Shown: positions 1 to 64,000 of the stretch, in pieces
Position numbering within the stretch: the first letter of the stretch is position 1
Layout: the number at the start of each line of letters is the position of its first letter
Source of the DNA: Myxococcus landrumus
Lineage (GTDB): Bacteria; Myxococcota; Myxococcia; Myxococcales; Myxococcaceae
DNA length: 64,000 nucleotides
NCBI RefSeq assembly: GCF_017301635.1
Contig: NZ_CP071091.1
Span: 9,292,501-9,356,500, forward strand
Reading direction: 5' to 3'
Made by a program: the position numbers and the translations under genes
The notes under the pieces: generated by a model
Database searches by the model: none
The model's input: only the letters and a program-made list of their open reading frames with translations
Told to the model about the DNA's origin: nothing

Positions 1-1
1 G

Positions 2-664
2 CTGGAGATGCGGCCAGACCGGCTCGCCGTCTATTCCTTCGCGTTCATGCCGGAGGTGCTCAAGCACCAGCGGCGGATGCCGGCCGATGCGATTCCAGGG
101 GCCTCCGTGAAGCTGGAGCTGTTCCGCGCGGCGGCGTCCGCCTTCGTGGGCGCGGGCTATCAGCCCATCGGCATGGACCACTTCGCGGTGCCGGAGGATG
201 AGCTGGCCCGGGCCTTGTCGGAGCGGCGCCTGGGGCGCAACTTCCAGGGCTACACGGTGAAGGCGGCCTTGGACGTGGTGGCGCTGGGCAGCACGGGCAT
301 CAGCGACGTGAGCGGAGCGTACGCGCAGAACGTCCGGCCGCTGCCCGCCTACTACGAGCGGATTTCCCAGGGGCGGCTCGCCACCGAGCGCGGACTGCTG
401 CTCACGGAGGATGACCGGAAGCGCCGAGGCGTCATCACCCAGCTCATGTGCAATGCCTGGGTGGACCTGGGGGACGACGGCCTTCGCGACTTCGCGCCCG
501 AGCTGGCGCGGCTGCGTCCGTTCGAGGAGGACGGGTTGCTCGTCCGCTCGGGGACGCAGCTCGAGCTGACGGCGCTGGGGAAGCTGTTCGTGCGCAACGT
601 GGCCATGGTGTTCGATGCCCACCTCGCGAAGGCCGAGCGGCCGCGCTTCTCGAGGACCGTGTAG
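2..664 (+). CDS. hemN: Oxygen-independent coproporphyrinogen III oxidase, C-terminal part
   Basis: HemN is the radical SAM enzyme that converts coproporphyrinogen III to protoporphyrinogen IX in oxygen-independent haem synthesis in the cytoplasm. The frame is open to the left edge, so the half carrying the CxxxCxxC iron-sulfur motif lies outside; about 220 residues remain of a family that usually has about 450. The visible part has RPDRLAVYSFA, the substrate-pocket stretch GMDHFA, the signature NFQGYT and the C-terminal helical domain with RRGVITQLMC, all in the family order. The following exported protein starts 100 bases downstream. Only the start is missing; the stop is intact. Confidence 0.93.
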   Translation: MEMRPDRLAVYSFAFMPEVLKHQRRMPADAIPGASVKLELFRAAASAFVGAGYQPIGMDHFAVPEDELARALSERRLGRNFQGYTVKAALDVVALGSTGISDVSGAYAQNVRPLPAYYERISQGRLATERGLLLTEDDRKRRGVITQLMCNAWVDLGDDGLRDFAPELARLRPFEEDGLLVRSGTQLELTALGKLFVRNVAMVFDAHLAKAERPRFSRTV

Positions 665-763
665 CGCCGGGCAGGCGAGCCTCGTGGGAGGCCCTTGCCC
701 TGGCGCCCGCTCGAGGAAATGCCCACCTCTCCTGGACTGGGCGCTCCAGGGGCGGAGGTGGAC

Positions 764-1300
764 ATGGTGAGGCCAGGGACGGCGGTCCAGCGAGCAGCGC
801 GCGCGTGCTGCCTGCTCACATGTCTCCTGGTGGCCACCGTGGCGAGCTCCGCTCCTCGGCCCGGCGAGGTGCTGCCAGGCTTCTCCGCCCAGGACCTGCT
901 GGGCCGGACGCATCAGAGCCAGGAGTGGCTGGGGCGACGCACGCTGTTGGTGGTGCTCACCGACAAGGACGGTGGCGAACAGATGCGCCACTGGTTCGAG
1001 ACCGCCGCCACGCGAGTGCCCACCTCCGTGCATCGCGCTTCGCTGCTCAGCCTCCGTCTTCCCTTCTTCGTGAGCCTGGGCACCGCGCGGGCGCACGCGA
1101 AGAAGGACGTGCCTGGGGATGCGTGGGAGGACACCTGGCTCGACAAGAACGGTGGGATGGCGAGGGCGCTGGAGCTCTCCTCCGACCCGCTGCCGTATGC
1201 CTTCGCACTCGATGAGCGCGGAAAGGTGCTGGCCGCCGTGCACGGCCGCGCGGACTCCGCCGAGGGCCTGGCGCTGTTGGACCTGCTCGCGAAGCCGTGA
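764..1300 (+). CDS. Exported thioredoxin-fold (redoxin/YtfJ-like) protein
   Basis: This 178-residue protein begins at an ATG preceded by GGAGG; a longer in-frame start at 695 has no such site. Residues 1-25 form a signal peptide ending VASSA. The mature part begins GEVLPGFSAQDLLGRT, the usual entry to a thioredoxin-like fold, followed by a hydrophobic strand LLVVLT. There is no CxxC pair, so disulfide exchange is unlikely, and a redoxin or YtfJ-type periplasmic role is inferred from fold resemblance only. The gene ends against an oppositely oriented gene with a strong hairpin between them. Confidence 0.7.
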   Translation: MVRPGTAVQRAARACCLLTCLLVATVASSAPRPGEVLPGFSAQDLLGRTHQSQEWLGRRTLLVVLTDKDGGEQMRHWFETAATRVPTSVHRASLLSLRLPFFVSLGTARAHAKKDVPGDAWEDTWLDKNGGMARALELSSDPLPYAFALDERGKVLAAVHGRADSAEGLALLDLLAKP

Positions 1301-1323
1301 GGCGCGGAGGGTGGAAACACAAA

Positions 1324-1351
1324 GGGCGTCGCGGTGGTGTCCGCGACGCCC
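1324..1351. terminator. Bidirectional hairpin between convergent genes
   Basis: A perfect 11-bp inverted repeat (GGGCGTCGCGG, loop of 6, CCGCGACGCCC) lies in the 78-base gap between two convergent genes. It is flanked by a short A run on the left; no long T run is present. Position and stability make it a terminator serving both strands. Confidence 0.75.
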
Positions 1352-1378
1352 GAGTGCTTCAGGCCCTGCCTTCTGTCT

Positions 1379-2164
1379 TCAGCGCTGCGACAGGATTTCC
1401 TGGGCGCGCTTCTTGTCGCTGGAGAACTTGAAGGAGTTGGAGAGGATGAAGTGGTTCTCCGGGTCGATGATGCGCGGCTTGAGGGCGCGCAGCGCGTTCA
1501 GCTTGTCCTGGGTGAAGTTGAAGCGCTCCATCAGCGCGGCGACCTGCGAGCACAGGAAGTTGTTGTTGTGGATGCCCGCGTAGAGGACGCGGAGCTTGTC
1601 GTCGTTGAAGTTCTCGCGGGCGATGGCGTCATCGAGCTTCCCGAAGGCGTTCTGCGACATCGGGCGGATGACCGGCTCCCGCGGCGGCGGGGGCGGCTGC
1701 GGACGCGGCATCACCGTGGCGAGGAGGGGCGCTTCGGAGACCTGGCGCATCAGGGTGTTCAGGGTCTCCTGGGCGCGACGCAGCCGGGTGCGGGTGTTGC
1801 GGTCCGCGCGCTCGTCCAGGTACTCGAGCAGCTCCTCCATCCGCTCCAGGCGCTCCGTCAGCTCCTCGCGGCTGAGGACCACCAGCGTGCCCGTGTGGTT
1901 CGGCGGGTAGGGGTAGTTCGGGCCGGAGCCCGGCTCGTAGCCCGGGTAGTTCGGCATCGGGCGGCCCGGCGGGGGGGAGCGGAACTTCGCGGCGTCGGCG
2001 CCCTCGGGGGCCATCTCGCTCTTCTGCGTGGCCTCGGTCTCGGTCGTCGCCGCGGCAGGCTGGCTCGCGGTGGGCGCGGGAGCCCGGAGCTTGTCCGCGT
2101 TGTTGTCTTGCGCGAGGGAGGGAGCGGCGGTCAGCAGAGCGACTGCGAGGGCGAGGGCCTTCAT
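1379..2164 (-). CDS. Exported DUF4476 protein
   Basis: A 261-residue secreted protein with a clear signal peptide (residues 1-19, ending SLAQ). It continues with a Pro/Ala-rich linker and a Pro/Tyr/Gly-rich stretch around residues 60-95. A charged helix of about 50 residues follows. The C-terminal DUF4476 domain (about residues 165-261) shows the family repeat of F-x2-L and K-L-x2-L segments, PRIIDPEN and FSSDKKRAQEIL. DUF4476 is common in myxobacterial and Bacteroidetes exported proteins and its biochemical role is unknown. The gene is convergent with the thioredoxin-fold gene and stands 118 bases downstream of phosphoglycerate mutase. Confidence 0.85.
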   Translation of the reverse strand: MKALALAVALLTAAPSLAQDNNADKLRAPAPTASQPAAATTETEATQKSEMAPEGADAAKFRSPPPGRPMPNYPGYEPGSGPNYPYPPNHTGTLVVLSREELTERLERMEELLEYLDERADRNTRTRLRRAQETLNTLMRQVSEAPLLATVMPRPQPPPPPREPVIRPMSQNAFGKLDDAIARENFNDDKLRVLYAGIHNNNFLCSQVAALMERFNFTQDKLNALRALKPRIIDPENHFILSNSFKFSSDKKRAQEILSQR

Positions 2165-2282
2165 GGGGGAGCGTCCTTGGTTCGTGTACTCGACAAATCA
2201 GACGGCGGGTGCCTCATGGCATTCAATCCCCCCACGAACAAGAGCCCCCCCTGCGGCGCCAGGCGGGCGCCCCCTCGCTGTC

Positions 2283-2891
2283 TCAAGGCGTGAGAGTTTG
2301 TTTGGACAGTACGGCTGTATCGGCGGACAGCTCGTAGAGGAGGGGGACCCCGGTCGCCAACTCGAGCCCCACCACCTGCTCGCCGGTGAGCTGGTCCAGC
2401 TTCATCACCAGGGAGCGGTTCGAGTTCCCATGGGCGACGACGAGGACGTTCTTCCCCAGGCGGATGTCGCCCAGGATGGCGCGGTCATAGAAGGGCAGCA
2501 CCCGCTGGGCGGTCATCTCCAGGGACTCGCCATTCGGAGGGCGGACGTCGTAGGAGCGCCGCCACAGGTGCACCTGCTCGTCGCCGAAGCGCTGGGCCGC
2601 GGCGGCCTTGTTGAGTCCCTGGAGGTCGCCGTAGCTGCGCTCGTTGAGCGAGGCATCCCGGATGATGGGCGGGTGCTGGCGCAGGGCCTTGAGGATGATG
2701 TCGAGCGTCTCCTGCGCGCGGATGAGCACGGAGGTATAGGCGACATCGAACGTGAGGCCCTGGAGCGCCCGCGCGGCGAGCCGGGCCTCTTCCCGGCCTT
2801 TATCGGTGAGGGGCACGTCCACGAGGCCGGTGAAGCGGTTCTCGTGGTTCCACAGCGACTGACCATGACGGACGAGTGCGAGGAGGGGCAT
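2283..2891 (-). CDS. gpmA: 2,3-bisphosphoglycerate-dependent phosphoglycerate mutase
   Basis: This enzyme interconverts 2- and 3-phosphoglycerate in glycolysis and gluconeogenesis through a phosphohistidine. The catalytic RHGQS motif sits at residues 8-12, followed by NRFTG, a TSVLIRAQET stretch, the NERSYGDLQG motif with the proton-donor Glu, and VVAHGNSNR near residue 155 with the second catalytic His. At 202 residues it is shorter than the 250-residue E. coli enzyme and lacks its C-terminal tail, as in many bacterial homologues. The chosen start gives the family N-terminus MPLLALVRHGQ; an upstream start would add 30 arginine-rich residues unlike the family. The upstream diiron-enzyme gene ends 90 bases before it on the same strand. 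Confidence 0.9.
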   Translation of the reverse strand: MPLLALVRHGQSLWNHENRFTGLVDVPLTDKGREEARLAARALQGLTFDVAYTSVLIRAQETLDIILKALRQHPPIIRDASLNERSYGDLQGLNKAAAAQRFGDEQVHLWRRSYDVRPPNGESLEMTAQRVLPFYDRAILGDIRLGKNVLVVAHGNSNRSLVMKLDQLTGEQVVGLELATGVPLLYELSADTAVLSKQTLTP

Positions 2892-2981
2892 GAAGATGCG
2901 TGCTAGCCCAAGCCGGGCGCCACGGCCAGCCGGGGCGGGGCTGACGTGGTGGCGCACGGGGCGATGTGCGCGGAAGAGCAC

Positions 2982-3695
2982 TCAGCCGAGGCGTCGTCGC
3001 CGGGCGCGGTACAGGTCGTCGTAGAGGCCGAGGAAGAGGTGGCCGCCGAGCACGAGTCCCTGCTCGATGTCCCGCGCGGTGGAGGGCGACGCCTCATAGG
3101 GGGCGTCGAGCTGGCGGTAGAAGCCGTCCGCGTGCTCCTCGTCGAGCGTCGCGTGTGTGGGGTAGTGGGTCACCTGGTCGGCGGCGAGCCAGCCCCGGGC
3201 GACGATGCCTCGCCCCAGCTCCAGCGAGATGCCGCTGAACAGGTCCTCGATGATGCCGAACACGGCCAGCGCGGTGTGGGTTGGCTCGAAGCTGGCGAGG
3301 CCGGTCAGCGCGGCGTTGAACTTGCGGACCTCCGGCCAGAAGGTGTCCTCGTGGATTCGCTCCACGGAGGCGCCGAGCCGCTCCAGGAGCACGAGGAAGG
3401 TCTGCTCGTGGCCGTGCGCGAGCGTGCCTCGGCCGTGCTCGTCGAAGACGTTCTCCACGAGGGGCAGGCGGAGCTCGGGCCGGGGCAGCCGGCTGGCGAG
3501 CAGGGCCATGGGCCGCGAGAAGTGCGCCACGGCGGCGAAGAACTGGCGCTGGGTCTCGATGAAGTCGGAGCGCTCGAACGTCCCGTCGCGCAGCGCGCGC
3601 AGGTAGGTGGAGGACTCGCTGGCGCTCCACTCGGCCTTCAGCGCGGTGATGTGGCCGCGCAGCTTCAGATTTCGGAGGAGGGAAGGTGCACCCAT
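2982..3695 (-). CDS. Haem-oxygenase-like diiron (TenA/PqqC-fold) enzyme
   Basis: A 237-residue all-helical protein of the haem-oxygenase-like diiron oxygenase/TenA/PqqC superfamily. Family-type metal-ligand positions are visible: E and H within ENVFDEHG, a H in AHGHEQTF, and the distal YPTHATLDEEHADGF helix. Known relatives act on amino or fatty acids (UndA, CADD, SznF-type chemistry), so an oxidative step on a small acid or lipid is inferred; the substrate is unknown. Its start lies inside the end of the upstream GNAT gene (31-base overlap), which ties it to the DUF3419-GNAT operon. Confidence 0.75.
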   Translation of the reverse strand: MGAPSLLRNLKLRGHITALKAEWSASESSTYLRALRDGTFERSDFIETQRQFFAAVAHFSRPMALLASRLPRPELRLPLVENVFDEHGRGTLAHGHEQTFLVLLERLGASVERIHEDTFWPEVRKFNAALTGLASFEPTHTALAVFGIIEDLFSGISLELGRGIVARGWLAADQVTHYPTHATLDEEHADGFYRQLDAPYEASPSTARDIEQGLVLGGHLFLGLYDDLYRARRRRLG

Positions 3696-4591
3696 GCGGG
3701 GGTACCCTTAAGTCGGGTGAGGTCGAGAGAATAGACAGTGCACGCCGCGTCCGGGGGCAGGCCCACGCCCCGTAGCCAGGAAACATGGTCCGCCAGCCGT
3801 TCGTCGATGGAGAAGCAGGCGAGCGACTCGGGGCTGTGGGCGGCGAGCTCCTGTCCGCAGGTTCGCAGGTAGTGCCCCCAGCCGTGGGTCCACGCCGAGG
3901 GCGGCGCCGCGAGGTGGACCAGGGGCCAGGGCTTCTGGGTGGAGAGGAGCTGGAGGTCCTTGCTGCCGGAGGTGGTGCACCACCCCGAGCCGTCAAGTCG
4001 TCGGCTGGGGGCGGGGCCGAGCACGAGTCCGTCTTGGGGCACGGGTTTGGGGGCGTGGGTGAGGTCGAGGGTGGCGAGGCGGGACGTGGGCACGAAGTAG
4101 AGCGCGAGGCGGCTCTGGGGGCGGCCCATGCGCAGGGGATTCCAGCCTCGGACGGTGTGCATGACGTCGCCGCGTGCGCCGCGCATGGCGGCTCCGTAGA
4201 GGAACCGGGTGCGCCGCAGGGCCGGGATGCGGAACAGGTGGGTGAGTCCCTGGAGGATGAGCCTTCGGGCCAGCCCGGTTCCTCGCGCGTGGGCGGCCAC
4301 CTTGAGGTCGCAGATGTAGAGCGCCTGGGCGGAGTGTGTCCCTCGGAAGACCTGGCGTGAGACGCCTGTCACGGAGCCCAGGAGTTCCTCTCCGCGCAGG
4401 GCGAGGAGGAAGTAGGCCTCTCCCATGGAGGAGAAGAACGGGTGGTAGTGGGGCCCGTGGTCGATGAAGAAGTGGTCGGCGCCGTCGGCGATGGGGTACT
4501 CGATTCCGCGCTCGAGCATGCGGAGCCGCTCGACGTACGGGCCGAGCGTGTCGGGCCGGAGGACCACGTAGCGCACGCTGTTCTGGTTCAT
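3665..4591 (-). CDS. GNAT-family N-acyltransferase
   Basis: A 308-residue protein starting MNQNSVRYVV. Its start codon overlaps the stop of the DUF3419 gene in an ATGA junction, so the two are translationally coupled. Residues about 60-160 form a GNAT fold: a strand ALYICDLKV, then the CoA-binding loop ARGTGLARRLI, which fits the R/Q-x-x-G-x-G/A motif. The C-terminal half (about residues 180-308) carries no motif I recognise. GNAT enzymes transfer an acyl group from CoA to an amine. Beside a BtaA-like 3-amino-3-carboxypropyl transferase, an amino group on that product is a reasonable but untested acceptor. Confidence 0.75.
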   Translation of the reverse strand: MNQNSVRYVVLRPDTLGPYVERLRMLERGIEYPIADGADHFFIDHGPHYHPFFSSMGEAYFLLALRGEELLGSVTGVSRQVFRGTHSAQALYICDLKVAAHARGTGLARRLILQGLTHLFRIPALRRTRFLYGAAMRGARGDVMHTVRGWNPLRMGRPQSRLALYFVPTSRLATLDLTHAPKPVPQDGLVLGPAPSRRLDGSGWCTTSGSKDLQLLSTQKPWPLVHLAAPPSAWTHGWGHYLRTCGQELAAHSPESLACFSIDERLADHVSWLRGVGLPPDAACTVYSLDLTRLKGTPAWVHLPSSEI

Positions 4592-5649
4592 GCGGGAGTG
4601 GGCCGTCGGAAGCCGACCTCGATGCGCTCGTAGAACAGGCTGCGGTCCTGCGCCTGGAGCCGGGTGCCGAGCGCGTCGTCGAAGTCGAAGGCGGGGCTGA
4701 AGAAGCGGCGCAGGTCGCGCTGGTTGTTGAGCTGACGCATCAGCACGGCGCAGCCCGGGCGGGCTTCTCGCGACAGCAGGGCCGCCCATTCGGCGACGAG
4801 GGTGTCATCCGACCAGTCGAAGATGTTGGACAGGGAGATGACGTCGAAGCGGCCCATGCCGGGCACGTCGGGCAGCGAGCCTTGGATGAGCTGGAAGGGA
4901 CGCGGGCTCGTGGCGCGGAGATAGGCGGGGCTGTCCTCAGGGCGGTAGGCGCCGAGGAGGACGTGCTGAAGATAGGGATTGCGGTGGGCGTCGTCGCGGC
5001 TCAGTCCGCGCTCGAAGGTGGCCTGGAAGTAGCGAGGGTATGAGCCGGGGGCCGCATGTTGAGTGGCAGCGGGGCCGAACATGGCGTGGAGGAACGGGTC
5101 CGCGAACGCGAGCTGGAAGGCCACGGGCCAGTAGGCGGAGGCGAACCAGGTGGAGCGCAAGGTGTCGCGAACGGCCGAGGGCGTGGAGGGCTCGAAGTAC
5201 GTCTGGAGTTGCGGGCGGGGGGCCACGAACTCCTCGAGGAAGTGGCGCAGGGTGCGGAAGAGGCCCTCGAACTCTCCGCGCTGATTCAGTCCCGTGGGAG
5301 CGGTCTCCCGGATGTTGAAGTGCTCGGGCGACGAGGTGCCCAGGCTCGCGGCCTTCTCGCGCACGTGGTCGAGCTGGCGCGGGTTGAAGTCGAAGCCCAC
5401 CAGATCCACGGAAGGGTTCTCGTGCGCGAGCGTGAGGAGCGTGCATCCACCGGAGGCGACGGTGAGGAGGGCGCGGGCCTGGGTGCGCTCGATGAGGAAC
5501 TGCTCCAGCCTGGGGTCCTCGCGGACGACGGCGAACTTCAAGCGGAAGGTCGAGGGACTCAAGGGGCGAGGTGGCTCCGGCGAATGACCGGATTCTAAGG
5601 CATGATGCCGCTTACCGAAAACGACGGTGCCGCTTACAGAAACAGCCAT
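4588..5649 (-). CDS. DUF3419 (BtaA-like) S-adenosylmethionine-dependent transferase
   Basis: A protein of about 353 residues in the DUF3419 family, which includes BtaA, the enzyme that moves the 3-amino-3-carboxypropyl group of AdoMet onto diacylglycerol in betaine-lipid synthesis. The AdoMet site is seen as LLTVASGGCTLLTLA followed by LVGFDFNPRQL. Later come FEGLFRTLRHFLEEF and a second Rossmann-type stretch FDVISLSNIFDWS, both typical of the family. The N-terminus is uncertain: the ATG used here overlaps the divergent desaturase gene and a pair of direct repeats, and a TTG at 5562 is an alternative. It heads an operon with the GNAT and diiron genes. Substrate assignment is inference. Confidence 0.75.
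   Translation of the reverse strand: MAVSVSGTVVFGKRHHALESGHSPEPPRPLSPSTFRLKFAVVREDPRLEQFLIERTQARALLTVASGGCTLLTLAHENPSVDLVGFDFNPRQLDHVREKAASLGTSSPEHFNIRETAPTGLNQRGEFEGLFRTLRHFLEEFVAPRPQLQTYFEPSTPSAVRDTLRSTWFASAYWPVAFQLAFADPFLHAMFGPAATQHAAPGSYPRYFQATFERGLSRDDAHRNPYLQHVLLGAYRPEDSPAYLRATSPRPFQLIQGSLPDVPGMGRFDVISLSNIFDWSDDTLVAEWAALLSREARPGCAVLMRQLNNQRDLRRFFSPAFDFDDALGTRLQAQDRSLFYERIEVGFRRPTPA
5606..5642. promoter_or_regulatory. Direct repeats between divergent lipid genes
   Basis: Two copies of TGCCGCTTAC(C/A)GAAA (5606-5620 and 5628-5642, 14 of 15 bases identical) are spaced 22 bases apart, two helical turns. They lie where the DUF3419 operon and the desaturase operon diverge. This is the usual geometry of tandem sites for a transcription factor. 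The regulator is not known. Confidence 0.4.
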
Positions 5650-6583
5650 GCCGATGCCTTCCCTGTCACTGTCTTCCGAGCACATGCGTGAGCTGGAGCG
5701 CGTCGACGCGCGCCATCTTCCCCGGCTGGGTGTGTTCGTGGTGCTGCTGGGAATGTCGGCCTGGGGCGCGACGTTGCTCGCGAGCATGGCGTCCTCGCCG
5801 TGGGTGTGGAGTGCGCGGATGGTGCTCTACGTCGTCTCCGCGGCTTCATTGCACGGCATCAGTTTGTTCACCCACGAGGCGGTCCATGGCGGGTTGTCCT
5901 CGCGACCGTGGCTGAACCGGTTGGGTGGCATGGTGTGCGCGTGGCCGGTGTTGCAGAACTTCGCGGCCTACAAGGTGCTGCACCTGCGGCACCACCGGGA
6001 TCTGGGAGGAGGGTTGGACCCGGACCACTACGCCAACTACACGGGGCGGCGGTGGCTGGAGTTGTTGATGCACGTGGGGCGGTTGCTCCTGGGGTACCCC
6101 GCGTACATCACGATGATTCCCATCCTGGGATGGAGACACGGCACGGCGTCGGAGAAGCGGTGGATGGGCTTCGAGGTGGTGATGGTCGTCGTGGGCGGTG
6201 TGCTCGCGGGCGTCTTCGTGCCCTGGCCGGTGTTGCTGCATGGCTGGGTCATCCCGATGGTCATCATCAACACGATGGTGAACATCCGGGGGATGAGTCA
6301 GCACACGTTCCTCGTGGAGGCGGACCACCCGGTCCGAGGGACGCGGACCATCCTCTCCAATCCGGTGACGCGGTTCTTCATGTGCAATGAGAACTACCAC
6401 CTGGAGCACCACCTGTACCCGCGAGTGCCCTGGTACAACCTTCCGGCGCTGCACCGTGCTCTCCAGGCCGACCTCGTGTCGCAGGGGGCGCCCTTCATCC
6501 CGTCGTATGCCTCGTTCGTCTGGGGTGTCGTCAGTGGCGGCTTGATGCGAGAGGCCCAGCGGGGCCATGCCGCGAATGTCTGA
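5627..6583 (+). CDS. Membrane fatty-acid desaturase
   Basis: An integral-membrane diiron desaturase of about 318 residues. Numbered from the GTG at 5627, the three histidine boxes are HEAVH at 83-87, HLRHH at 119-123 and HLEHH at 258-262. They are set between four predicted membrane helices, two at about 35-80 and two at about 160-215. Such enzymes introduce a double bond or hydroxyl into an acyl chain using O2 and an electron donor. The start is uncertain: the GTG lies between the direct repeats, and ATGs at 5648, 5654 and 5684 are alternatives; the last gives MRELERVDARHL. The next gene overlaps its 3' end, so the two are co-transcribed. Confidence 0.9.
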   Translation: MPLTETAMPMPSLSLSSEHMRELERVDARHLPRLGVFVVLLGMSAWGATLLASMASSPWVWSARMVLYVVSAASLHGISLFTHEAVHGGLSSRPWLNRLGGMVCAWPVLQNFAAYKVLHLRHHRDLGGGLDPDHYANYTGRRWLELLMHVGRLLLGYPAYITMIPILGWRHGTASEKRWMGFEVVMVVVGGVLAGVFVPWPVLLHGWVIPMVIINTMVNIRGMSQHTFLVEADHPVRGTRTILSNPVTRFFMCNENYHLEHHLYPRVPWYNLPALHRALQADLVSQGAPFIPSYASFVWGVVSGGLMREAQRGHAANV

Positions 6584-7454
6584 GCGGCCGTATCCGCACG
6601 AGGTCTTGCTGGCGGCGTTGGGGGTGACGCTGTCGGTGGCGCTCCTGGTGGTCGCGGGGGCCTCGGCGGTGTCGCTCCAGGTGCTCGGGGCGACGGTGCT
6701 GTTCATCGTGTCGGTGGCGGTGCTCGCGAAGCTGGATGGGTGGGCACACGTCTTTCGAGTGCGGTTGCTCCTGGCGTATGTCGCGACGTTCTTCTTCTAT
6801 GCCTCGGTGAAGGCGACCATCCCCGCGCTGGGGCTCGCGACGAGGGATGCGTGGTTGTTCAGCCTGGATGCGCGTGTCTTTGGTGGGACGACGCCGTCTG
6901 TCTGGTTGCAGCGGTGGAGCGTGCCGTGGGTGAACGAGGTGTTCAGCGCGGCCTATCTCTCGTTCCATGTGTATCTGCACCTCGCGATGCTCTGGGCAGT
7001 GGTGGGGCCTCGTGAGAAGGCGGAGGCGTTCTTCGGCCAGGTCTTCGCGGCGTATGTGCCGGGAATCGTGGGCTACTACCTGGTCCCTGCCGTGGGGCCC
7101 GTGGCGGCGTTTCCCGAGCTGTTCACGGTGCCCATCGAGGGTGGGTGGGTGACGCGGCTGAATGCGATGGTGGTGGCGAGCGGGTCGTCGACGTACGACC
7201 TGTTCCCGAGCCTGCATGTGTTCATCACGCTGGTGCTGCTGGGGCATGACGCGCGTGCGAACCCCCGGCGCTTCCGGTGGATGGTGCCAGTGGCGGGGGG
7301 GCTGTTCCTGTCGACGTTGGTGCTGCGCTACCACTACGCGGTGGACCTGCTCGCGGGGGTGGTGTGGTTCGTGGGCTTCCGGGCGCTGTATCCGAGGCTG
7401 GTTGCTCGCTGGGGGCCGCTGCGTCGCGCTGTCACGGTGCCGGCGCCGCATTGA
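6567..7454 (+). CDS. PAP2-superfamily, AUR1-like membrane phosphotransferase
   Basis: A polytopic membrane protein of 295 residues with about six or seven hydrophobic helices. It has the PAP2 active-site pair DLFPSLHVF (S-x-H) near residue 213 and RYHYAVDLLAG (H-x3-D) near residue 256. The spacing and the first motif resemble the AUR1/inositol-phosphorylceramide synthase branch rather than soluble acid phosphatases. That branch exchanges phospho-head groups on lipids. The start overlaps the desaturase stop by 17 bases (or 8 if the second ATG at 6576 is used), indicating one operon. Head-group substrate is not evident from sequence. Confidence 0.8.
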   Translation: MPRMSERPYPHEVLLAALGVTLSVALLVVAGASAVSLQVLGATVLFIVSVAVLAKLDGWAHVFRVRLLLAYVATFFFYASVKATIPALGLATRDAWLFSLDARVFGGTTPSVWLQRWSVPWVNEVFSAAYLSFHVYLHLAMLWAVVGPREKAEAFFGQVFAAYVPGIVGYYLVPAVGPVAAFPELFTVPIEGGWVTRLNAMVVASGSSTYDLFPSLHVFITLVLLGHDARANPRRFRWMVPVAGGLFLSTLVLRYHYAVDLLAGVVWFVGFRALYPRLVARWGPLRRAVTVPAPH

Positions 7455-7563
7455 CGAAATGTCGCGCGGGTGGCGGTGGTGGCGGGTGCAACCCCTTGGA
7501 ATCGCATGCGGGGAGGGTTGGAACGGCACGTGAAAAGGGACGGGGCAACAGGAGGAATCCGCC

Positions 7564-7947
7564 ATGGCCCGGTGCAGTCAGTCTGTCTCTCGCGCGTCAT
7601 CTGCCACCTTCACGTTCCTCGAGCGCAGCGCGGTAGGGGTGCTGCGAAAGGATGTCCTCGAGCTCATCCTGGACTTCGGTCAACGCATCCGGGCGGCGGG
7701 GGCCACACACATCACGGTGCTGGAGCGCGACCTGCCGGATCACCTCCGAGGGACGACGTTGGCGAGACAGGCACGGGGCTGGATTGTCCTGATGAGTGAC
7801 GATGAGCGCCTCATCACCTGTTACCGGCGAGGTGATGCGAATGGCTTCATCCGGAGAAAGCCCAAGCATCGCTTCCAGGCGGGGCGGCCACACTTGAGGG
7901 GGCGTCGCCCACGCGGCGGTCGTTCGGACAGCTATCGGGCGAGATAG
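7564..7947 (+). CDS. Small basic protein with CYRRGDANGFIRRKPK motif
   Basis: A 127-residue protein preceded by a strong AGGAGG site. The centre reads as strand-turn-strand (GWIVLMSDDERLITCYRRG) followed by the basic motif ANGFIRRKPKHR, after which the tail is rich in Arg and Gly. The core resembles small DUF4258/RelE-like BECR-fold nucleases, where a strand ends in a C-terminal basic motif, but the resemblance is weak. No antitoxin-like partner is adjacent. Treat it as a conserved-looking hypothetical protein. Confidence 0.6.
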   Translation: MARCSQSVSRASSATFTFLERSAVGVLRKDVLELILDFGQRIRAAGATHITVLERDLPDHLRGTTLARQARGWIVLMSDDERLITCYRRGDANGFIRRKPKHRFQAGRPHLRGRRPRGGRSDSYRAR

Positions 7948-8128
7948 ACAGGATTGAGTCGGGGCTCCGAACGGGGGCTGTCCCAATTCCGGTCACGCTC
8001 CCGTTCTGCGTCACGCAGGGGGTGGAGCTCCAGCGATGCGAGTTGCGTGCGAAGTATGTGCGGCCTATGCCGGGGACAGCATCCGCTGGAGGACGCGCGA
8101 GGACGCGCGTTCCAGGAGCTGAACACCC

Positions 8129-8740
8129 ATGAGCCCTGACGCATCGGTATCTCGAACGACACCCGTGAGTCTCTTGCTGCTCGCCCTGGCTGCCTCGGCG
8201 ATTTCCTGCGCCGCGCATGCGCCACTTCCTTCCCCGGAAGAGCAGATTCCCTACGCGGGCAACCCGGCGCCCGCGGAGTTGCAGGTGCTGGCTCCGTGGG
8301 TGGGGGAGTGGTCGCTCGATATCCAGGTGGCGCCCAACGCTCAGTCCAAGCAGGGCGTTCATTTCACGGGGAAGGCGGTGGGGCAGCAGTTGCTCAATGG
8401 GCAGTTCATCCGCGTCGATGGCCAGACGTCGAATGGGGCCACGCGAGAGGAGTTCTTCATCCTCTATGGGTATGACCCGGGCAAGGCCGTCTATCGCCGG
8501 TGGTATTACTCCTCGATTGGCCTGGTCAGTGAGTTTGAAGGTCGTTGGGATGCGTCACGGAAGGAGATGACCTGGAACCTGCTCAACCCCGCCAGGAATC
8601 AGACGGGGACGATTGTGTATGCCGTCACGGCGGACATGGTGACAGTCAATGTGACGTACAAGGACAGTGAGGGAAACGTCGTCAGGAGTGTGGTCAACCG
8701 GGCCACCCGGAAGCCGCGGGCTGACGCGAGTCTCCCCTAA
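8129..8740 (+). CDS. DUF1579-family lipoprotein
   Basis: A 203-residue exported protein with a lipoprotein signal ending SAISC (lipid-modified Cys near residue 27). The mature domain starts LQVLAPWVGEWSLDI, then shows GKAVGQQLLNGQFIRVDG, EEFFILYGYDP and KEMTWNLLNPA. These are the spaced W-x-G-x-W and strand features of the DUF1579 beta-barrel fold, likely for a small hydrophobic ligand. Ligand and role are unknown. It stands alone, with about 180 bases on each side. Confidence 0.8.
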   Translation: MSPDASVSRTTPVSLLLLALAASAISCAAHAPLPSPEEQIPYAGNPAPAELQVLAPWVGEWSLDIQVAPNAQSKQGVHFTGKAVGQQLLNGQFIRVDGQTSNGATREEFFILYGYDPGKAVYRRWYYSSIGLVSEFEGRWDASRKEMTWNLLNPARNQTGTIVYAVTADMVTVNVTYKDSEGNVVRSVVNRATRKPRADASLP

Positions 8741-8918
8741 CGCTCTGCGTCTCCTGAAGGCGCAGGAGCCAGCCGCGTCGTCATCGGCTGGTGGAAGTGT
8801 CGCCACTGTGGGCCGTCGTCATCGAGCACCACGGCCTCGCTGACTGGCGCATGGCCTCGCCGCGCATCACGTGCTCATCGCTTGCCGCCGCGCCAGATTG
8901 GGCGATACTTCGTCGACC

Positions 8919-10289
8919 ATGCTCCAACGGCCCTGGCCCCTCGAGGTCACCGCGCGGCAGTTGCTTCGCGATGACTGCGCCGTCGATTCGCGTCTGTCCG
9001 TGGAGGGGCTCGTTCGACTCGACGAAGTCCTGGCTCGCCGCGTGGCTTGCGGTCTCAAGAGGGAAGACGCGGAGTCCTGGATCGACCTCCATCGCGCCTG
9101 GCTCAACGAGCGTTTCGGGTCCGAGGACCTGGTGCCCGCCTTCACTCGATGTTCTCGGCTGCGGGCCATCTCCGAGCTGCGTATCGACTGCAACTGGCTC
9201 GGCGTCACGGGTGTCACCGAGGTGCTGGCGTCACCACTCCTGCATCATCTGGACGAACTCGAGCTGGCCGCTGGGCTCCACACGGTTGAGGCCTACGCGC
9301 CGCTGGCTCGGCGCAAGATGACCCGCTTGCGCCGCTTCGGCCTCGCGATGCCCGACGCCCAGGATGGCGACATCCCCGTGGGTGATGACCTGGCCGACCT
9401 TCTCGCTGCTGCCGGTCTCGAGCGTCTGGAGACCCTCGCGCTCCCCCGCATCGGCATCGGCCCGGCGGGGCTGAGTCGTCTGTTCGACCTGCCCGCGTTG
9501 GCCTTCTTGGACCTCGCGCGTTCTGTGATCGGCGAAGAGGGCTGCCACGCCCTGGCCCGGGCCTCGAGCCTGTCTCGCCTTCGTGGGCTCGAGCTCGAGG
9601 GCTGTCTCGGATTCGACGATGACGGCGACTCGGCCCTGCCTGGCTCTGGATTCTCGGCGCTCATCACGTCGCCGCGCCTGGCCGTCGCGTATCTCGGTCT
9701 GGGCGACGTCCCGGGAGCGGTCGCGAGCATCGCTGGCTCGGCACGCATGACGACCGTCGAGCACCTCGTGCTCTCGGAGGTCGAGGATGACGAGCTCGCA
9801 TCCCTCATCGCGTCTCCCTACCTGACCGCTCTGCGCCACTTGCGCCTACGGAGTTGCAATCTTTCGAGCACGACCCTCACCGGGTTTGGACGGTCTCCGC
9901 TTCTTGCCGCACTCGAGTCGCTGAGCCTGAGCAACGAGCTCACGGCGTCGCAGAAAGGTCTCTTCGCCCGGCGCATGCCGTGCCTGCGCGAGCTCCATCT
10001 GGAGGTCAACCACACGACCGCGGACAGCCTCGGCCGCGCCGACTTGCCCAACCTCACCGAGCTCCACCTCGACTTCGACGCACTGGCCATGAGTCAGGAT
10101 GAGGAGGTGGAGGGAACCGATCTGGATGCCGTCATCGCCGCGCTCGTGAGCGCCAAGGGCATGCCGCGTCTGACAGGAGTCGTCACGTCACCTGTTTCGC
10201 CCGAACACATGGCCACGCTCGTCGGCCGCTTCGGTGCGGGATTCCGGACTCGGGAGTACTCGCTGACGGGCTCAGGCCGGGAGCGTTGA
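8919..10289 (+). CDS. Leucine-rich-repeat (RNI-like) cytoplasmic protein
   Basis: About 456 residues with no signal peptide. From about residue 80 onward it consists of irregular repeats of 25-35 residues built on LRxLxLxxx (for example RLETLALPRIGIG, ALAFLDLARSVIG, RLRGLELEG, ALRHLRLRSCNLS, CLRELHLEV). These form an RNI or LRR-type horseshoe used for protein binding. In myxobacteria such proteins often carry the TIGR02996 N-terminal domain; I do not see that here. The start at 8919 is chosen because it lies next to the first folded segment; an upstream ATG at 8871 would add 16 Arg-rich residues. Partner unknown. Confidence 0.75.
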   Translation: MLQRPWPLEVTARQLLRDDCAVDSRLSVEGLVRLDEVLARRVACGLKREDAESWIDLHRAWLNERFGSEDLVPAFTRCSRLRAISELRIDCNWLGVTGVTEVLASPLLHHLDELELAAGLHTVEAYAPLARRKMTRLRRFGLAMPDAQDGDIPVGDDLADLLAAAGLERLETLALPRIGIGPAGLSRLFDLPALAFLDLARSVIGEEGCHALARASSLSRLRGLELEGCLGFDDDGDSALPGSGFSALITSPRLAVAYLGLGDVPGAVASIAGSARMTTVEHLVLSEVEDDELASLIASPYLTALRHLRLRSCNLSSTTLTGFGRSPLLAALESLSLSNELTASQKGLFARRMPCLRELHLEVNHTTADSLGRADLPNLTELHLDFDALAMSQDEEVEGTDLDAVIAALVSAKGMPRLTGVVTSPVSPEHMATLVGRFGAGFRTREYSLTGSGRER

Positions 10290-10642
10290 GTCGCGACCCG
10301 GAGCCGATTCGTCAGGCGTCAAGGGCAGCCTGACGGCGCGGACTTCGTCGAGTGTCGTTGTCGTAAAGGGGCAGCCCGCATCACCGGAGCACGGGCGCTG
10401 AAGCCGCCGACCACGTCATCCGACAATCGGATGATGTCGCCTCCATCGGGGCGAATGCCGGTGTGCGCTCACCGTGGGGGGGCACGCATCAAGGACCCTC
10501 TGTTCAAGCGAACGCACATGTTTGATGCGGATCCAGCGCTCCCCCATGCCTGACAGCGCCTACAGGGCGGCACTCATCCTCCAGCGACATGCAGTTGTTG
10601 GGGCATGAGTCGTCGGTACTTCATGGCTCAACCAGAGACACG
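10290..10642. other. Non-coding interval with three hairpins
   Basis: No supported gene lies in these 353 bases. Three inverted repeats are visible. CGTCAGG...CCTGACG sits just after the LRR gene and may end its transcript. A perfect TCATCCGA-CAA-TCGGATGA is at 10416-10434. GCATCAA...TTGATGC spans 10486-10528. None has a T run. The interval separates two convergent genes. Confidence 0.5.
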
Positions 10643-10927
10643 TCAAGGGAACTTTGGATAGTTCGGATTCAGATGCCGATTGTGTCCGTACTCGACAACA
10701 TTGCCTTCCGAGTCATACGCGACGACTCGCTCGACGCTCCCTTCGACATAGACAAGCATCTCTTCGGCACTGCGAAGAACCATCGAAAAGTAGAAGTCTT
10801 CCCCTATCTCCTGGGCAACAAAACTCAGACTCTCGCCAGGAACCAGGATGTAGTCTTCAGCCATCGGCTCGATCACCACGAGAAGCGGATGCTCGGCGCT
10901 GTTGGTTACCATCAGCTTTGACTTCAT
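10643..10927 (-). CDS. Small acidic protein of unknown function
   Basis: A 94-residue protein with an excellent Shine-Dalgarno site (GGAGGAG, 6 bases before ATG). It is rich in Val, Glu and Tyr and has a beta-strand pattern throughout (KLMVTNSAEHPLLVVIEP, DYILVPGESLSFVAQE, MLVYVEGSVERVVAYDSEGNVV), like a small beta-sandwich. Its codons have noticeably more A and T than neighbours, for example in GAAGTAGAAGTC and CATACGCGAC on the plus strand. It follows the FmdE-like lipoprotein by 38 bases on the same strand and may share its transcript. Function unknown. Confidence 0.65.
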   Translation of the reverse strand: MKSKLMVTNSAEHPLLVVIEPMAEDYILVPGESLSFVAQEIGEDFYFSMVLRSAEEMLVYVEGSVERVVAYDSEGNVVEYGHNRHLNPNYPKFP

Positions 10928-10965
10928 TCAGGGCTCCTCCGTTTTCAGTCTCAAGAATCGCGTGA

Positions 10966-11472
10966 CTACGGGACCGCGACGACCTCGAACACTTCCGCGT
11001 CCGTGAGGGTCATCACGTCCCGACCCGCTGTGCCCAATTGCTTGCGCGGCACGTTCAAGTAGCGCGCGGCGAAGGCCGCCGTGGGCTTGAGAGTGATTGT
11101 CTTCCCCGTCGCGCGATTGCGGAACGTCGTGAAGACCTCATCCGCGGAGGCCGTGCTCGCGAGCGAGAGATTGAGCTTTCCGAGGCTCGCCCCTGTCGCC
11201 GCCGCGGCTCCGTCCGCGACGCACGTGTACTGCACCTTCGCCGGGCTGTGATGCACGACCTCCAGGTCGAAGCTTCCCACTGGCAGCCCGAGCTGCCGCA
11301 GCGCATGGGCACCCATCCGGTACCCCGCCACCGCCCAGGGACCTGCTCCTCCGTGAATGGACGCGACACGGGCCAGGGCCTCATCGTCGGCGGATGAGGC
11401 TCGCTGGGCCCCCGCACAGCCGGAGGCCATCAGCAACACGATGCCGACGAGGAGGCGGGAACGCAGGCTCAT
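10966..11472 (-). CDS. FmdE-domain lipoprotein lacking the usual metal cysteine
   Basis: A 168-residue lipoprotein (lipobox ASGC, Cys19) carrying an FmdE-like domain. Seen: HGGAGPWAVAGYRMG, then VQYTCVADG, ATGASLGKLNLSL and TFRNRATGK. These match the FmdE layout of HGHxCPGxxxGxRM, then C-x2-DG, then TG-x2-GK-N. FmdE domains are found beside formylmethanofuran dehydrogenase and molybdenum or tungsten enzymes and bind metal. Here the first CPG cysteine is replaced by Gly-Pro, so metal binding may be lost or changed, and export to the envelope is unusual. It lies 54 bases after the ether-lipid operon on the same strand. Confidence 0.7.
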   Translation of the reverse strand: MSLRSRLLVGIVLLMASGCAGAQRASSADDEALARVASIHGGAGPWAVAGYRMGAHALRQLGLPVGSFDLEVVHHSPAKVQYTCVADGAAAATGASLGKLNLSLASTASADEVFTTFRNRATGKTITLKPTAAFAARYLNVPRKQLGTAGRDVMTLTDAEVFEVVAVP

Positions 11473-11474
11473 GA

Positions 11475-11497
11475 AGGGGTTTCTACCTCGAACCCCT
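11475..11497 (-). terminator. Hairpin between the SDR gene and the FmdE lipoprotein
   Basis: AGGGGTT and AACCCCT form a 7-bp inverted repeat with a 9-base loop that holds GAGG on the minus strand. It could end the ether-lipid transcript or fold over the ribosome site of the next gene, whose ATG is three bases beyond. No T run follows, so the choice is open. Confidence 0.35.
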
Positions 11498-11526
11498 CCA
11501 CCCTGGCACTCCCGGCCCCCAGCACT

Positions 11527-12477
11527 TCAGTGGCGCGCCTGCTCCGCGCGCAGCCACGCCACGGTGTCGCTCAAGGTCTGACGGTGTCCCCGAGGGCGAT
11601 AGTCGAGCTCCTCGTGGCTCCACAGCGTCTTGAACCCCCAGTGGCACATCGACATCTCGAGCACCACGGGGTCCGGCAGCTTCTTGATGGGCACTCGCGA
11701 GCCCAGCGCCGCCAGCCCCTTCACCACGAACGTCGGCACATCCGGCTGCACCACCGGAATCCCAGCGACCTCGCCCACGCGCTCGAAGAAGGTCCGCAGC
11801 GACAGCGACGTCCCAGGCAGATGGTACGTGTCCCGCCACGTCGTCTTCTTCGACAACGTCGCCAGCGCCTGGGCCACGTCTCGCACGTCCGTGAACGCGA
11901 TGCCGCCCGCCGGAATGAACGGCAGCCGGCCATTCAGCACCCGCGCCACGTTCGTCGTCGAACGCCCCAGCGTGTCCCCAGGCCCCAGCAGCACGGGCGG
12001 CCGCACCACCGTCATCTCCACGCCCAACTGCCGCGCCAGCTTCCGCGACTGCTCCTCCGCCCGAATCTTCGACAGGTAGTAGGGCCAGCGGCCCACCAGG
12101 GCCTCCGCGTAGAGCGAATGCTCATCGGCCTCGATGGTGGCGTGTTCGAAACACCCCACCGTGCCCGACGTCGACACCAGCACCAGCCGCGCATCGAGCG
12201 CCTTCGCCGCCCGGACCATCGCCAGCGAGCTGTCGATGTTGAAGCGCACCATCTCCTCGGAGTGGTGCCGGCTGTGATGCACCATCCCCGCCGAGTGCAC
12301 CAACACCTTCACGCCCTTCGCCTCCGACAACCACGCGTCGGGCTCCAGCGGCGTGCCCTTCACCTGCGGCACCTTCGTGTCCAGCGGCGTGCGCACCAGC
12401 GCCACCGCGTCGTCTCCCAGCACCTCGAGCAGGTTCCGACCCAGAAACCCGCTGGCTCCCGTGACGAGGGTCTTCAT
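11527..12477 (-). CDS. Extended SDR (NAD-dependent epimerase/dehydratase-like) reductase
   Basis: A 316-residue extended short-chain dehydrogenase. The N-terminal Rossmann motif is LVTGASGFLGRNLLE, the catalytic pair is YYLSK (Tyr/Lys), and SxS-type residues appear in LVLVSTSGT. Mid-sequence RPPVLLGPGD and TDVRDVAQAL are typical of the 3-beta-hydroxysteroid dehydrogenase/dihydroflavonol reductase branch. Its ATG overlaps the stop of the upstream reductase-acyltransferase (ATGA), so it is the third coupled gene of the ether-lipid operon. A natural hypothesis is reduction of the keto group of 1-alkyl-dihydroxyacetone phosphate, the step after AgpS, but other substrates are possible. Confidence 0.85.
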   Translation of the reverse strand: MKTLVTGASGFLGRNLLEVLGDDAVALVRTPLDTKVPQVKGTPLEPDAWLSEAKGVKVLVHSAGMVHHSRHHSEEMVRFNIDSSLAMVRAAKALDARLVLVSTSGTVGCFEHATIEADEHSLYAEALVGRWPYYLSKIRAEEQSRKLARQLGVEMTVVRPPVLLGPGDTLGRSTTNVARVLNGRLPFIPAGGIAFTDVRDVAQALATLSKKTTWRDTYHLPGTSLSLRTFFERVGEVAGIPVVQPDVPTFVVKGLAALGSRVPIKKLPDPVVLEMSMCHWGFKTLWSHEELDYRPRGHRQTLSDTVAWLRAEQARH

Positions 12478-15083
12478 CGCTCGACCCCGCCGCGCCAGGC
12501 ACACGCCTCATGGAACCCGGAGAGCTGCGTCGCGTTCGAACCCCACTCGAAGCCATCATCCGTCGGCTTCACGATGTCGCGCGACACCAGCGCCTGCACC
12601 ACTCCGTCGAGATGCGGCCGGTGCGCCACCTCCACGACCTTCAGCTCACCCGGCGCACGCACCTTCGTCACCTCGCGATAGTCCCGCACCACCGGCGCGT
12701 AGAGCGCCTCCACCACCGCGTCCACGCGCGCATCCTCGCACTCGGCCAGCGGCGTCGAGCACCAGCGGTAGCGCGACAGGTGGTCCTCGAGCGCCGCGTT
12801 GCCCGGCTGCCGGGCCAGTACATCCCCCGCGAACCAGTGCTGCCACTGGTTGCGCAGCGAATACGACAACGAAGGCGTCAAGGGAGACGGCACCGGCAGG
12901 TCGCTCGTCACCACGCGTCCACCCCGGCGCTCGATGGCCTCCTTCAGCCACGTCTCGTCGACCCCCGGAATCGAGTGCTCGGCGAGGAACGCGCGCAGGT
13001 GGAAGCTGCTCACCGTGGTGTGCCGCTGAAGCTCCGCCATCAGCGTATGGCTCAGCGTCCGCACATCCGTGGTGCTCTCGAGCATCTGTGGCGCACCACA
13101 CGCCAGGTGCACTCGGCCCAACTGCACCTTGCCGCGCGCCAGCTTCGACAGCCACGACATCACACCCGTGAGCGTCATCTTCGGACGTGGCTCGCCCGCC
13201 AGCTCCTTCGCGAGCGAGGTCTCCTCGGGGAGCCGGTCATACGAGATGGCGACGGGTAGCACGGCGAACCGGCGCCCCGTGTTCTGCAGCGCGCGCAGCA
13301 GCCCTCGCTTCGGCGGTAGCATCAACCGCGCCCGGCTGCGCTGGCCCTCGATGAAGAACATGAGCGACGCGTTCTTCTCCGTGAGTCGGCGCAGCTCCTC
13401 GCCCAGCTCCGGCACTTCCTTGCCCACGCCGCGCTTGATGAAGAACGCCTGCGAGTCCCTCAGAATCGGCCCCACCACCGGGATGCGGCCGAACTCCTCC
13501 GCCGCCGCGATGTGCGGCATCGAGATGCCCAGGTCCGGGTGCTGGAAGCACAGGTAGCTGGCCAGCAGGAAGTCGAAGTAGCTGCGATGCGTGGGCGCCA
13601 GCACCACGAGCGCGTCCGGGGGAACCTGCGCCACCGCGTGCTCGAAGGACGGTCGGTCGAACGTCACGTCGCTCGTGCAGTGGCGGAACGTCTTGCGCAG
13701 CGAGTAGCCGAACACCTTGAGCGTCGTGTTCTTCGTCGGACGCTGCAGGAGCCACGTCCGGTCGTCCCGCGCATCGTCGTGCTTCGGTCCCGCGAAGGAC
13801 ACCTGCGTCTCATCGCGCGACAGCAGGTGCCGGTACAGGCCCTGGTTCACCACGCGCACGTACTCGCGCGGCTCGAACCCGGGCACCTCGAGCGGGGTGC
13901 TCCGCACGAAGTCGAACGTGTGGTGCGTGAAGTACGAGAAGCCCTCGTTCAGGTACTGCACCTTCTCGTCGGCGCGCGTGAGCCGGCGGTGGGCCTTCTT
14001 CTGGCCCAGCAGCGTGAGCGCGGCCTTCTGCAACTGCACCGGCAGCTCCCGGCGCAGGAAGTCGACGCCGTCGAAGCCGTGGTCCTTGCGGCCCACGAAC
14101 ATGTCCGGCGTCTTCACCACGCCCGGGCGGTTCTTGAACCACTCGATGGTCGACGCCGCCGCCATGTCGATGCGCAGCGCGCGCTGAATCCCCATGGTGG
14201 CGTGGACGATGGGCACCTCCTCGCCAGGGCGAGGCATGGGGCCGAACACCGAGCGGACGACCTCGCTCGCCACCACGTCCACGGGCACCACGTCGAGGCG
14301 CACCGACGGGTCGGCATTGAACGCCCGCACCACCCCGAGTCCGCTGTACAGCAGGCAGCCGGCGAGCGCCGCCGGGCTGTCGAGCCACGCCGGGAAGGGC
14401 GTGCGGTGCGACGCCGACACGATGCTGGGCCGGACGATGACGACGGGCACATTCCCACGCCGCTCGCAGATGAGGTGCTCGGCGACGCTCTTGGTGAGCG
14501 TGTACGTGTTGGGGTGGCCCGTGAGCTCCATCCACTCGCGGCCATCACCCTCCGCCACCTGGAAGGCCGCGTAGAGCTCTTCGGCCGGCTTGGGCAGGTG
14601 CGCCAGCCGCTCCTCGATGGGACCGGGCCGCCACACGGTGACATAGGCCGTGGACACGTCGACCATGCCCACGAGCTTCGGGCACGTGCGCGCCAGCTCC
14701 AGCACCGAGAGCGCGCTCTTGATGTTGGCGGACGTCGCCTGCGCCAGCGGCAGGTCGAACTCCACGCTCGCCGCGCAGTGCACGACGTGCGTGACGTCCT
14801 GGCGCACCTTGCTCGCATCCGCGGCGGACAGGCCGCAGTCGGGCTTCTCCAGGTCGCCGCTCACCACGTCGACGCGGTTCGTCCATCCCGGAGTGAGGTG
14901 CGAGAAGCACGCGGCCTGCGCCACCTTCGTGAAGCGCTCCTCGGCCGACTGCACGCGCCCCTGGCGGTCCTTCGACTCACGCACCAGCACGGTGACGCGC
15001 TCGACGCCCCGGACGAGCAGCGCCTCCAGCACCACCTTGCCCACGAAACCGGTGACCCCGGTGAGAAACACATGGCGGGACAT
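12474..15083 (-). CDS. Fatty-acyl-CoA reductase fused to GNPAT/PlsB-type acyltransferase
   Basis: An 869-residue bifunctional protein. Residues 1-370 are an NAD(P)-binding fatty-acyl reductase of the male-sterility/FAR type, with TGVTGFVGK at the N-terminus and the catalytic pair Tyr194-x3-Lys198 in YTLTK. Residues about 450-800 are an acyltransferase of the PlsB/dihydroxyacetone-phosphate acyltransferase type. It has HRSYFD (His499, Asp504), FIEGQRSR (Glu579) and VLPVAISYDR in the correct order. These are the two activities that in animals are separate enzymes (FAR1 and GNPAT) supplying fatty alcohol and acyl-DHAP to alkyl-DHAP synthase. Its ATG overlaps the agpS stop by one base (TGATG). 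Confidence 0.88.
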   Translation of the reverse strand: MSRHVFLTGVTGFVGKVVLEALLVRGVERVTVLVRESKDRQGRVQSAEERFTKVAQAACFSHLTPGWTNRVDVVSGDLEKPDCGLSAADASKVRQDVTHVVHCAASVEFDLPLAQATSANIKSALSVLELARTCPKLVGMVDVSTAYVTVWRPGPIEERLAHLPKPAEELYAAFQVAEGDGREWMELTGHPNTYTLTKSVAEHLICERRGNVPVVIVRPSIVSASHRTPFPAWLDSPAALAGCLLYSGLGVVRAFNADPSVRLDVVPVDVVASEVVRSVFGPMPRPGEEVPIVHATMGIQRALRIDMAAASTIEWFKNRPGVVKTPDMFVGRKDHGFDGVDFLRRELPVQLQKAALTLLGQKKAHRRLTRADEKVQYLNEGFSYFTHHTFDFVRSTPLEVPGFEPREYVRVVNQGLYRHLLSRDETQVSFAGPKHDDARDDRTWLLQRPTKNTTLKVFGYSLRKTFRHCTSDVTFDRPSFEHAVAQVPPDALVVLAPTHRSYFDFLLASYLCFQHPDLGISMPHIAAAEEFGRIPVVGPILRDSQAFFIKRGVGKEVPELGEELRRLTEKNASLMFFIEGQRSRARLMLPPKRGLLRALQNTGRRFAVLPVAISYDRLPEETSLAKELAGEPRPKMTLTGVMSWLSKLARGKVQLGRVHLACGAPQMLESTTDVRTLSHTLMAELQRHTTVSSFHLRAFLAEHSIPGVDETWLKEAIERRGGRVVTSDLPVPSPLTPSLSYSLRNQWQHWFAGDVLARQPGNAALEDHLSRYRWCSTPLAECEDARVDAVVEALYAPVVRDYREVTKVRAPGELKVVEVAHRPHLDGVVQALVSRDIVKPTDDGFEWGSNATQLSGFHEACAWRGGVER

Positions 15084-16978
15084 CAGTGCGCCTCCTCATC
15101 CGGGGTGAGCGCGATGGGGCCGTTGATGCCGCTGTTCGACGCGCCGAAGACGTTGTCCGGGTCGATGGCCGCCTTCACCTTGCGGTTGAGCGCCAGCGCG
15201 CCCTCCGAGTACACCTCCGGGAGGAAGTCGCGGCGAATCTTGCCGATGCCGTGGTGATGGGAGAGCGAGCCTCCCGCGGCGAGAATCTCCTCGCGCGCCG
15301 CGTGCTCCAGCGCCGCGTACGCCCCCACCGGGTCCTTCACGCCCTTCGCGTAGAAGCCCAGGTAGAAGTAGATGACCACGCCCGTCTGGTAGACCTGGGT
15401 GAGGCGGCCGGTGAAGAACACCTTGCCCGGCAGCTTCATGGCCGCGTGTTCCTTCTCGACGCGGCGCTGCACGCGCTCGTAGAGCTCCATGGCGAGGCTC
15501 CACGGCACGCTCGTCTCGAAGCTCTCCGCGATGGCCCAGTGCTCGAAGGTGAGGTCGCGGATGTAGGCGATGCCGAAGGTGAGCTGGTAGCCGCGCTCGC
15601 CGTTGGCGCCGCCGCCCTTCATGCCGCCGTGCTCCGCGGCGATGCGGTACAGCGTCTTCTCCTGGAACGCGACCTCTTCGCGGGAGCCCTCGAAGACGAC
15701 CGTGGCCACGGCGAGCTTGTACGGGTCGTAGCCCTTGAGCTTGGTCACGACGACCTTCTCGACCTCGCTCTTCAGCTTCGCCGCGAGCCCGTGCTTCGCC
15801 GGCTTGAGCGCCTGGCCGAAGTGGAACTGGGTGTTGTCCATCACCCGGACACTGGCCGGCACCGCGCCTGACTTCTGCAGCTCGTAGAGGAAGGCGAGGC
15901 CCGTCTTGAGGTCGGGGAAGAGGACCGAGCCGTAGCGCTGGACCTCGGGCACCGGGAACAGCTTCACCACCGCGGTGGTGATGATGCCGAAGTTCCCCTC
16001 GCTGCCGAACATGTACTGGCGCGGGTTGACGCCCACGCTCTCCCGAGGCGCCTGCCGCGGGCGCTCGACGATGCCCTGCGAGGTGACGACCTGCATGTCG
16101 AGCACCAGGTCCTCGATGTTGCCGTAGCGGTTCTTCTTCATGCCGCTGGCGTTGGTGGCAATCCACCCGCCGAGCGTGGAGAACTCGAGGCTGTCAGGCT
16201 CATGGCCCATGGTGAGGCCGAACTTCGCCAGCTCGCTCATCAGGTGGCGCCCGGTGGCGCCCGCCTCGATGCAGGCCATGCGGTTGACGGGGTCCAGCCA
16301 CAGGATGCGGTTCATCTGCCGCATGTCCACGGCGATGACCAGGCGCTTCTCCGAGAGCGGGATGCGCAGCGCCTCCGTCACGTTGGTGCCGCCGCCGAAG
16401 GGGATGACGCAGGCGCCGTGCTTCATGGCGACTTCCACCAGGCGCACCACCTCCTCATGGCTCCGAGGGAAGGCGACGAGGTCCGGCACCCGGTCCAGCT
16501 TGGTGTAGCGGATGGCCCAGATTTCCCCGCCCGTGTGGCCGTGGCCCCGGCGCAGGCGCTCCTTGGGGTCGTCCGTGAGCTGGTCCTCCTTGAGGAACTC
16601 GCGCAGCGCCGCGACCAGCTTCTCGTCCTTCTTCGCCTCCGGAATCTGGGGCGGGTAGTGCGGCTCGTTGCGGTTCTCGTAGCTCAGCGGGGAGGCGAGC
16701 TTCGCGGCGAACCAGGGCATCAGGTCCGGCAGCGCGACGTTGCTGATGTTGTACCGGGTCCCCGTCAGCACCGTGCTGCCATCGGGTTGCACCACGAAGC
16801 GCGTGTCCGCGAAGCCCCAGCCTTCCAGGGACTCCACCTCGGTGGACGCCGGTGCGACGGGGGGAGTGAAGCGCGTGTCGCCGGAGGACGCCGAGGCCGA
16901 CTGGCCGCCGTTCTGCCCACCGGTTGCGTTCAGCACCACCTTGTCCAGACGGCGCGAAGTACCCGATTTATCTGCCAT
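15083..16978 (-). CDS. agpS: Alkylglycerone-phosphate (alkyl-DHAP) synthase
   Basis: AgpS exchanges the acyl chain of acyl-DHAP for a fatty alcohol, forming the ether bond of alkyl lipids; FAD is the cofactor. The FAD domain is seen at about residues 155-330 (VIPFGGGTNVTEAL, GHEPDSLEFSTLGGWIATN). The C-terminal catalytic HHH (His574-576, within SLSHHHGIGK) matches the essential triple histidine of the eukaryotic enzyme, and YFYLGF carries the candidate catalytic Tyr. Length (631) agrees with the mature peroxisomal enzyme plus a short low-complexity leader. Myxococcus xanthus has a described AgpS with a role in development-specific ether lipids. It is the first gene of the operon and diverges from a TetR regulator. 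Confidence 0.93.
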   Translation of the reverse strand: MADKSGTSRRLDKVVLNATGGQNGGQSASASSGDTRFTPPVAPASTEVESLEGWGFADTRFVVQPDGSTVLTGTRYNISNVALPDLMPWFAAKLASPLSYENRNEPHYPPQIPEAKKDEKLVAALREFLKEDQLTDDPKERLRRGHGHTGGEIWAIRYTKLDRVPDLVAFPRSHEEVVRLVEVAMKHGACVIPFGGGTNVTEALRIPLSEKRLVIAVDMRQMNRILWLDPVNRMACIEAGATGRHLMSELAKFGLTMGHEPDSLEFSTLGGWIATNASGMKKNRYGNIEDLVLDMQVVTSQGIVERPRQAPRESVGVNPRQYMFGSEGNFGIITTAVVKLFPVPEVQRYGSVLFPDLKTGLAFLYELQKSGAVPASVRVMDNTQFHFGQALKPAKHGLAAKLKSEVEKVVVTKLKGYDPYKLAVATVVFEGSREEVAFQEKTLYRIAAEHGGMKGGGANGERGYQLTFGIAYIRDLTFEHWAIAESFETSVPWSLAMELYERVQRRVEKEHAAMKLPGKVFFTGRLTQVYQTGVVIYFYLGFYAKGVKDPVGAYAALEHAAREEILAAGGSLSHHHGIGKIRRDFLPEVYSEGALALNRKVKAAIDPDNVFGASNSGINGPIALTPDEEAH

Positions 16979-16989
16979 GGTGGTGGCGA

Positions 16990-17018
16990 GTGGTACACGC
17001 GGCTGATTTACACGTCAA
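16990..17018 (-). promoter_or_regulatory. Candidate housekeeping promoter of agpS
   Basis: On the minus strand TTGACG (17018-17013) is followed after exactly 17 bases by TACCAC (16995-16990). Transcription would start about 6 bases before the agpS ATG, giving an almost leaderless message; no Shine-Dalgarno sequence is present. Confidence 0.5.
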
Positions 17019-17030
17019 CGCGCGACGCTT

Positions 17031-17108
17031 ACGCAGGTGCGCACTGCGTTACGCAATTCCGGAACGCGCGGTCTCGAAATAAGGTTTGTTCCGAGACGGC
17101 CGGTCTCG
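17031..17108. promoter_or_regulatory. Candidate TetR operator array between agpS and tetR
   Basis: Two kinds of symmetry fill this 78-base stretch. A near-palindrome ACGCAGGTGCGCACTGCGT (17031-17049) sits just upstream of the agpS -35. Then GTCTCG occurs at 17071-17076 and 17103-17108 with CGAGAC at 17092-17097 between them, so CGAGAC-N5-GTCTCG forms an inverted repeat 14 bases before the tetR start. TetR proteins bind such repeats and usually repress their own gene and the divergent operon. Confidence 0.45.
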
Positions 17109-17121
17109 TAAAGACAAGGTC

Positions 17122-17646
17122 ATGCGTGCGGGCCGACCGAGGGACGAGCGGGTGCGCCAGGCGATTCTCGCGGCCGCTCAGGAACTGGTACTCGAGAAGG
17201 GCTATGCGGAGGTGACGACCGCCGACGTGGCGAAGCGGGCGGGGGCGGGGAAGCAGACCATCTACCGGTGGTGGCCAGGCAAGGGGGCGCTGGTGCTGGA
17301 TGCCTTCGCGGAGTGGGTGCGGCAGGCGCCTCGCTCGAACCTCCGCAAGCCCTCGCTGTCCTCGACGCTGGTGGAGTTCTGCCGGGGCGCTTCGGAGGCC
17401 GCGCCCGTGCTGCGGGCGCTGATGGCGGAGGCCCAGTTCGACGAGGACCTGCACAAGCGGCTCATCACCCAGCTGGTGCGGCCGCGCGGCGATGAGCTGC
17501 GGGCTTGCCTCACGGACCGCCGACCCGCCGACCGCGAGGTGCTGGTCAACGTGCTCTCCGGGCTCGTGTGGCAGCGGCTCATGCTCAACGAGCCCCTGGA
17601 TGCGCGCTTCGTGCGCTATGCCTTGAGGGTGGTCGCGCGCTTCTGA
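17122..17646 (+). CDS. TetR-family transcriptional regulator
   Basis: A 174-residue TetR regulator. The N-terminal helix-turn-helix domain is clear: RPRDERVRQAILAAA, LVLEKGYAEVTTADVAKRAGAGKQ and TIYRWWPGKGAL, the last being the recognition-helix YRWWPGK form. The remaining 110 residues form the ligand-binding helical core and resemble the TetR_C_16/AcrR-like group. The start used gives MRAGRPRDERV; a start 36 bases upstream would run through the inverted repeats. It diverges from agpS with 143 bases between, so control of ether-lipid synthesis and itself is likely, perhaps in response to an acyl ligand. Confidence 0.88.
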   Translation: MRAGRPRDERVRQAILAAAQELVLEKGYAEVTTADVAKRAGAGKQTIYRWWPGKGALVLDAFAEWVRQAPRSNLRKPSLSSTLVEFCRGASEAAPVLRALMAEAQFDEDLHKRLITQLVRPRGDELRACLTDRRPADREVLVNVLSGLVWQRLMLNEPLDARFVRYALRVVARF

Positions 17647-17648
17647 AT

Positions 17649-17680
17649 CGCCCGCTGGCCGGCCTGGTGACCAGCGGGCG
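17649..17680. terminator. Hairpin between convergent tetR and Hint-protein genes
   Basis: A perfect 10-bp inverted repeat (CGCCCGCTGG / CCAGCGGGCG) with a 12-base loop occupies the 47-base gap between two convergent genes and fits a bidirectional terminator. Confidence 0.7.
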
Positions 17681-17693
17681 TCAGGGCTTCTCG

Positions 17694-19586
17694 CTACGGC
17701 GTGGCGGAGGTGTCCACGGCCGCGCGGCGCGGCGAGGTCAGCTCCCGCTGCATGGTGTCGTCGCCCACGAGCATCCCCTCGGCGAACATCGTCCGGTCGT
17801 TGGGGCCCAGCGACTCCAGCTCCTCGGGCGTGCCCAGCTTGAGGTTGTAGACCTTGCCGTCATACGGCACGCGCTCGGTGGCGGTGATGGTGGCGGTGCC
17901 GGACTGGGTGACGACGGTGTCCTTCACCTGCACCTTGTCGGCCGTGATGACCAGGCCCGAGGACAGGAGCACCGGGTGCTGCTGCGTCAGGCGCACGTCG
18001 TGGCCCTGGTCGTCGCGCAGGCGCACCAGCGGCTTGGGCTCGCGGCCGAAGATGAAGTCCTGGACGGTGAGCACGCGGCCCTTGGCGTTCGCCCGGACCT
18101 TGTCGCCCACGCGCAAGGTCTCGATGGGGGCCAGGGTGCCGTCGGCCATCGTGATGCGGGTGCCCTCCGCCATGCAGCTGTTGAGGACGTTGAGCTTGAA
18201 GGGGTTGGTGGGCAGCGCGGCGCTGGTGAAGGTGAGGGCGCGCGGAACCGCGGCCGGGCCGCCGCAGTTGGCCATCGCGTAGAGCGTCATGGAGAGCACC
18301 ACCGTCTCGTTGACGATTTTCTCCATCGTGCAGCCCGTGCCGCCCGACGCGGTGGTGTTCATGGAGACGTTGACCAGCTGCTGGATGGTCGTCGTCTTGC
18401 CACCCACGGGGAAGGCATCAGACAGGTCCGCGGTCGTCGTGCACGTGCCGCCCGTGTCCGTCTTGATGAGGCGGAGCCGGGTCGTCATGGGGTCCTTCTT
18501 CATCGCCTGGATGGTGCACGGAGCGGACATGGCGCCCGCGTCGAACGTGCCCTGCGTGGGCACGTAGATTTGATTGGTGTCGAACGCCGTGCCCGGCTTG
18601 AAGGCGAAGTAGGCCGTGGGGTCTCCCGTCCACGGGTTGCCGGTCTTCTTGAGCGCCAGGCCCGTGGGCGTCTGGGGGTACGGGGCCAGCGTGCCGGAGG
18701 CGTTCAACACCATGGCGTAGTCGCAGTCCGCGCCGCCGCGCAGCTGGCAGGTGGTGAGGTTGATATCGGTCCGTGGCCCCGGGGTCGCGAAGCGCGGGTG
18801 GTCCAGCGTGAAGGTGGCGGCCTCGGGCGCCAGCGTCGTGTCCAGGCTGGAGAAGGAGACATGCTCCTCGTCCGTCTTGTCGTTGCGCGCCACCATCAGC
18901 GACTCGATGACGACCTTGCGATTGGCCGCCAGGGGCGCGCGCACCACCAACTGGGTGTCGTCGAACGTCTTGCCGTCGTCGCTCTCCTCGTTCGCGCTCT
19001 TGGCCAGCACCGTCTGCTTCTTGCCGGACAGGTCGCTGTCGTAGGCCACGACGTCCGTGAAGACGTGGTGGGCGCCGCCCGCGCAGGTGGCGTAGGGGTT
19101 GACGACGAGCGCGGGCCGGTTGTCCTGCGCCTTGTCGAACGACTCACCCTTGGCGCCCTTCACCGTGCGCGAGTCCTGCACGTGGAGGAAGTGGTCGCAG
19201 TTCCAGTCCGTGGGCTTGGGCTGGGGGCCTCCGCGCACCGCCTTCGCGCGGGCGCTCTCCAGGGTCTTCAGCGCCCGGGCGAAGTCCCGGCGAACCGGAG
19301 GGCCTTGCTGGAGCGAGGTCGTCTCGGTGGCCGCCGCCTCCGCGGCCGCCGCCTGCTGGAGCCGGTGCAGGGCGTATTCGTAGTGGTCGTCGTTCGCCAG
19401 GTCCAGGCGCACGAAGTCTTCGTGGTTCTTGCGCTGCTCGAACGCGGCGACGACGGACGCGCGCTTCTCCTCGAGCGTCTTCGGCTTGGTTTGCGGTTTG
19501 ACCATCCACGGACAGCCCGGCAACAAAGACAAGCATCCGGCGAGCATGGCCAGACGAGCCATGCGACGGCCCTGTAACACGTTCAT
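17694..19586 (-). CDS. Lipoprotein with C-terminal Hint (hedgehog/intein-like) domain
   Basis: A 630-residue exported lipoprotein. The start gives MNVLQGRRMARL with GGGAG before it and a lipobox at LPGC (Cys25; LAGC at Cys18 is an alternative). Residues 40-130 are charged helices; about 150-450 look like beta-rich domains with paired cysteines. At Cys471 a Hint domain begins: CMAEGTRITMADGTLAPIE, then VGDKVRA, LTQQHPVLL and VYNLKL, ending in FAEGMLVGDD. Hint domains cleave the chain at the N-side of the Cys through a thioester. The usual C-terminal His-Asn of inteins is absent (GDD instead), so splicing is not expected, while N-terminal cleavage remains possible. TTGACT-N15-TATGAC upstream is a candidate promoter. 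Confidence 0.82.
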   Translation of the reverse strand: MNVLQGRRMARLAMLAGCLSLLPGCPWMVKPQTKPKTLEEKRASVVAAFEQRKNHEDFVRLDLANDDHYEYALHRLQQAAAAEAAATETTSLQQGPPVRRDFARALKTLESARAKAVRGGPQPKPTDWNCDHFLHVQDSRTVKGAKGESFDKAQDNRPALVVNPYATCAGGAHHVFTDVVAYDSDLSGKKQTVLAKSANEESDDGKTFDDTQLVVRAPLAANRKVVIESLMVARNDKTDEEHVSFSSLDTTLAPEAATFTLDHPRFATPGPRTDINLTTCQLRGGADCDYAMVLNASGTLAPYPQTPTGLALKKTGNPWTGDPTAYFAFKPGTAFDTNQIYVPTQGTFDAGAMSAPCTIQAMKKDPMTTRLRLIKTDTGGTCTTTADLSDAFPVGGKTTTIQQLVNVSMNTTASGGTGCTMEKIVNETVVLSMTLYAMANCGGPAAVPRALTFTSAALPTNPFKLNVLNSCMAEGTRITMADGTLAPIETLRVGDKVRANAKGRVLTVQDFIFGREPKPLVRLRDDQGHDVRLTQQHPVLLSSGLVITADKVQVKDTVVTQSGTATITATERVPYDGKVYNLKLGTPEELESLGPNDRTMFAEGMLVGDDTMQRELTSPRRAAVDTSATP

Positions 19587-19631
19587 GAACTCCCCCTCTG
19601 GACGGACCCGTTGCGAGCCCGGAAAAGCACT

Positions 19632-19658
19632 GTCATACGCCCAGTGTTTGGAAGTCAA
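19632..19658 (-). promoter_or_regulatory. Candidate promoter of the Hint lipoprotein
   Basis: On the minus strand TTGACT (19658-19653) and TATGAC (19637-19632) are separated by 15 bases, about 45 bases before the start. The spacer is shorter than ideal. The region is AT-richer than its surroundings. Confidence 0.35.
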
Positions 19659-19813
19659 TACTCTGGCATCTGACATTGAGCGCCGGTCAGTCGAGACCCA
19701 GCCTGTTACATCATGAGCCACAAAGCCGATGTGTCAGTGGGTGTCGTCGAGGGGAGAAGGTGGCCACCACGTCAGCGTTGACTCCGTGCGCCACATGAGG
19801 GACGGACAGGTCC

Positions 19814-20734
19814 ATGACGCAGCGGATTGTCCCCGTGCCCCGAGAAGTCGCAGGTGAGCGGCTGGATCGGTTCATCGCGAAGCATGTCCCCGGCTTCTCG
19901 CTGGAGCGCGCCCGGGCGCTCATCGAGTCGGGCGGTGTGCGCATCCGGGGGAAGAAGTGCCAGCCCACGCGCAAGCTGTGGGGTGGAGAGTCGCTCGAAA
20001 TCGAGCTGCCCCGTCCCAAGGCGACGTTCATTCCGTCGTCCGTCGAGGGGCCTCGGCTGACGGTGCTCCATGACGACGCGGCGCTGGTCATCGTGGACAA
20101 GCCGCCGGGCCTCGTCGTGGAGCGTGAGGGCCGCGACGCCTCCGTGGCGGACCTGCTCGCGGTGCAGCGGCCTCCGTTCGATGTGGAAGGGCAGGCGATG
20201 CCCGGTGTCGTGCACCGGTTGGACCGGGAGACGAGTGGCTGTCTGGCTTTCGCGCGCACGGACGACGCGGCGGCGGCGCTGCTGCGAGCGTTTCAGGAGA
20301 AGCGCGTGGACAAGCGCTACTGGACGCTGGTGTTGGGGAACCCTCCGGAGTCGGGGCGGCTGGAGGGACCGTACGCGAGAGACCCCGACAATCCTCGCCG
20401 CTTCACCACGCGGATTCCCTCCGCGCGTCGGGCCGCGCTGTCCTTCCAGGTGCGTGAGCGGCTCCACGGCGCCGCGCTGCTGGAGGTGGACCTGGACACG
20501 GGCCGCACGCATCAGATTCGCGTGCAGCTCTCCGAGGCGGGCTTCCCGGTGCTGGCGGATTCGCTGTACGGGACGGACGCGGCTCGCGAGCATCCCGCGG
20601 CGAAGGCCCTGGGGCGGCAAGCGCTCCATGCGTTCCAGTTGGAGATTCCCAGCCCGCTGACGCAACAGCAGGTCCAGGTTCAGGCCGAGCTGCCCGAGGA
20701 CTTCCAGCGCGCGTTGGCGCTGCTGCGCGGCTGA
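19814..20734 (+). CDS. RluA-family rRNA/tRNA pseudouridine synthase
   Basis: A 306-residue pseudouridine synthase. Residues about 12-75 form an S4 RNA-binding domain (GERLDRFIAKHVPGFSLERARALIESGGVRI). The catalytic domain has HRLDRETSG with the nucleophile Asp137, VDKRYWTLVLG, and the RTHQIRVQL motif near residue 235, all in the family order. The enzyme isomerises uridine to pseudouridine in structured RNA; RluC/RluD-type sites in 23S rRNA are likely, but the exact uridine cannot be told. It diverges from the Hint lipoprotein and ends before a terminator hairpin. Confidence 0.92.
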   Translation: MTQRIVPVPREVAGERLDRFIAKHVPGFSLERARALIESGGVRIRGKKCQPTRKLWGGESLEIELPRPKATFIPSSVEGPRLTVLHDDAALVIVDKPPGLVVEREGRDASVADLLAVQRPPFDVEGQAMPGVVHRLDRETSGCLAFARTDDAAAALLRAFQEKRVDKRYWTLVLGNPPESGRLEGPYARDPDNPRRFTTRIPSARRAALSFQVRERLHGAALLEVDLDTGRTHQIRVQLSEAGFPVLADSLYGTDAAREHPAAKALGRQALHAFQLEIPSPLTQQQVQVQAELPEDFQRALALLRG

Positions 20735-20761
20735 GTCCCGAGCGCGGGCCTCGAAGACGCG

Positions 20762-20793
20762 CGCCGGGCCCCACGAGGAGGTGGAGCCCGGCG
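20762..20793. terminator. Hairpin between convergent genes
   Basis: CGCCGGGC and GCCCGGCG form an 8-bp stem that extends inward by CCAC/GTGG past one mismatch, leaving a 6-base loop. It lies in the 67-base gap between the pseudouridine synthase and an opposing gene. Confidence 0.65.
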
Positions 20794-20801
20794 AGTGGCG
20801 A

Positions 20802-21293
20802 CTACTTGCTGTCCACCACGAGGACCATCCAGCGGTCCGTGGCGTGGTCGATGCGGACGTTGGCCGCACCGGCCTCCTGGAGCTGCTGCACGATGCTCTC
20901 GAGGAACGTCAGGTGCTCCTTGGGCGCGTCCACGAAGACGTTCTTCGGGCCGTTGCCCTTGGCCTTCGGCTTCTTGGCGGGGGCGCTGGAGGACGAGGCC
21001 TCGGTGTTCGCGGCGGCCTGGAGCTGCGCGGCCGTGTTCTCGGCGACAGGCTCCGCGGCGGTCTCGGTCTCCACCTCGGGCTCCTCGGCCACGGGGGCGG
21101 CGGAGGAGGCGGCCTCGGCCTCTTCCTCGGCCTCCGCGCGGAGCTGGTTGAAGGTCTTCATGTTGATGGTCGCCCCGAACTTCGACTTGAAGGCGTCCAG
21201 TGCATCCTTGCTGCTGATGTCCGGCTGCTGGCGGAAGAGGTTGAGCAGGAACGTCTGCCGCTCCTGGGTCTGCTCCTGGGAGGTCCTGGCCAT
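20802..21293 (-). CDS. Two-domain acidic protein of unknown function
   Basis: A 163-residue cytoplasmic protein. The first 50 residues are helical and look like a winged-helix fragment (TFLLNLFRQQPDISSKDALDA, then KFGATINMKTFNQLRAEA). Residues 52-115 are a low-complexity Glu/Ala/Thr linker ending in a Lys/Pro-rich patch. The last 45 residues are a second helix-strand unit (EHLTFLESIVQQLQEAG, RWMVLVVD). I do not recognise the family. The layout, a possible nucleic-acid-binding head and a flexible acidic tether, is common in abundant myxobacterial hypothetical proteins. It diverges from the cyclase gene with a 276-base leader region between. Confidence 0.65.
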   Translation of the reverse strand: MARTSQEQTQERQTFLLNLFRQQPDISSKDALDAFKSKFGATINMKTFNQLRAEAEEEAEAASSAAPVAEEPEVETETAAEPVAENTAAQLQAAANTEASSSSAPAKKPKAKGNGPKNVFVDAPKEHLTFLESIVQQLQEAGAANVRIDHATDRWMVLVVDSK

Positions 21294-21385
21294 CTACTGT
21301 TCTCCTCTGAACCTGGGGATGAAGGGCGGCGCACCCTAGCCGAGGGACTTCGGAGAGGAAAGACGCTCAGGGACTCACCCGCAAA

Positions 21386-21434
21386 CCCTCGGGAAGTGGG
21401 GCGCTGACTTCCGCTCCGGCAAGAAACCCGAGGG
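21386..21434 (+). promoter_or_regulatory. Overlapping alternative hairpins in the cyclase leader
   Basis: CCCTCGGG (21386-21393) can pair with CCCGAGGG (21427-21434). The overlapping GGAAGT (21392-21397) can pair with ACTTCC (21407-21412). The two stems share GG and cannot both be complete, which is the logic of an attenuator or RNA switch. It lies 136 bases before the cyclase start. No ligand class is recognised. Confidence 0.3.
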
Positions 21435-21569
21435 CTGTGTGTGCCCCGCGAACAATCCAGGAATTCTCCTGGCGCCAGGCTCTCGCGAGACGAGCAGGCG
21501 CGAGGAGGGACCGTTGCGCTCGCCTGTCCCCGGCGCCGCGGGCGTGAGGAATGGCCAGCTTGGAGACTC

Positions 21570-22244
21570 ATGGAGACCGCTGCCGAAGAGCCGTGGGTGG
21601 ACATCTCCGCGCCCCTGCGCGACGGCATGGTGCACTGGCCGGACAATCCGGCGGTGCACATCACCCGGGTGATGGACCAGGAGAAAGGAGACGACGCCAC
21701 CGTCTCCAACCTGTCGTTCGGTGCTCACACCGGGACACACGTCGACGCGCCCGTGCACTTCATCCAGGGCGCGGGAGGCGTGGACGCGCTGGCCTTTGAC
21801 CGCCTCATCGGCACGGCTCGCGTGCTGGAGATTCGCGACGCGTGGGCCATTCGCGTGGAGGAGCTGCGAGGCCACTCGATTCAGGAGGGCGAACGGCTGC
21901 TCTTCAAGACGGCCAACTCCTCGCGAGGATGGCCCGCCCAGGGCTTCCTTCCGGACTTCGTGTTCCTGTCACTGGAGGGCGCCCGCTACCTGGCGGAGCG
22001 CAAGGTCCGCACGGTGGGCATCGACTACCTCTCCATCGGTGGTTCAGGGGAGGGCGCGCTCACGCATCAAGTGCTGCTGGATGCGGGCATCTGCATCATC
22101 GAGGGGCTCGAGCTGTCCCCGGTGAGCCCGGGGACCTACGAGTTGGTCTGTCTGCCTTTGCGAATCGCGGGCGGTGACGGGGCCCCGGCTCGCGCCATCT
22201 TGCGAAGGCGCCAGGGCGCGGCCCCGTCCTCGTCACGGGCCTGA
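21570..22244 (+). CDS. Cyclase-family (kynurenine-formamidase-like) metal hydrolase
   Basis: A 224-residue member of the cyclase family (PF04199), which hydrolyses amide or ester bonds of small aromatic or polyketide substrates, as in bacterial kynurenine formamidase. The signature is HTGTHVDAPVHF near residue 55, giving the His/Asp metal ligands, followed by LLFKTANS, VGIDYLSIGG and the C-terminal Glu in IIEGLELS. The family start MxxxxWxDIS is reproduced by the ATG used, which has GGAG just upstream. No tryptophan-degradation gene is nearby, so the substrate is open. Its stop overlaps the end of the opposing TPR-like gene by 12 bases. Confidence 0.85.
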   Translation: METAAEEPWVDISAPLRDGMVHWPDNPAVHITRVMDQEKGDDATVSNLSFGAHTGTHVDAPVHFIQGAGGVDALAFDRLIGTARVLEIRDAWAIRVEELRGHSIQEGERLLFKTANSSRGWPAQGFLPDFVFLSLEGARYLAERKVRTVGIDYLSIGGSGEGALTHQVLLDAGICIIEGLELSPVSPGTYELVCLPLRIAGGDGAPARAILRRRQGAAPSSSRA

Positions 22245-24278
22245 GGGTGGGCGCTTGCGGCGCAGGTAGAACGCGGCGCCGGCCGCGATGGGAATCAGCA
22301 TGCCTCCCACCAGCATCAGGAGGTGTCGGCGGCGGAAGGGCGCGCGCTTGCTCTGGGGCGCCTTGATGGACAGGGCCCGCTCGAAGGCGGGGGGAGGGCA
22401 CTCCTGACCGAAGGACCAGGGCTCCTCGATGTTCGCGGGCCCGTTCTTCACATACGTCCGGTACAGCTCCTGGAACCGCTTCGGGTCGTCGGCGGCATAG
22501 CGCGCCGCCTGGCAGAGCATCATCGCGTAGGCCTGGCTGTGCTTGGGCAGGAGCTCCGCCCCCTGCTGCGCGAGGACCGAGGCCGTGAGGCGATAGTGGT
22601 AGCGATTCGCATGCGGGGGCGCATGGCTCGCCGCACGCTGCTGCTCCTGGGCTCCCACGAGCGGCGTCTTGCCCACGGGCTTGCGTGCCTCTTCGGCTCC
22701 GGGCGAGAGCCGCTCCGGGTCCTCGTCGTACACGGCGACGTCATACATGCCATCCACCCAGCCCCAGTCCGGGGCGACCTCGGTGCCCAGGATGCCGAGC
22801 CCCTCTCGTCGCGCCAGCTTCGCGGCCTCGTGGAAGGCCTCCGCCTTCCTCACGTTGGAGACGTCCTGCTTCGTGGTCGCCAGCGCATCGGCGTACTTCC
22901 TCGCGGGCTCCTCCCAGCGGGTGCCCTTGAAGTACTCCAGCGCCTCCGTGGACCGGCCCTCTCGCAAGAGCCGCCGCGCGAGCACCAGCCGCAGCCGCCC
23001 GGGAATCGTCTTCGTCTCCAGCGCGTCCTGGTCGTACCAGAGGGCTTCCAGCTCGCGCTTGCAGGTGTGCTCCTCCGCGGTCGGGTGCCGGGTGACGAAG
23101 CGCTGAAGCTCGTCCACCGTCAGGACCCGCTCCGCGACATAGGCGAGGTCGGGCCAGGAGCAGCTCGTCAGGACCTGCTCGGGGGCCGAGTGGAAGTCCC
23201 CTCGCGCGAGCGCGAGCACGCCACGCTCTCCCGCCACGCGGCAGTAGGGACGGAACTGCAACTCACCCACCGTCTCCTCCATCCAGTCTTCGTGCTCATC
23301 AATCCCGGCCGCTGCTTCCTCCAGGAACTTGTCCGCCGCGGCGGTGTCTCCCCGACGCAGCGCGAGCTTGGCCTGCACCCACGCCGCCAGCGGAGTCTTC
23401 TCCACGGAGGCGAAGCGCTCGGCCAGGTCGAACCGGCCGCCGCGCCACGCACCCGCCGCCAGCTTGTCCGCGATGGAGAGCCCTGGCACCTGCGGGGCGG
23501 ACTCCGTCGCCTGCGCGAGCGCCTCCAGCACGCGCGTGAGCTGGCTGCTGTCCTCCCAGTACCACTCACGGCTTCGCGTCCACACGTAGACGGCCATCAG
23601 GCGCTGGACGACTTCCTGCTTCAGCGCGGTGTGAAGCCGGGCCTTGTCGCCAGCGAGTGCGTGGGCGACCAGGTAGAGGGACGAGCGCGCGTTCTGGCTC
23701 CCATGCGCCGCCTGCTCCGCGTAGAGCTGGATGGCGCCCGCATCGTCGCCCTGTTCGAGCAGCCTTCGCGCCTGCTCTCCATAGCTGGCGACGGCGAGGC
23801 CCAGCGGGTCATCGAAGCCATCCCGGACCAGTTGCCGCGTGAGCTCGAAGCCCTCCTTCATGTCCTGCTCGAAGCCCGCCCCCGCGTTGCGTCCCAGCAT
23901 GAACGCGGCGAAGGTGGAGAAGCGCTGTCGCTCCTCGGCGGGCAGCGCGAGTACCTCGCGGAAGCGGGCTCGCGCCGTCGCGAAGTCTCCGTTCTTGAAG
24001 GCCTTCGCTCCGGCCGCGTACAGCGCGGTCTCCTTCTCTCCTCCCTTGCGCGCATCGGGAGGCTCCTCCGCCTCCTCCATGGCATTGAAGGGGTCCGCGG
24101 GCAGGGGCACCAGTCGGCCGGCCTCCTTCCGGAAGGAGCCCGCGGGCAGCTCCGAGAGCGAGCCCACGCGGTCGGCCAGGAGCCGATGAGGAAAGTCAGG
24201 TCCACACGCTTCCGCGGTGCGCAGGGGCGCCAGCGTCAACAAGAGGACCAGCGAGCACAGCAGGCTACGGAGCCACAA
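22233..24278 (-). CDS. Large exported TPR-like protein with C-terminal membrane anchor
   Basis: A 681-residue protein with a signal peptide (residues 1-24, ending TAEAC). It continues with a long helical solenoid and a C-terminal transmembrane helix (about 653-672, LLMLVGGMLIPIAAGAAFYL) followed by basic residues. Tetratricopeptide-like pairs are visible, for example AAGAKAFKNGDFATARARF near 88 and RLVLARRLLREGRSTEALEYF near 430. It probably spans the periplasm with the tail in the inner membrane. It overlaps the start region of the DUF3142 lipoprotein gene upstream by 14 bases, so the pair is one operon and may act together. Function unknown. Confidence 0.75.
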   Translation of the reverse strand: MWLRSLLCSLVLLLTLAPLRTAEACGPDFPHRLLADRVGSLSELPAGSFRKEAGRLVPLPADPFNAMEEAEEPPDARKGGEKETALYAAGAKAFKNGDFATARARFREVLALPAEERQRFSTFAAFMLGRNAGAGFEQDMKEGFELTRQLVRDGFDDPLGLAVASYGEQARRLLEQGDDAGAIQLYAEQAAHGSQNARSSLYLVAHALAGDKARLHTALKQEVVQRLMAVYVWTRSREWYWEDSSQLTRVLEALAQATESAPQVPGLSIADKLAAGAWRGGRFDLAERFASVEKTPLAAWVQAKLALRRGDTAAADKFLEEAAAGIDEHEDWMEETVGELQFRPYCRVAGERGVLALARGDFHSAPEQVLTSCSWPDLAYVAERVLTVDELQRFVTRHPTAEEHTCKRELEALWYDQDALETKTIPGRLRLVLARRLLREGRSTEALEYFKGTRWEEPARKYADALATTKQDVSNVRKAEAFHEAAKLARREGLGILGTEVAPDWGWVDGMYDVAVYDEDPERLSPGAEEARKPVGKTPLVGAQEQQRAASHAPPHANRYHYRLTASVLAQQGAELLPKHSQAYAMMLCQAARYAADDPKRFQELYRTYVKNGPANIEEPWSFGQECPPPAFERALSIKAPQSKRAPFRRRHLLMLVGGMLIPIAAGAAFYLRRKRPPSGP

Positions 24279-25386
24279 GTGTCACCTCGGTTCCCCGCAC
24301 GAAGCCGACGACGCGGCGCTCGCCAGCGCGCAGGCGGGGAGGCGTGCGCGCCACGAGTGAGGTCCCCCGCGGGGCATAGCCGCCCACGCCATCGAGGATC
24401 TCGAGTCTTCCAGAAAGGGTGAGGCGCGCGGGCGCCTCGCCGTCCACGCGGCCCGTGTTCTCGATGACGATGTCGAGCGTGCCGCCGCCGACATCCACCA
24501 GCCGGGGCTCCAGCTTTGGCGTGAGGGGCTCGCGCTTCAGCACCGTCGTGAGCGTGGGGAGGCTCCAGGAGTCGACGTCGCCCCGGTGACCGAGCCGGAA
24601 CCACACGAGGCCCTTCACGCCCCTCACCGGACGCTCGTGCAGTTGGGCCAGGAAGCGGGCGACCTCTCGCGGCTCGGAGTCGAGGAGCCCCCCTTCACGC
24701 AGCCTCACGCGGTACGTGGGCAGCGCGACGCGGAAGGGGTGGGGCGTGGCCTTGGCCCAGGACTCGATGAAGCCTCGCGCCTGCTCGGGGGTGAAGAGGG
24801 TGGGGGCGCGGATGGCGTGGACCTGCACGATGACGTCATCGGGGACGGCCGTCAGCGCCTCCAGCTTCGGAGAGGTGGCCCAGGTGGGCAGCGCGGTGAT
24901 GGACAGCGACAGGTCCCCGAGCTCGCGGCGCTCGCGCGTGAGCCACTCCGCATAGGCGGGCAGGGACGCGGTCGCGCAGTCGTGGTCCACCTCCACGCCT
25001 CGGACTCGCACGCCGCGCGCCTTCCAGTCCCGGGCGATGCTCGCGATTTCCTGAAGGGAGACATCATCGAGCGGCGTGGTTCCTTCCACGCGCATCACCG
25101 CCACGACCTCGCGGCGGGTCTTCGCGAGGGCTTCGACATCCACGGCCACCGTCATCGGAGCGCGCGTGGGCCCGGAGCGCTCGCGGGCCAGGACTCGCAG
25201 GGTGCCCAGCTCGGCCGGCAGCTCCGTCAGGGATTGTTCGAGCTCCGCGCTCCAGTCGCGTTGCCAGACATAGACGTCATGTTCGGGGGGCGGCGCGGGA
25301 GGGCGCGTGCATGCGAGGACAAGGCAGAGCCCGAGGCTCACGAAGGCCGTGTGATGGCGCGTCCAGGTCCAAGGTGCGGTGCTCAT
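24265..25386 (-). CDS. DUF3142-family lipoprotein
   Basis: A 373-residue lipoprotein (start MSTAPWTWTRHH; lipobox VLAC near residue 27). The mature part has the DUF3142 pattern: YVWQRDW at the N-terminus, AVMRVEGT, VEVDHDCATASLPAYAEWL and IVQVHAIRAP. The order resembles a TIM-barrel glycoside-hydrolase-like fold with acidic residues at strand ends. A C-terminal beta domain of about 100 residues follows. Enzymatic activity has not been shown for the family as far as I know. Co-directional with and overlapping the TPR-like gene. Confidence 0.78.
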   Translation of the reverse strand: MSTAPWTWTRHHTAFVSLGLCLVLACTRPPAPPPEHDVYVWQRDWSAELEQSLTELPAELGTLRVLARERSGPTRAPMTVAVDVEALAKTRREVVAVMRVEGTTPLDDVSLQEIASIARDWKARGVRVRGVEVDHDCATASLPAYAEWLTRERRELGDLSLSITALPTWATSPKLEALTAVPDDVIVQVHAIRAPTLFTPEQARGFIESWAKATPHPFRVALPTYRVRLREGGLLDSEPREVARFLAQLHERPVRGVKGLVWFRLGHRGDVDSWSLPTLTTVLKREPLTPKLEPRLVDVGGGTLDIVIENTGRVDGEAPARLTLSGRLEILDGVGGYAPRGTSLVARTPPRLRAGERRVVGFVRGTEVTLVAP

Positions 25387-25467
25387 GATGAAACGCGGGC
25401 GCTCGCGAGACTCCCCTGTCTCGCGGCTCGGTGCTCTCCATGCTGCCACAACGCGGCGGACTTGGCG

Positions 25468-26124
25468 TCATCCCCTGGGCGGCGGGGGCGGCTCGCTGTG
25501 GTCGCAGTGCAGGAGGGAGGGCGGGTCGAAGCAGGTGAATTGCTGGTCCCGGCCGTTGATGGCGCAGACCCCCCGGGGCGTGCTGGCGCAGTGCACCTCT
25601 CCGCGAATGGACTTGCAGTCGTAGCCGCAGGCGATGGCTTCGGAGGCATTGAGACATCTCGGCGCGGGCGTGTTCGAGGCGTACTCGTGAATCACGCTGG
25701 CCGGCGGGTCCCAGCAGACCAGGCGGCCGAAGTGCGTCGTACAGACGCCATAGGGGGTGGTGTTGCAGGCCACCTCGCCGTTGTTCACCTTGCAGTTGAA
25801 CCCACAGGCCACCTTGCCCCGGACCGCCTTGCACTCGGGGCTCGCGCTGCTCTTGGACGGATGCTGGATGGCGACCCGCGGCGGGTCCCAGCAATGCACC
25901 TGGCCGGAGAGGACCTCACAGGTGCCGTAGGGTGTCTGGGCACAGGCGAGGTTCTGGTTGCTGCTCCGGCATTTGAATCCGCAGGCCGTTTGTCCGTGTG
26001 ACGTGAGGCAGTTGGGAACAGGCTGCGGTGCGGGCTCGACGCGCGGCGGCGGCGGTGGCGTGGGCTGCGTTGGGAGTGTGGGCGGCGTGCTGGCCAACAG
26101 GAGCAGCGCGAGGATTGGGAGCAT
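25468..26124 (-). CDS. Secreted cysteine-rich protein with three 59-residue repeats
   Basis: A 218-residue secreted protein with a signal peptide (residues 1-13) and Pro-rich spacer. Three modules follow with a fixed period of 59 residues. Their cysteines are at 39/48/52/61/69/78, 98/107/111/120/128/137 and 157/166/170/179/187/198. The spacing is C-x8-C-x3-C-x8-C-x7-C-x8-C (x10 for the last gap of module 3). Each carries ACG(F/Y)xCK, TPxG(V/T)C and C(W/F)DPP. Six cysteines per module suggest three disulfides each. The C-terminal tail is Pro-rich. The family is not known to me; an adhesive or protective extracellular role is possible. It sits between YgiQ and the DUF3142 operon on the same strand. 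Confidence 0.8.
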   Translation of the reverse strand: MLPILALLLLASTPPTLPTQPTPPPPPRVEPAPQPVPNCLTSHGQTACGFKCRSSNQNLACAQTPYGTCEVLSGQVHCWDPPRVAIQHPSKSSASPECKAVRGKVACGFNCKVNNGEVACNTTPYGVCTTHFGRLVCWDPPASVIHEYASNTPAPRCLNASEAIACGYDCKSIRGEVHCASTPRGVCAINGRDQQFTCFDPPSLLHCDHSEPPPPPRG

Positions 26125-26192
26125 GCGCCCCCCGACGGAAGTCCTCGCGGTTTATTCAAACGCCTGTTGGCTGCCTTTGTCTGGCTCGAGGG

Positions 26193-28190
26193 TCAGCGCG
26201 CGCGGGGCCGTGCGCCGGAGCGCCCGGGGCTTCGTGTGTTGCCCGGACGTTGGGGCGGGGCGTCATCCTGCTCCCGGCCATCGCTCTCGGTGCGCTGCCT
26301 TCGCGCCGCCTCGGCGGGAGTCTCGGACGGGACGAGGGCGTGGGGGCCTCGGCCGATGAGGTCCGAACGTCCGGCAAGTCGCAGGGCCTCGCGGGCCATG
26401 GGCCAGTGCTCGGGGTTCCAGTAAAGGAGCAGCGCCTTCTGGAGCCGCTTCTCGCGCAGACCCTGGGCCGTGTAGACGGGCTCCATCTTCAGCGGGTCGA
26501 CGCCCGTGTAGTACATGGCCGTGGCCATGGCCATGGGCGTGGGGATGAAGTCCTGCACCTGTCGCGGGCGCTTGCCGTTCTTCTTGAGCCACAGCGCCAG
26601 GTCCACCATGTCCTCCAGCGTGGAGCCGGGGTGGCCGCTGATGAAGTAGGGGATGTCGTACTGCTCCTTGCCGGCTTCCTCGCTGGCGCAGGCGAACATC
26701 TGCTGGAAGCGCTCGAAGCTCTCGATGCCGGGCTTCTTCATCTTCTCCAGCACGCGCGGCGAGACGTGCTCGGGCGCCACGGAGAGCTGTCCGCCCACGT
26801 GGTGTGCGGCGAGCTCCTTCACGTACTCGGGCGACCGTTCGGCCAGGTCGTAGCGCACGCCGCTGGCGATGAAGACGTGCTTGACGCCTTCCTCTTCGCG
26901 CACGTCCTTCATCAGGCTGATGAGCGGGCCGTGGTCGGTCTGGAGGTTCTCGCAGACGCCCGGGTGGACGCAGGACAGCTTGCGGCACCGCTTCTCGATG
27001 TCCTCGCTCTTGCACTTGAGCTTGTACATGTTGGCGGTGGGGCCGCCGAGGTCGGTGATGGTGCCTCGGAAGTCGCCCATGCGCCGCAGGGCGCGGACCT
27101 CGCGCAGGACGCTCTCCGCGGAGCGGCTCTGGATGACGCGGCCTTCGTGCTCGGTGATGGAGCAGAAGGTGCAGCCGCCGAAGCAGCCGCGCATGAGGAC
27201 GATGGAGTGCTTCACCGTCTCGTACGCGGGGATGCCCTCGTTCTTGTAGAGCGGGTGGGGGACGCGGTTGAAGGGCAGGTCATACAGCTCATCCATGGCC
27301 ACCGTGCGCTGGCCGGCGCCGGTGTCACCCACGCCGTCCTCGAGCGGGAGCGCGGGCGGGTTCATGAAGATGGCGCGGTTGCCGTGGCGCTGTGCGAGGG
27401 CGCGCGCGTTGCCCGGGTTGGTCTCCATCTGGAAGTCGCGGCTCATCACCGCGAAGGCCTGCTTGTCGGCGATGACGGCCTCGTAGGAGGGGAGGACCAC
27501 CGTCTTGCGGTCCGCGGCGCGGCGGGCGGGGTCAGCCTCGTGGGCGCGCATCTGCTCGTCGTTGATGAGGTAGGCGGTGCCGCGCACGTCGCGGATGTCC
27601 TCGATGCGCTCGCCTTGGCGCATGCGGTCGGCGACCTCCATGATGGGGCGCTCGCCCATGCCGAAGACGAGCAGGTCCGCCTTGGCGTCGAAGAGGATGG
27701 AGCGGCGCACCTTCTCGCTCCAGTAGTCGAAGTGGGCGATGCGGCGGAGGCTGGCCTCGATGCCCCCGAGGATGATGGGGACGTCGGGGTAGGCCTCACG
27801 GCAGCGCTGCGCGTAGACGATGGTGGCGCGGTCGGGGCGGCAGTTGGTGCGGCCCCCGGGGCTGTACTGGTCCTCGGAGCGGTTCTTCTTCTGGGCCGTC
27901 AGCCGGTTGAGCATGGAGTCGAGGTTGCCGGCGGCCACCCCGAAGAACATGCGCGGTGGACCCAGGGCCTTGAAGGGCTCGGCCGAGTGCCAGTCCGGCT
28001 GGGGGATGAGCCCCACCTTGAAGCCTCGGCCTTCGAGGAAGCGGGCGATGAGGACCGGGCCGAAGGCCGGGTGGTCCACGTACGCGTCTCCCGTCACGAT
28101 GATGATGTCGCACTGCTCCCAGCCGCGCGCCTGCATGTCGGCACGGGTGATGGGCAGGAAGGGATGGGCGTAGCGGGTCGGGAGGGCCAT
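26193..28190 (-). CDS. ygiQ: YgiQ-family radical SAM protein
   Basis: A 665-residue UPF0313/YgiQ protein. The N-terminal domain (about 1-300) is the YgiQ_N region with [14 protein letters not shown] and [15 protein letters not shown]. The radical SAM cluster motif follows as [15 protein letters not shown] near residue 350, then [16 protein letters not shown] and [12 protein letters not shown] typical of the group. The C-terminal 45 residues are a basic low-complexity tail beyond the usual end. YgiQ proteins are widespread and their reaction is unknown. The gene diverges from the double helicase with 239 bases between. Confidence 0.92.
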
Positions 28191-28385
28191 GTCGGTGGGG
28201 CGGCTGCGAGGGCTTCACCCCTAAACATCTTGGGGCCGAGGAAGCAAACCCGGCGGTGGGGTGGGTGTCCACCAGACACTGGGCCTTCTGGCGGGTGGGC
28301 AGTGGACCGTGTTCTTCACGCCACCCCGTGCCGGGCGAGGTTTTCCGCGCTGTGCACTCGGGGTGGGCATGGCGGTCCGCGTGCA

Positions 28386-28414
28386 TTGACGGGGATCCAC
28401 CCGTCCCCTACCTT
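28386..28414 (+). promoter_or_regulatory. Candidate housekeeping promoter of the double helicase
   Basis: TTGACG and TACCTT are separated by exactly 17 bases, ending 15 bases before the ATG used. The message would have a leader of only about 9 bases without a Shine-Dalgarno site. The same -35 and spacing occur before agpS. Confidence 0.5.
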
Positions 28415-28429
28415 CGCGCGCCCGCCGCC

Positions 28430-31400
28430 ATGACGCACCGGATGCACAACGTCGTCACCGAAGGGCGCTCTGCTTCGCCCGAGGATGACTCCGTCCGGGA
28501 GCTTCACGTCGAGTACGACGACGCACCTCCTCCCTCGCCCGCGCGGGCTCCCGCGCCGACCCCGGAGGACCTTCCGCGCTCGCCCAACCCGCTGCTGGCG
28601 CTGTCCCGCGCTCGCGGCCGGGGCGCGAAACCTCCTCCTCCCCCGGAGGCGGCTCCGGTGGCCCGGGACGTGGCGGCGCCCGGCGATGTCTCCACGGCCG
28701 AGCGTCAGGCGATGCAGGCCGCCGTCGCCACCGGCAAGCGCCGCGAGGCCTGGAAGCCTCCCGCCTATCTCCCGGAAGACCTGAGCGAAGCCCTCCTGTC
28801 CGAGCGCAGTCAGTACCGCGCCAAGCTGCTGCAGGACGCGCGACAGGTCAGTCTTCAGGGGCCCGGTGTCATCTCCCTGGTCCCCGTGCCCGCCGCCGAC
28901 CCGGATTGGTCCGGGGGCTCGCTCCTGGGCTTCCTGGGCGAGGAATGTGTCTTCGGCGGCGACGTCGTCCACCTCGACTTCGAGTCCGGCCGCGTCTTCG
29001 CCGCCCCCGACCATGGCGATGACGTGGACCGCCGCGCGCTCTCCGCCGACCGCTGGTGCTATCGGCCCTACGACTTCGCCGAGGCCCTCTGCACCGCCGC
29101 CTCCGCCTACGAGGAACGCCAGCCCGCGCTCGCCCAGGCCCTGCGCCGCGCCAGTGGAGAAGAGCCCGCCGCCGTGGTGCGCCCCCAGGACGCGGAGCTG
29201 TCTCCCACCGACCGGCTCTGGGCCCAACCCTGGGGCTGCATCTGGGGTCCGCCCGGTACAGGCAAGACGACCGCCGTCGCCGACCTCATCGCCCGGGCCC
29301 TGCGCGCCTTCCCGGGCGAGCGCATCCTCGCGGTGGCGCCCACCAACCGCGCGGCGGATGAGCTGGTGTTGCGCGTCAGCGCGCTGCTCGAGCGCGAGCC
29401 CATTCCGCTTCGCCCCCTGGCCCGCAGCATCTTCCGGGGAGGCACGGGTGCCAGTGACGCACTGGCGAAGCTGCCCACTGTCACCCTGGAGGACACCAAG
29501 GGCGGCAAGCTGCGCGCGAGCATCGAGGAGCGCGAGCGCGAGCTGTACCTCCAGCGCGTCCGAGGCGGCCCCGCGCACGAGCTGGCCAAGCTCCAGGCCG
29601 AGCTTCGTGGCCTGCGCGGGAAGATGAAGGACCCCACGCTCAAGGAGGCGGAGAAGGGCGACTGTCCCCTCATGGTGCTCACCGTGCACCGCGCCTTGCG
29701 CCTCGTGTCGGAGCTGGAAGGCAAGAGCACCTTCGCGCGCCTCGTGGTGGACGAGGCCGGCATGGTCACTCGGGCCGCCACCGCGCTGATGGCGCCCCTC
29801 GCGGAGCGGGTGACGCTCGCGGGAGACCCCAAGCAGATTGGTCCCGTGAGCCGCGCCGCCGAGGGCGCTGGCCGTGGCTCGCAGAAGTGGCTGCGCGGCA
29901 GCGGCCTGTCTCATCTGGAAGACGCGGTGAAGGACGCCGCGCGCGCGGACGTGCTGCTGCTGCGCACCCAGCACCGCATGCATCCGGACATCGCCCGCGT
30001 CGTCAGCCACTTCTGCTACGGCGGTGCGCTTCAGGATGGCGACATCGTCAAGGCCCGCGCGCAGAAGGCGCCCCCCGTGCCCGCGTTCGCCGAGACGCGC
30101 GCGGGCTGGGTGGTGCTCGACGGCCTCAGCCGCGAGGCGAAGCGCCTCACCCACGGCCGGGGCGAGACAGGCTCCGGCTATCAGCGCGAGCTGTCCGCCG
30201 AGCTCGCCGTCTCCCTGGCGCGCGAAGCCGTGCGCGCGGGCTTGAGTGTCCTCTGCGTCACGCCGTACCGCGCGCAGGCCGCGCTCCTGCGCAGGCTGGG
30301 GACCTCCGCTGGATTCCGGGGCGATGCGTTCAGCGCCTCCACCATCCATCGCCAGCAGGGCACCCAGTACGACGTCGTGCTCGTGGACACCGTGGCCGGA
30401 GGCCGGCCTTTTCCTCCGCACACGCTGGTGCCCATGCTCAACGTGGCCGCCAGTCGCGCGCGTGACTACCTGCTCGTCCTCGCGTCTCGCGACGAGGCGC
30501 GGGGCGCCACGATTCCCCAGCGCTTCCTCTCGCTCCTGCCGCGTCTGCGCGTCCACCCCGGCTCTCCGCTGCGGCTGGAGGCCATGCCCCTGCCGCAGAA
30601 GCCCGCGCCGCCCCCGCCACCTCCGCCGAGCGCCCCCACCAGCCTGGGCGGAGAAATCGAAGGGGCGCGTCCCACCCGGCCGCTCTTCACCCAGGAGCAG
30701 GTGTCCCTCTTCGAGCGCCGCTTCGACGATGGCCACCACCTGGTGCGCGGTGTCGCCGGCAGCGGCAAGACGTATGTCCTGGCGCACTGGGTGGCGCGCT
30801 ACCTGCTGGAGCACGAGGACACGCGAGTCCTCGTCTCGTTCTACAACCGCGCGCTCGCGCCGCTGGTGGACAAGTTGTTGGTGGAGGCCATCGTCCAGCG
30901 AGCGGGGCGCGAACACGCGCGTGCGCTGCGAGCCCGCGTCACCATCAAGCACGTGGGGGCCCTTCGCCGCGTGGAGCCCGCGTCCTTCGACGGCGTGTTC
31001 GTGGACGAGGCGCAGGACATGGATGCCCTCGCGCTCGCCATGCTCCACGCGCTGGTGCGTCCGCACGTGTCGCAGGACGGTCGGGAGATTCGCTGCCTCC
31101 AGTTGTTCATGGACGACTCGCAGAACGTCTACGGCCAGGTGCCCATCGACGCGCTCAAGGAGCAGCTCCCCGAGGGGCTCTCCTTCCGTGGCCGCACCCG
31201 GGTGTTGAAGGAGACCTTCCGTGCGACGCGAGACATCCTCGACGTCGCCTTCAACGTGGTGCTGGACCCGATGCGCCAGCACGGCACCAGCGACCCCGGC
31301 ATGCGCGAGTACATGAAGGCCGGAGAGCTCGCCCGCGAGGGGCTCCTCTGGCTCCCCGAGGAGACGCTGGAGGGGCTGTATCGCGTGCAGTCCACGGAGC

Positions 31401-31915
31401 GCGCGGGCGTGCTGCCCCAGGTGCGCGGCTTCGCGTCGGGCGCGAGCGAGGCCCGGCAGGTGGCGAAGGAAGTGGCCCGGCTCATCCGCGAGGAGGGCGT
31501 CCACCCCGGAGACATCCTCGTTGTCGCGCCCGTGATGCCGTCGCAGTACACGGACGCGCTCAACCGCGCCGGCGTCCCCGCGCACGCCTATGGAGGGAAG
31601 GGCGGGCGGGATGTGACGGACTTCCGCGTCAGCGGCGTGGACCACGTCCGCGCCACGACGGTCTTCTCGTGCAAGGGGCATGAATGCCCCGTCGTCTTCT
31701 TCGCGGGGTTGGATGCGCTCGACACCGTGGAGAACTGGATGGCCGGCGCGAAGGAGCGCAACGCGCGCGAGAACGAGCGCATCCGCCGCGCCATGTTCTA
31801 CGTGGGAGCCACCCGCGCGATGAAGCGGCAGTACCTCACCGGTGTGAAGGGCGCGCGCTTCCTGCGCGTGGCGGCTTCCTACGTGGAGACCCTCGCCGGA
31901 CTCGTGCCCTCCTGA
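28430..31915 (+). CDS. Double SF1 helicase: Upf1/Dna2-like motor fused to UvrD-like motor
   Basis: A 1161-residue protein with two complete superfamily 1 motors. After a Pro-rich head (1-95), motor 1 has Walker A GPPGTGKTT from 273, Walker B VDEAG (Asp441), a GDPKQIGPV motif III, a QHRMHP motif IV-like stretch and STIHRQQGTQ...NVAASRAR motifs V and VI, an SF1B Upf1/Dna2 pattern. A proline run (KPAPPPPPPP, near 725) separates it from motor 2. Motor 2 has GVAGSGKT from 774, VDEAQD (859-863), VFSCKGHE and YVGATRA, a UvrD/Rep pattern. Both seem catalytically intact. A role in nucleic-acid repair or RNA/DNA processing is inferred. The start may instead be ATG at 28442. Confidence 0.88.
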   Translation: MTHRMHNVVTEGRSASPEDDSVRELHVEYDDAPPPSPARAPAPTPEDLPRSPNPLLALSRARGRGAKPPPPPEAAPVARDVAAPGDVSTAERQAMQAAVATGKRREAWKPPAYLPEDLSEALLSERSQYRAKLLQDARQVSLQGPGVISLVPVPAADPDWSGGSLLGFLGEECVFGGDVVHLDFESGRVFAAPDHGDDVDRRALSADRWCYRPYDFAEALCTAASAYEERQPALAQALRRASGEEPAAVVRPQDAELSPTDRLWAQPWGCIWGPPGTGKTTAVADLIARALRAFPGERILAVAPTNRAADELVLRVSALLEREPIPLRPLARSIFRGGTGASDALAKLPTVTLEDTKGGKLRASIEERERELYLQRVRGGPAHELAKLQAELRGLRGKMKDPTLKEAEKGDCPLMVLTVHRALRLVSELEGKSTFARLVVDEAGMVTRAATALMAPLAERVTLAGDPKQIGPVSRAAEGAGRGSQKWLRGSGLSHLEDAVKDAARADVLLLRTQHRMHPDIARVVSHFCYGGALQDGDIVKARAQKAPPVPAFAETRAGWVVLDGLSREAKRLTHGRGETGSGYQRELSAELAVSLAREAVRAGLSVLCVTPYRAQAALLRRLGTSAGFRGDAFSASTIHRQQGTQYDVVLVDTVAGGRPFPPHTLVPMLNVAASRARDYLLVLASRDEARGATIPQRFLSLLPRLRVHPGSPLRLEAMPLPQKPAPPPPPPPSAPTSLGGEIEGARPTRPLFTQEQVSLFERRFDDGHHLVRGVAGSGKTYVLAHWVARYLLEHEDTRVLVSFYNRALAPLVDKLLVEAIVQRAGREHARALRARVTIKHVGALRRVEPASFDGVFVDEAQDMDALALAMLHALVRPHVSQDGREIRCLQLFMDDSQNVYGQVPIDALKEQLPEGLSFRGRTRVLKETFRATRDILDVAFNVVLDPMRQHGTSDPGMREYMKAGELAREGLLWLPEETLEGLYRVQSTERAGVLPQVRGFASGASEARQVAKEVARLIREEGVHPGDILVVAPVMPSQYTDALNRAGVPAHAYGGKGGRDVTDFRVSGVDHVRATTVFSCKGHECPVVFFAGLDALDTVENWMAGAKERNARENERIRRAMFYVGATRAMKRQYLTGVKGARFLRVAASYVETLAGLVPS

Positions 31916-31924
31916 AACGACAAG

Positions 31925-31958
31925 GGCTCCGGCGCCGCGCTCGTGGCGGGCCGGAGCC
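31925..31958. terminator. Hairpin between helicase and sigma/CHAT operon
   Basis: A perfect 9-bp inverted repeat (GGCTCCGGC / GCCGGAGCC) with a 16-base loop lies between two convergent transcription units and probably ends both. Confidence 0.7.
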
Positions 31959-31980
31959 TCTGGACTTCAGCGGCGGGTGA

Positions 31981-32547
31981 CTACTTCGCCCCGGGCGTCG
32001 GAGCGGGCGCCTGCTGCAGCTTGCGGGTGGTCGGGATGCCCGCCTCCATCGTGGACCAGTAGGTGAGGCCGGCCAGGCGCTTCACCCTGTCGCTCAGGCG
32101 ACGGTGGCCCGTGGGGTCGCCGCCACCGCCGGACGAGCCACCCGGGTCTCCATCGTTGAGGTCGGCCACGTTGATGCAGCCTTCCTTCTCATCCTTGGGG
32201 AAGCAGTCGACGTAGAGCTCCACGTCGCCGACGAGCTTGGCCGGGTCGTTCGGGGGCGCCTGCTGCATGGAGGCGGACGACTCGCTCGTGGCCTCGGTGC
32301 CGGGGGCCTCCAGGGGCCTGCGCGTCGGCGGCGGACGCTGGTTCGACTGGGCGACGATTTCGTCCCGGCTCACATCCACGGTGTAGACGGTGAGGCGCCC
32401 GGGGTTGTCCCGGTCTCGGAGGGTGACGCGCACGAGCGTTCCCTCGGGTGCGCTGCGCTGAATCTGCTGCGTCGAGGGGACCGTGTTGACGTGACGACAC
32501 GCGGCCAGGCTCAGCAGCAATGGAACCAGCAGGAGACTTTTCTTCAT
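31981..32547 (-). CDS. Lipoprotein downstream of the CHAT protein
   Basis: A 188-residue lipoprotein (MKKSLLLVPLLLSLAAC, lipid-modified Cys17). The mature part has a short beta-rich segment (GTLVRVTLRDRDNPGRLTVYTVDVSRDE as two strands), a disordered Pro/Ser/Thr linker, DVELYVDCFPKDEKEGCINVADLND with a probable disulfide, a Gly-rich stretch and a basic C-terminus. No family recognised. It starts 35 bases after the CHAT gene on the same strand with no terminator between, so it is probably the third gene of the sigma-factor operon. It may be a partner, signal sensor or cleavage target of the protease. This is inference from position. Confidence 0.7.
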   Translation of the reverse strand: MKKSLLLVPLLLSLAACRHVNTVPSTQQIQRSAPEGTLVRVTLRDRDNPGRLTVYTVDVSRDEIVAQSNQRPPPTRRPLEAPGTEATSESSASMQQAPPNDPAKLVGDVELYVDCFPKDEKEGCINVADLNDGDPGGSSGGGGDPTGHRRLSDRVKRLAGLTYWSTMEAGIPTTRKLQQAPAPTPGAK

Positions 32548-32582
32548 GGGGCTTGGTGCGCTCTCAGAGGGTGTTGTGACGG

Positions 32583-35525
32583 CTATTCGAAGAGAAGCAC
32601 CTGGCGAACCCAGGGGCTTCCCCGGCTGCGAAGCCAGTCCTGCCGTGCATCGCGAAGGACTCGGGCGGCGGGGAGCCCCTCGCGAATGCGCGCCAGCACC
32701 GGTTCGAAGAAGTCCGACGCCTCGGCATCGGGAATCTCTTGCGTGGCGGCGAGCACCGCTCGCGCGCCGGATTCGACAAAGGCCACGGGAAGCCCGAAGG
32801 TCTCATGGAAGTACGCCTTGCTGTGCGCCGCGTGACACGCCGCCAGGAGCACCACGGGCCTGCCCTGAAGCGGATGCCCCTGGAGGTCCCCGGCCGTCAG
32901 TGCATACCGCCCTCCCTGCTCCTCGGGCGAGAGGACCAGCAGCGAACCGTCCACCACGTTCGGGTCCACCACGCCGTGCGCATGAATCTGAACCTCCGCG
33001 GCGTCGCGCATCGCACGAAGCACCTGGGAGGGCGTCGCGGAGGCCCCCTTCAACAGCGTGAGCCCCGCGCCATCTCCCTGCGCCGGACTCCACGCGCGCA
33101 GCGCCGGAAGCCGCAGCTCCGAGGGCGCATTCACATCGGCCACCACCAGCCGTGGACCTGGCGCGCCCGGCGCCTCCTCCAGCGAGGGGCCCACCTGGTA
33201 CGCCCACGCGATGTCCGAGGGCAACAGTCCCGGCTTGCCCAACACGGGCGGGCGCGCCAGCACGTTCACCGTGACACAGGGCCGCAGGGCCTCGGCCAGC
33301 GCGTCGGGCACCAGGCCCTCCACGCTCTCCAGTCGCTCGCGCCGGTCCGTGTCGTAGTGCCCCAGCAGCTTGCCCTTCGCATCCCGCGCCACCAGCGCCG
33401 TGCGCTCGTCGTCCACCGTCACGCCCAGCACACACTGCTCCGCGCGGGGCAGGCCTCGCTCCTCGGTGAAGAGGGCCAGGGCCCGCTCGAACTCGCCGTG
33501 CCGCGCGGCATCGAGGATGAGCGACGTGAAGCTGTAGACACGCGCCTTGCGCGCGTTGACGTCCGAGCCCAGCAGCGGCGCCGCCTCGTCGATGGCCTGC
33601 CTCAAGAGCGCCTGGCCGCGGTTGCGGTCCTGCTCGACGAAGAAGCGGCCTTCGATGTGGCGCAGCATCGCGCTCTCGCCCGCCGTCTCCAGCCGCGAGG
33701 GCACCGCGCGCAGCGCCTCCAGGCCGCGCGTCAGGACCGCGGTGTCCTCGATGCGGCGCTCCTGGGTATGGGCCAGGTCCGCGATGACGAAGGCACGCGC
33801 CAGCGATGGCGGCTGTCCACACCGCGCCGCGCGGTCCAACTGCTCCCGGGCCCCCGTGAAATCCAGCGTCCGGTAGAAGGCGAGCGCCAGGTTGGCATAG
33901 GCCGACTCATGGTCCTCGCAGCGCTCCGGCAGGCGCTGGATGGTCTCTTCCAGATACGCGCGGGCCAGTGAGACATCGCCATGGAACAGCGCCGCCTGGC
34001 CCAGCTCCTGGAGCAGCCGCCACTCCTTGGTCCACTCCCGGCTGGCGCGGGCCCGCTCCAGCGCCGCCAGCGCATGCGCGCGTGACTCCACGGGGCGGTG
34101 GAGCTGCCGCTCCACCAGCGCCAGGTTCCGCTGAAGCTCCAGGCAACGGTAGTTGAAGCGCGACTCCGGACCGCACCCGCGAAGGGCCTCGGTCAGCCGC
34201 GTCCGCGCCCGAGGCGTCTGTCCGCGTTGGATGTCCGCCCGGGCCTGCCGCTCCTCCGCCAGCAGCGCGAACCACGGGTCCTTCGTGCCCAGCGCGAGCG
34301 AGCGGTACTCCTCCTCGAACTGGCGCGAGTCCCTCAAGAACAGCAGCGTGCCGAGCAGCAGGTCCTGATGCCGGGCCTCGCGCAGCTTCACAATCAACGC
34401 GTCCAGCGCCGGGGGAGGCAGCTCACCTCGCGTCAGCCGCACATAGTCCGCGGCGAAAGGCTTGCGCGCGCCCAGGTCCGCCCGCGAGATGCGCTGGAGC
34501 GCCTCATCGAGATGCGAACCACCGTCCACCGCGTCCAACTGCCGGGCCAGGGGCCTCAGCGCGTCCACGCGTTCGGTGGAGGTGGCCGCGCGCAGGGCAT
34601 CGTAGAAACACAGACGGGACAGGCCCGGGTGCCGCGCCGCCAGTCCCTGCGAGAGAGGCGCGCCCCCCGCCACCATGCGGTCGCACGCCTCCTTCGCGCC
34701 CTTCCACTCCTTGCGCTTCTCCTGCTCCTGGTGCCGTAACTCCGCGGCGCGCCGCGCGGCCTCCTCGCTCCAGCCGGGCTCCTTCAGCGCGGACACGCGC
34801 TCGAACGCCTCCGCCGCTTGCAGCGAGAGCCCCAGCGCCTTCAGCGCCAGCCCCCGATTCCACAGGGCCTGCGGATGCTGGGGCCGCTGCTTCAGCGCGC
34901 GGTCCAGCAGGGTCAGCGCCTGTTCGGGCTCGCCTTGCTGAAGCAGGAGCACCGCCTGGTCCGAGTCCTGGTCCGGCGATGCGGGCAGCCGGTCGAGGAA
35001 CGCTCGCGCCTGGGCCGCGTCTCCCCGCAACAGGTACGCGGACGCGATGCCTCGCTCATCTCCCGCTTCCTCCAGCTTCGCCAGCTCCCGCAGGGACAGC
35101 GCGCGGGGCTTGTCGCCCCCGCTGCGCATCACCTCGTAGGGACGGTGCCGGTCCGCGCTCGGGTACGTCAACCGGGCCTCGAGCGTCCGCCCGGGGGACT
35201 GGCCCAGCCACAGCTCGGAGGAGGCCGGCTCCGAACCTGTCCGCGAGACGAGCACCCACGCCGCCAGGCCCGCGGCCAGCGCCAGCGGCACCACCATCAT
35301 CCAGGTTCTGCGCCGCTTGAGGAGGTGGAGCCGCGCTGGAACGAAGAGCGTCCCGTCACCCGTGGAGTGGAGGGCGTCGTCCGCGAGGAGCGCCAGCGCG
35401 AGCAGTTCCTTCATCCGGGTCTCGCACGCGTGGCAGCGGGTCAGGTGGTGGCGGAAGTTCTCCGCGTCCACCGGTGCCAGCTCCCCGTCGATGAAAGACT
35501 CCAGCCTGCCGCACAACTCGTTCAT
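32583..35525 (-). CDS. Transmembrane anti-sigma factor fused to TPR solenoid and CHAT caspase-like protease
   Basis: A 980-residue chimeric protein. Residues 1-45 are a zinc-finger anti-sigma domain (His27-x3-Cys31-x2-Cys34 after SFIDGELAPVDAENF). Residues 74-94 are one membrane helix preceded by KRRR, so the zinc finger is inside and the rest outside the inner membrane. About 130-650 is a TPR-type helical solenoid (for example LLLQQGEPEQALTLLDRAL). About 700-980 is a CHAT domain with the dyad His850 in IHAHG and Cys897 in LLAACH, both intact. CHAT proteins are caspase/separase-like peptidases. The start codon overlaps the stop of the ECF sigma gene (ATGA). Self-cleavage or substrate cleavage releasing the sigma factor is the likely logic. 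Confidence 0.9.
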   Translation of the reverse strand: MNELCGRLESFIDGELAPVDAENFRHHLTRCHACETRMKELLALALLADDALHSTGDGTLFVPARLHLLKRRRTWMMVVPLALAAGLAAWVLVSRTGSEPASSELWLGQSPGRTLEARLTYPSADRHRPYEVMRSGGDKPRALSLRELAKLEEAGDERGIASAYLLRGDAAQARAFLDRLPASPDQDSDQAVLLLQQGEPEQALTLLDRALKQRPQHPQALWNRGLALKALGLSLQAAEAFERVSALKEPGWSEEAARRAAELRHQEQEKRKEWKGAKEACDRMVAGGAPLSQGLAARHPGLSRLCFYDALRAATSTERVDALRPLARQLDAVDGGSHLDEALQRISRADLGARKPFAADYVRLTRGELPPPALDALIVKLREARHQDLLLGTLLFLRDSRQFEEEYRSLALGTKDPWFALLAEERQARADIQRGQTPRARTRLTEALRGCGPESRFNYRCLELQRNLALVERQLHRPVESRAHALAALERARASREWTKEWRLLQELGQAALFHGDVSLARAYLEETIQRLPERCEDHESAYANLALAFYRTLDFTGAREQLDRAARCGQPPSLARAFVIADLAHTQERRIEDTAVLTRGLEALRAVPSRLETAGESAMLRHIEGRFFVEQDRNRGQALLRQAIDEAAPLLGSDVNARKARVYSFTSLILDAARHGEFERALALFTEERGLPRAEQCVLGVTVDDERTALVARDAKGKLLGHYDTDRRERLESVEGLVPDALAEALRPCVTVNVLARPPVLGKPGLLPSDIAWAYQVGPSLEEAPGAPGPRLVVADVNAPSELRLPALRAWSPAQGDGAGLTLLKGASATPSQVLRAMRDAAEVQIHAHGVVDPNVVDGSLLVLSPEEQGGRYALTAGDLQGHPLQGRPVVLLAACHAAHSKAYFHETFGLPVAFVESGARAVLAATQEIPDAEASDFFEPVLARIREGLPAARVLRDARQDWLRSRGSPWVRQVLLFE

Positions 35526-36115
35526 GGTCTGGCCCTGCCCTCGCCCGAGGAGGCGCCTCCGGACAGCAACTCCCGCAGCGCCTTGCGCGCCTCACTGAGC
35601 CACCGGCCCACCGTTCCCTCGGGGGCATCCAACTGCTCGGCGATGGCGCGATACCGAAGCCCGGCCACATGGAGCCGGTACGCCTCCCGAATCTGAGGAG
35701 GACGCAGCTGTTCGATGGCGCGCAGGAAGTCCTCGCGGGTCACCTGCTCCCACTGCTCCATGGGTGTGGGCTCTCCAGACACCTCCGGCGTCTGCACGAC
35801 ACGCAGCGACGGAGCGCCCAGGACTTCCGTGCGCCTGCGACGGCAGTGGTCCAGGAAACGGTTGCTCAGTGTGGTGCTCAACCACACGCTCACCGCGCTG
35901 GGGTTCTCCGTCACCAACCGGTCAAAGTTCCGGTAGGCACGCTCCAGCGTCTCCTGCACCAGGTCCTCGGCTTCGATGCCTCCCCCGACACACAAACGCC
36001 GGGCAAGACGCAGCAAGCCCGGCCGTCTCGAGCGGGCGAAAGCATCGAACTGTTGGTGCTGCCCGTCGTCCATCGTGGCGCGAACCCCTGCACCCATCAT
36101 CTCATGTCGTTCCAC
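35522..36115 (-). CDS. ECF-type RNA polymerase sigma factor
   Basis: A sigma-70 family factor of about 197 residues. Region 2 is seen as EAEDLVQETLERAYRNFDRL and region 4 as QIREAYRLHVAGLRYRAIAEQL followed by the recognition helix TVGRWLSEARKAL; region 3 is absent, as in ECF factors. The start may be 36115, 36100, 36097 or 36073, since none has a strong ribosome site. The gene is translationally coupled to the anti-sigma/CHAT protein, its predicted inhibitor. A perfect palindrome GGGAAATTCCC lies at 36149-36159, upstream. It likely drives its own operon and a wider envelope-response regulon. Confidence 0.9.
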   Translation of the reverse strand: MERHEMMGAGVRATMDDGQHQQFDAFARSRRPGLLRLARRLCVGGGIEAEDLVQETLERAYRNFDRLVTENPSAVSVWLSTTLSNRFLDHCRRRRTEVLGAPSLRVVQTPEVSGEPTPMEQWEQVTREDFLRAIEQLRPPQIREAYRLHVAGLRYRAIAEQLDAPEGTVGRWLSEARKALRELLSGGASSGEGRARP

Positions 36116-36148
36116 GCGTGGAGCGCCCCCCTGCCAGCAAACGCCCCC

Positions 36149-36159
36149 GGGAAATTCCC
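36149..36159. promoter_or_regulatory. Palindrome upstream of the ECF sigma operon
   Basis: GGGAAATTCCC is an 11-base perfect palindrome 34 bases before the first possible sigma start. It may be an operator or part of the promoter. No convincing ECF -35/-10 pair could be fixed by eye. Confidence 0.3.
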
Positions 36160-36216
36160 TTCGGTGGGTTTCAGATGTGACGCGCTGCGTTGCGGGCTGG
36201 CCCCCGGCGGCGGGGT

Positions 36217-37413
36217 TCAGGTGCGCAGGGATGCGACGAGCGCGGCCCAGTCGGTGGAGGTGGGGAGGCGGCCCTCGGCGTGCTCGGGGCGCCCTCCGCC
36301 CCGGCCTCCCGAGGCCTCCGCGGCCCGCTTGAGGAAGGCGCCGCAGCCGAAGGTGGACGAGGCGCCTCGGGCGATGAGGACGGCGAGCCCCTCCGGGGTG
36401 CGGCCGGCGAGGAACACCACCGCGTCCGGCTGGGAGGTGAGGCGGGCGGCCACCGCGCGCAGCGCTTCCGGGCCCGCGCCCTCCAGGACGGCGACGACGT
36501 GCTTGTCGGCGGAGGCGTCCAGCGCGGCGGCGAGCTCCGTGGCGGTGTGCTCAGCCAGCTTCGCGCGGGCGGCGCCCAGGGCCTCGCGGGCCTCGGCCAG
36601 CTCCCGGCGCAGCTTGTCCACCACGGTGGGCACTTCCAGGGGGCCACAGGTGAAGGCGCGTCCCAGGGCGCGCAGCGTGCCCGCCTCGTCCCAGAGCTCC
36701 TTGCGCGCACGGGGGCCCGCGGAGAAGAGCACGCGGCCCTTGCCCTTGTAGCGCTCCACGCCCAGCACCCGCACCAGGCCCACTTGTCCCGTGCGCGTGC
36801 AGTGGGTGCCTCCGCAGGGGGACACGTCGAAGTCGCCCACCTGGATGACGCGGATGTGGTCCGTCACCTTCGGGGCCCGGCGCAGGGGCAGCGCGGCGAG
36901 CTCCTCCGGCGTGGGGAAGAAGGCGCGGATGGGGAGGTCCGCGTCGATGGTGGCGTTGACGTGGGCCTCGGCCTCGGCGACGCGCTGCTCGTCCAGGGTG
37001 TCCTGGTCCGTGTCGATGGTGCACACGGCGCCCAGCCGCGAGGACACCGTGGCCGCGCCCGCGATATCCAGGAGCGCGCGCGACAGCATGTGCTGCCCCG
37101 TGTGCAGGGACATGTGGATGCGGCGGCGCTCCGCCTCCACCACGCCGTCCAGCGTGAGCCCCGGGGCGGGCAGGGTGCCTGCTTCGCCCACGTCCACCAG
37201 GTGGTGCACCGTGCCCGCGTCATCCACCTGCACGTCGCGCACGGGCAGCCCGCCCAGCACGCCGTGGTCCGCCATCTGTCCGCCGGCCTCAGGGTAGAAG
37301 GCCGTGCGGTCCAGCACCACGGAGGTCGCGCCGTTCCAGGTGCCGTGGGCCACGACGCGGGCCGTGAAGCGGTGGAGGAACGGGTCGTCGAAGTAGAGGC
37401 GCTCGGTGGACAT
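36217..37413 (-). CDS. AlaX-type alanyl-tRNA editing protein (long form)
   Basis: A 398-residue free-standing homologue of the editing part of alanyl-tRNA synthetase. It hydrolyses mischarged Ser- or Gly-tRNA(Ala) in the cytoplasm. Residues 1-100 form the AlaRS beta-barrel-like domain (TAFYPEAGGQMADHG). The zinc site is HTGQH near residue 104 and CGGTH near 201. A C-terminal DHHA1 domain ends with ASSTFGCGAFLKRAAEASGGRGGGRPEHAEG, here seen as its GGRGGGRP hallmark. The full length marks the AlaX-L class. It lies 57 bases downstream of the P450 gene. Confidence 0.9.
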   Translation of the reverse strand: MSTERLYFDDPFLHRFTARVVAHGTWNGATSVVLDRTAFYPEAGGQMADHGVLGGLPVRDVQVDDAGTVHHLVDVGEAGTLPAPGLTLDGVVEAERRRIHMSLHTGQHMLSRALLDIAGAATVSSRLGAVCTIDTDQDTLDEQRVAEAEAHVNATIDADLPIRAFFPTPEELAALPLRRAPKVTDHIRVIQVGDFDVSPCGGTHCTRTGQVGLVRVLGVERYKGKGRVLFSAGPRARKELWDEAGTLRALGRAFTCGPLEVPTVVDKLRRELAEAREALGAARAKLAEHTATELAAALDASADKHVVAVLEGAGPEALRAVAARLTSQPDAVVFLAGRTPEGLAVLIARGASSTFGCGAFLKRAAEASGGRGGGRPEHAEGRLPTSTDWAALVASLRT

Positions 37414-37470
37414 GCGGCGGGGATAACACGCGCATGTCCACCGCCTCCATGATTCACGCCAGCAAGCCCC

Positions 37471-38706
37471 TCAGGCCGGGTCCCACTCCACGAGCAGGCG
37501 ATGCGGGCCCCGGTGCAGGAAGTTGGGCACGTAGGAGAAGGCGTTGTCCGGCGCGAGCCGCAGGTTGGGCAGCCGCTTGAGGAGCATCTCCATGGCCAGC
37601 TTCACCTCCAGCCGGGCGAGCGGCGCGCCGATGCAGTAGTGGATGCCCATGCCGAAGCCCAGGTGCTTGCCCACGTCCGGACGGCGGGGGTCTCCGTGGT
37701 CGGGCGAGGTGAAGACGGTCTGGTCGCGGTTGGCGGAGGCGAAGAGGACGAGCACGCGCGCGTTCGCCGGAATCTCCACGCCGTTCAGCGTCACCGCGCG
37801 GGCGGTGGTGCGCATCATCCCCTGGATGGGCGAGTCCAGGCGCAGCGTCTCCTCGATGGCGCGGGGGATGCGGCTGGGGTCCTCGCGCAGCTCCTTGAGC
37901 CGCTCCGGCTCCTGGAGCACCCAGACGAGCAGGTTGCCCAGCAGGTTCGTCGTCGTCTCGTGTCCGGCGAAGTGCAGGAGGGACAACAGGCTGATGAGCT
38001 CCACGTCGCTCAAGGGCGGCGAGTCCTCGTAGCGCGCCTCGATGAGCGCGCTGATGAGGTCGTCTCCCGGGGTCTTCCGGCGCTCGGCGATGTAGCCCGC
38101 CAGATACTTCTGGATGGACACCAGTCCGTGCGCGCACTCCACCTGTCGGGCGACGGGGACGTTGCCGGCGGACAGGAGCGCCAGGTCCTCCGTCCACCGC
38201 TTCATCCGCTCCAGGTCGGAGTCGGGCAGGCCCATGATGGCGCCGATGACGCGGGCGGGGAGCGGATAGCCGAGCTTGTCCACCAGGTCCGCGTGGCCGT
38301 CCGCGGCGAACGCGTCCAGGAGCTCCGTGGTGATGGCGCGCACCCGCGCCTCCATGGCGCTGAGCCGGTGGGGCGCCAGGGCCTTGGTGACGATGACGCG
38401 CATGCGTGTGTGGTTGGGCGGGTCGTCGTCCACCAGCGCGGGCACCTGCGGATATCCCTCTTCGAGGACGGCCACCACCTCCGGCGCGGGGGGCACCGGG
38501 TTGCGGAAGGAGTTGGCGGAGAGGAAGTCCTGCGGGTTGAGCACCACCGCCTTCACGTCGTCATGCCGCGAGACGACCCACAGGTGCATCTCCGGGCTGA
38601 AGTGCACCGGCGCTTCCTCGCGCAGCCGGGCGTAGAGCGGATACGGATTCTCGACGTTGTGCGGCTCGAAGCGGCTGATGAACGTGGGCGGGGCAGACTT
38701 GGACAT
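37471..38706 (-). CDS. Cytochrome P450
   Basis: A soluble bacterial P450 of 411 residues. The I-helix motif is FAGHETTTN near 242, the K-helix ExxR is ETLR, and the haem-binding loop is FGMGIHYCIGAPLAR with the proximal ligand Cys358. Starting at MSKSAPPTF leaves 8 bases after the histidine kinase stop, so the P450 is the third gene of a response-regulator/kinase/P450 operon. The substrate is not evident; it resembles CYP107/CYP109-type enzymes that act on fatty acids, terpenoids or macrolides. No ferredoxin gene is next to it. Confidence 0.92.
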   Translation of the reverse strand: MSKSAPPTFISRFEPHNVENPYPLYARLREEAPVHFSPEMHLWVVSRHDDVKAVVLNPQDFLSANSFRNPVPPAPEVVAVLEEGYPQVPALVDDDPPNHTRMRVIVTKALAPHRLSAMEARVRAITTELLDAFAADGHADLVDKLGYPLPARVIGAIMGLPDSDLERMKRWTEDLALLSAGNVPVARQVECAHGLVSIQKYLAGYIAERRKTPGDDLISALIEARYEDSPPLSDVELISLLSLLHFAGHETTTNLLGNLLVWVLQEPERLKELREDPSRIPRAIEETLRLDSPIQGMMRTTARAVTLNGVEIPANARVLVLFASANRDQTVFTSPDHGDPRRPDVGKHLGFGMGIHYCIGAPLARLEVKLAMEMLLKRLPNLRLAPDNAFSYVPNFLHRGPHRLLVEWDPA

Positions 38707-38714
38707 AGGGGGCC

Positions 38715-40073
38715 TCATGCCGCGTCGGGGCGGGGCTTGGTCGTGGGTGGAGTCAACGGACCTCCGGTGAGCCCGGAGAGGTGCAGGTCCAGCGGTGGAA
38801 TCCGCGGGAGCCTGATGGTGATGCGCGTGCCGCTCTGTGGCCAACTCTCCACGTCGATGCGGCCTTGATGGGAGGTGACGATGCCATGCACGACGGCCAA
38901 TCCCATTCCGGTGCCCTCGCCTGCGGGCTTGGTGGTGAAGAAGGGTTGGAAGAGCTTGGCCCGCACCTCCGGCGTCATGCCGACGCCCGAGTCGTGAACA
39001 CACAAAACGGCCTCGTCGGCCTCCATTCGCGTGGACAGGTGGATTCGTCCTCGCTCGGGCATGGCCTGCACCGCGTTCATCAAGAGATTCACCACCACCT
39101 GGGCCAGCTGCCCGGGGCGTCCCAGCAGGCGTGGCAGGTCACCCAACACCACCTGCACCTCGCAGCGCTGCTGTACCTGGGTACGGGTGATGCGCAGCGC
39201 GACGGCGACCTCCTCGTTGAGGTCGTATTCCTCCAGCGCGCCCGGGTCCCCTCGCGCGAAGCGCCGCAGGTCCGCGACGATGGCCACCACGCGGCGGATG
39301 CCGTCCGCCGTGGCGGGCAGCACGTCGTCGACATATTCCTGGAGCTCCGGCGGCAATTGCTTGCAGGCCCGCAGGTCCATGAGCAACGCATTCACGTTGC
39401 TCTTTACGTAGCTCATGGGGTTGTTGATTTCATGCGCCACCCCCGCCGCCAGCATGCCCAGGCTGGTCAGTCGTTCCTGCTCCCGGGCGCGCTGGTGGGC
39501 CAGCTCCAGTTGGGCGTGGGCCTCGGCCAGTTCGTCGTGCTGCCGGGCCAGCTCCCGCATGGCGTGGTGGGTGAGGAACACGCGCCCGTCGGAGATGAGG
39601 TGTGTGAGCAGCGACAGCAGCACGAAGCAGGCGGGCACCTCGGGTGGACACCCGTCCGCCAGGGCCACGCCCGCCACCAGCGCCAGCATCACGAACAGCC
39701 GCCTTCGCGCGCCCACGTCCGCGAAGCGGTCCACCCAGAGCGCGTTGAGCGGCAGGTACAGCCACATGGGCAGCGCCCAGTCGCTCGCCATGCCGTAGAA
39801 GACATTCGCCAGCATGTTGAGGGTGAAGCGCACCCTCTCCGCGGCGTGGGTGTGTCGCGAGAAGAACTTGCTCGCGAGGACCTGGTTGGCCGCCGTCACC
39901 CCGACGAAGCCCGACGTCACCACGAAGATGGTGTGCCACCGTCCCCAGAGGCTGGAGACGAGCAGCGCATGGATGAGGAGGCACGCCAGGAGGGTGAAGC
40001 GCTTGAGCCGGCTGTTCACCCAGTCTGCGTCGACCTCCTTGTCTTGGGGCGCCGCGGACACAGGTCCTGTCAT
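38715..40073 (-). CDS. Membrane sensor histidine kinase
   Basis: A 452-residue kinase. Residues 24-160 hold about five hydrophobic helices with short loops and no large periplasmic domain. A coiled coil (about 165-205) leads to the phospho-acceptor His214 in GVAHEINNPMS. The ATPase domain has VVNLLMNAVQAM (N box), VHDSGVGMTPE (G1) and GEGTGMGLAVV (G2). The form is NtrB/DctB-like. Its start overlaps the response-regulator stop (ATGA), so the two are a cognate pair. The membrane part suggests it senses the membrane or a hydrophobic ligand. Confidence 0.9.
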   Translation of the reverse strand: MTGPVSAAPQDKEVDADWVNSRLKRFTLLACLLIHALLVSSLWGRWHTIFVVTSGFVGVTAANQVLASKFFSRHTHAAERVRFTLNMLANVFYGMASDWALPMWLYLPLNALWVDRFADVGARRRLFVMLALVAGVALADGCPPEVPACFVLLSLLTHLISDGRVFLTHHAMRELARQHDELAEAHAQLELAHQRAREQERLTSLGMLAAGVAHEINNPMSYVKSNVNALLMDLRACKQLPPELQEYVDDVLPATADGIRRVVAIVADLRRFARGDPGALEEYDLNEEVAVALRITRTQVQQRCEVQVVLGDLPRLLGRPGQLAQVVVNLLMNAVQAMPERGRIHLSTRMEADEAVLCVHDSGVGMTPEVRAKLFQPFFTTKPAGEGTGMGLAVVHGIVTSHQGRIDVESWPQSGTRITIRLPRIPPLDLHLSGLTGGPLTPPTTKPRPDAA

Positions 40074-40765
40074 GCTTCGCCCAGTCCCTGGCGGAGGTTG
40101 GCCGCGGGCGCCTCCGCCCGCACGGGCAGCTCCAGCCGCAGCCGCTGGGGGCCGCCGACTTCCGCGACGAAGGACAACCTTCCTCCAAACCGCTCCAGCA
40201 GGCCCCCGACCACCTTCAGGCTGTCGTCGGCCAGCAGCCCCGCGAAGCGCTCGATGATGGAGACGGCCTGCTCGGCCGGGAAGGACGGGTCCGCCACCTG
40301 GACCTTCAAGACGAGCGCCGCGTCGGTGGGGCTCACCTCGGCGCTGACCCCTTGCCCCGCCGAGCGGAACGGGGCGTAGAGCTGGGCCAGCGTCTCCCGG
40401 TGGCGCAAGAGGCCCGCCAGGTACGTCACCAGCTCCGCGTCATCCCAAGGCTTGCTGATGAAGCGGCAGATTTCGCCTTCATTCACCGAGGCCACCACCG
40501 ACTTGAAGTCGGCATAGCCAGAGATGATGAGCCGCAGCGCCAAGGGGTGCAGCCGCTTGACGCGCTGGAGCAGCTCGCTGCCTGTCATTCCCGGCATCCG
40601 GAAGTCCGTCAGGACAATGTCTGGACTGAAACCCTTGAGGCGCTCCAGCGCCTCTTCCCCGTTGAAGGCGAGCTGGACGTCGAATCCCTCACGCCGTAAC
40701 AGCCGCCTCAGTGCATGTGCCACCTGCGGCTCGTCGTCCACCACCAGCACCTTGTATGCTTCCAT
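40070..40765 (-). CDS. Response regulator with uncharacterised C-terminal domain
   Basis: A 231-residue protein. The receiver domain (1-125) has the acidic pair DDE, the phospho-acceptor Asp54 in LTDFRMPGM, the switch residue in IISGYAD and the conserved Lys in FISKPWDD. The C-terminal 100 residues have no DNA-binding, HD-GYP or GGDEF signature. They end in LLERFGGRLSFVAEVGG and LRLELPV, which recalls the tail of a degenerate kinase ATPase domain. Output could be by protein contact. The start MEAYKVLVVDDE has AGGAG upstream and a candidate promoter. It is first in the operon with the kinase and P450. Confidence 0.85.
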   Translation of the reverse strand: MEAYKVLVVDDEPQVAHALRRLLRREGFDVQLAFNGEEALERLKGFSPDIVLTDFRMPGMTGSELLQRVKRLHPLALRLIISGYADFKSVVASVNEGEICRFISKPWDDAELVTYLAGLLRHRETLAQLYAPFRSAGQGVSAEVSPTDAALVLKVQVADPSFPAEQAVSIIERFAGLLADDSLKVVGGLLERFGGRLSFVAEVGGPQRLRLELPVRAEAPAANLRQGLGEA

Positions 40766-40793
40766 GACGCCTTGGCTCCTGTGGCAGGGCACT

Positions 40794-40823
40794 CTAATAC
40801 GGGGTTCCAGGGAAAAGTGTCAG
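40794..40823 (-). promoter_or_regulatory. Candidate promoter of the response regulator operon
   Basis: On the minus strand CTGACA (40823-40818) and TATTAG (40799-40794) are separated by 18 bases, placing transcription start about 22 bases before the ATG. Confidence 0.4.
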
Positions 40824-40875
40824 GACCTGAATACTGGGTCATCCCTGCACCTGCGACAGGGTGGGAGTCTCCGGA

Positions 40876-42357
40876 ATGGATGTGAGCGCGGCGTGGTGGC
40901 GGGCCGGTGTGTTGCTTGTGCTCGCGGTGGGGATGACGTCGTGCGTCCAGCGTGAGGAGGCCGGCCTCGAGCGGGTGCGGCGCTCCGGGGAGCTGCGCTG
41001 GGGCGCGGATGCCCAGGGCGGTGAGCCCTATGCGATGGAGGACCCGGAGGTGCCGGGGCGCATGCGCGGCTTCGAGGTGGAGCTGGCGGACGCGCTGGCG
41101 CGGGAGCTGGGCGTGCGCGCGCGCTTCGTCCAGAACGACTGGTCCAGCCTCATCCCCTCGCTGGAGCGCGGCTCGTTCGACGTGGCGCTCAACGGAATCG
41201 AAGTCACGCCCGCGCGCAGCGGACGCATCCTCTTCACCCGGCCCTATTACATCTTCCAGTTGCGGCTGATGGCGCGGGGGGATGACCGCTCGGTGACGGG
41301 GCTCGCGTCGCTGCGAGGCCGGCGCGTGGGCACGCTGGCCAACTCGCAGGCGTGGGAGATGCTCCAGAAAGAGGGCGTCCAGGCGGTGCCCTATGAAGGA
41401 GTGGAGGAGCCCTACATCGACCTGGAGCAGGGGCGGGTGGACGCGGTGTTGATGGACGACCTCATCGCCCAGCGCTATGGCCAGCCGAGGGCCCGGCTGC
41501 GGGTGGTGGGCGACGTGGGCGAGGGGTACTACGCCATCGCCGTGCGCCCCGGGGACGAGGACCTTCGCGCCGCGCTGGACGTGGCCATCGGACATGTCGC
41601 CCGCTCGGGGGAGCTGCGCGCCATCTTCCAGCGGTGGAACATCGACAGTGCCTCGCAGCAGCGGATGGTGGAGTGGAGCGACGCGCAGACGCGCCAGGTG
41701 CTGGCGCAGACGCAGGCGCCCCGGCTGGGGTGGGCCCAGGGGGTGTTGTTCCTCCAGGCCGCGCTGGTGACGCTGGTGGTGTCCGTGGGGGCCATGACGC
41801 TCGCGGTGCCCCTGGGGGCGGGGTTGGCGCTGGTCCGGCTGTATGGCCCCCGGTGGCTCGGGCGGCTGGCGTCGCTCTATGTGGAGCTGTTCCGGGGCAC
41901 GCCCGTGCTGCTCCAGCTCTATGTCCTCTACTACGGCCTGGCGGGAGTGCTGCGGCTGGACGCGCTCAGCGCGGCGGTGCTGGGACTGGGCTTGAACTAC
42001 GCGGCCTATGAGGCGGAGGTGTATCGGGCGGGTGTGCTGGCGGTGCCTCGAGGACAGTTCGAGGCCGCGCTCGCGCTGGGCATGTCCACGCGCATGGCGG
42101 TGCGTCGGGTGATTTTCCCCCAGGCGTTCCGCGTGGCGCTGCCCGGTGTGACGAATGATTTCATCGCGTTGCTCAAGGACAGTTCGCTGGTGTCCGTCAT
42201 CTCCGTTGTCGAACTCACCAAGCGGATGACCATCACCGCGGTGGATGTTCGCAGTTGGTTGCTGCCTGGGGCGCTGTGTGCGGCGTTGTATCTGGCGATG
42301 AGCTACCCTTTGTCCGTCCTGGCAAGGCGGTTGGAAGCGAGGTTGGCGCGCGGATGA
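40876..42357 (+). CDS. Polar amino-acid ABC transporter: fused binding protein and permease
   Basis: A 493-residue fusion. A lipoprotein signal (VGMTSC, near residue 20) is followed by an SBP_bac_3 domain (about 30-260), with RWGADAQGGEPYAME, GFEVELADALA and the ligand-loop GIEVTPARSGRILFTRPY. Residues about 280-490 are a BPD_transp_1 permease with four or five helices and the EAA loop EAALALGMSTRMAVRRVIFPQA. Fused substrate-binding permeases are standard in Gram-positive GlnP but unusual in a Gram-negative, where binding proteins are usually free. The start ATG has GGGAG 8 bases upstream. The stop overlaps the ATPase start (ATGA). Confidence 0.9.
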   Translation: MDVSAAWWRAGVLLVLAVGMTSCVQREEAGLERVRRSGELRWGADAQGGEPYAMEDPEVPGRMRGFEVELADALARELGVRARFVQNDWSSLIPSLERGSFDVALNGIEVTPARSGRILFTRPYYIFQLRLMARGDDRSVTGLASLRGRRVGTLANSQAWEMLQKEGVQAVPYEGVEEPYIDLEQGRVDAVLMDDLIAQRYGQPRARLRVVGDVGEGYYAIAVRPGDEDLRAALDVAIGHVARSGELRAIFQRWNIDSASQQRMVEWSDAQTRQVLAQTQAPRLGWAQGVLFLQAALVTLVVSVGAMTLAVPLGAGLALVRLYGPRWLGRLASLYVELFRGTPVLLQLYVLYYGLAGVLRLDALSAAVLGLGLNYAAYEAEVYRAGVLAVPRGQFEAALALGMSTRMAVRRVIFPQAFRVALPGVTNDFIALLKDSSLVSVISVVELTKRMTITAVDVRSWLLPGALCAALYLAMSYPLSVLARRLEARLARG

Positions 42358-43181
42358 TTGAAGTGAAGGACCTGTGCAAGCGCTACGAGGGGCGCTTGGT
42401 GTTGGACGGCTTTTGCGCGTCGTTCGCACCGGGAGAGGTGGTGGCGCTCGTTGGCCCGTCGGGATGTGGCAAGAGCACGCTCCTGCGGTGCCTGAACGGG
42501 TTGGAGCCGTTCGACTCCGGGCACATCCGGGTGGGCGACGCCGTGCTGGAGCCCGGCGCGGAGGGCAAGCGCGGCGCCCTGGTGTCGAGCATCCGACGCC
42601 GCGTGGGCTTCGTCTTCCAGCAGTGGCACCTGTTCGCGCACCGGACGGCGCTGGGCAACGTCATCGAGGCGCCCCGCTTCGTGCGCGGCATGGACCTGAA
42701 GACGGCGACGGAGCTGGGGCGCGTGCTGCTCGAGAAGGTGGGCCTGGAGCACCGCGCGGGGGCCTACCCGTCGGAGCTGTCCGGCGGTGAGCAGCAGCGG
42801 GTGGCCATCGCCCGGGCGCTGGCGATGGAGCCGGAGGTCCTGCTGCTGGACGAGCCCACCAGCGCGCTGGACCCGGAGCGCGTGGGCGAGCTGGTGGCGC
42901 TGTTGTCGCGGCTGCGCGACGACGGGCTCACGCTGGTGGCGGTGACGCACGAGATGCGCTTCGCGCGGGAGCTGGCGACGCGGATGCTGGTGCTGCATGG
43001 CGGAAGGGTCCTGGAGGAAGGTTCGCCGGAGCAGGTGCTGGAGCATCCGAGGCATGAGCGCACCCGCGCCTTCCTGGGCCTGGAGCGAGCCAGCCAGCAC
43101 GAGGAGGCGCCCGCCGCCTCGCTTGGCGCGGGCAGAAGCCACGCGTCCCCGGTGTTCCCTGGCGCCACCGCGAGGGAGTGA
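42354..43181 (+). CDS. Polar amino-acid ABC transporter ATP-binding subunit
   Basis: A 275-residue ATPase of the GlnQ/HisP class that powers the fused permease from the cytoplasmic face. Walker A is GPSGCGKST, the Q loop is VFQQWHLF, the signature is LSGGEQQR, Walker B is LLLDEPTSALD and the switch His is in VTHEM. About 25 residues at the C-terminus extend beyond the usual end. It is translationally coupled to the permease gene and followed after one base by a hydrolase gene, forming a three-gene operon. Confidence 0.93.
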   Translation: MIEVKDLCKRYEGRLVLDGFCASFAPGEVVALVGPSGCGKSTLLRCLNGLEPFDSGHIRVGDAVLEPGAEGKRGALVSSIRRRVGFVFQQWHLFAHRTALGNVIEAPRFVRGMDLKTATELGRVLLEKVGLEHRAGAYPSELSGGEQQRVAIARALAMEPEVLLLDEPTSALDPERVGELVALLSRLRDDGLTLVAVTHEMRFARELATRMLVLHGGRVLEEGSPEQVLEHPRHERTRAFLGLERASQHEEAPAASLGAGRSHASPVFPGATARE

Positions 43182-43182
43182 C

Positions 43183-43938
43183 ATGCGTTCGGAAGTGCAG
43201 CTCACGGAAGAGGGGACGGGCGGCGGGCCCAGGGTGCTGTTGTTGCCTGGGCTGGGGGCACGGGGTTCGGGGTTCCGCGCGCTGGCGAAGGTGCTGAGTC
43301 CCATGGCCCGGACCGTCCTGGTCGAGTACCCGGAAGGGGAGCACGCGGCCGTGGGCGCTGGCGCCCTGGCGCGGCAGGTGGCGCGAGCGGCCGGAGCGAT
43401 GGACGCGGTGGTGGCCAGCTCCTTCGGGGGCATGGTGGCCGCGCACCTGGCGGCGTCCGGAGCGGTGCGTGGCGTGGCCTTCCTGGGTGCCTTCACGCGC
43501 ACGGAGCACCTGGGGCCGCGCGGGTTGCTCATTGGAATGATGGGGCCCATCGCCCGGTGGGGGCGGCCCGGCATCGTCGCGGCGGGGCTGGCGGCGTGGC
43601 GGCCCGTCGCGCTGTCGCAGGTGCGGGAGGTGGTGCCCACCACGGCCGTGGAGCGCGACACCACCTGGCACCGCGCGCTCTCCATCGGCAGCGAGCCGCC
43701 GCCCCCCGAACTGTGCCAGTCGCGCGTCGCCTGTGTCTGCATCCAGGGGGACCGCGACGTGCTGGTGCCACCCTCCACGTTGGAGCGGCTGGCGCGCTCC
43801 CTTCCCCCCGGGACGCCCCGACATCTGCTGAAGGGGGCGGGGCACGTGCCCTACTTCACCCATCCCAGGGAGTGTGCGTCGCTGCTCGCGCCCTGGCTGG
43901 AGCGGCTGGCCTTCGCGCGGAGTGTCTCGGTGGCGTGA
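43183..43938 (+). CDS. Alpha/beta hydrolase
   Basis: A 251-residue alpha/beta hydrolase. It has the oxyanion stretch LLLPGLGARGSGF, the nucleophile elbow ASSFGG (Ser80), the acid in GDRDVLVP and the catalytic His in GAGHVPYF, in the expected order. No signal peptide. It begins one base after the ABC transporter ATPase stop, so it is co-translated and may process the imported compound. The substrate is unknown. Confidence 0.85.
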   Translation: MRSEVQLTEEGTGGGPRVLLLPGLGARGSGFRALAKVLSPMARTVLVEYPEGEHAAVGAGALARQVARAAGAMDAVVASSFGGMVAAHLAASGAVRGVAFLGAFTRTEHLGPRGLLIGMMGPIARWGRPGIVAAGLAAWRPVALSQVREVVPTTAVERDTTWHRALSIGSEPPPPELCQSRVACVCIQGDRDVLVPPSTLERLARSLPPGTPRHLLKGAGHVPYFTHPRECASLLAPWLERLAFARSVSVA

Positions 43939-44012
43939 CGACATCCAGGAGGCGGGTGGGCGCGAAAGGGACATGTACCTGGCGCCCGCATCCCGCTACC
44001 CTGCGGCTCCGA

Positions 44013-44807
44013 ATGCAGAACCGTTTCACGCGTTGGCTCGTCGTCCTTGTCTTCATCTCCACTGGGGCCGTTGCATCGGGCCAGGATGCGGGCCCCGCGC
44101 CGGGAACCGAGCGTCCCACGCCTCCCGCCGCCGCGCCTCCGGCTCCTCCCGCCGTGGAGCGTTCCCGCTCCGTGCTGCTGCTGGGGGACAGCCTCATCGC
44201 CACGGGGTTCGGTGACTACCTGTTGGCTCGACTGGAGGCGCATCCGGAGATTCGTGCGTCACGCCGCGCGCGCTCTTCCACGGGCCTGGCCCGTCCCGAC
44301 TTCTTCGATTGGATGGAGGTCGGCGAGGAGGAGGTGAAGCGGCACCAGCCCGACGTGGTGGTGGTCATCCTGGGCGGGAATGACGGCCAGTCGCTGCTGG
44401 AGCGCGGCGGGGGCAAGCCCATCCACTGGGGCAAGCCCGAGTGGGAGGACGCGTACCGTCGCCGCATCGAATCGTTCGCGGGAGTCATCGCCGCGCCGGG
44501 GCGGAAGATCATCTGGTTGGAGCTGCCGGCGACGGGGCTGAAGCGCTTCGAGCAGAAGCTGGGGCTCATCCGCGGCCTCCAGCGCGAGGTCATCAGTTCG
44601 CGGACGGATGCGCGGTATGTCGACACGCGCGAGTACTTCACCGACGCGAAGGGGAAGGCGCTGCTCCACGCGCGCGTCGAGGGCTTCCGCAAGCCGATGA
44701 AGCTGCGCATGAGCGACGGCGTGCACTTCACCATCGCGGGGGGCCGCTACTTCGCGAGCAAGGTCTATCCCGAGGTGCTGGGCGCGCTGGGGCTGTCGCG
44801 CGGATAG
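44013..44807 (+). CDS. Exported SGNH-hydrolase-like (DUF459) protein
   Basis: A 264-residue protein with a signal peptide (residues 1-23, ending AVASG) and a Pro/Ala-rich linker. The fold is SGNH-like: block I LLGDSLIATG, a STGLARPDFFDW stretch, block III ILGGNDGQ, and the C-terminal DGVHFTIAGGRYFA with the catalytic Asp/His pair. This arrangement is the DUF459 family, found beside alginate-type O-acetylation genes and other cell-surface systems. A cell-envelope esterase or O-acyl transfer role is likely. It stands 74 bases after the hydrolase, so it may or may not share the operon. Confidence 0.82.
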   Translation: MQNRFTRWLVVLVFISTGAVASGQDAGPAPGTERPTPPAAAPPAPPAVERSRSVLLLGDSLIATGFGDYLLARLEAHPEIRASRRARSSTGLARPDFFDWMEVGEEEVKRHQPDVVVVILGGNDGQSLLERGGGKPIHWGKPEWEDAYRRRIESFAGVIAAPGRKIIWLELPATGLKRFEQKLGLIRGLQREVISSRTDARYVDTREYFTDAKGKALLHARVEGFRKPMKLRMSDGVHFTIAGGRYFASKVYPEVLGALGLSRG

Positions 44808-44834
44808 TCAGCCGCGTCCCCGCGTCCCCGCGTC

Positions 44835-45710
44835 TCAGGGCGAGTCGTGCGAGGAGCCCGGCTCGCGCGGGAAGTTCCTGGAGGAGGCGGGACGCAGCCG
44901 CCTCACGGCGCGCAGGAGCAGCTCCTCGTCGCGGGGATTGGCGAGGAATCCTCTCGCGCCGAGCTGCCGTGCCCGCTCGAAGCCCTCGTCATCGGAGGCG
45001 CCATGGACGATGAGAGAGCCCGCGATGCGGACCTCTCCGGCCAGCAGTCCCTCCATGGCCTGGATGGGCGCGAGCACCACGTCGCTGGCGTCCGTGTGGA
45101 GCACCTCCAGCGGTGTCGCCACGCGGGCGGGGTAGCCGTGCCGGATGAGCTGCCGCGAGATGAGGACCGCGGTGACGGGAGGCCAGCCGTAGAGCAGCAG
45201 CGGGCCGCCGGGTGCATGTGCGGGCGAGGCGGGCTCGGAGGGTTCCTCGATGCCGTACAGCTCCGAGAGCACGCGGGCGATGGCGGTGTCGGAGGCCACG
45301 TGCGCCTCGACGCGGGGCTTTCCGGTGACGGCGCGCACCGCATCGACGGCCTCCAGCGAGACGGGGGCGGGCAGGGCGATGTGCAGGACTTCGCGCTCAC
45401 CTTGCTCCAGTGGCACCCGCTCCAGCCGCAGCGGCACGGCCTGGTACTGCCGTGCCAGGCGGACGGGGATGAGCTCCGAGGTGCCGGGCTCGGGAGGACT
45501 CTGGTCCAGGTCCACGGCCATCACGCCCAACTGAAGGGCGAGGCCGCGCAGCACGTCGTTCTCCGAGCACAGGCCCTCGCGCACCAGCGCGCGTCCCAGG
45601 GGCACTCGGGTCTCATGGTGATGGACCAGTCCGAGCCGGAGCTGGGCGCGGTCGAGCACTCCCATCTCCAGGAGGATTTCTCCGAGCGGACGCCGGGCAC
45701 TGGATTCCAT
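44835..45710 (-). CDS. MshEN/GspE N-terminal domain protein with degenerate receiver-like domain
   Basis: A 291-residue cytoplasmic protein. Residues 1-150 match the N-terminal domain of GspE/PilB/MshE secretion ATPases: RPLGEILLEMGVLDRAQL, then PLGRALVREGLCSENDVL, then a stretch of helices and strands. In MshE these paired LG-x2-L motifs bind cyclic di-GMP. The ATPase domain is absent. Residues 170-280 have a receiver-like layout (LLLYGWPPVTAVLISRQL, VVLAPIQAM) but no DD/D/K set, so phosphorylation is unlikely. A c-di-GMP-binding adaptor is a reasonable guess. Confidence 0.72.
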   Translation of the reverse strand: MESSARRPLGEILLEMGVLDRAQLRLGLVHHHETRVPLGRALVREGLCSENDVLRGLALQLGVMAVDLDQSPPEPGTSELIPVRLARQYQAVPLRLERVPLEQGEREVLHIALPAPVSLEAVDAVRAVTGKPRVEAHVASDTAIARVLSELYGIEEPSEPASPAHAPGGPLLLYGWPPVTAVLISRQLIRHGYPARVATPLEVLHTDASDVVLAPIQAMEGLLAGEVRIAGSLIVHGASDDEGFERARQLGARGFLANPRDEELLLRAVRRLRPASSRNFPREPGSSHDSP

Positions 45711-45783
45711 ACATGGGAATCTTCACGCCGGGGCGCGCTTGGCGAGGGGCGTCCGGTGGAGCGTCCGCCCGCCCGGTGGTGCT

Positions 45784-46152
45784 TCAGCCGCGTGAGGCGA
45801 AGACGCGCTCCCACGCCTCGGGCTGGAAGCCGACGAGGACGGTGGTGGGCGTGACGACGACGGGCCGCTTCACCAGCTTTCCATCCGCGGCGAGCCACGC
45901 GCGCAGCTCCGCCTCGCTCGCGGCGTCGACCTTGGCCTTGCCCATCGCGCGATAACTCTGCCCGCTGGTGTTGAGCCACTTCCGGACAGACACCCCACTG
46001 CGGGGTATCCATTGTTCCAACTCCGCGACAGTGGGAGGCGTGTCGACGATGGGACGAACACGGTGGGGAACCCCCTGCGCCTCCAGCCACTTCAGCGCCT
46101 TCTTGCAGGTGGAACAGCCCGAGTAGGAGAGGACGAGGACGTCGTTCGACAT
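45784..46152 (-). CDS. ArsC/Spx-family thioredoxin-fold protein
   Basis: A 122-residue member of the ArsC/Spx/MgsR family. The redox pair is at residues 13-16 (GCSTCKKA) followed by GVPHRVRPIVDTPPT and a C-terminal ALRAWLAADGKLVKRPVVV with the KRP/V motif. The CxxC form is more like Spx or YffB-type than the CxxxxxR arsenate reductases. Function as a thiol-dependent reductase or a stress adaptor is open. It diverges from the beta-helix lipoprotein with only 65 bases between. Confidence 0.85.
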   Translation of the reverse strand: MSNDVLVLSYSGCSTCKKALKWLEAQGVPHRVRPIVDTPPTVAELEQWIPRSGVSVRKWLNTSGQSYRAMGKAKVDAASEAELRAWLAADGKLVKRPVVVTPTTVLVGFQPEAWERVFASRG

Positions 46153-46217
46153 GGCGTGCTTCTACCAGCCCGCACCGGTTTTGCGAGCGCGTGCGTCATC
46201 GTGCTACGGCGCGGCGT

Positions 46218-47507
46218 ATGGACCAATCCGCTTCCAAGTCCGCCAGGTGTTTCTCGCTGGCCCTCGTGTTGGGGATGTTCGTCGCCGCTTGTTCCTCCAC
46301 GCCGGGAAAGCCTCCGGGAGGTGAGCCCGACGCGGGCCCGCAGCCCGGCGGTGAGTCCGACGCGGGCCCGCTGCCTGAACGGGACGCGGGCCCCGTGGTG
46401 GAGGTACCGGATGACGGCGGCACCGTCATCACGGACACGCTGGCCGGGACGCTGACGGAGCGGGGCTCGCCCTATCGCATCGTCGGTGATGCGCGCGGCA
46501 TCGTCCGCATTCCCAAGGGCCAGGTGCTCACGGTGGAGCCGGGCGTCATCCTGGACTTCGTGGGCACGCCGCGCGTGACGTTGGCGGACGTGGAGGCCTC
46601 CGCGCCCGACAGCGTGATGAACAACCAGGATGGCCGCGTGGAGCTCCAGGTGTACGGCGGCATCCGGGTGCATGGCTCGGCGGAGAAGCCCGTGTCCTTC
46701 ACCTCCAGCAATCCCCATGGCTGGTGGGGGATGAACTTCTTCGGCGACCAGTCCGTGGGCGACGGGCACCCCGTCTTCGAGCACATGGTCTTCGAGCAGG
46801 TGCGCAAGGTGAACTACAACGGCGACCGGGACCGGACGCGCGGCGCGATGTGGGCCTTCTATCCAGGGCCGGTGACCATCACGGACTCGGTGTTCCGCAA
46901 CAACGAGTCCTCCGCGAAGTGCGGCGCGTTGGACCTGATGTTCACCGTGGGCTCGCGCGTGGAGAACACGCTGTTCGAGAACAACCGCACGTGGGACATC
47001 GACCGCTTCGCCGCGGAGGGCTCGTCCTCCATGGCGGGCGGCGGCGCGATGTGCATCACGCACGGGCGTGACTCGGTGGTGCGCGGCAACACCTTCCGGA
47101 ACAACCTCCTGAGGGCCTTCCGGGGCTCGCTCCGGAGCGCGCTCTCGCCCCGTCCCCTGCTCACGTGGCCCAACGCGCAGAACATCCGCGACCTGGGCGG
47201 CGGCGGCGCGCTGCACTACTTCCAGCCGAACAACGACCTGGTCGAGAAGAACCGCTTCGAGGGCAACATCGTGACGCAGGGCCCGGCCGCCGCCATCTAC
47301 CTGGAGGACATGGGCACGCGTGCGCTCACGCTGCGTGGCAACGAGTTCATCGGCAACCAGGCCGGAGCGGGCGGCGTGGTGGTGTGCAGCCGGGGCAGCG
47401 GCGGGGTGGAGCTGGTGGTGACGCCCGACAACGTCTTCACCAGCAACACGGTGAACGGCGCCCCGGCGCCCAACGTGTCCGGCGACTGCGACACCGCGAC
47501 GAGGTAG
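46218..47507 (+). CDS. Right-handed beta-helix lipoprotein
   Basis: A 429-residue lipoprotein (lipobox FVAAC, Cys near 25) with a Gly/Pro/Asp-rich spacer holding two DAGP repeats. The mature domain has parallel beta-helix rungs with asparagine ladders: DSVFRNNESS, NTLFENNRTWD, GNTFRNNLL, KNRFEGN, GNEFIGNQAG, DNVFTSN. These resemble pectate-lyase-like and right-handed repeat proteins that sit on the cell surface. No catalytic set is visible. Many myxobacterial genomes carry several such genes. Confidence 0.83.
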   Translation: MDQSASKSARCFSLALVLGMFVAACSSTPGKPPGGEPDAGPQPGGESDAGPLPERDAGPVVEVPDDGGTVITDTLAGTLTERGSPYRIVGDARGIVRIPKGQVLTVEPGVILDFVGTPRVTLADVEASAPDSVMNNQDGRVELQVYGGIRVHGSAEKPVSFTSSNPHGWWGMNFFGDQSVGDGHPVFEHMVFEQVRKVNYNGDRDRTRGAMWAFYPGPVTITDSVFRNNESSAKCGALDLMFTVGSRVENTLFENNRTWDIDRFAAEGSSSMAGGGAMCITHGRDSVVRGNTFRNNLLRAFRGSLRSALSPRPLLTWPNAQNIRDLGGGGALHYFQPNNDLVEKNRFEGNIVTQGPAAAIYLEDMGTRALTLRGNEFIGNQAGAGGVVVCSRGSGGVELVVTPDNVFTSNTVNGAPAPNVSGDCDTATR

Positions 47508-47519
47508 CGCGACGCGCGC

Positions 47520-48410
47520 TCACTGGGGCGGCTCCGTCCCGGTGAGCGCCTTCACCACGCGGCGGGCGGCGCGGCCCAGCCTCACGCCAGTGCGGTGGTG
47601 CAGCTTGGGCAGGAACGCGTGCGTGGAGCCGCTCGCGGGCTTGAGCAGCTTGAGCTCTCCGCGCCGCAGCTCCCGCGTGGCCAGGTGCTCTGGGAGCCAG
47701 CCGTAGCCCAGCCCCTCCAGGATGGCGGCCTTCTTCGCCGCGAAGTCATTGAGGTGCACCGTGGAGCGCAGCTCCAGGGAGACGGTGCTCAACTGGAGCC
47801 TCGGGTCGGAGCCGCGCACGGTGAGCAGCAGGTGCTCGGACAGCTCCTCCTCCTGGATGGTGCCGCGCCGCCGCCGCGCCAGCGGATGGGAGCGGTGCGC
47901 CACCAGCAGCGCCTTGAGCTCCGGAAGCGCGTACCCGCGCAATCCCGGCAGGGAGGGGGGCAATACGGACACCATCAAATCCGCCTCGTCCCGCACGAAG
48001 GCTGCCTCCACACCCGCCAGGAATTCGGACGAGACATGAAACCGCGTGCCCGCGCCTTCGGCCCGCAGCGCCTTCACTACGCGTAGCAGTGGCTCAGCGG
48101 GGAAGACGCCGTCGAACACGATGCGCAGCGTGGGCTCCCAGCCCGCGCGAATCTCCGCGCACGTGGCCTCCAGTTCCCTCTCCGCCGCGAGGAGCTTGCG
48201 GCAATGCTCCAGCACGCGCTCTCCCGCGGGCGTCAGCCGCGTCCGGTAGCCGCGCCGGTCCAGCAGCTCCAGCTCCGTCTGCGCTTCGAGCGTACGCAGC
48301 GTGTAGAGAACGGCGGTGTGCCCCTTGCCCAACGCCTGCGCCGCGGCGGCGAAAGTGCCGTGGCGGGCGAGTGCGTCCAACGCCCGGGCCTGCTCCAGGG
48401 TGACGTTCAT
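47520..48410 (-). CDS. LysR-family transcriptional regulator
   Basis: A 296-residue LysR regulator. The winged helix-turn-helix is at residues 1-60 (TLEQARALDALARHGTFAAAAQALGKGHTAV, YTLRTLEAQ), followed by the linker RAGE-type LTPAGERVLEH and the co-inducer-binding domain from about 90. The start MNVTLEQARA is supported by the family N-terminus. It diverges from the outer-membrane protein gene, its most likely target, across 128 bases. The gene ends 12 bases from the end of the beta-helix gene. Confidence 0.9.
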   Translation of the reverse strand: MNVTLEQARALDALARHGTFAAAAQALGKGHTAVLYTLRTLEAQTELELLDRRGYRTRLTPAGERVLEHCRKLLAAERELEATCAEIRAGWEPTLRIVFDGVFPAEPLLRVVKALRAEGAGTRFHVSSEFLAGVEAAFVRDEADLMVSVLPPSLPGLRGYALPELKALLVAHRSHPLARRRRGTIQEEELSEHLLLTVRGSDPRLQLSTVSLELRSTVHLNDFAAKKAAILEGLGYGWLPEHLATRELRRGELKLLKPASGSTHAFLPKLHHRTGVRLGRAARRVVKALTGTEPPQ

Positions 48411-48538
48411 CACCGCATTGTGCACGCCATTGACAGTCAGTGCTGGCTCACCGTCACAAATGCAACGATGACGCAATGCGGCTTACTTGTCTCATTAGAG
48501 CTGTTCTAGATTCAACGCTCCACTCGACGGAGGGGTAT
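48411..48538. promoter_or_regulatory. Divergent control region, LysR regulator and outer-membrane protein
   Basis: The region holds TTGACA at 48430-48435 and, closer to the porin-like gene, TAGATT at 48507-48512 preceded by CTTGTC. An inverted TAGAG-CTGT-TCTA sits at 48496-48508, the size of a LysR half-site pair. The exact promoter boxes are not certain. Confidence 0.35.
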
Positions 48539-49297
48539 ATGACGGGACGGCTGAGTTGGGCCCTTGCAGCGGCGGTCGCATTGGGTTCGGCGGGCGCGAG
48601 CGCGGAAGACATCCAGGAGACGAGGTACAGCGCGCCCACCGGTTTGCAGCTCACGGTCGGCCTGGGATTCCAGGCGGGTGCTGGCTACGTCTACAAGAAC
48701 AGTACGCGGTTGGACCAGAGCATCGGCGACGTGAAGCTCGCTGACGCGGCCAACGGCGCGGTGCCGGTGTTGGTGGAGTTGGGCTACCGCGTGACGCCCA
48801 ACTGGTTCGTGGGTGCCTACGGCAGCTACTCGTACATCATCACGAAGGAGAGCCCGCTGACGTGTCCGAGCGGCTGGGACTGCTCGGCGTCGCAGCTGCG
48901 TTTCGGTCCCCACATCCAGTACCACTTCTCGCCGGAGGCCTCGTTCGACCCGTTCGTCGGCGTCGGCTTCGGCATGGTGATTCTGTCGAACAAGAACTCG
49001 GGCACCATCCAGGTCCCCACGCCGCAAGGTGTCGTGTCGGGGAAGCTGGAGCTGGACAGCCAGACGCGCGGCCCCGAGTTCGTCAACGTCACCGTGGGCG
49101 GCAAGTGGCGCCTGGGGCACTCGTTGTCGTTCGGTCCGTACCTCACGGGCACGTACGCGAGCTACACCGCGCGCTCGGGCACGACCACCACCACGCTGCC
49201 CGCGCCGCTGCCCTCCGGGACGACGCCGCTGCCGTACGCGGATGACGGCCCGTACGGTCTCATCATGCTGGGCGTCCGAGCCAGCTGGAACATCTGA
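48539..49297 (+). CDS. Outer-membrane beta-barrel protein
   Basis: A 252-residue exported protein with a signal peptide (residues 1-21, ending GASAE) and GGAGGGG before the ATG. The mature part has eight or so amphipathic strands with alternating aromatic residues (LQLTVGLGFQAGAGYVY, WFVGAYGSYSYII, LRFGPHIQYHF, FDPFVGVGFGM, FVNVTVGGKWRLG, FGPYLTGTYASYTA), ending in VRASWNI, the C-terminal strand form. It belongs to the OmpA/opacity-like barrel group. A loop near residue 110 has two cysteines (CPSGWDC). Likely under the divergent LysR regulator. Confidence 0.85.
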   Translation: MTGRLSWALAAAVALGSAGASAEDIQETRYSAPTGLQLTVGLGFQAGAGYVYKNSTRLDQSIGDVKLADAANGAVPVLVELGYRVTPNWFVGAYGSYSYIITKESPLTCPSGWDCSASQLRFGPHIQYHFSPEASFDPFVGVGFGMVILSNKNSGTIQVPTPQGVVSGKLELDSQTRGPEFVNVTVGGKWRLGHSLSFGPYLTGTYASYTARSGTTTTTLPAPLPSGTTPLPYADDGPYGLIMLGVRASWNI

Positions 49298-49340
49298 GGA
49301 GTGATTCACCGGAGGCCGCCTCACTCGCGGTCCTCCGGAA

Positions 49341-49371
49341 GCGACGCGGAGTGCCCAACGCTCCGCGTCGC
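49341..49371 (+). terminator. Terminator after the outer-membrane barrel gene
   Basis: A perfect 11-bp stem (GCGACGCGGAG / CTCCGCGTCGC) with a 9-base loop is followed by CTTCCTTCCTC. A smaller CCGGAGG...CCTCCGG stem lies just before it. Confidence 0.7.
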
Positions 49372-49469
49372 CTTCCTTCCTCACCACGGCTCGCGTCTTC
49401 CGAGATGTTTCTCGCCTGGGACACACGTCAGAGTGTCGGGCGGAATCTTCATCTCGAGCGGAGTCGCCC

Positions 49470-50753
49470 ATGGTCTGGAAGTGGTGGTGGTGTGGAGTCG
49501 CGAGCGCGGTATCCCTGTGGGGAGCCCTGCCCGCGAGCGCTCAATCCCTGTCGCCACCTGTCTGGCAGCAACAACTGGGCAGCGACGCGGATGAGCTGGC
49601 CATGGCGGTCGCCACCGTGGGCGATGCCGTCTACCTGGCGGGGCACACCGCCGGGCAGTTGGGTGAAGAGACTTCGTGGGGTGGCCAGGACGTCTTCGTC
49701 GCGAAGCACGACGCGACGGACGGCTCGCTCCAGTGGGTGCGTCACGTGGGCACGGCGATGAATGACCGCGCGCTGGCGGTGACGGCGGACCTGGACGGCA
49801 ACGTCTACGTCGCGGGCCACACGTGGGGCAGCTTCCTGCCGTACCTCAACGCGGGCGGCTCCGACTTCTTCGTGCTGAAGCTGGACGGGACGGGCGCGCT
49901 GAAGTGGGTGCGGCAGTTCGGGACGAACACGGATGACTTCGCGACGGGACTGGCCGTCACGCGCCGCCCGGAGCAGCACGGGCTCTTCCTCTCCGGCTAT
50001 TCGCTGGGCCGGTTGGATGGCTCGCCCACGCCGGGCAACTACGACGTGGTGGTGGCCAAGCTCGACACGGGCGGCAATCCCTACTGGATGCAGCAGTTCG
50101 GCACGAACCGGAACGACGTCGCGCTGGGCGTGGCGCTGAGCGCGGCCGAGGACGTGTACCTGGTGGGCCACACGATGGGCAGCCTGGACGGCGTCACGCT
50201 TCCCGGCACCACCGTGGACCTCTTCGTGGCCAAGTACAACGTGCGCGGCGAGGCGCAGTGGCTGCGTCAGCTCGGCTCCAACAGCGACGAGTACGGCACG
50301 GGCATCGCGGTGGATGAGGAGGGCTCGGCCTACGTCTCCGGCTACACCTACGGCGCGCTGGCGGGGAACACCCGCGTGGGCATGTATGACGCGGTGCTGG
50401 TGAAGTACGACGCGGCGGGTGTCTTTCAATGGGCGCGGCAGCCGGGCACGACGAGCACGGACTACGCGCAAGGCGTCGCGGTGGGGTTCCAGGGGGAGAT
50501 TCACCTCGTGGGCCACACCTCGGGGGCGTTGGACGGAAACGTGGCGCTGGGTAGCAGCGACGTGTTCCTGACGACCTACGACGTGTCGGGCCAGTGGATG
50601 GGGACGCGGCAGGTGGGCACGAATGCCCTGGACCGCGGACAAGCGGTGGCCGTGGGTGACGATGGGGGCGTGTACGTGGCGGGCTACACCTGGGGCAGCC
50701 TGCCCGGGCAGGCCAGCGCGGGCGCCTACGACGCCCTGCTCCTGCGCTTCTGA
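49470..50753 (+). CDS. Exported seven-bladed SBBP beta-propeller protein
   Basis: A 427-residue exported protein with a signal peptide (residues 1-24, ending ALPASA). It is made of seven copies of a 50-58-residue SBBP-type repeat. Each runs W-x-R-Q-x-GT, a DxAxGVAV strand, GxVYVxGHTxGxLDG, then GxxDxFVxKYDxxGxxQ. Seven repeats give a closed propeller filling nearly the whole chain, with no extra domain. Such proteins are surface or periplasmic binding platforms; no enzyme residues are seen. It follows the outer-membrane protein gene by 172 bases. Confidence 0.85.
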   Translation: MVWKWWWCGVASAVSLWGALPASAQSLSPPVWQQQLGSDADELAMAVATVGDAVYLAGHTAGQLGEETSWGGQDVFVAKHDATDGSLQWVRHVGTAMNDRALAVTADLDGNVYVAGHTWGSFLPYLNAGGSDFFVLKLDGTGALKWVRQFGTNTDDFATGLAVTRRPEQHGLFLSGYSLGRLDGSPTPGNYDVVVAKLDTGGNPYWMQQFGTNRNDVALGVALSAAEDVYLVGHTMGSLDGVTLPGTTVDLFVAKYNVRGEAQWLRQLGSNSDEYGTGIAVDEEGSAYVSGYTYGALAGNTRVGMYDAVLVKYDAAGVFQWARQPGTTSTDYAQGVAVGFQGEIHLVGHTSGALDGNVALGSSDVFLTTYDVSGQWMGTRQVGTNALDRGQAVAVGDDGGVYVAGYTWGSLPGQASAGAYDALLLRF

Positions 50754-50878
50754 GAGCCTCCAGGCGGGCCCTGGGCTGGAGCGGCGGTGGGCAGGCGGGC
50801 GTCCACCCCATCCGCGTCGCGGCGAAGTACGTTCCGGATGCAGGACACCCAGGGTCCGCCGGCACGAAGGAGCGGGAG

Positions 50879-51592
50879 ATGGAGCACGACTCGGCCTCGC
50901 GGACGGAGCACGACAAGCGCGCGGCCGCGGAGGCGGCGGTGGACCGCTTCTTCCTGCCAGGGATGTGTGTGGGGTTGGGCTCCGGCAGCACGGCGGCCTT
51001 CGCGGTGAGACGGCTGGCGGCGCTGCGCGAGCAGGGGCGGCTGCTCGACGTGTCGGGGGTTCCCACGTCGCGCGCCACCGAGGCGCTGGCGCGGGAGCTG
51101 GGCATTCCACTCATCACGCTGGATGAGCACCCCACGCTGGATGTCACCATCGACGGCGCGGACGAAGTGGCGCCGGACCTCTCCGTCATCAAGGGCGGAG
51201 GGGGCGCGCTGCTGCGCGAGAAGATTGTCGCGCAGGCCAGCCGGCGCGTCGTCATCATCGCGGACGTGACGAAGCTGTCACCCCGGCTGGGCACCCACTG
51301 GCCGGTGCCGGTGGAGGTGCTGCCCTTTGGCTGGCGCTCGCAGCAGCAGTTCCTCGAGTCCTTGGGTGCGCGCGTGGTGCCTCGCGTGCGCGAGAATGGG
51401 ATGCCCTACCTCACGGACCAGGGCAACCGGGTGCTCGACTGCGCGTGGGGTCCCATCGATGCACCGGACGCGCTGGCTTCGCGCATGGCGGCGCGCGCGG
51501 GCATCGTCGAACATGGACTTTTCCTGCGTGAGGCGACGGACCTCGTGGTGGCGGGACCTCGAGGTGTCGAGCATCGCGCTCGTCCATCGTGA
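50879..51592 (+). CDS. rpiA: Ribose-5-phosphate isomerase A
   Basis: RpiA interconverts ribose 5-phosphate and ribulose 5-phosphate in the pentose phosphate pathway. The 237-residue protein has the phosphate loop GLGSGSTAAFA (32-42), the active-site TIDGADEV near residue 90, KGGGGALLREKIVA with the catalytic Glu, and DVTKLSPRLG. An AAGGAG site precedes the start. The N-terminus has about 15 residues before the family start. It stands alone between the propeller gene and the DUF1592 pair. Confidence 0.93.
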   Translation: MEHDSASRTEHDKRAAAEAAVDRFFLPGMCVGLGSGSTAAFAVRRLAALREQGRLLDVSGVPTSRATEALARELGIPLITLDEHPTLDVTIDGADEVAPDLSVIKGGGGALLREKIVAQASRRVVIIADVTKLSPRLGTHWPVPVEVLPFGWRSQQQFLESLGARVVPRVRENGMPYLTDQGNRVLDCAWGPIDAPDALASRMAARAGIVEHGLFLREATDLVVAGPRGVEHRARPS

Positions 51593-51914
51593 GTCAGCGT
51601 GCGCGCTCGCGCGTGATTGTGCGTGAAGTGCGGTCATCTTCCGTCACGAACGGGTGGGCAACTGTGGCGTGGGTCAATGGACACTCCATGCGGGTTGCGG
51701 GTCTCGTTTCGTGAACGCGTGAGCCGTTCACGTAGGCATGTGTCGGGCGCGTGAGAGGGATTCTCGCGAACTTGGAAGAGCCGTGGGGCAGGGCCCTCAC
51801 TTCTCGCGGCAAAAAGAGCCACGGATGCGAGGGTGCAAGCGGTTAGACTGCTCGGCGTTCCGGCGCTTCAGAGGGGGTACTCCAGGGGCTGCTGGCAAAG
51901 AGGGTGTCTTTCGT
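51593..51914. other. Leader region of the DUF1592/DUF1552 operon
   Basis: These 322 bases carry no supported gene. They hold a palindrome CGTGAACG-N7-CGTTCACG (51710-51717 and 51725-51732), an operator-like site about 180 bases before the next gene. The rest has no recognised promoter and no hairpin with a T run. Confidence 0.5.
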
Positions 51915-53516
51915 ATGCGAATCATTCGTTCATGCCTTCCCGCGGCACTGATGTTGGTGACCGCATCCTGCTCGGACGACAAACCCGGAGGGCGCGCTCC
52001 AGAGGTCTCAGAAGCGGCGCCCGCGCGAGTGCGGCGGCTCACGCGCGCGGAATACGACAACAGTGTCTTTACCGTGGTGAAGCACCCCACGCCGGTGCCC
52101 ATGGCGCAATTGCTGGCGCCCGAGGACGCCATCCTGGGCTTCACCACGCATGACCGCTTGCAGGTGACGTCGCTGCTGGCGGACCAGCTCGACACCATCG
52201 CCGACCAGAACTGGGCGCCCGTCGCGCTGGGCACGCTGGCCAGCGAGTATGAGTGCGCGGGGAGCAAGGACGAGGAGGCGTGTGCCCGTTCCTTCATCAA
52301 GGCGCTGGGCGCGCGCGCCTTCCGGCGGGAGGTGCTGGCGGAGGAGGAGGCGGACCTGCTGGAGCTGTGGAGGGCGGTGCGCAAGGAATCGGAGCCGAAG
52401 AAGGCGGCCGAGTTCGTCATCCAGGCCGTGCTGACGTCGGCGTCGTTCCTCTACCGCACGGAGCTGGGCGAGCCCGGCAAGCCGGGCGCCGTGGTGTGGC
52501 TGACGCAGCGGGAGATTGCCTCCGCGCTGGCCTTCGCCATCACCGGTGGACCTCCGGACGCGGAGCTGCTCGCGGCGGCGGACGCGGACAAGCTCGTGAC
52601 GGCGGATGCGCGCGAGGCCCAGGCGCGGCGCCTGCTGAAGACGAAGGAGTCCCAGGCCTACCTGGAGCGCTTCATCGTCGAGTGGCTGGGCCTGTCCGGG
52701 CTGAACAGCATCAACAAGAACAACCAGGTGTTCCCTGACTTCAGCGCGGCCTTCAAGGACTCCAGCCGCATGGAGACGATGACGTTCATCAACCACGTCG
52801 TCGCCAACGAAGGGGCCTCGGTGAAGGAGCTGCTGGGCGCGAACTACACCTTCGCGGACGGGCGCATGTCTGAGTTCTATGGCACGACGTCCACTCCGGA
52901 CGGCACCCGGGGCCGCGTGCCGCTGCCGGCCAACCGCGTGGGCATCCTCACCCACGCGAGCGTGCTGACGACCTACTCGCTGTTCGACTCCAGCTCGCCC
53001 ATCCGCCGCGGCAAGTTCGTCCTCACGCGCCTGTTGTGCCGGGAAGTTCCTCCGCCGCCGCCGTCCATCATCATCATCCCGCCCGCCGTCACGCCGGACA
53101 GCACCACCCGGGCGCGCTTCGCCGCGCACACCGACAACCCCACGTGCGCGGGCTGCCACCGGCAGCTGGACCCCATCGGCTTCGGCATGGAGGACTACGA
53201 CGGCCTGGGCAAGTACCGCACGAAGGAGAACGGGCTGGACGTGGATGCCAGCGGCTCCGTCGAGCACTCCAACGGCAAGTTCACCTTCAAGGGGGGCGCG
53301 CAGCTGGCGAAGTTCCTCGCGGAAAGCGACGACGTGGCGGAGTGCGTGCCGCTGCAGCTCTTCCGCTACGTCATGGGCCGGGATGAGGACACCGTGGACT
53401 CGTCGATGCTCGCGGACATGCGCGGGCGCTTCCGCGCGGACCCGAAGCTGAAGCTGGGTGACGCCCTGGTGGGCCTCGTCCGTTCCCCGTATTTCGTCCA
53501 CCGCCGCAACCCCTGA
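51915..53516 (+). CDS. DUF1592/DUF1588-family exported lipoprotein
   Basis: A 533-residue lipoprotein (MRIIRSCLPAALMLVTASC, lipid-modified Cys19). The order DUF1595 (about 90-160), DUF1592 (about 170-300), DUF1588 (about 320-430) and DUF1585 (about 450-530) is visible through SFIKALGARAFRREVL, FLYRTELGE, LLCREVPPPPP and CAGCHRQLDPIGFGMEDYDGLG. The CxxCH in DUF1588 looks like a c-type haem site. The set is best known from planctomycetes and myxobacteria and its role is unknown. The next gene (DUF1552) starts 15 bases on, the usual partner. Confidence 0.88.
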   Translation: MRIIRSCLPAALMLVTASCSDDKPGGRAPEVSEAAPARVRRLTRAEYDNSVFTVVKHPTPVPMAQLLAPEDAILGFTTHDRLQVTSLLADQLDTIADQNWAPVALGTLASEYECAGSKDEEACARSFIKALGARAFRREVLAEEEADLLELWRAVRKESEPKKAAEFVIQAVLTSASFLYRTELGEPGKPGAVVWLTQREIASALAFAITGGPPDAELLAAADADKLVTADAREAQARRLLKTKESQAYLERFIVEWLGLSGLNSINKNNQVFPDFSAAFKDSSRMETMTFINHVVANEGASVKELLGANYTFADGRMSEFYGTTSTPDGTRGRVPLPANRVGILTHASVLTTYSLFDSSSPIRRGKFVLTRLLCREVPPPPPSIIIIPPAVTPDSTTRARFAAHTDNPTCAGCHRQLDPIGFGMEDYDGLGKYRTKENGLDVDASGSVEHSNGKFTFKGGAQLAKFLAESDDVAECVPLQLFRYVMGRDEDTVDSSMLADMRGRFRADPKLKLGDALVGLVRSPYFVHRRNP

Positions 53517-53531
53517 GTCCGAGCCACCACC

Positions 53532-54977
53532 ATGCTTCGAGAACTTTCACGTCGCTCTCTTCTCAAGACACTGGCGGGCTCGGCCGCGGCGCTGCCCCTG
53601 GCCAACCTGCTGGGCACCACGAATGCGTATGCGCAGGGCACCGCGTCGCCCATGCGCTTCATCGCCATCTTCACGCCGCACGGCTGCCTGCCGGAGTACT
53701 GGAACCCGCAGGGGGAGGGCGAGGGCTTCTCGCTCAACTTCCCCAACTCCATGCTCCAGCCGCTGGAGGCCCACAAGTCCAAGCTGCTGGTGCTGGATGG
53801 CCTGGACTACCAGGTGCTCTACGAGCACGGGCTGACGGGCCACGAGGGTGGCCCCTTGACGTTCCTCACCGGCAGCAAGGTCAACACCGCCAGCGGCGAT
53901 GACCTGCCGGAGAACGCGTCGCTGGACCAGGTGCTCGCGGCGCAGGCCCACATCGGCGGCTCCACGAAGTTCCGCTCCATCCAGCTCAACGCGTGGGAGC
54001 AGTTCGGCGGCCAGCACGTCTACAACAGCATCAGCTTCACCGCGAACGGTGGACGCGTGCCCTTCGAGCGCAACCCGGCGGGCGCCTTCCAGCGCCTGTT
54101 CGGCACCGCGCCCTCCCCGACGACGGACCCGGTGGAGGCGGGGCGCTCGACGACGCGCCGCCGCAGCCTCCTGAACTACCTGGTCAAGGACGCCGAGCGG
54201 CTTCGCAACCGGCTGGCGGGCGCGGAGCGGGAGAAGCTGGAGACGCATCTGGAGTCTCTGCACGACATCGAGCGGCGGCTGGGGGCGCTGAGCCTGACGC
54301 CTCCGGGGCTGGCCCCCGCACCGGCGCCCGCCGAGGGCGACTGCAGCGGGACGAACGGGCCGCCGAACTACGACGTGGGCTCGCTCGGCAATCTCTCGCT
54401 CATGCCGGCGCTGACGAAGCTGCACATGGACGTCATCACCCGCGCGTTCGCCTGTGACTTGACGCGTGTGGTGACGCTGACGATTCCGGGGCCGTCCATG
54501 CCGTGGCTCAACATCCACGAGGACACGCACAACGACCTGGCGCACCGGCTGGACGTCACGGACCCCACGGAGAAGGCGAGGATTCGCGGGAAGATGGTCC
54601 AGGTGCAGCGCTGGTACGCCGAGCAGGTGGCGTATCTGATGTCGGGCCTGGCCTCCATCCCGGAGGGCAGCGGCACGGTGCTGGACAACACGCTCATCCT
54701 CTGGGGCAACGAGCTGGGGGATTCGACGGGCCACATGAACGTGCGCGTGCCCACGGTGCTCGCGGGCGGCGCGGCGGGGAAGTTCCGCATGGGCCGCTTC
54801 CTGCGGCTGCGTCCCGCGGGCTCCAACCCGCTGGGCAACTGGGATGGCCCGGGCTCGCCGCTGCCGGGCGCGGTGGCACACAACAAGCTGCTGGTGTCCA
54901 TTGCCCAGGCCTTCGGGGTGAACGTGAACACCTTCGGCCATCCGGACTTCAAGGGCCCGCTGTCGGGCCTGACCTGA
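53532..54977 (+). CDS. DUF1552-family protein exported by Tat
   Basis: A 481-residue protein with a twin-arginine signal (LSRRSLLKTLAG, cleavage near AYAQG). The domain is the DUF1552 family, seen as FIAIFTPHGCLPEYW, LLVLDGLDYQV, GHEGGPLTFLTG, DHxHNDL-like EDTHNDLAH and LILWGNELGDSTGHM, which resemble alkaline-phosphatase-superfamily (DUF1501-like) folds with acidic and His residues. It is always encoded beside a DUF1592-type lipoprotein, as here. Tat export suggests a folded, perhaps metal-containing enzyme. Confidence 0.88.
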   Translation: MLRELSRRSLLKTLAGSAAALPLANLLGTTNAYAQGTASPMRFIAIFTPHGCLPEYWNPQGEGEGFSLNFPNSMLQPLEAHKSKLLVLDGLDYQVLYEHGLTGHEGGPLTFLTGSKVNTASGDDLPENASLDQVLAAQAHIGGSTKFRSIQLNAWEQFGGQHVYNSISFTANGGRVPFERNPAGAFQRLFGTAPSPTTDPVEAGRSTTRRRSLLNYLVKDAERLRNRLAGAEREKLETHLESLHDIERRLGALSLTPPGLAPAPAPAEGDCSGTNGPPNYDVGSLGNLSLMPALTKLHMDVITRAFACDLTRVVTLTIPGPSMPWLNIHEDTHNDLAHRLDVTDPTEKARIRGKMVQVQRWYAEQVAYLMSGLASIPEGSGTVLDNTLILWGNELGDSTGHMNVRVPTVLAGGAAGKFRMGRFLRLRPAGSNPLGNWDGPGSPLPGAVAHNKLLVSIAQAFGVNVNTFGHPDFKGPLSGLT

Positions 54978-54987
54978 GTCCAGCACC

Positions 54988-55017
54988 TCGCGGCGGGGCC
55001 TCGTCTCCGCCGCGAGT
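54988..55017. terminator. Hairpin between convergent DUF1552 and YdjM-like genes
   Basis: A perfect 10-bp inverted repeat (CTCGCGGCGG / CCGCCGCGAG, loop of 10) sits just after the DUF1552 stop in a 91-base gap between convergent genes. Confidence 0.7.
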
Positions 55018-55068
55018 GTCCCTCCGGGCCCCAGGTTCCAGGCTCCAGGGTGGCTCGGAGGGGCGCGG

Positions 55069-56076
55069 CTACTGCGTCTTCGTCCCGTCACCCCGCCAGC
55101 GGCGCAGGAGCTCGGAGGCGCTGCCGCCTCGCTCCAGCCGGGCGTCCTCCACCGTCCCCGTGGGGCCCACCCGCACGACGAACGTGAGCGTGGGCTCGCC
55201 GCGCAGGTGGTAGCGCAGGTCGGCGATGTGCACCTCGCGGCCTGAGTCCACGGGCTTCACCGTCACCACGGGGAAGCGCGCCCAGGCCAGGGCCTCGCGC
55301 ACCGTGGGCACGTCGCGCAGCTCCGCGGGCAGCGCGTCCTCCGGTGCGGAGACCTGACGCGCCTCTCGCGGTGCTCCCAGCAGGGTGACGTCCCCCGCCG
55401 CGAGCGCGGAGCCGGGCAGCCGCGCCACGTAGCGCCATGCGCTGAAGGACAGCGGTGCGGGGAACACGCGCACGGCCTCCGCCTGCGGATAGGCCTGGGC
55501 CACCCGCCGCGTGAGCGCGCCCCAGACCGCGACGCGGGCGCCCACGTAGGCCATGGAGCACGCGAAGCCCACGAGCACGGCCTTTCGCCACAGCGCCCGC
55601 TTGCGCCACGCCACCCCCGCGCCCATGACGAGCGGCAGCGTCACCCACGGGTCCACCACCACCGTCCAGTCCAGGCTGAGCCTCGCGTCGGAGAAGGGCA
55701 GCAGCACGCGGGTGCCCCAGCCCGTCCACAGGTCCGGCAGCAGGTGCGCGAACAGCACGGACGACAGGCTGGTGAGGAGCACGGGCCGCCACCGCGCGCC
55801 GCGAAAGCAGGCCCGGGCGATGAGGGTGGCCGCCAGCGCGACGACGGGCGCGAAGAAGAGCGAGTGGGACAGGCCGCGGTGCGCGTGCAGCGCCACCGTC
55901 ACCGCGTCTCCCCGGGCCAGGAGCGTGTCCAGGTCGGGCAGCTCGGCGGCCAGGACGCTCGCCAGGAGCACCGCGCGGTCCGTGGGCGACGCGCGCTCCG
56001 GTGAGTCGGGCGCCACGTCGGGCCGGCGCAGCGCGCCCACCGCCAATCCAAGAAGCCCGTGGGTGAGGTTGTCCAT
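55069..56076 (-). CDS. YdjM/DUF457-family inner-membrane metal-dependent hydrolase
   Basis: A 335-residue membrane protein. The start MDNLTHGLLGLAVG fits the YdjM family start exactly; an upstream in-frame ATG would add 32 residues without family resemblance. It has about four helices, LPDLDTLL and HRGLSHSLF as the acidic and His metal site, and HLLPDLWT. The C-terminal 120 residues are soluble. The family is related to phospholipase-like and LexA-regulated membrane hydrolases; the substrate is unknown. It lies 114 bases downstream of the pectinacetylesterase gene on the same strand. Confidence 0.8.
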   Translation of the reverse strand: MDNLTHGLLGLAVGALRRPDVAPDSPERASPTDRAVLLASVLAAELPDLDTLLARGDAVTVALHAHRGLSHSLFFAPVVALAATLIARACFRGARWRPVLLTSLSSVLFAHLLPDLWTGWGTRVLLPFSDARLSLDWTVVVDPWVTLPLVMGAGVAWRKRALWRKAVLVGFACSMAYVGARVAVWGALTRRVAQAYPQAEAVRVFPAPLSFSAWRYVARLPGSALAAGDVTLLGAPREARQVSAPEDALPAELRDVPTVREALAWARFPVVTVKPVDSGREVHIADLRYHLRGEPTLTFVVRVGPTGTVEDARLERGGSASELLRRWRGDGTKTQ

Positions 56077-56190
56077 GGCGCCTGAAGCCTCTAGCGCCTT
56101 CCTCCCACGAGGGCCAGCGGCGGGACGTGAGAGGCTTCCCCGCCCCGCCGCCAGTCCGTCATGCGGGCTCAACAGGAACGGCTGGGAGGA

Positions 56191-57504
56191 CTACCCGCCC
56201 AGCGCGCCGTTGATGAGCGGCGCGACAATCTGCATGCCCGGGTCCTCGTTGTTGTAGCCGTTCGCCGGCTCGTAGATGCGCACGCGCTGGTTGCCGTTGA
56301 CCCAGCGGGACAGGAACACGTCCATGCCCACGAACTCGCTGTAGCACTTGTACGTCTGGCCCCAGGGGAACTCCATGTACTCGTACCAGTACCGCTTCTT
56401 CTCCATCTGCTGGCAGGCGTGCGAGCCGATGAAGGTGATGATGGTGCTGCAGTGGCTGGAGTTGATGGCGCGGTGGTGGGGGATGAAGTAGCTGTAGTTG
56501 TTGTACTTGTTCAGCTCGGTGACGAGCGCGTCCTGGTCGCCCTTCCAGTAGCCCAGCACGCTCTCCTGGTCATTGGGCGAGTGGAAGCGGTCGTAGGAGA
56601 AGCGCGAGTAGTTGTAGTCGCGCGTGTAGCCCGTGTACGCGAGCTGGTCGTTGGGGAACTCCTGCGCGACCATGCGGTTGATGCTGCCGAAGTCGTTGCG
56701 GTCGAACGACGCGGGCAGCTGGCCGAACACCGAGTCCAGGTCCCACGACTCGCGAATCTTGGTGTGCAGGGCGCGCGACTTGAAGTTGGCGTTGGGCGCC
56801 AGGAAGATGGGGCCGGAGTCGTTGAGCAGATAGCCCCGCGCCGGGTTCATGATGCGGCGCACGAAGTAGTAGCCCGCGGAGGTGGCCGTGCCGCCCGCGC
56901 TGTAGCCCGTCATCAGGAACTTCTGGGCATTGGGGAACTGCGACTTGGCGTAGTTCGCCACCGCCAGCGTGTTGGTGTAGCCGCTGTGGTGCCAGGTCAG
57001 CGGCGGGTTCTGCCCCGTGCTGTCCACGTACGTCTTCACGTTGTTGCCCACGTGCACGTCGCCGGTGCAGTACGGCACGTAGACGATGTTCCAGCCCTTG
57101 GTCACCAGGTCCGTCTTGCTGCGGCCCGGCAGGCCCGGGTCCGCGCCGTTGACCAACGGCGAGACATACTTCGCGGTGAACTGGGTGATGTAGTCGTCGG
57201 AGATGCCGTTCGGGTTCGCCGCGCCCAGCACGCCCGCGCGGCCGCTACAGGTGTCGTAGTCCCAGCACGCGCCGCCACCTTCCAGCAGCATCAGCACGTT
57301 GGGAGAGTTCGTCTTGTGGACGAAGAACTTGAACTGGGAACCATTGCCACACTTGGTCCCAGGCAGCTCCACCTTCTGCCAGGGGTAGTTGTTGCCACCA
57401 TCCACCAGCACATCGACGATGGACGACATCACGACTTCCGAGCGGGCGGCGCTGGGGACCATCAGCGCGGCGACAGCAAGGCACGCCACGAGTACGCGCT
57501 TCAT
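56191..57504 (-). CDS. Pectinacetylesterase-family secreted hydrolase
   Basis: A 437-residue exported enzyme with a signal peptide (residues 1-21, ending SAARS). The fold is the pectinacetylesterase/Notum family: [16 protein letters not shown] (oxyanion), [14 protein letters not shown], the nucleophile elbow [20 protein letters not shown], and HSH-type residues in [13 protein letters not shown]. Members deacylate polysaccharides or, as Notum, protein-bound palmitoleate. In a myxobacterium a polysaccharide or prey-surface ester is the likely substrate. A CTGACT-N17-TATAAA promoter lies upstream. Its codon use is somewhat more AT-tolerant (many Asn and Tyr). Confidence 0.88.
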
Positions 57505-57536
57505 GCAGGCTCCTCCGGGTTTGGGGGGAATGCAGC

Positions 57537-57565
57537 TTTATATCTCACGTTGACACGGGAGTCAG
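57537..57565 (-). promoter_or_regulatory. Promoter of the pectinacetylesterase-like gene
   Basis: On the minus strand CTGACT (57565-57560) and TATAAA (57542-57537) are separated by 17 bases, about 33 bases before the ATG. The inverted repeat CGGGA-N5-TCCCG covers the -35 and may be an operator. Confidence 0.6.
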
Positions 57566-57673
57566 TCCCGATTGTTGTTGTTTCATGTTTCGGCCTCCGT
57601 CTCGTTTGTGATGCATTGCGCCATGCGTGGGGGTGGGTTGCCAGGCGCGCGAGGTGCGCGGTATTCGGGATTC

Positions 57674-58354
57674 ATGGCCGAGCACGTTGGGACGAAGAGC
57701 CGGGTCTGGGTGGCGGGGCTCGCGGGCGCCGCCTTGGTGGCCGCACTGGTATTTTCCCTGAGGGAAGCGCCGCCCCAGGCCCCCGCGCCCGAAACCCAGA
57801 CGCCGCCGCCCGCCGCGGTGCATCAAATCCCTCCCATGTCCGGGGTGGCCCCGTCTCCTCCGGCGCCAGGAATGACAAGCAGCGCCCTGCCGGAGGCGCT
57901 CAAGCTGCCCGAGCCCGGCGAGGACACCTCACCCAAACCCTATCCGTTGGATCTGGTCGCGCTGCAGGCCCGGCTGCCGGACAACCTCTACTGGAAGCTG
58001 GCGGCGCCCTCGACGGACGCGGAGGTCCTCCGGCGGCGTGAGGAGGAGACGAAGCGGTGGAGTGAGGTCTTCGGTCGGGTCCAGTCGGGTGAGGCGACGG
58101 AGGAGGAGGTGCGCCAGTATTACGAGCGACGACGCAAGGTGTCAGAGGACATGTTGCAGTTCGCGACGACGGTGCTGGCCGAGCACGGGGACGCGCTCCC
58201 CGAGCGTGACAAGGGATTGTACGAGCTGAGCATCAACATGCACCGCACGCGGCTGTCGGAGTACCCGCGCCAGGAGGCGGATGCCCAGGCACACCGGCTC
58301 ACCCGGGCGCAGCAGCGCCAGGCGTGGCGTCAGGGGCAGTCCCAGCAGCCCTGA
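57674..58354 (+). CDS. Membrane-anchored helical protein of unknown function
   Basis: A 226-residue protein with one N-terminal membrane helix (about 11-30, VWVAGLAGAALVAALVFSL). A Pro-rich spacer of about 60 residues follows. The C-terminal half is a charged helical domain rich in Arg and Glu (LRRREEETKRWSEVFGRVQ, EEVRQYYERRRKVSEDMLQF). The soluble domain is likely periplasmic. No family recognised. It precedes the two kinase genes by 89 bases on the same strand, without a clear link. Confidence 0.65.
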   Translation: MAEHVGTKSRVWVAGLAGAALVAALVFSLREAPPQAPAPETQTPPPAAVHQIPPMSGVAPSPPAPGMTSSALPEALKLPEPGEDTSPKPYPLDLVALQARLPDNLYWKLAAPSTDAEVLRRREEETKRWSEVFGRVQSGEATEEEVRQYYERRRKVSEDMLQFATTVLAEHGDALPERDKGLYELSINMHRTRLSEYPRQEADAQAHRLTRAQQRQAWRQGQSQQP

Positions 58355-58443
58355 GCGCGGGTGTTGAGTAGTGAAAAATCCAGAGGTGCACCGGCGGGGG
58401 GCTGGATTGGAGTGGATGCCCTGCTCCGCTAGGACAGGGGGTC

Positions 58444-59274
58444 ATGGTGGTGGAGACGAGTCGGAGGGGGGCGCCCGGCGCGGGCGACCACGAGGGGGGC
58501 GCTCCGGACGCGTCGCATCGAGCCGCGGGGGAGCTGGAGCAGCGTGTGGCGGAGCGGACGGCGGCGCTGGAGGCGGCGCTGCGGGTTCGCGACGAGTTCC
58601 TGTCCGTGGCGTCCCATGAGCTGCGCACGCCGCTGACCTCGCTGCGGCTGTACGTGGACGGGCTGGTGCGCTCCGCGGAGCTGGGCGCGGTGGCGCCCGC
58701 GGACGTGCCCAGACGCCTGGCCCGGGTCCAGGACCAGTGTCGGCGCCTGGACCGGCTCATCGCCACGCTGCTGGACGTGTCGCTCCTGTCCACGCAGCGC
58801 CCGGTGTTGGACCTGGAGGAGGTGGACCTGGGCCTGCTCGTGCGGAGCACCGCGGAGCGGATGGAGGACGACATCCGCCGGGCCGGGTGTGATTTGTGCC
58901 TGCGGGCTCCTCCGGGAATCGTGGGTGCGTGGGACCGCACGCGGGTGGAGCAGGTCTTCACCAACCTGCTGACCAATGCCTTGCGGCACGCGGCTGGGAC
59001 ACCCGTCGAGGTGGTGTTGACCCAAGAGGACGCCCACGCGCTGCTCCGGGTGAAGGACCAGGGGCCCGGCATCTCCGAGGCGGACCAGGAGCGGCTGTTC
59101 CAGCGCTTCTCCCGGTTGGACTCGAAGCGCCCCGGCTTCGGGCTGGGGCTGTGGATTTCACGGCAGTTGGTGGAGCTGCACGGCGGCACCCTGAGCGTGG
59201 TGAGTGCCCCGGGGCAAGGCGCCAGCTTCCTGGTCCGGCTTCCGTTGCCGGCGGCCCCCGCGCAGGGGCCTTGA
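58444..59274 (+). CDS. Cytoplasmic histidine kinase
   Basis: A 276-residue kinase with only a short head and the catalytic core. The H box is SVASHELRTPLTSLR near residue 57, the N box FTNLLTNALRHA, then the G1 box VKDQGPGISEA, F box LFQRFSRLD and G2 box FGLGLWISRQL. A coiled-coil segment at 27-48 may link it to a partner. There is no sensor domain, so input must come by protein contact or from the next gene. It is closely related to the core of the following kinase, suggesting local duplication. Confidence 0.9.
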   Translation: MVVETSRRGAPGAGDHEGGAPDASHRAAGELEQRVAERTAALEAALRVRDEFLSVASHELRTPLTSLRLYVDGLVRSAELGAVAPADVPRRLARVQDQCRRLDRLIATLLDVSLLSTQRPVLDLEEVDLGLLVRSTAERMEDDIRRAGCDLCLRAPPGIVGAWDRTRVEQVFTNLLTNALRHAAGTPVEVVLTQEDAHALLRVKDQGPGISEADQERLFQRFSRLDSKRPGFGLGLWISRQLVELHGGTLSVVSAPGQGASFLVRLPLPAAPAQGP

Positions 59275-59334
59275 AGGATTCGGTGGAGACCGCGGGCGAG
59301 TGTTGGCTGACGAGCAGATGCGTCGGAGGTGCAG

Positions 59335-60999
59335 GTGGGCTGGGATGAGGGAAGCACCAAACATGTCGCCGCGTCCAACGTGGACGTGGAGGGACTCGAC
59401 ACCGTGTTGTGGGACCAGCTCCCGGAGAGCGTGGCCATCTGCACGGCGCAGGGCGTGTGTCACTACGTGAATCCCGCCATGGAGCGCGTCTTCGGCAGCC
59501 TGGGGACGGAGCTCGTGGGCGGGGTGTTGTGGGAGCTGTACCCGGATGTCCTGCGGCAGGAGCTCCAGGAGCGCTTCCAGCGCGTGGCGGCCACGGGGGA
59601 GCCGGAGGAGTTCGAGTGGCACTTCATGGCCCGCGAGCGCTGGTTCGTGCTGCGCCTCTTCCGGGGCCACGGCCGCGTCTACGTCTTCGCGCTGGAGAAC
59701 ACGGCGGAGAAGAAGCAGGAGGCCATCCTCCGTGGCCTCTACGACGAGACTCGCCGCGCGCAGCGCCACGCGGCCTTCCTGGCGCAAGCCAGCGAGGTGC
59801 TGGCCTCCTCGCTGGAGCATGACGAAATCCTCCAGCGCCTCACCTTCCTCGCGGTGCCGCCGCTGGCGGATGGGTGCATCGTGGATGTCCCCATGCCGGA
59901 CGGGCGGGTGCGGCGCGTGGCGATGACCCACGTGCGCGCGGAGTTGGTGGAGCGCGCTCGCGCGTACCACGAGCGCTACCCCATCCGGATGGACGCGACG
60001 CATGGGGTGGGGAAGGTGCTGCGCACGGGCACCACGGAGTTCGTCCCGGAGCTGCGCCCGGACACCTCCGGCCAGTCGCGGACGGAGGAGGTGCGCCGCC
60101 AGGCCATGCTGGAGCTGGGCGTGACGGCGTACATCATCGTTCCCTTGATGAGCCGGGGGCGGGTGCTCGGGGCGCTGTCGCTGGTCAACACGGAGGGCGG
60201 CAGGCGCTACACCCATGCGGACGTGCGGCTCGCCGAGGACCTGGCCCGGCGCGCGGCCACGTCGCTGGACAACGGACGGCTGTACACCGAAGCGCAGGAG
60301 GCGGTGCGGGCGCGGGACTCGTTCCTCTCCGTGGCCTCGCATGAGCTGAACACGCCGCTCACCTCGCTGACGCTCAATGTCCAGGCGCTGCGCCGTCAGC
60401 TCGAGGCCACCGCCGACAAGGCGCCCGAGTCCGTCTCCCACAAGGTGGTGGCGGTGCAGCGCCAGCTCTCGCGGCTCTCCAGCCTGGTGCGGGAGCTGCT
60501 GGATGTGTCGCGCATCACCGCGGGCAAGCTGCGGCTGGAGCGCGAGGACATGGACCTGGCGGCGCTCACGCGGGAGCTGTTGCCGCGCTACGCGGAGGAG
60601 CTGTCCCGGGCGGGGTGCGCGCTGCGACTGGAGGCCGCGGAGACGGCGACGGGCCACTGGGACAAGCTGCGCGTCGAGCAGGTGTTCCAGAACCTCCTGT
60701 CCAACGCCATCAAGTACGGCCGAGGCCACCCCATCGACGTGCGCGTGGGCGCGGACTCCGAGCGGGCCTGGCTGTCGGTGGCGGACGGCGGCATGGGCAT
60801 CGCGCAGGAGGCGCAGCCGCGCTTGTTCCAGCGCTTCGAGCGGCTGGCCAGCGAGCGGCACTACGGCGGCCTGGGCCTGGGGCTGTGGATTGTGCGGCAA
60901 ATCGTGGACGCGATGGACGGGCGCATCCTCGTCAGGAGCGCGCCCGGCCAGGGCTCCACCTTCACCGTGGAGCTGCCGCGCCTGCCTCCGGCGAGATGA
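59335..60999 (+). CDS. PAS-GAF hybrid sensor histidine kinase
   Basis: A 554-residue cytoplasmic kinase. A PAS domain at about 20-120 (LPESVAICTAQGVCHYVNPAMERVFG), a GAF domain at about 150-300 (ASEVLASSLEHDEILQRL, YIIVPLMSRGRVLGALSLVN), then the core with H box SVASHELNTPLTSL, N box FQNLLSNAIKYG, G1 VADGGMGIAQE and G2 YGGLGLGLWIVRQ. In the H box Asn replaces the usual Arg after Leu (HELNTPL), still compatible with activity. The GTG at 59335 has GGAGG 5 bases upstream; GTG 59329 is an alternative. Its 3' end overlaps the opposing HelD gene by 38 bases. Confidence 0.88.
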   Translation: MGWDEGSTKHVAASNVDVEGLDTVLWDQLPESVAICTAQGVCHYVNPAMERVFGSLGTELVGGVLWELYPDVLRQELQERFQRVAATGEPEEFEWHFMARERWFVLRLFRGHGRVYVFALENTAEKKQEAILRGLYDETRRAQRHAAFLAQASEVLASSLEHDEILQRLTFLAVPPLADGCIVDVPMPDGRVRRVAMTHVRAELVERARAYHERYPIRMDATHGVGKVLRTGTTEFVPELRPDTSGQSRTEEVRRQAMLELGVTAYIIVPLMSRGRVLGALSLVNTEGGRRYTHADVRLAEDLARRAATSLDNGRLYTEAQEAVRARDSFLSVASHELNTPLTSLTLNVQALRRQLEATADKAPESVSHKVVAVQRQLSRLSSLVRELLDVSRITAGKLRLEREDMDLAALTRELLPRYAEELSRAGCALRLEAAETATGHWDKLRVEQVFQNLLSNAIKYGRGHPIDVRVGADSERAWLSVADGGMGIAQEAQPRLFQRFERLASERHYGGLGLGLWIVRQIVDAMDGRILVRSAPGQGSTFTVELPRLPPAR

Positions 61000-63088
61000 G
61001 GTGCGAGCGCACGCCGGAGGACACCACCCAGAGCTGATGGGACGTGCGGGTGATGGCCACGTGCAGCCGGCGGCGGGACTCGTCATCCACGGGCCAGGCC
61101 CGCGCCGTGACGTCCGGCAGGATGACGTAGTCGAACTCCAGGCCCTTCACGCTGCCCACGTCCGTGACGTCCACGCCAGGCTCGAAGGAGAACTCGCCGT
61201 CCTTCACCCGGCGCGCCCAGGACTGGTCCGCGACGACGCGGTAGACGGCGTCGGCGGACTCGGGGCTGCTGGCGATGACACCGACGGAGGCGTGTGGCTC
61301 GCGCGACACCAGGTCCCTGAGCGCCTCGCCCACGAAGAGCTGGGCCTGGGCCTCCACGGGGAAGTGGTGGAAGCCCACGGGGGCGCCCGCGCGGAGCGCC
61401 TGGGCGGACTCGGAGGGGGCCTGGGTGCCGAGCACCCGCCGCGCCAGCTCCACCACGGGCGCGGGGCAACGGTATGACACCTGCAACCGGCATGTGGCCG
61501 CGTCGCGGATGCCCAGCTCGTCCAGGGCCTCGGGCCAGCCGGCGAAGCCCGCCTCCGTCTGCTGCATCTCATCCCCGGCGAGCGTGCAGCTCTTGCCCTT
61601 GCCCAGCAGCCGCCGCACGACGAACAGCTCGAAGAGGGAGAAGTCCTCCGCCTCGTCGAGGACGACATGGGCCAGCCGCTCCAGGCCGAGCGAGCCGTGC
61701 TGCGCCTTGAGGAACATGAGGATGGGCAGGTCCTCCAGGTCCACCGTGCCGGCCAGCGCGTAGGGCGTGTCGTCTTCGATGCCCTTGCCGTCCACGGTGA
61801 TGAGCCGCTCCGGGTCGGTGATGTCCTTGAGCTCCTTCGCCAGCGGCGTGGAGCGTTGCAGTCGCGTGTGCTCCAGCGTCTCGTCGATGGCGGTGCTGGG
61901 CAGCTCGCCCCGGGCATCCCTCACCACGGCTTCGAGGAAGCTCCGGTCCAGGTAGGCATCCGCCAGCCGCCGGTGCACCCGCTCCAGCGTGGTGCCTTGC
62001 GGCGTCTTGGGCGCGCCGATGCGTCCGAGCAGCGCCCGCCGCAGCGCGGGGTGGCGCTTGAGGCGTGAGACGAGCGGAGGTGTCTCGGGGCTGAGCTTGA
62101 TGCCGGGCAGGTCGAACGCCGAGCGCGCCGTGGACAGCAGCCAGCCATCCAGCGTCTCCACCGACACGCGTCCCAGGCCGAGCGGCGCCAGGAGCCGCCG
62201 GGACAACCGGGCGAGGCCCGGCTCCGGGACGATGAGCTTCATGCGGGACTGAGGGAATTGCTCCAGGTTGTCGAAGGCAATCTTCGCCAGCCGGTGCAGG
62301 GCCACCGTCGTCTTGCCGCTGCCGGCGCTGCCCAGGACGAGCAGGGGCTGCGTCGGGTCCACGCTCACCGCCTCGTACTGCTCCGCGTCCAGGAGGGCGG
62401 TGACGCCAAACGCGTCCTCCATGCGCCGGGCGCCCTTGCCGGTGCCGAGCATCCCCGGCCGCGCGGCGCTCCCCGCGCCCCCCGCCTGGAGCGCGCTCTG
62501 CGCTCGGCCCACCTCGTGCCAGGCGCCGTGGGCGTCGCGCTCCAGCACCAGGGCGCCGGAGATGATGCGCGTGAGCACGCCGCGCTCGATGACCACCAGC
62601 CGGCGCACCTCGACGGTGCCCTCGGCGAGCCGCTCACCGAACTGCTCCTCGTACGCGTCGCCTTCCTCGTAGGAGTAGAAGACGCGGGCGATGGGGGCGA
62701 AGCGCCAGTCGATGACCCGCACGCCGGCGCTGACGTCCGCGAAGGTGGCGCGGCCGAGCAGGTAGTCGCGGGGCCCGGCCTCCCCGTGGAGGCGCAGGTG
62801 CGCGAAGTACGGGGCCTGCGAGTCCGGGAGCTGCGAGGTCTCCTGGCGGTCCAGCAGGGCGCGCGTCTGGTCCATCTGGAAGAAGAGGTGGGGCAGGTCG
62901 GCCACGGCGGCGCTCGCCGCGTCGTCGCGCAGGACCTGGAGCTGGGCGACGAGCCCCCGGTTCTCCTGGTCGCGGCCGGCCTTGTGCCGGGCGGCCTCCA
63001 GCGTCGTCTGGACGCGCGTGAGCAGCGCTTCCTCCTCGGCGATGACGGCCAGGGCGGCTTCGGAAAGGGCTTCCGGCGGACGATTCAT
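60962..63088 (-). CDS. helD: HelD-family superfamily 1 helicase-like ATPase
   Basis: A 708-residue UvrD/Rep-related ATPase of the HelD type, which removes stalled RNA polymerase from DNA and recycles it. An antiparallel coiled coil covers about residues 1-70. An inserted domain (70-220) is followed by the Q-motif and Walker A GSAGSGKTT (Lys259), Walker B VVLDEAEDFS, the motif QVSYRCPAPV, and motifs V and VI VGSVKGLEFDYVI and LHVAITRTS. The start MNRPPEALS is preferred over an upstream ATG that adds Arg/Pro-rich residues. The gene diverges from the exported spermidine-synthase-like gene. Confidence 0.88.
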   Translation of the reverse strand: MNRPPEALSEAALAVIAEEEALLTRVQTTLEAARHKAGRDQENRGLVAQLQVLRDDAASAAVADLPHLFFQMDQTRALLDRQETSQLPDSQAPYFAHLRLHGEAGPRDYLLGRATFADVSAGVRVIDWRFAPIARVFYSYEEGDAYEEQFGERLAEGTVEVRRLVVIERGVLTRIISGALVLERDAHGAWHEVGRAQSALQAGGAGSAARPGMLGTGKGARRMEDAFGVTALLDAEQYEAVSVDPTQPLLVLGSAGSGKTTVALHRLAKIAFDNLEQFPQSRMKLIVPEPGLARLSRRLLAPLGLGRVSVETLDGWLLSTARSAFDLPGIKLSPETPPLVSRLKRHPALRRALLGRIGAPKTPQGTTLERVHRRLADAYLDRSFLEAVVRDARGELPSTAIDETLEHTRLQRSTPLAKELKDITDPERLITVDGKGIEDDTPYALAGTVDLEDLPILMFLKAQHGSLGLERLAHVVLDEAEDFSLFELFVVRRLLGKGKSCTLAGDEMQQTEAGFAGWPEALDELGIRDAATCRLQVSYRCPAPVVELARRVLGTQAPSESAQALRAGAPVGFHHFPVEAQAQLFVGEALRDLVSREPHASVGVIASSPESADAVYRVVADQSWARRVKDGEFSFEPGVDVTDVGSVKGLEFDYVILPDVTARAWPVDDESRRRLHVAITRTSHQLWVVSSGVRSHLISPEAGAAAPR

Positions 63089-63180
63089 GCGCGGCAAGGT
63101 GGACCGTGGGCCCGGACACGTCAACCCGTTGGTTTTCCTGGCGGAAGTGCTACTTTGAATGGCGAAACGAAGGAGCGGCC

Positions 63181-64000
63181 ATGGTGCGCTTCATCCCCTG
63201 GCTGGCGCTGCTCGTGTCGGCCGTCCTGTCTTGCGGAGCGGCGAGTCCCCGCAAGTCCCTGTACGAGAAGCAATCTCCCTACACGCTCATCGCGGTGACG
63301 GAGGACCCGAGGGGCCGGCGCTATCTCCAGTTCGATACTTCCGGCGCGCTCCAGAGCGTGGTGTGGCCCGGGCAACCGTTGAAGCTGGAGCTGCCCTACA
63401 CGCGCATGTCCATGGTGGGGCTGTCCTTCGTCCCCCACCCCCAGCGCATCCTGGTGGTGGGCCTGGGCGGTGGGGCCATGCCCATGTTCCTGCGCGCGGT
63501 GTTGCCGCGAGCACACATCGACGTGGTGGACATCGACCCGGACGTGGTGTCGGTGGCCCGGCGCTACTTCGGCTTTCGCGAGGACGCGCGCTTGAAGGCG
63601 CACGTGGCGGATGGCCGGGCCTTCATCGAGGCGGACCGTCCCGCGTATGACCTCGTCTTCCTGGATGCGTATGGCCCCGACAGCATCCCCGAGCACCTGG
63701 GCACGGTGGAGTTCCTCGCGTCGGTGCGGGCTCGGCTGACGGAGCGCGGCGCGGTGGTGGGCAACGTCTGGGAGGACCCGCCCAATCCCTTGTTCGCCTC
63801 CATGCTCCGCACCTGGCGCGCGGGCTTCCAGCAGCTCTACACCTTCGCGGTGCCAGGCAGCGGCAATCGCATCTTCGTGGGCGTGGCGTATCCGGAGCTT
63901 CAAGCCCGCGAGGTGCTGGAGTCCCGTGCACAGGCATTGGAGACGCGCCGCCGCGTTCCCTTCGACCTGAGCGCGATGGTGGCGGAGGGCTATGAAATCA
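63181..64000 (+). CDS. Exported spermidine-synthase-like (methyltransferase-fold) lipoprotein, partial
   Basis: The gene begins at an ATG preceded by AAGGAG and runs off the right edge; 273 codons are visible. Residues 1-17 form a lipoprotein signal with lipobox VLSC (Cys18). The rest is a spermidine-synthase-type Rossmann domain. GVVLVVGLGGG-like VVGLGGGAMPMFLR (about 96-110) is the AdoMet loop, DVVDIDPDVVSVARRYFGF follows, and then VADGRAFIE and YDLVFLDAYGPDS. Spermidine synthases are cytoplasmic and AdoMet is not known in the periplasm, so an exported copy is strange. It may be an enzyme using another cofactor, or the signal may act as a membrane anchor. The sequence ends inside the C-terminal region. 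Confidence 0.75.
   Translation, partial: MVRFIPWLALLVSAVLSCGAASPRKSLYEKQSPYTLIAVTEDPRGRRYLQFDTSGALQSVVWPGQPLKLELPYTRMSMVGLSFVPHPQRILVVGLGGGAMPMFLRAVLPRAHIDVVDIDPDVVSVARRYFGFREDARLKAHVADGRAFIEADRPAYDLVFLDAYGPDSIPEHLGTVEFLASVRARLTERGAVVGNVWEDPPNPLFASMLRTWRAGFQQLYTFAVPGSGNRIFVGVAYPELQAREVLESRAQALETRRRVPFDLSAMVAEGYEI

What the first reader, a model, noticed from the sequence alone, without database searches (positions are those of the whole stretch)
31981..36115. ECF sigma factor paired with a one-protein anti-sigma/membrane/TPR/CHAT caspase-like sensor
The anti-sigma zinc finger, membrane helix, TPR solenoid and CHAT peptidase with an intact His850-Cys897 dyad are in one polypeptide, translationally coupled to its sigma factor and followed by a lipoprotein. 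Type III-E CRISPR (Craspase) uses a separate TPR-CHAT protease to cleave Csx30 and free an RpoE-type sigma factor. Here the same parts are fused into one membrane protein, with the protease predicted outside the inner membrane. That would be a self-contained envelope-to-transcription proteolytic switch.
Basis: partly seen in the sequence, partly recalled or inferred. Interest (0 to 1): 0.85.

Follow-up and report, generated by a model that had tools for sequence, protein, structure and literature searches.

The report
Membrane anti-sigma factor with caspase-like domain
A Myxococcus-like genome carries a gene-switching sigma factor paired with a single membrane protein that is predicted both to restrain it and to carry a caspase-like domain outside the inner membrane; the design is already known from the solved protein DdvA, so this is a conserved new member of a known kind, with instructive relatives in which the two halves sit on separate proteins.

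Summary
At 31981-36115 (- strand) lie an ECF sigma factor, a 980-aa protein (zinc anti-sigma domain, one membrane helix, TPR solenoid, CHAT domain with His850/Cys897) whose start overlaps the sigma stop by 4 nt, and a lipoprotein gene.

It is not a new architecture: the protein is homologous end to end to the transmembrane anti-sigma factor DdvA (8rot/8rw5; E 5e-137; VIA Z 35, 811 residues).

It is not DdvA's ortholog. Its group is in 26 of 27 same-genus genomes searched; clear DdvA orthologs are in 7 of 96 family genomes.

New here: the dyad is invariant in 88 of 88 CHAT-bearing relatives examined. A strict promoter motif precedes the sigma gene in 26 of 26 same-genus carriers and is absent from the one genome without the pair. 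A lipoprotein gene follows in 28 of 28 orthologous loci. In one pair of paralogs, CHAT and anti-sigma domain sit on separate membrane proteins encoded near each other.

Proteolysis, signal and regulon are untested. New member of a known kind; moderate interest.

The parts
36139..36163 (-). Predicted autoregulatory ECF promoter of the sigma gene: CGAAGGGA-N12-CGTTT; group consensus CGAAGRGA-N12-CGTTY
   Evidence: Upstream regions of 24 ortholog loci compared by eye; strict motif at this place in 26 of 26 same-genus genomes with the pair, 0 hits in G075, which lacks it. Inferred from conservation, no transcript data.
35522..36115 (-). ECF sigma factor gene (197 aa, GTG start)
   Evidence: Sigma70_r2, Sigma70_r4_2, TIGR02937; phmmer to SigE/SigH/SigW structures
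32583..35525 (-). DdvA-type transmembrane anti-sigma factor with TPR-CHAT region (980 aa)
   Evidence: Full-length match to 8rot, E 5e-137; AF2 model to 8rw5 Z 35, 811 aligned, rmsd 4.5
35424..35504 (-). Zinc-binding anti-sigma domain, residues 8-34 (His27, Cys31, Cys34)
   Evidence: zf-HC2 above cut-off; His27/Cys31/Cys34 in 75 of 88 CHAT-bearing relatives, the other 13 lacking the domain altogether
35241..35303 (-). Single transmembrane helix, about residues 75-95, preceded by KRRR (N terminus predicted cytoplasmic)
   Evidence: Kyte-Doolittle window 2.16
33456..35093 (-). TPR solenoid, about residues 145-690, predicted outside the inner membrane
   Evidence: TPR families; helical repeat in the AF2 model, most 10-residue blocks above pLDDT 80
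32586..33431 (-). C-terminal alpha/beta region with CHAT domain, residues about 699-980; Pfam CHAT 820-967
   Evidence: PF12770 2.9e-16; model confidence low here (residues 882-933 under 50)
32976..32978 (-). Codon of His850 (H-x-H-G motif)
   Evidence: His in 88 of 88 CHAT-bearing relatives
32835..32837 (-). Codon of Cys897 (L-A-A-C motif)
   Evidence: Cys in 88 of 88 CHAT-bearing relatives
31981..32547 (-). Lipoprotein gene (188 aa, lipobox LAAC), third gene of the presumed operon
   Evidence: No Pfam or NCBIfam match up to E 1; a lipoprotein gene 26-36 nt downstream in 28 of 28 loci of the group, fast-evolving (97% down to 27% identity, or undetected by tblastn)

Best explanation
A sigma/anti-sigma pair of the DdvS/DdvA kind. 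The sigma factor drives its own operon from a dedicated promoter. The 980-aa protein holds it at the inner membrane through its N-terminal zinc domain; the TPR-CHAT region lies in the periplasm as sensor and switch. When an envelope signal, perhaps carried by the co-encoded lipoprotein, engages the TPR solenoid, the CHAT dyad is activated and cuts the anti-sigma protein (most likely its partner in a dimer), opening it to intramembrane proteolysis and freeing sigma. Shown by sequence and comparison: identity of the parts, gene overlap, full-length homology to the DdvA structures, invariant dyad and zinc residues, conserved promoter motif and lipoprotein gene. Inferred: sigma binding, topology, signal, CHAT cleavage, site-2 cleavage. 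I put the identification as a DdvA-type anti-sigma/sigma pair at about 0.93, and the CHAT-proteolysis step at about 0.5.
For: End-to-end homology to DdvA. In M. xanthus DdvS becomes active when DdvA is inactivated, signal unknown (passages of PMC4374960). An ECF sigma gene abuts 104 of 104 family proteins with an anti-sigma domain and 0 of 13 without it. Dyad invariant in 88 of 88 CHAT-bearing relatives when only 38 of 880 columns beyond residue 100 are invariant. dN/dS of the CHAT part 0.10-0.19 in four pairs. Cys451, Cys461, Cys698 and Cys750 are also invariant, 88 of 88, as disulfides of an exported domain would be (inference). Promoter motif in 26 of 26 same-genus carriers, 0 in the non-carrier. 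In Craspase a TPR-CHAT protease with a His/Cys dyad cleaves Csx30, an inhibitor of a sigma factor (passages of PMC10028731).
Against: I know of no cleavage product or activity for this group. Pfam matches only part of the CHAT profile (120-269 of 289), and I recall that the DdvA active site is called incomplete. Some anti-sigma paralogs have no CHAT, so CHAT is not needed for an anti-sigma protein of this family to persist. One relative (L086, genome G079) ends before Cys897. The AF2 model is poor around the active site. No promoter target besides the operon itself could be found.
Confidence: 0.55

Rival explanations
1. DdvA-type anti-sigma factor in which CHAT is a silent sensor or scaffold: the dyad residues are kept for structure, and release of sigma comes from ordinary regulated intramembrane proteolysis started by a separate site-1 protease (as DegS/RseP on RseA) or by an allosteric change without cleavage.
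For: Only part of the CHAT profile matches; CHAT-less anti-sigma paralogs persist; the active site of DdvA is incomplete as I recall it.
Against: Both catalytic residues invariant in 88 of 88 relatives, while the first His of the HxHG motif (H848) is in 70 of 88.
Confidence: 0.33
2. CHAT cleaves something other than the anti-sigma protein, such as the co-encoded lipoprotein or an invader protein, and the sigma arm only reports on or autoregulates the operon.
For: Lipoprotein gene next door in 28 of 28 loci of the group and after 4 of 13 TPR-CHAT genes that lack the anti-sigma domain (L094, L097, L112, L125); no second promoter site found for the sigma factor; TPR-CHAT proteins without any anti-sigma domain exist (13 of 88).
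Against: The zinc anti-sigma domain and the sigma gene stay with CHAT in 28 of 28 loci of this group; the lipoprotein sequence is poorly conserved.
Confidence: 0.1
3. Assembly or gene-calling artefact: zinc finger and CHAT are separate genes joined by error.
For: None found.
Against: Same fusion in 28 orthologous loci and in the DdvA chain of 8rot.
Confidence: 0.01

Closest known systems
DdvA/DdvS of Myxococcus xanthus (PDB 8rot, 8rw5, 8rlz; Bernal-Bernal 2018 and 2024, papers not held)
   Same: Zinc anti-sigma domain, one membrane helix, TPR solenoid, CHAT with His and Cys, ECF sigma gene upstream.
   Different: Another orthologous group: holding the two groups together as one clade is rejected (p-AU 0.0018); 37-39% identity; nearly genus-wide instead of patchy; a lipoprotein gene next to it, and no defence island among the genes scanned, whereas DdvS controls a CBASS/CRISPR island (passages of PMC12288465); upstream sequence of the sigma gene looks different (by eye).
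Type III-E CRISPR Craspase (gRAMP/Cas7-11, Csx29 TPR-CHAT, Csx30, CASP-sigma)
   Same: TPR-CHAT with a His/Cys dyad, and an inhibitor of a sigma factor as the presumed substrate; weak fold match 7y85 Z 12.0.
   Different: There protease, inhibitor and sigma are separate proteins and the trigger is target RNA; here the inhibitor and CHAT are one membrane protein.
ECF54 sigma factors with CHAT, subtilase or carboxypeptidase genes nearby
   Same: A review notes proteins with these domains in the genetic context of ECF54 and proposes control by proteolysis (passages of PMC8999054).
   Different: That proposal is for sigma factors without an anti-sigma factor; here CHAT is fused to one. I did not assign the window sigma factor to an ECF group.
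RseA/RsiW-type zinc membrane anti-sigma factors with DegS/RseP-like release (mechanism recalled)
   Same: Cytoplasmic zinc domain, membrane helix, extracytoplasmic sensor (weak RsiW match 5wuq, E 0.58).
   Different: The extracytoplasmic part is a roughly 880-residue TPR-CHAT region that may itself be the first protease.
Paralogs in the same genome: L002, L003 (full architecture), L004 and L005 (no anti-sigma domain), L006 (no CHAT)
   Same: 40-46% identical, same domain order.
   Different: Parts split over proteins in L004/L006; upstream sequences of the sigma genes look different (by eye).

Membership tests
DdvA-type transmembrane anti-sigma factors | N-terminal zinc anti-sigma domain with HxxxCxxC | tested here: met
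   zf-HC2 above cut-off; motif in 28 of 28 orthologous loci
DdvA-type transmembrane anti-sigma factors | One membrane helix followed by an extracytoplasmic TPR-CHAT region of the DdvA fold | tested here: met
   Hydropathy; Z 35, 811 aligned, rmsd 4.5 to 8rw5; topology itself inferred
DdvA-type transmembrane anti-sigma factors | Cognate ECF sigma gene directly upstream | tested here: met
   4-nt overlap, 28 of 28 orthologous loci
DdvA-type transmembrane anti-sigma factors | His/Cys CHAT dyad | tested here: met
   H850, C897; 88 of 88 relatives
DdvA-type transmembrane anti-sigma factors | Binds and inhibits its sigma; forms dimers | not testable with these tools
   Needs binding assays and structures
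DdvA ortholog proper | Same orthologous group as M. xanthus DdvA | tested here: not met
   8rot scores 461, 441, 458 and 405 bits against P0001 and three paralogs of the genome, so it is about as far from each; one clade rejected, p-AU 0.0018; genome G076 holds both DdvA (100%) and the window ortholog (62%)
DdvA ortholog proper | Sits in a CBASS/CRISPR defence island | tested here: not met
   26 window proteins scanned with PADLOC, most genes of 17.7-53.5 kb: matches for 3 only, a helicase, a response regulator and an ABC-type ATPase, those shown being to parts of models; no direct repeats of 22 nt or more within 200 nt in the window, so no CRISPR array seen. Control of a distant island is not testable here.
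Type III-E Craspase | Separate Csx29 protease, Csx30, sigma and Cas7-11 in one locus | tested here: not met
   CHAT and anti-sigma domain are one chain; no Cas7-11, Csx29 or Csx30 match among 26 proteins scanned with PADLOC (of the helicase's 35 matches 25 were shown)
CHAT peptidases (PF12770) | Complete CHAT fold | tested here: inconclusive
   Profile positions 120-269 of 289 only; model confidence low there
CHAT peptidases (PF12770) | Peptidase activity | not testable with these tools
   Needs an assay

The most novel reading that the evidence does not exclude
CHAT in this family acts in trans on anti-sigma chains, and myxobacteria have split the fused DdvA-type protein into a two-part switch. 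In the window's own genome a CHAT-less anti-sigma protein (zinc domain, membrane helix, TPR; 478 aa, with its own sigma gene) is encoded about 2 kb from a membrane TPR-CHAT protein without anti-sigma domain, with a Cupin_8/JmjC-type gene between them on the other strand. The two would form a mixed dimer in which one subunit is protease and the other is substrate and sigma trap; the window's fused protein would be the homodimeric form. This would give a direct genetic test of trans-cleavage in DdvA-type switches.
Probability: 0.25. Interest if true: 0.65.

Novelty: new member of a known kind. Interest (0 to 1): 0.4.

Why it matters
The signal and the release step of DdvA-type anti-sigma factors are open as far as I could see (the signal was unknown in PMC4374960, passages). 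This orthologous group is close to universal in its genus and carries its own promoter motif and lipoprotein partner, so it is a second, genetically stable case in which to test whether the CHAT dyad is needed. The split paralogs make cis versus trans action testable by deleting one gene. If CHAT does cut the anti-sigma chain, a caspase/separase-like protease would be a built-in site-1 protease of envelope signalling.

Tried and rejected
Orthology with DdvA: considered first, rejected. A defence island around the pair, as for DdvA: not seen. Regulon by promoter motif: the strict motif CGAAGRGA-N12-CGTTY gives 44 sites in 27 genomes, 26 of them the sigma promoter; the other 18 compare with 11 for the reversed control, so I name no second target. 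With one mismatch allowed (CGAAGGGA-N12-CGTTY): 26 sites against 19 control in the window's genome, 21 against 22 in G071.

A rule 'CHAT-less anti-sigma genes always neighbour a TPR-CHAT gene without anti-sigma domain' looked perfect at first and was rejected. Linked: 27 of 27 same-genus genomes (in one, G068, the CHAT-less gene is in two pieces); genus g5, 2 of 2; genus g6, 13 of 16 on one contig within about 5 kb, 3 of 16 (G019, G021, G027; drafts) with no such gene on that contig in the listing; G033 and G034 as divergent neighbours; G006 about 3.4 kb away, divergent; G041:C70 about 11 kb away. Not linked in the listings: a second short class in 14 of 16 g6 genomes (match 9-275; frames of 282-290 aa in 10 of 14), and G041:C258, G043:C2, G042:C68, G040:C19 (open frames of 548-750 aa, not read). 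Six TPR-CHAT genes without anti-sigma domain are solitary within the stretches read (L011, L218, L219, L220, L222, L223). G033, G034 and G006 were first found by looking near such genes, so they are not unbiased cases.

In some searches the G033/G034 CHAT-less proteins were cut by the locus end; longer stretches showed real stops, so the classification stood. The tree used only the shared TPR columns. The two CHAT-less groups in that tree are not one clade (p-AU 0.0002), which suggests two losses; the groups were named after seeing the tree, and the g5, g6, G006 and G040-G043 CHAT-less genes were not in it.

Rows dropped: identical proteins were removed before the 119; on recount two of the 119 (L085, L087) proved to be edge-cut copies of L022 and of a gene in L102, so the counts here use 117 proteins, 88 with CHAT; still show 119, 90 and 29. 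38 near-identical or edge-cut rows were left out of the 81-row tree. The 117 are a part of what searches listed. The 29 'CHAT-less' rows include L086, a full-type gene that ends early. Counts of 28 use L001 and L012-L038 only, since later loci repeat some of these genomes.

AlphaFold model of the active site: too poor to judge dyad geometry. VIA list: only DdvA stands clear; Craspase Z 12.0 is tied with TPR proteins. Separase was not among the rows shown, which says nothing either way.

Papers: the DdvA papers (gky475, sciadv.adp1053, PMC6061681) are not held. I saw the 2018 title in reference lists of PMC11237760 and PMC12288465 and the 2024 title in that of PMC12288465; what I say of their content beyond that (incomplete active site, dimer, autoproteolysis in trans, RseP) is recalled, not read. 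Of PMC4374960, PMC11237760, PMC8999054, PMC12288465 and PMC10028731 I saw passages only. Listings of the other searches showed me no further paper on CHAT-bearing anti-sigma factors; I did not search for the split forms by name, and this library lacks most subscription papers.

Full report
WHAT IS THERE. On the - strand, 36115 to 31981, lie an ECF sigma factor (197 aa), a 980-aa protein whose ATG overlaps the sigma stop codon by 4 nt, and a 188-aa lipoprotein. The 980-aa protein has, in order, a zinc anti-sigma domain (zf-HC2, residues 8-34), a hydrophobic helix at about 75-95 preceded by KRRR, TPR repeats, and a CHAT domain (820-967, E 2.9e-16) with His850 and Cys897. Pfam's CHAT profile is matched only from position 120 to 269 of 289.

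IT IS A KNOWN ARCHITECTURE. A phmmer search of solved structures aligns the protein from residue 4 to 980 with 8rot chain B at 5e-137, and residues 4-52 with 8rlz, 'Antisigma factor DdvA'. An AlphaFold2 model from 13 sequences (mean pLDDT 70, good in the TPR part, under 50 at 882-933) finds 8rw5 and 8rot, 'transmembrane anti-sigma factor DdvA', first by Foldseek (1e-40) and by VIA-align (Z 35.0, 811 aligned, rmsd 4.5). The Craspase TPR-CHAT protease 7y85 follows at Z 12.0 with 436 aligned and rmsd 9.2, level with ordinary TPR proteins. [quoted passage not shown] The 2024 structural paper is listed there by title; it is not held. I recall from its abstract that the DdvA CHAT active site is called incomplete, that the dimer places the sites at its interface, and that autoproteolysis in trans before RseP cleavage is raised as a possibility. 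That is recall, not a tool result.

IT IS NOT DDVA. DdvA scores 461 bits against P0001 and 441, 458 and 405 against three paralogs in the same genome, so none stands out as its ortholog. The DdvA sequence searched in 96 family genomes has clear orthologs (53-100% identity) in 7: G076, G003, G022, G019, G036, G027, G032; the next best matches are at 42-43%. The window protein has orthologs (59-97%) in 26 of 27 same-genus genomes, own genome included, and at 60-61% in two genomes of a sister genus (g5); of the genus only G075 lacks it. Named records include M. xanthus AM003 (61%). G076 carries both proteins. A tree of 81 family members on the TPR columns puts the two in separate groups, and holding them together is rejected (p-AU 0.0018).

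WHAT IS CONSERVED. In 28 of 28 orthologous loci (L001, L012-L038) the fusion, the zinc ligands, the dyad and the 4-nt overlap with the sigma gene are kept. Of 117 family proteins that are neither identical nor contained in one another, 88 carry the full CHAT region; His850 and Cys897 are present in 88 of 88, whereas the first histidine of HxHG (H848) is in 70 of 88, and 38 of 880 columns beyond residue 100 are invariant. Four other cysteines (451, 461, 698, 750) are invariant too; disulfides in the periplasm would explain that, by inference. An ECF sigma gene abuts 104 of 104 members with an anti-sigma domain (overlap up to 8 nt, gap up to 14 nt) and 0 of 13 without it, although in L091 and L092 the sigma gene of the divergent neighbour falls within the 2.5 kb read. 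dN/dS of four ortholog pairs is 0.08-0.24 overall and 0.10-0.19 in the CHAT part. One relative, L086, ends before the catalytic cysteine.

PROMOTER AND OPERON. Upstream regions of 24 orthologs share CGAAGRGA, a 12-nt spacer and CGTTY, in the window 23 nt before the sigma GTG. The strict motif occurs there in 26 of 26 same-genus genomes that have the pair, and nowhere in G075, which has none. The remaining 18 sites in 27 genomes compare with 11 for the reversed control, and searches with one mismatch in two genomes show no clear excess (26 against 19; 21 against 22). So autoregulation is well supported and no other target can be named. Upstream regions of the paralogs and of DdvS show other sequences by eye, which suggests separate promoter specificities. 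A lipoprotein gene starts 26-36 nt after the anti-sigma stop in 28 of 28 loci (26 by a lipobox scan; the other two by reading the translation), though its sequence drifts fast. The flanks (response regulator, histidine kinase, P450 and alanyl-tRNA-synthetase-like editing genes on one side; a helicase and a YgiQ-type radical SAM gene on the other) recur in many of the orthologous loci. Of 26 window proteins scanned with PADLOC, 3 have matches (the helicase, a response regulator, an ABC-type ATPase), those shown being to parts of models, and no CRISPR-like repeats were found: no sign of a defence island.

PARALOGS THAT SPLIT THE PARTS. The genome has five relatives: two of full architecture (L002, L003), two TM-TPR-CHAT proteins without an anti-sigma domain (L004, L005), and one anti-sigma protein that ends after the TPR part (L006, 478 aa, with its sigma gene). 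L004 and L006 are on one strand about 2 kb apart, with a Cupin_8 gene on the other strand between them. Orthologs of L006 end at the same place in 26 of 27 same-genus genomes (in the 27th, G068, the gene is in two pieces), and a TPR-CHAT gene whose match starts after the anti-sigma domain lies about 5 kb upstream, start to start, on the same strand in 27 of 27. The linkage continues in two sister genera (2 of 2; 13 of 16 on one contig), where the match to the anti-sigma protein is shorter still. A second arrangement, the two genes divergent, is in G033 and G034. The rule is not universal: other CHAT-less anti-sigma genes have no such neighbour in the listings, and six TPR-CHAT genes without anti-sigma domain are solitary in the stretches read. 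CHAT-less L006-type proteins are under purifying selection (dN/dS 0.21-0.48 in five pairs), so they are not plain decay.

HOW IT MOST LIKELY WORKS. Sigma is held at the membrane by residues 1 to about 70 (inferred from family and DdvA). The TPR-CHAT region outside the membrane takes the signal; the invariant dyad argues that it cuts something, and the anti-sigma chain is the most economical substrate, by analogy with Craspase, where TPR-CHAT Csx29 cleaves the sigma inhibitor Csx30 in a dyad-dependent way (passages of PMC10028731). A mixed-dimer reading of the split pair fits trans action. Against this stand the partial CHAT match, the existence of CHAT-less anti-sigma proteins, and the lack of any activity data. 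I put the DdvA-type identification at about 0.93 and the CHAT-cleavage step at about 0.5.

VERDICT. Observation confirmed; interpretation right on parts, wrong on novelty, unproven on mechanism. New member of a known kind: a nearly genus-wide orthologous group separate from DdvA, with its own promoter motif and lipoprotein partner. Interest 0.4; the split-pair reading (probability 0.25) would deserve 0.65.

Noticed in passing
L009 7796-9792 (-) and 11298-14048 (-); L101, L128: Split paralogs: CHAT-less anti-sigma protein with sigma gene, and a TM-TPR-CHAT gene without anti-sigma domain about 2 kb away; linked in 27 of 27 same-genus genomes.
   Followed up: partly
L009 10285-11295 (+); L011 11726-12781 and 13025-14062 (-); L126 5334-6278 and 6321-7370 (-): Genes with a similar N-terminal region (seen by eye) sit beside three TPR-CHAT genes without anti-sigma domain (L004, L005, L126), one or two copies each; the two tested are Cupin_8/JmjC-like. 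No explanation.
   Followed up: partly
G018:C1:2980532-2981341 (+) and 13 other g6 genomes: A second class of short CHAT-less anti-sigma proteins (frames of 282-290 aa in 10 of 14), in several genomes with another zinc-domain ORF of about 307 aa some 500-650 bp before it; no TPR-CHAT gene nearby in the listing.
   Followed up: no
L086 (G079:C5:948990-951677): A full-type relative that ends before the catalytic cysteine (895 aa): a natural dyad loss or an assembly error.
   Followed up: no
L094, L097, L112, L125 (3' flanks): Four TM-TPR-CHAT genes without anti-sigma domain are also followed by a lipoprotein gene 40-43 nt downstream, so lipoprotein linkage occurs outside the window's group.
   Followed up: partly
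window 28433-31915 (+): Large helicase with several SF1-type domains, convergent with the operon and conserved beside it in most orthologous loci; it matches parts of defence helicases in PADLOC (MkoA 149 bits) but looks like a core gene.
   Followed up: partly
window 36111-36122 (-), around the sigma start codon: Palindrome around the GTG start (TCCACGCGTGGA, TCCACCGGTGGA, TCCAAGCTTGGA in different orthologs): the centre changes while symmetry is mostly kept (seen by eye).
   Followed up: no
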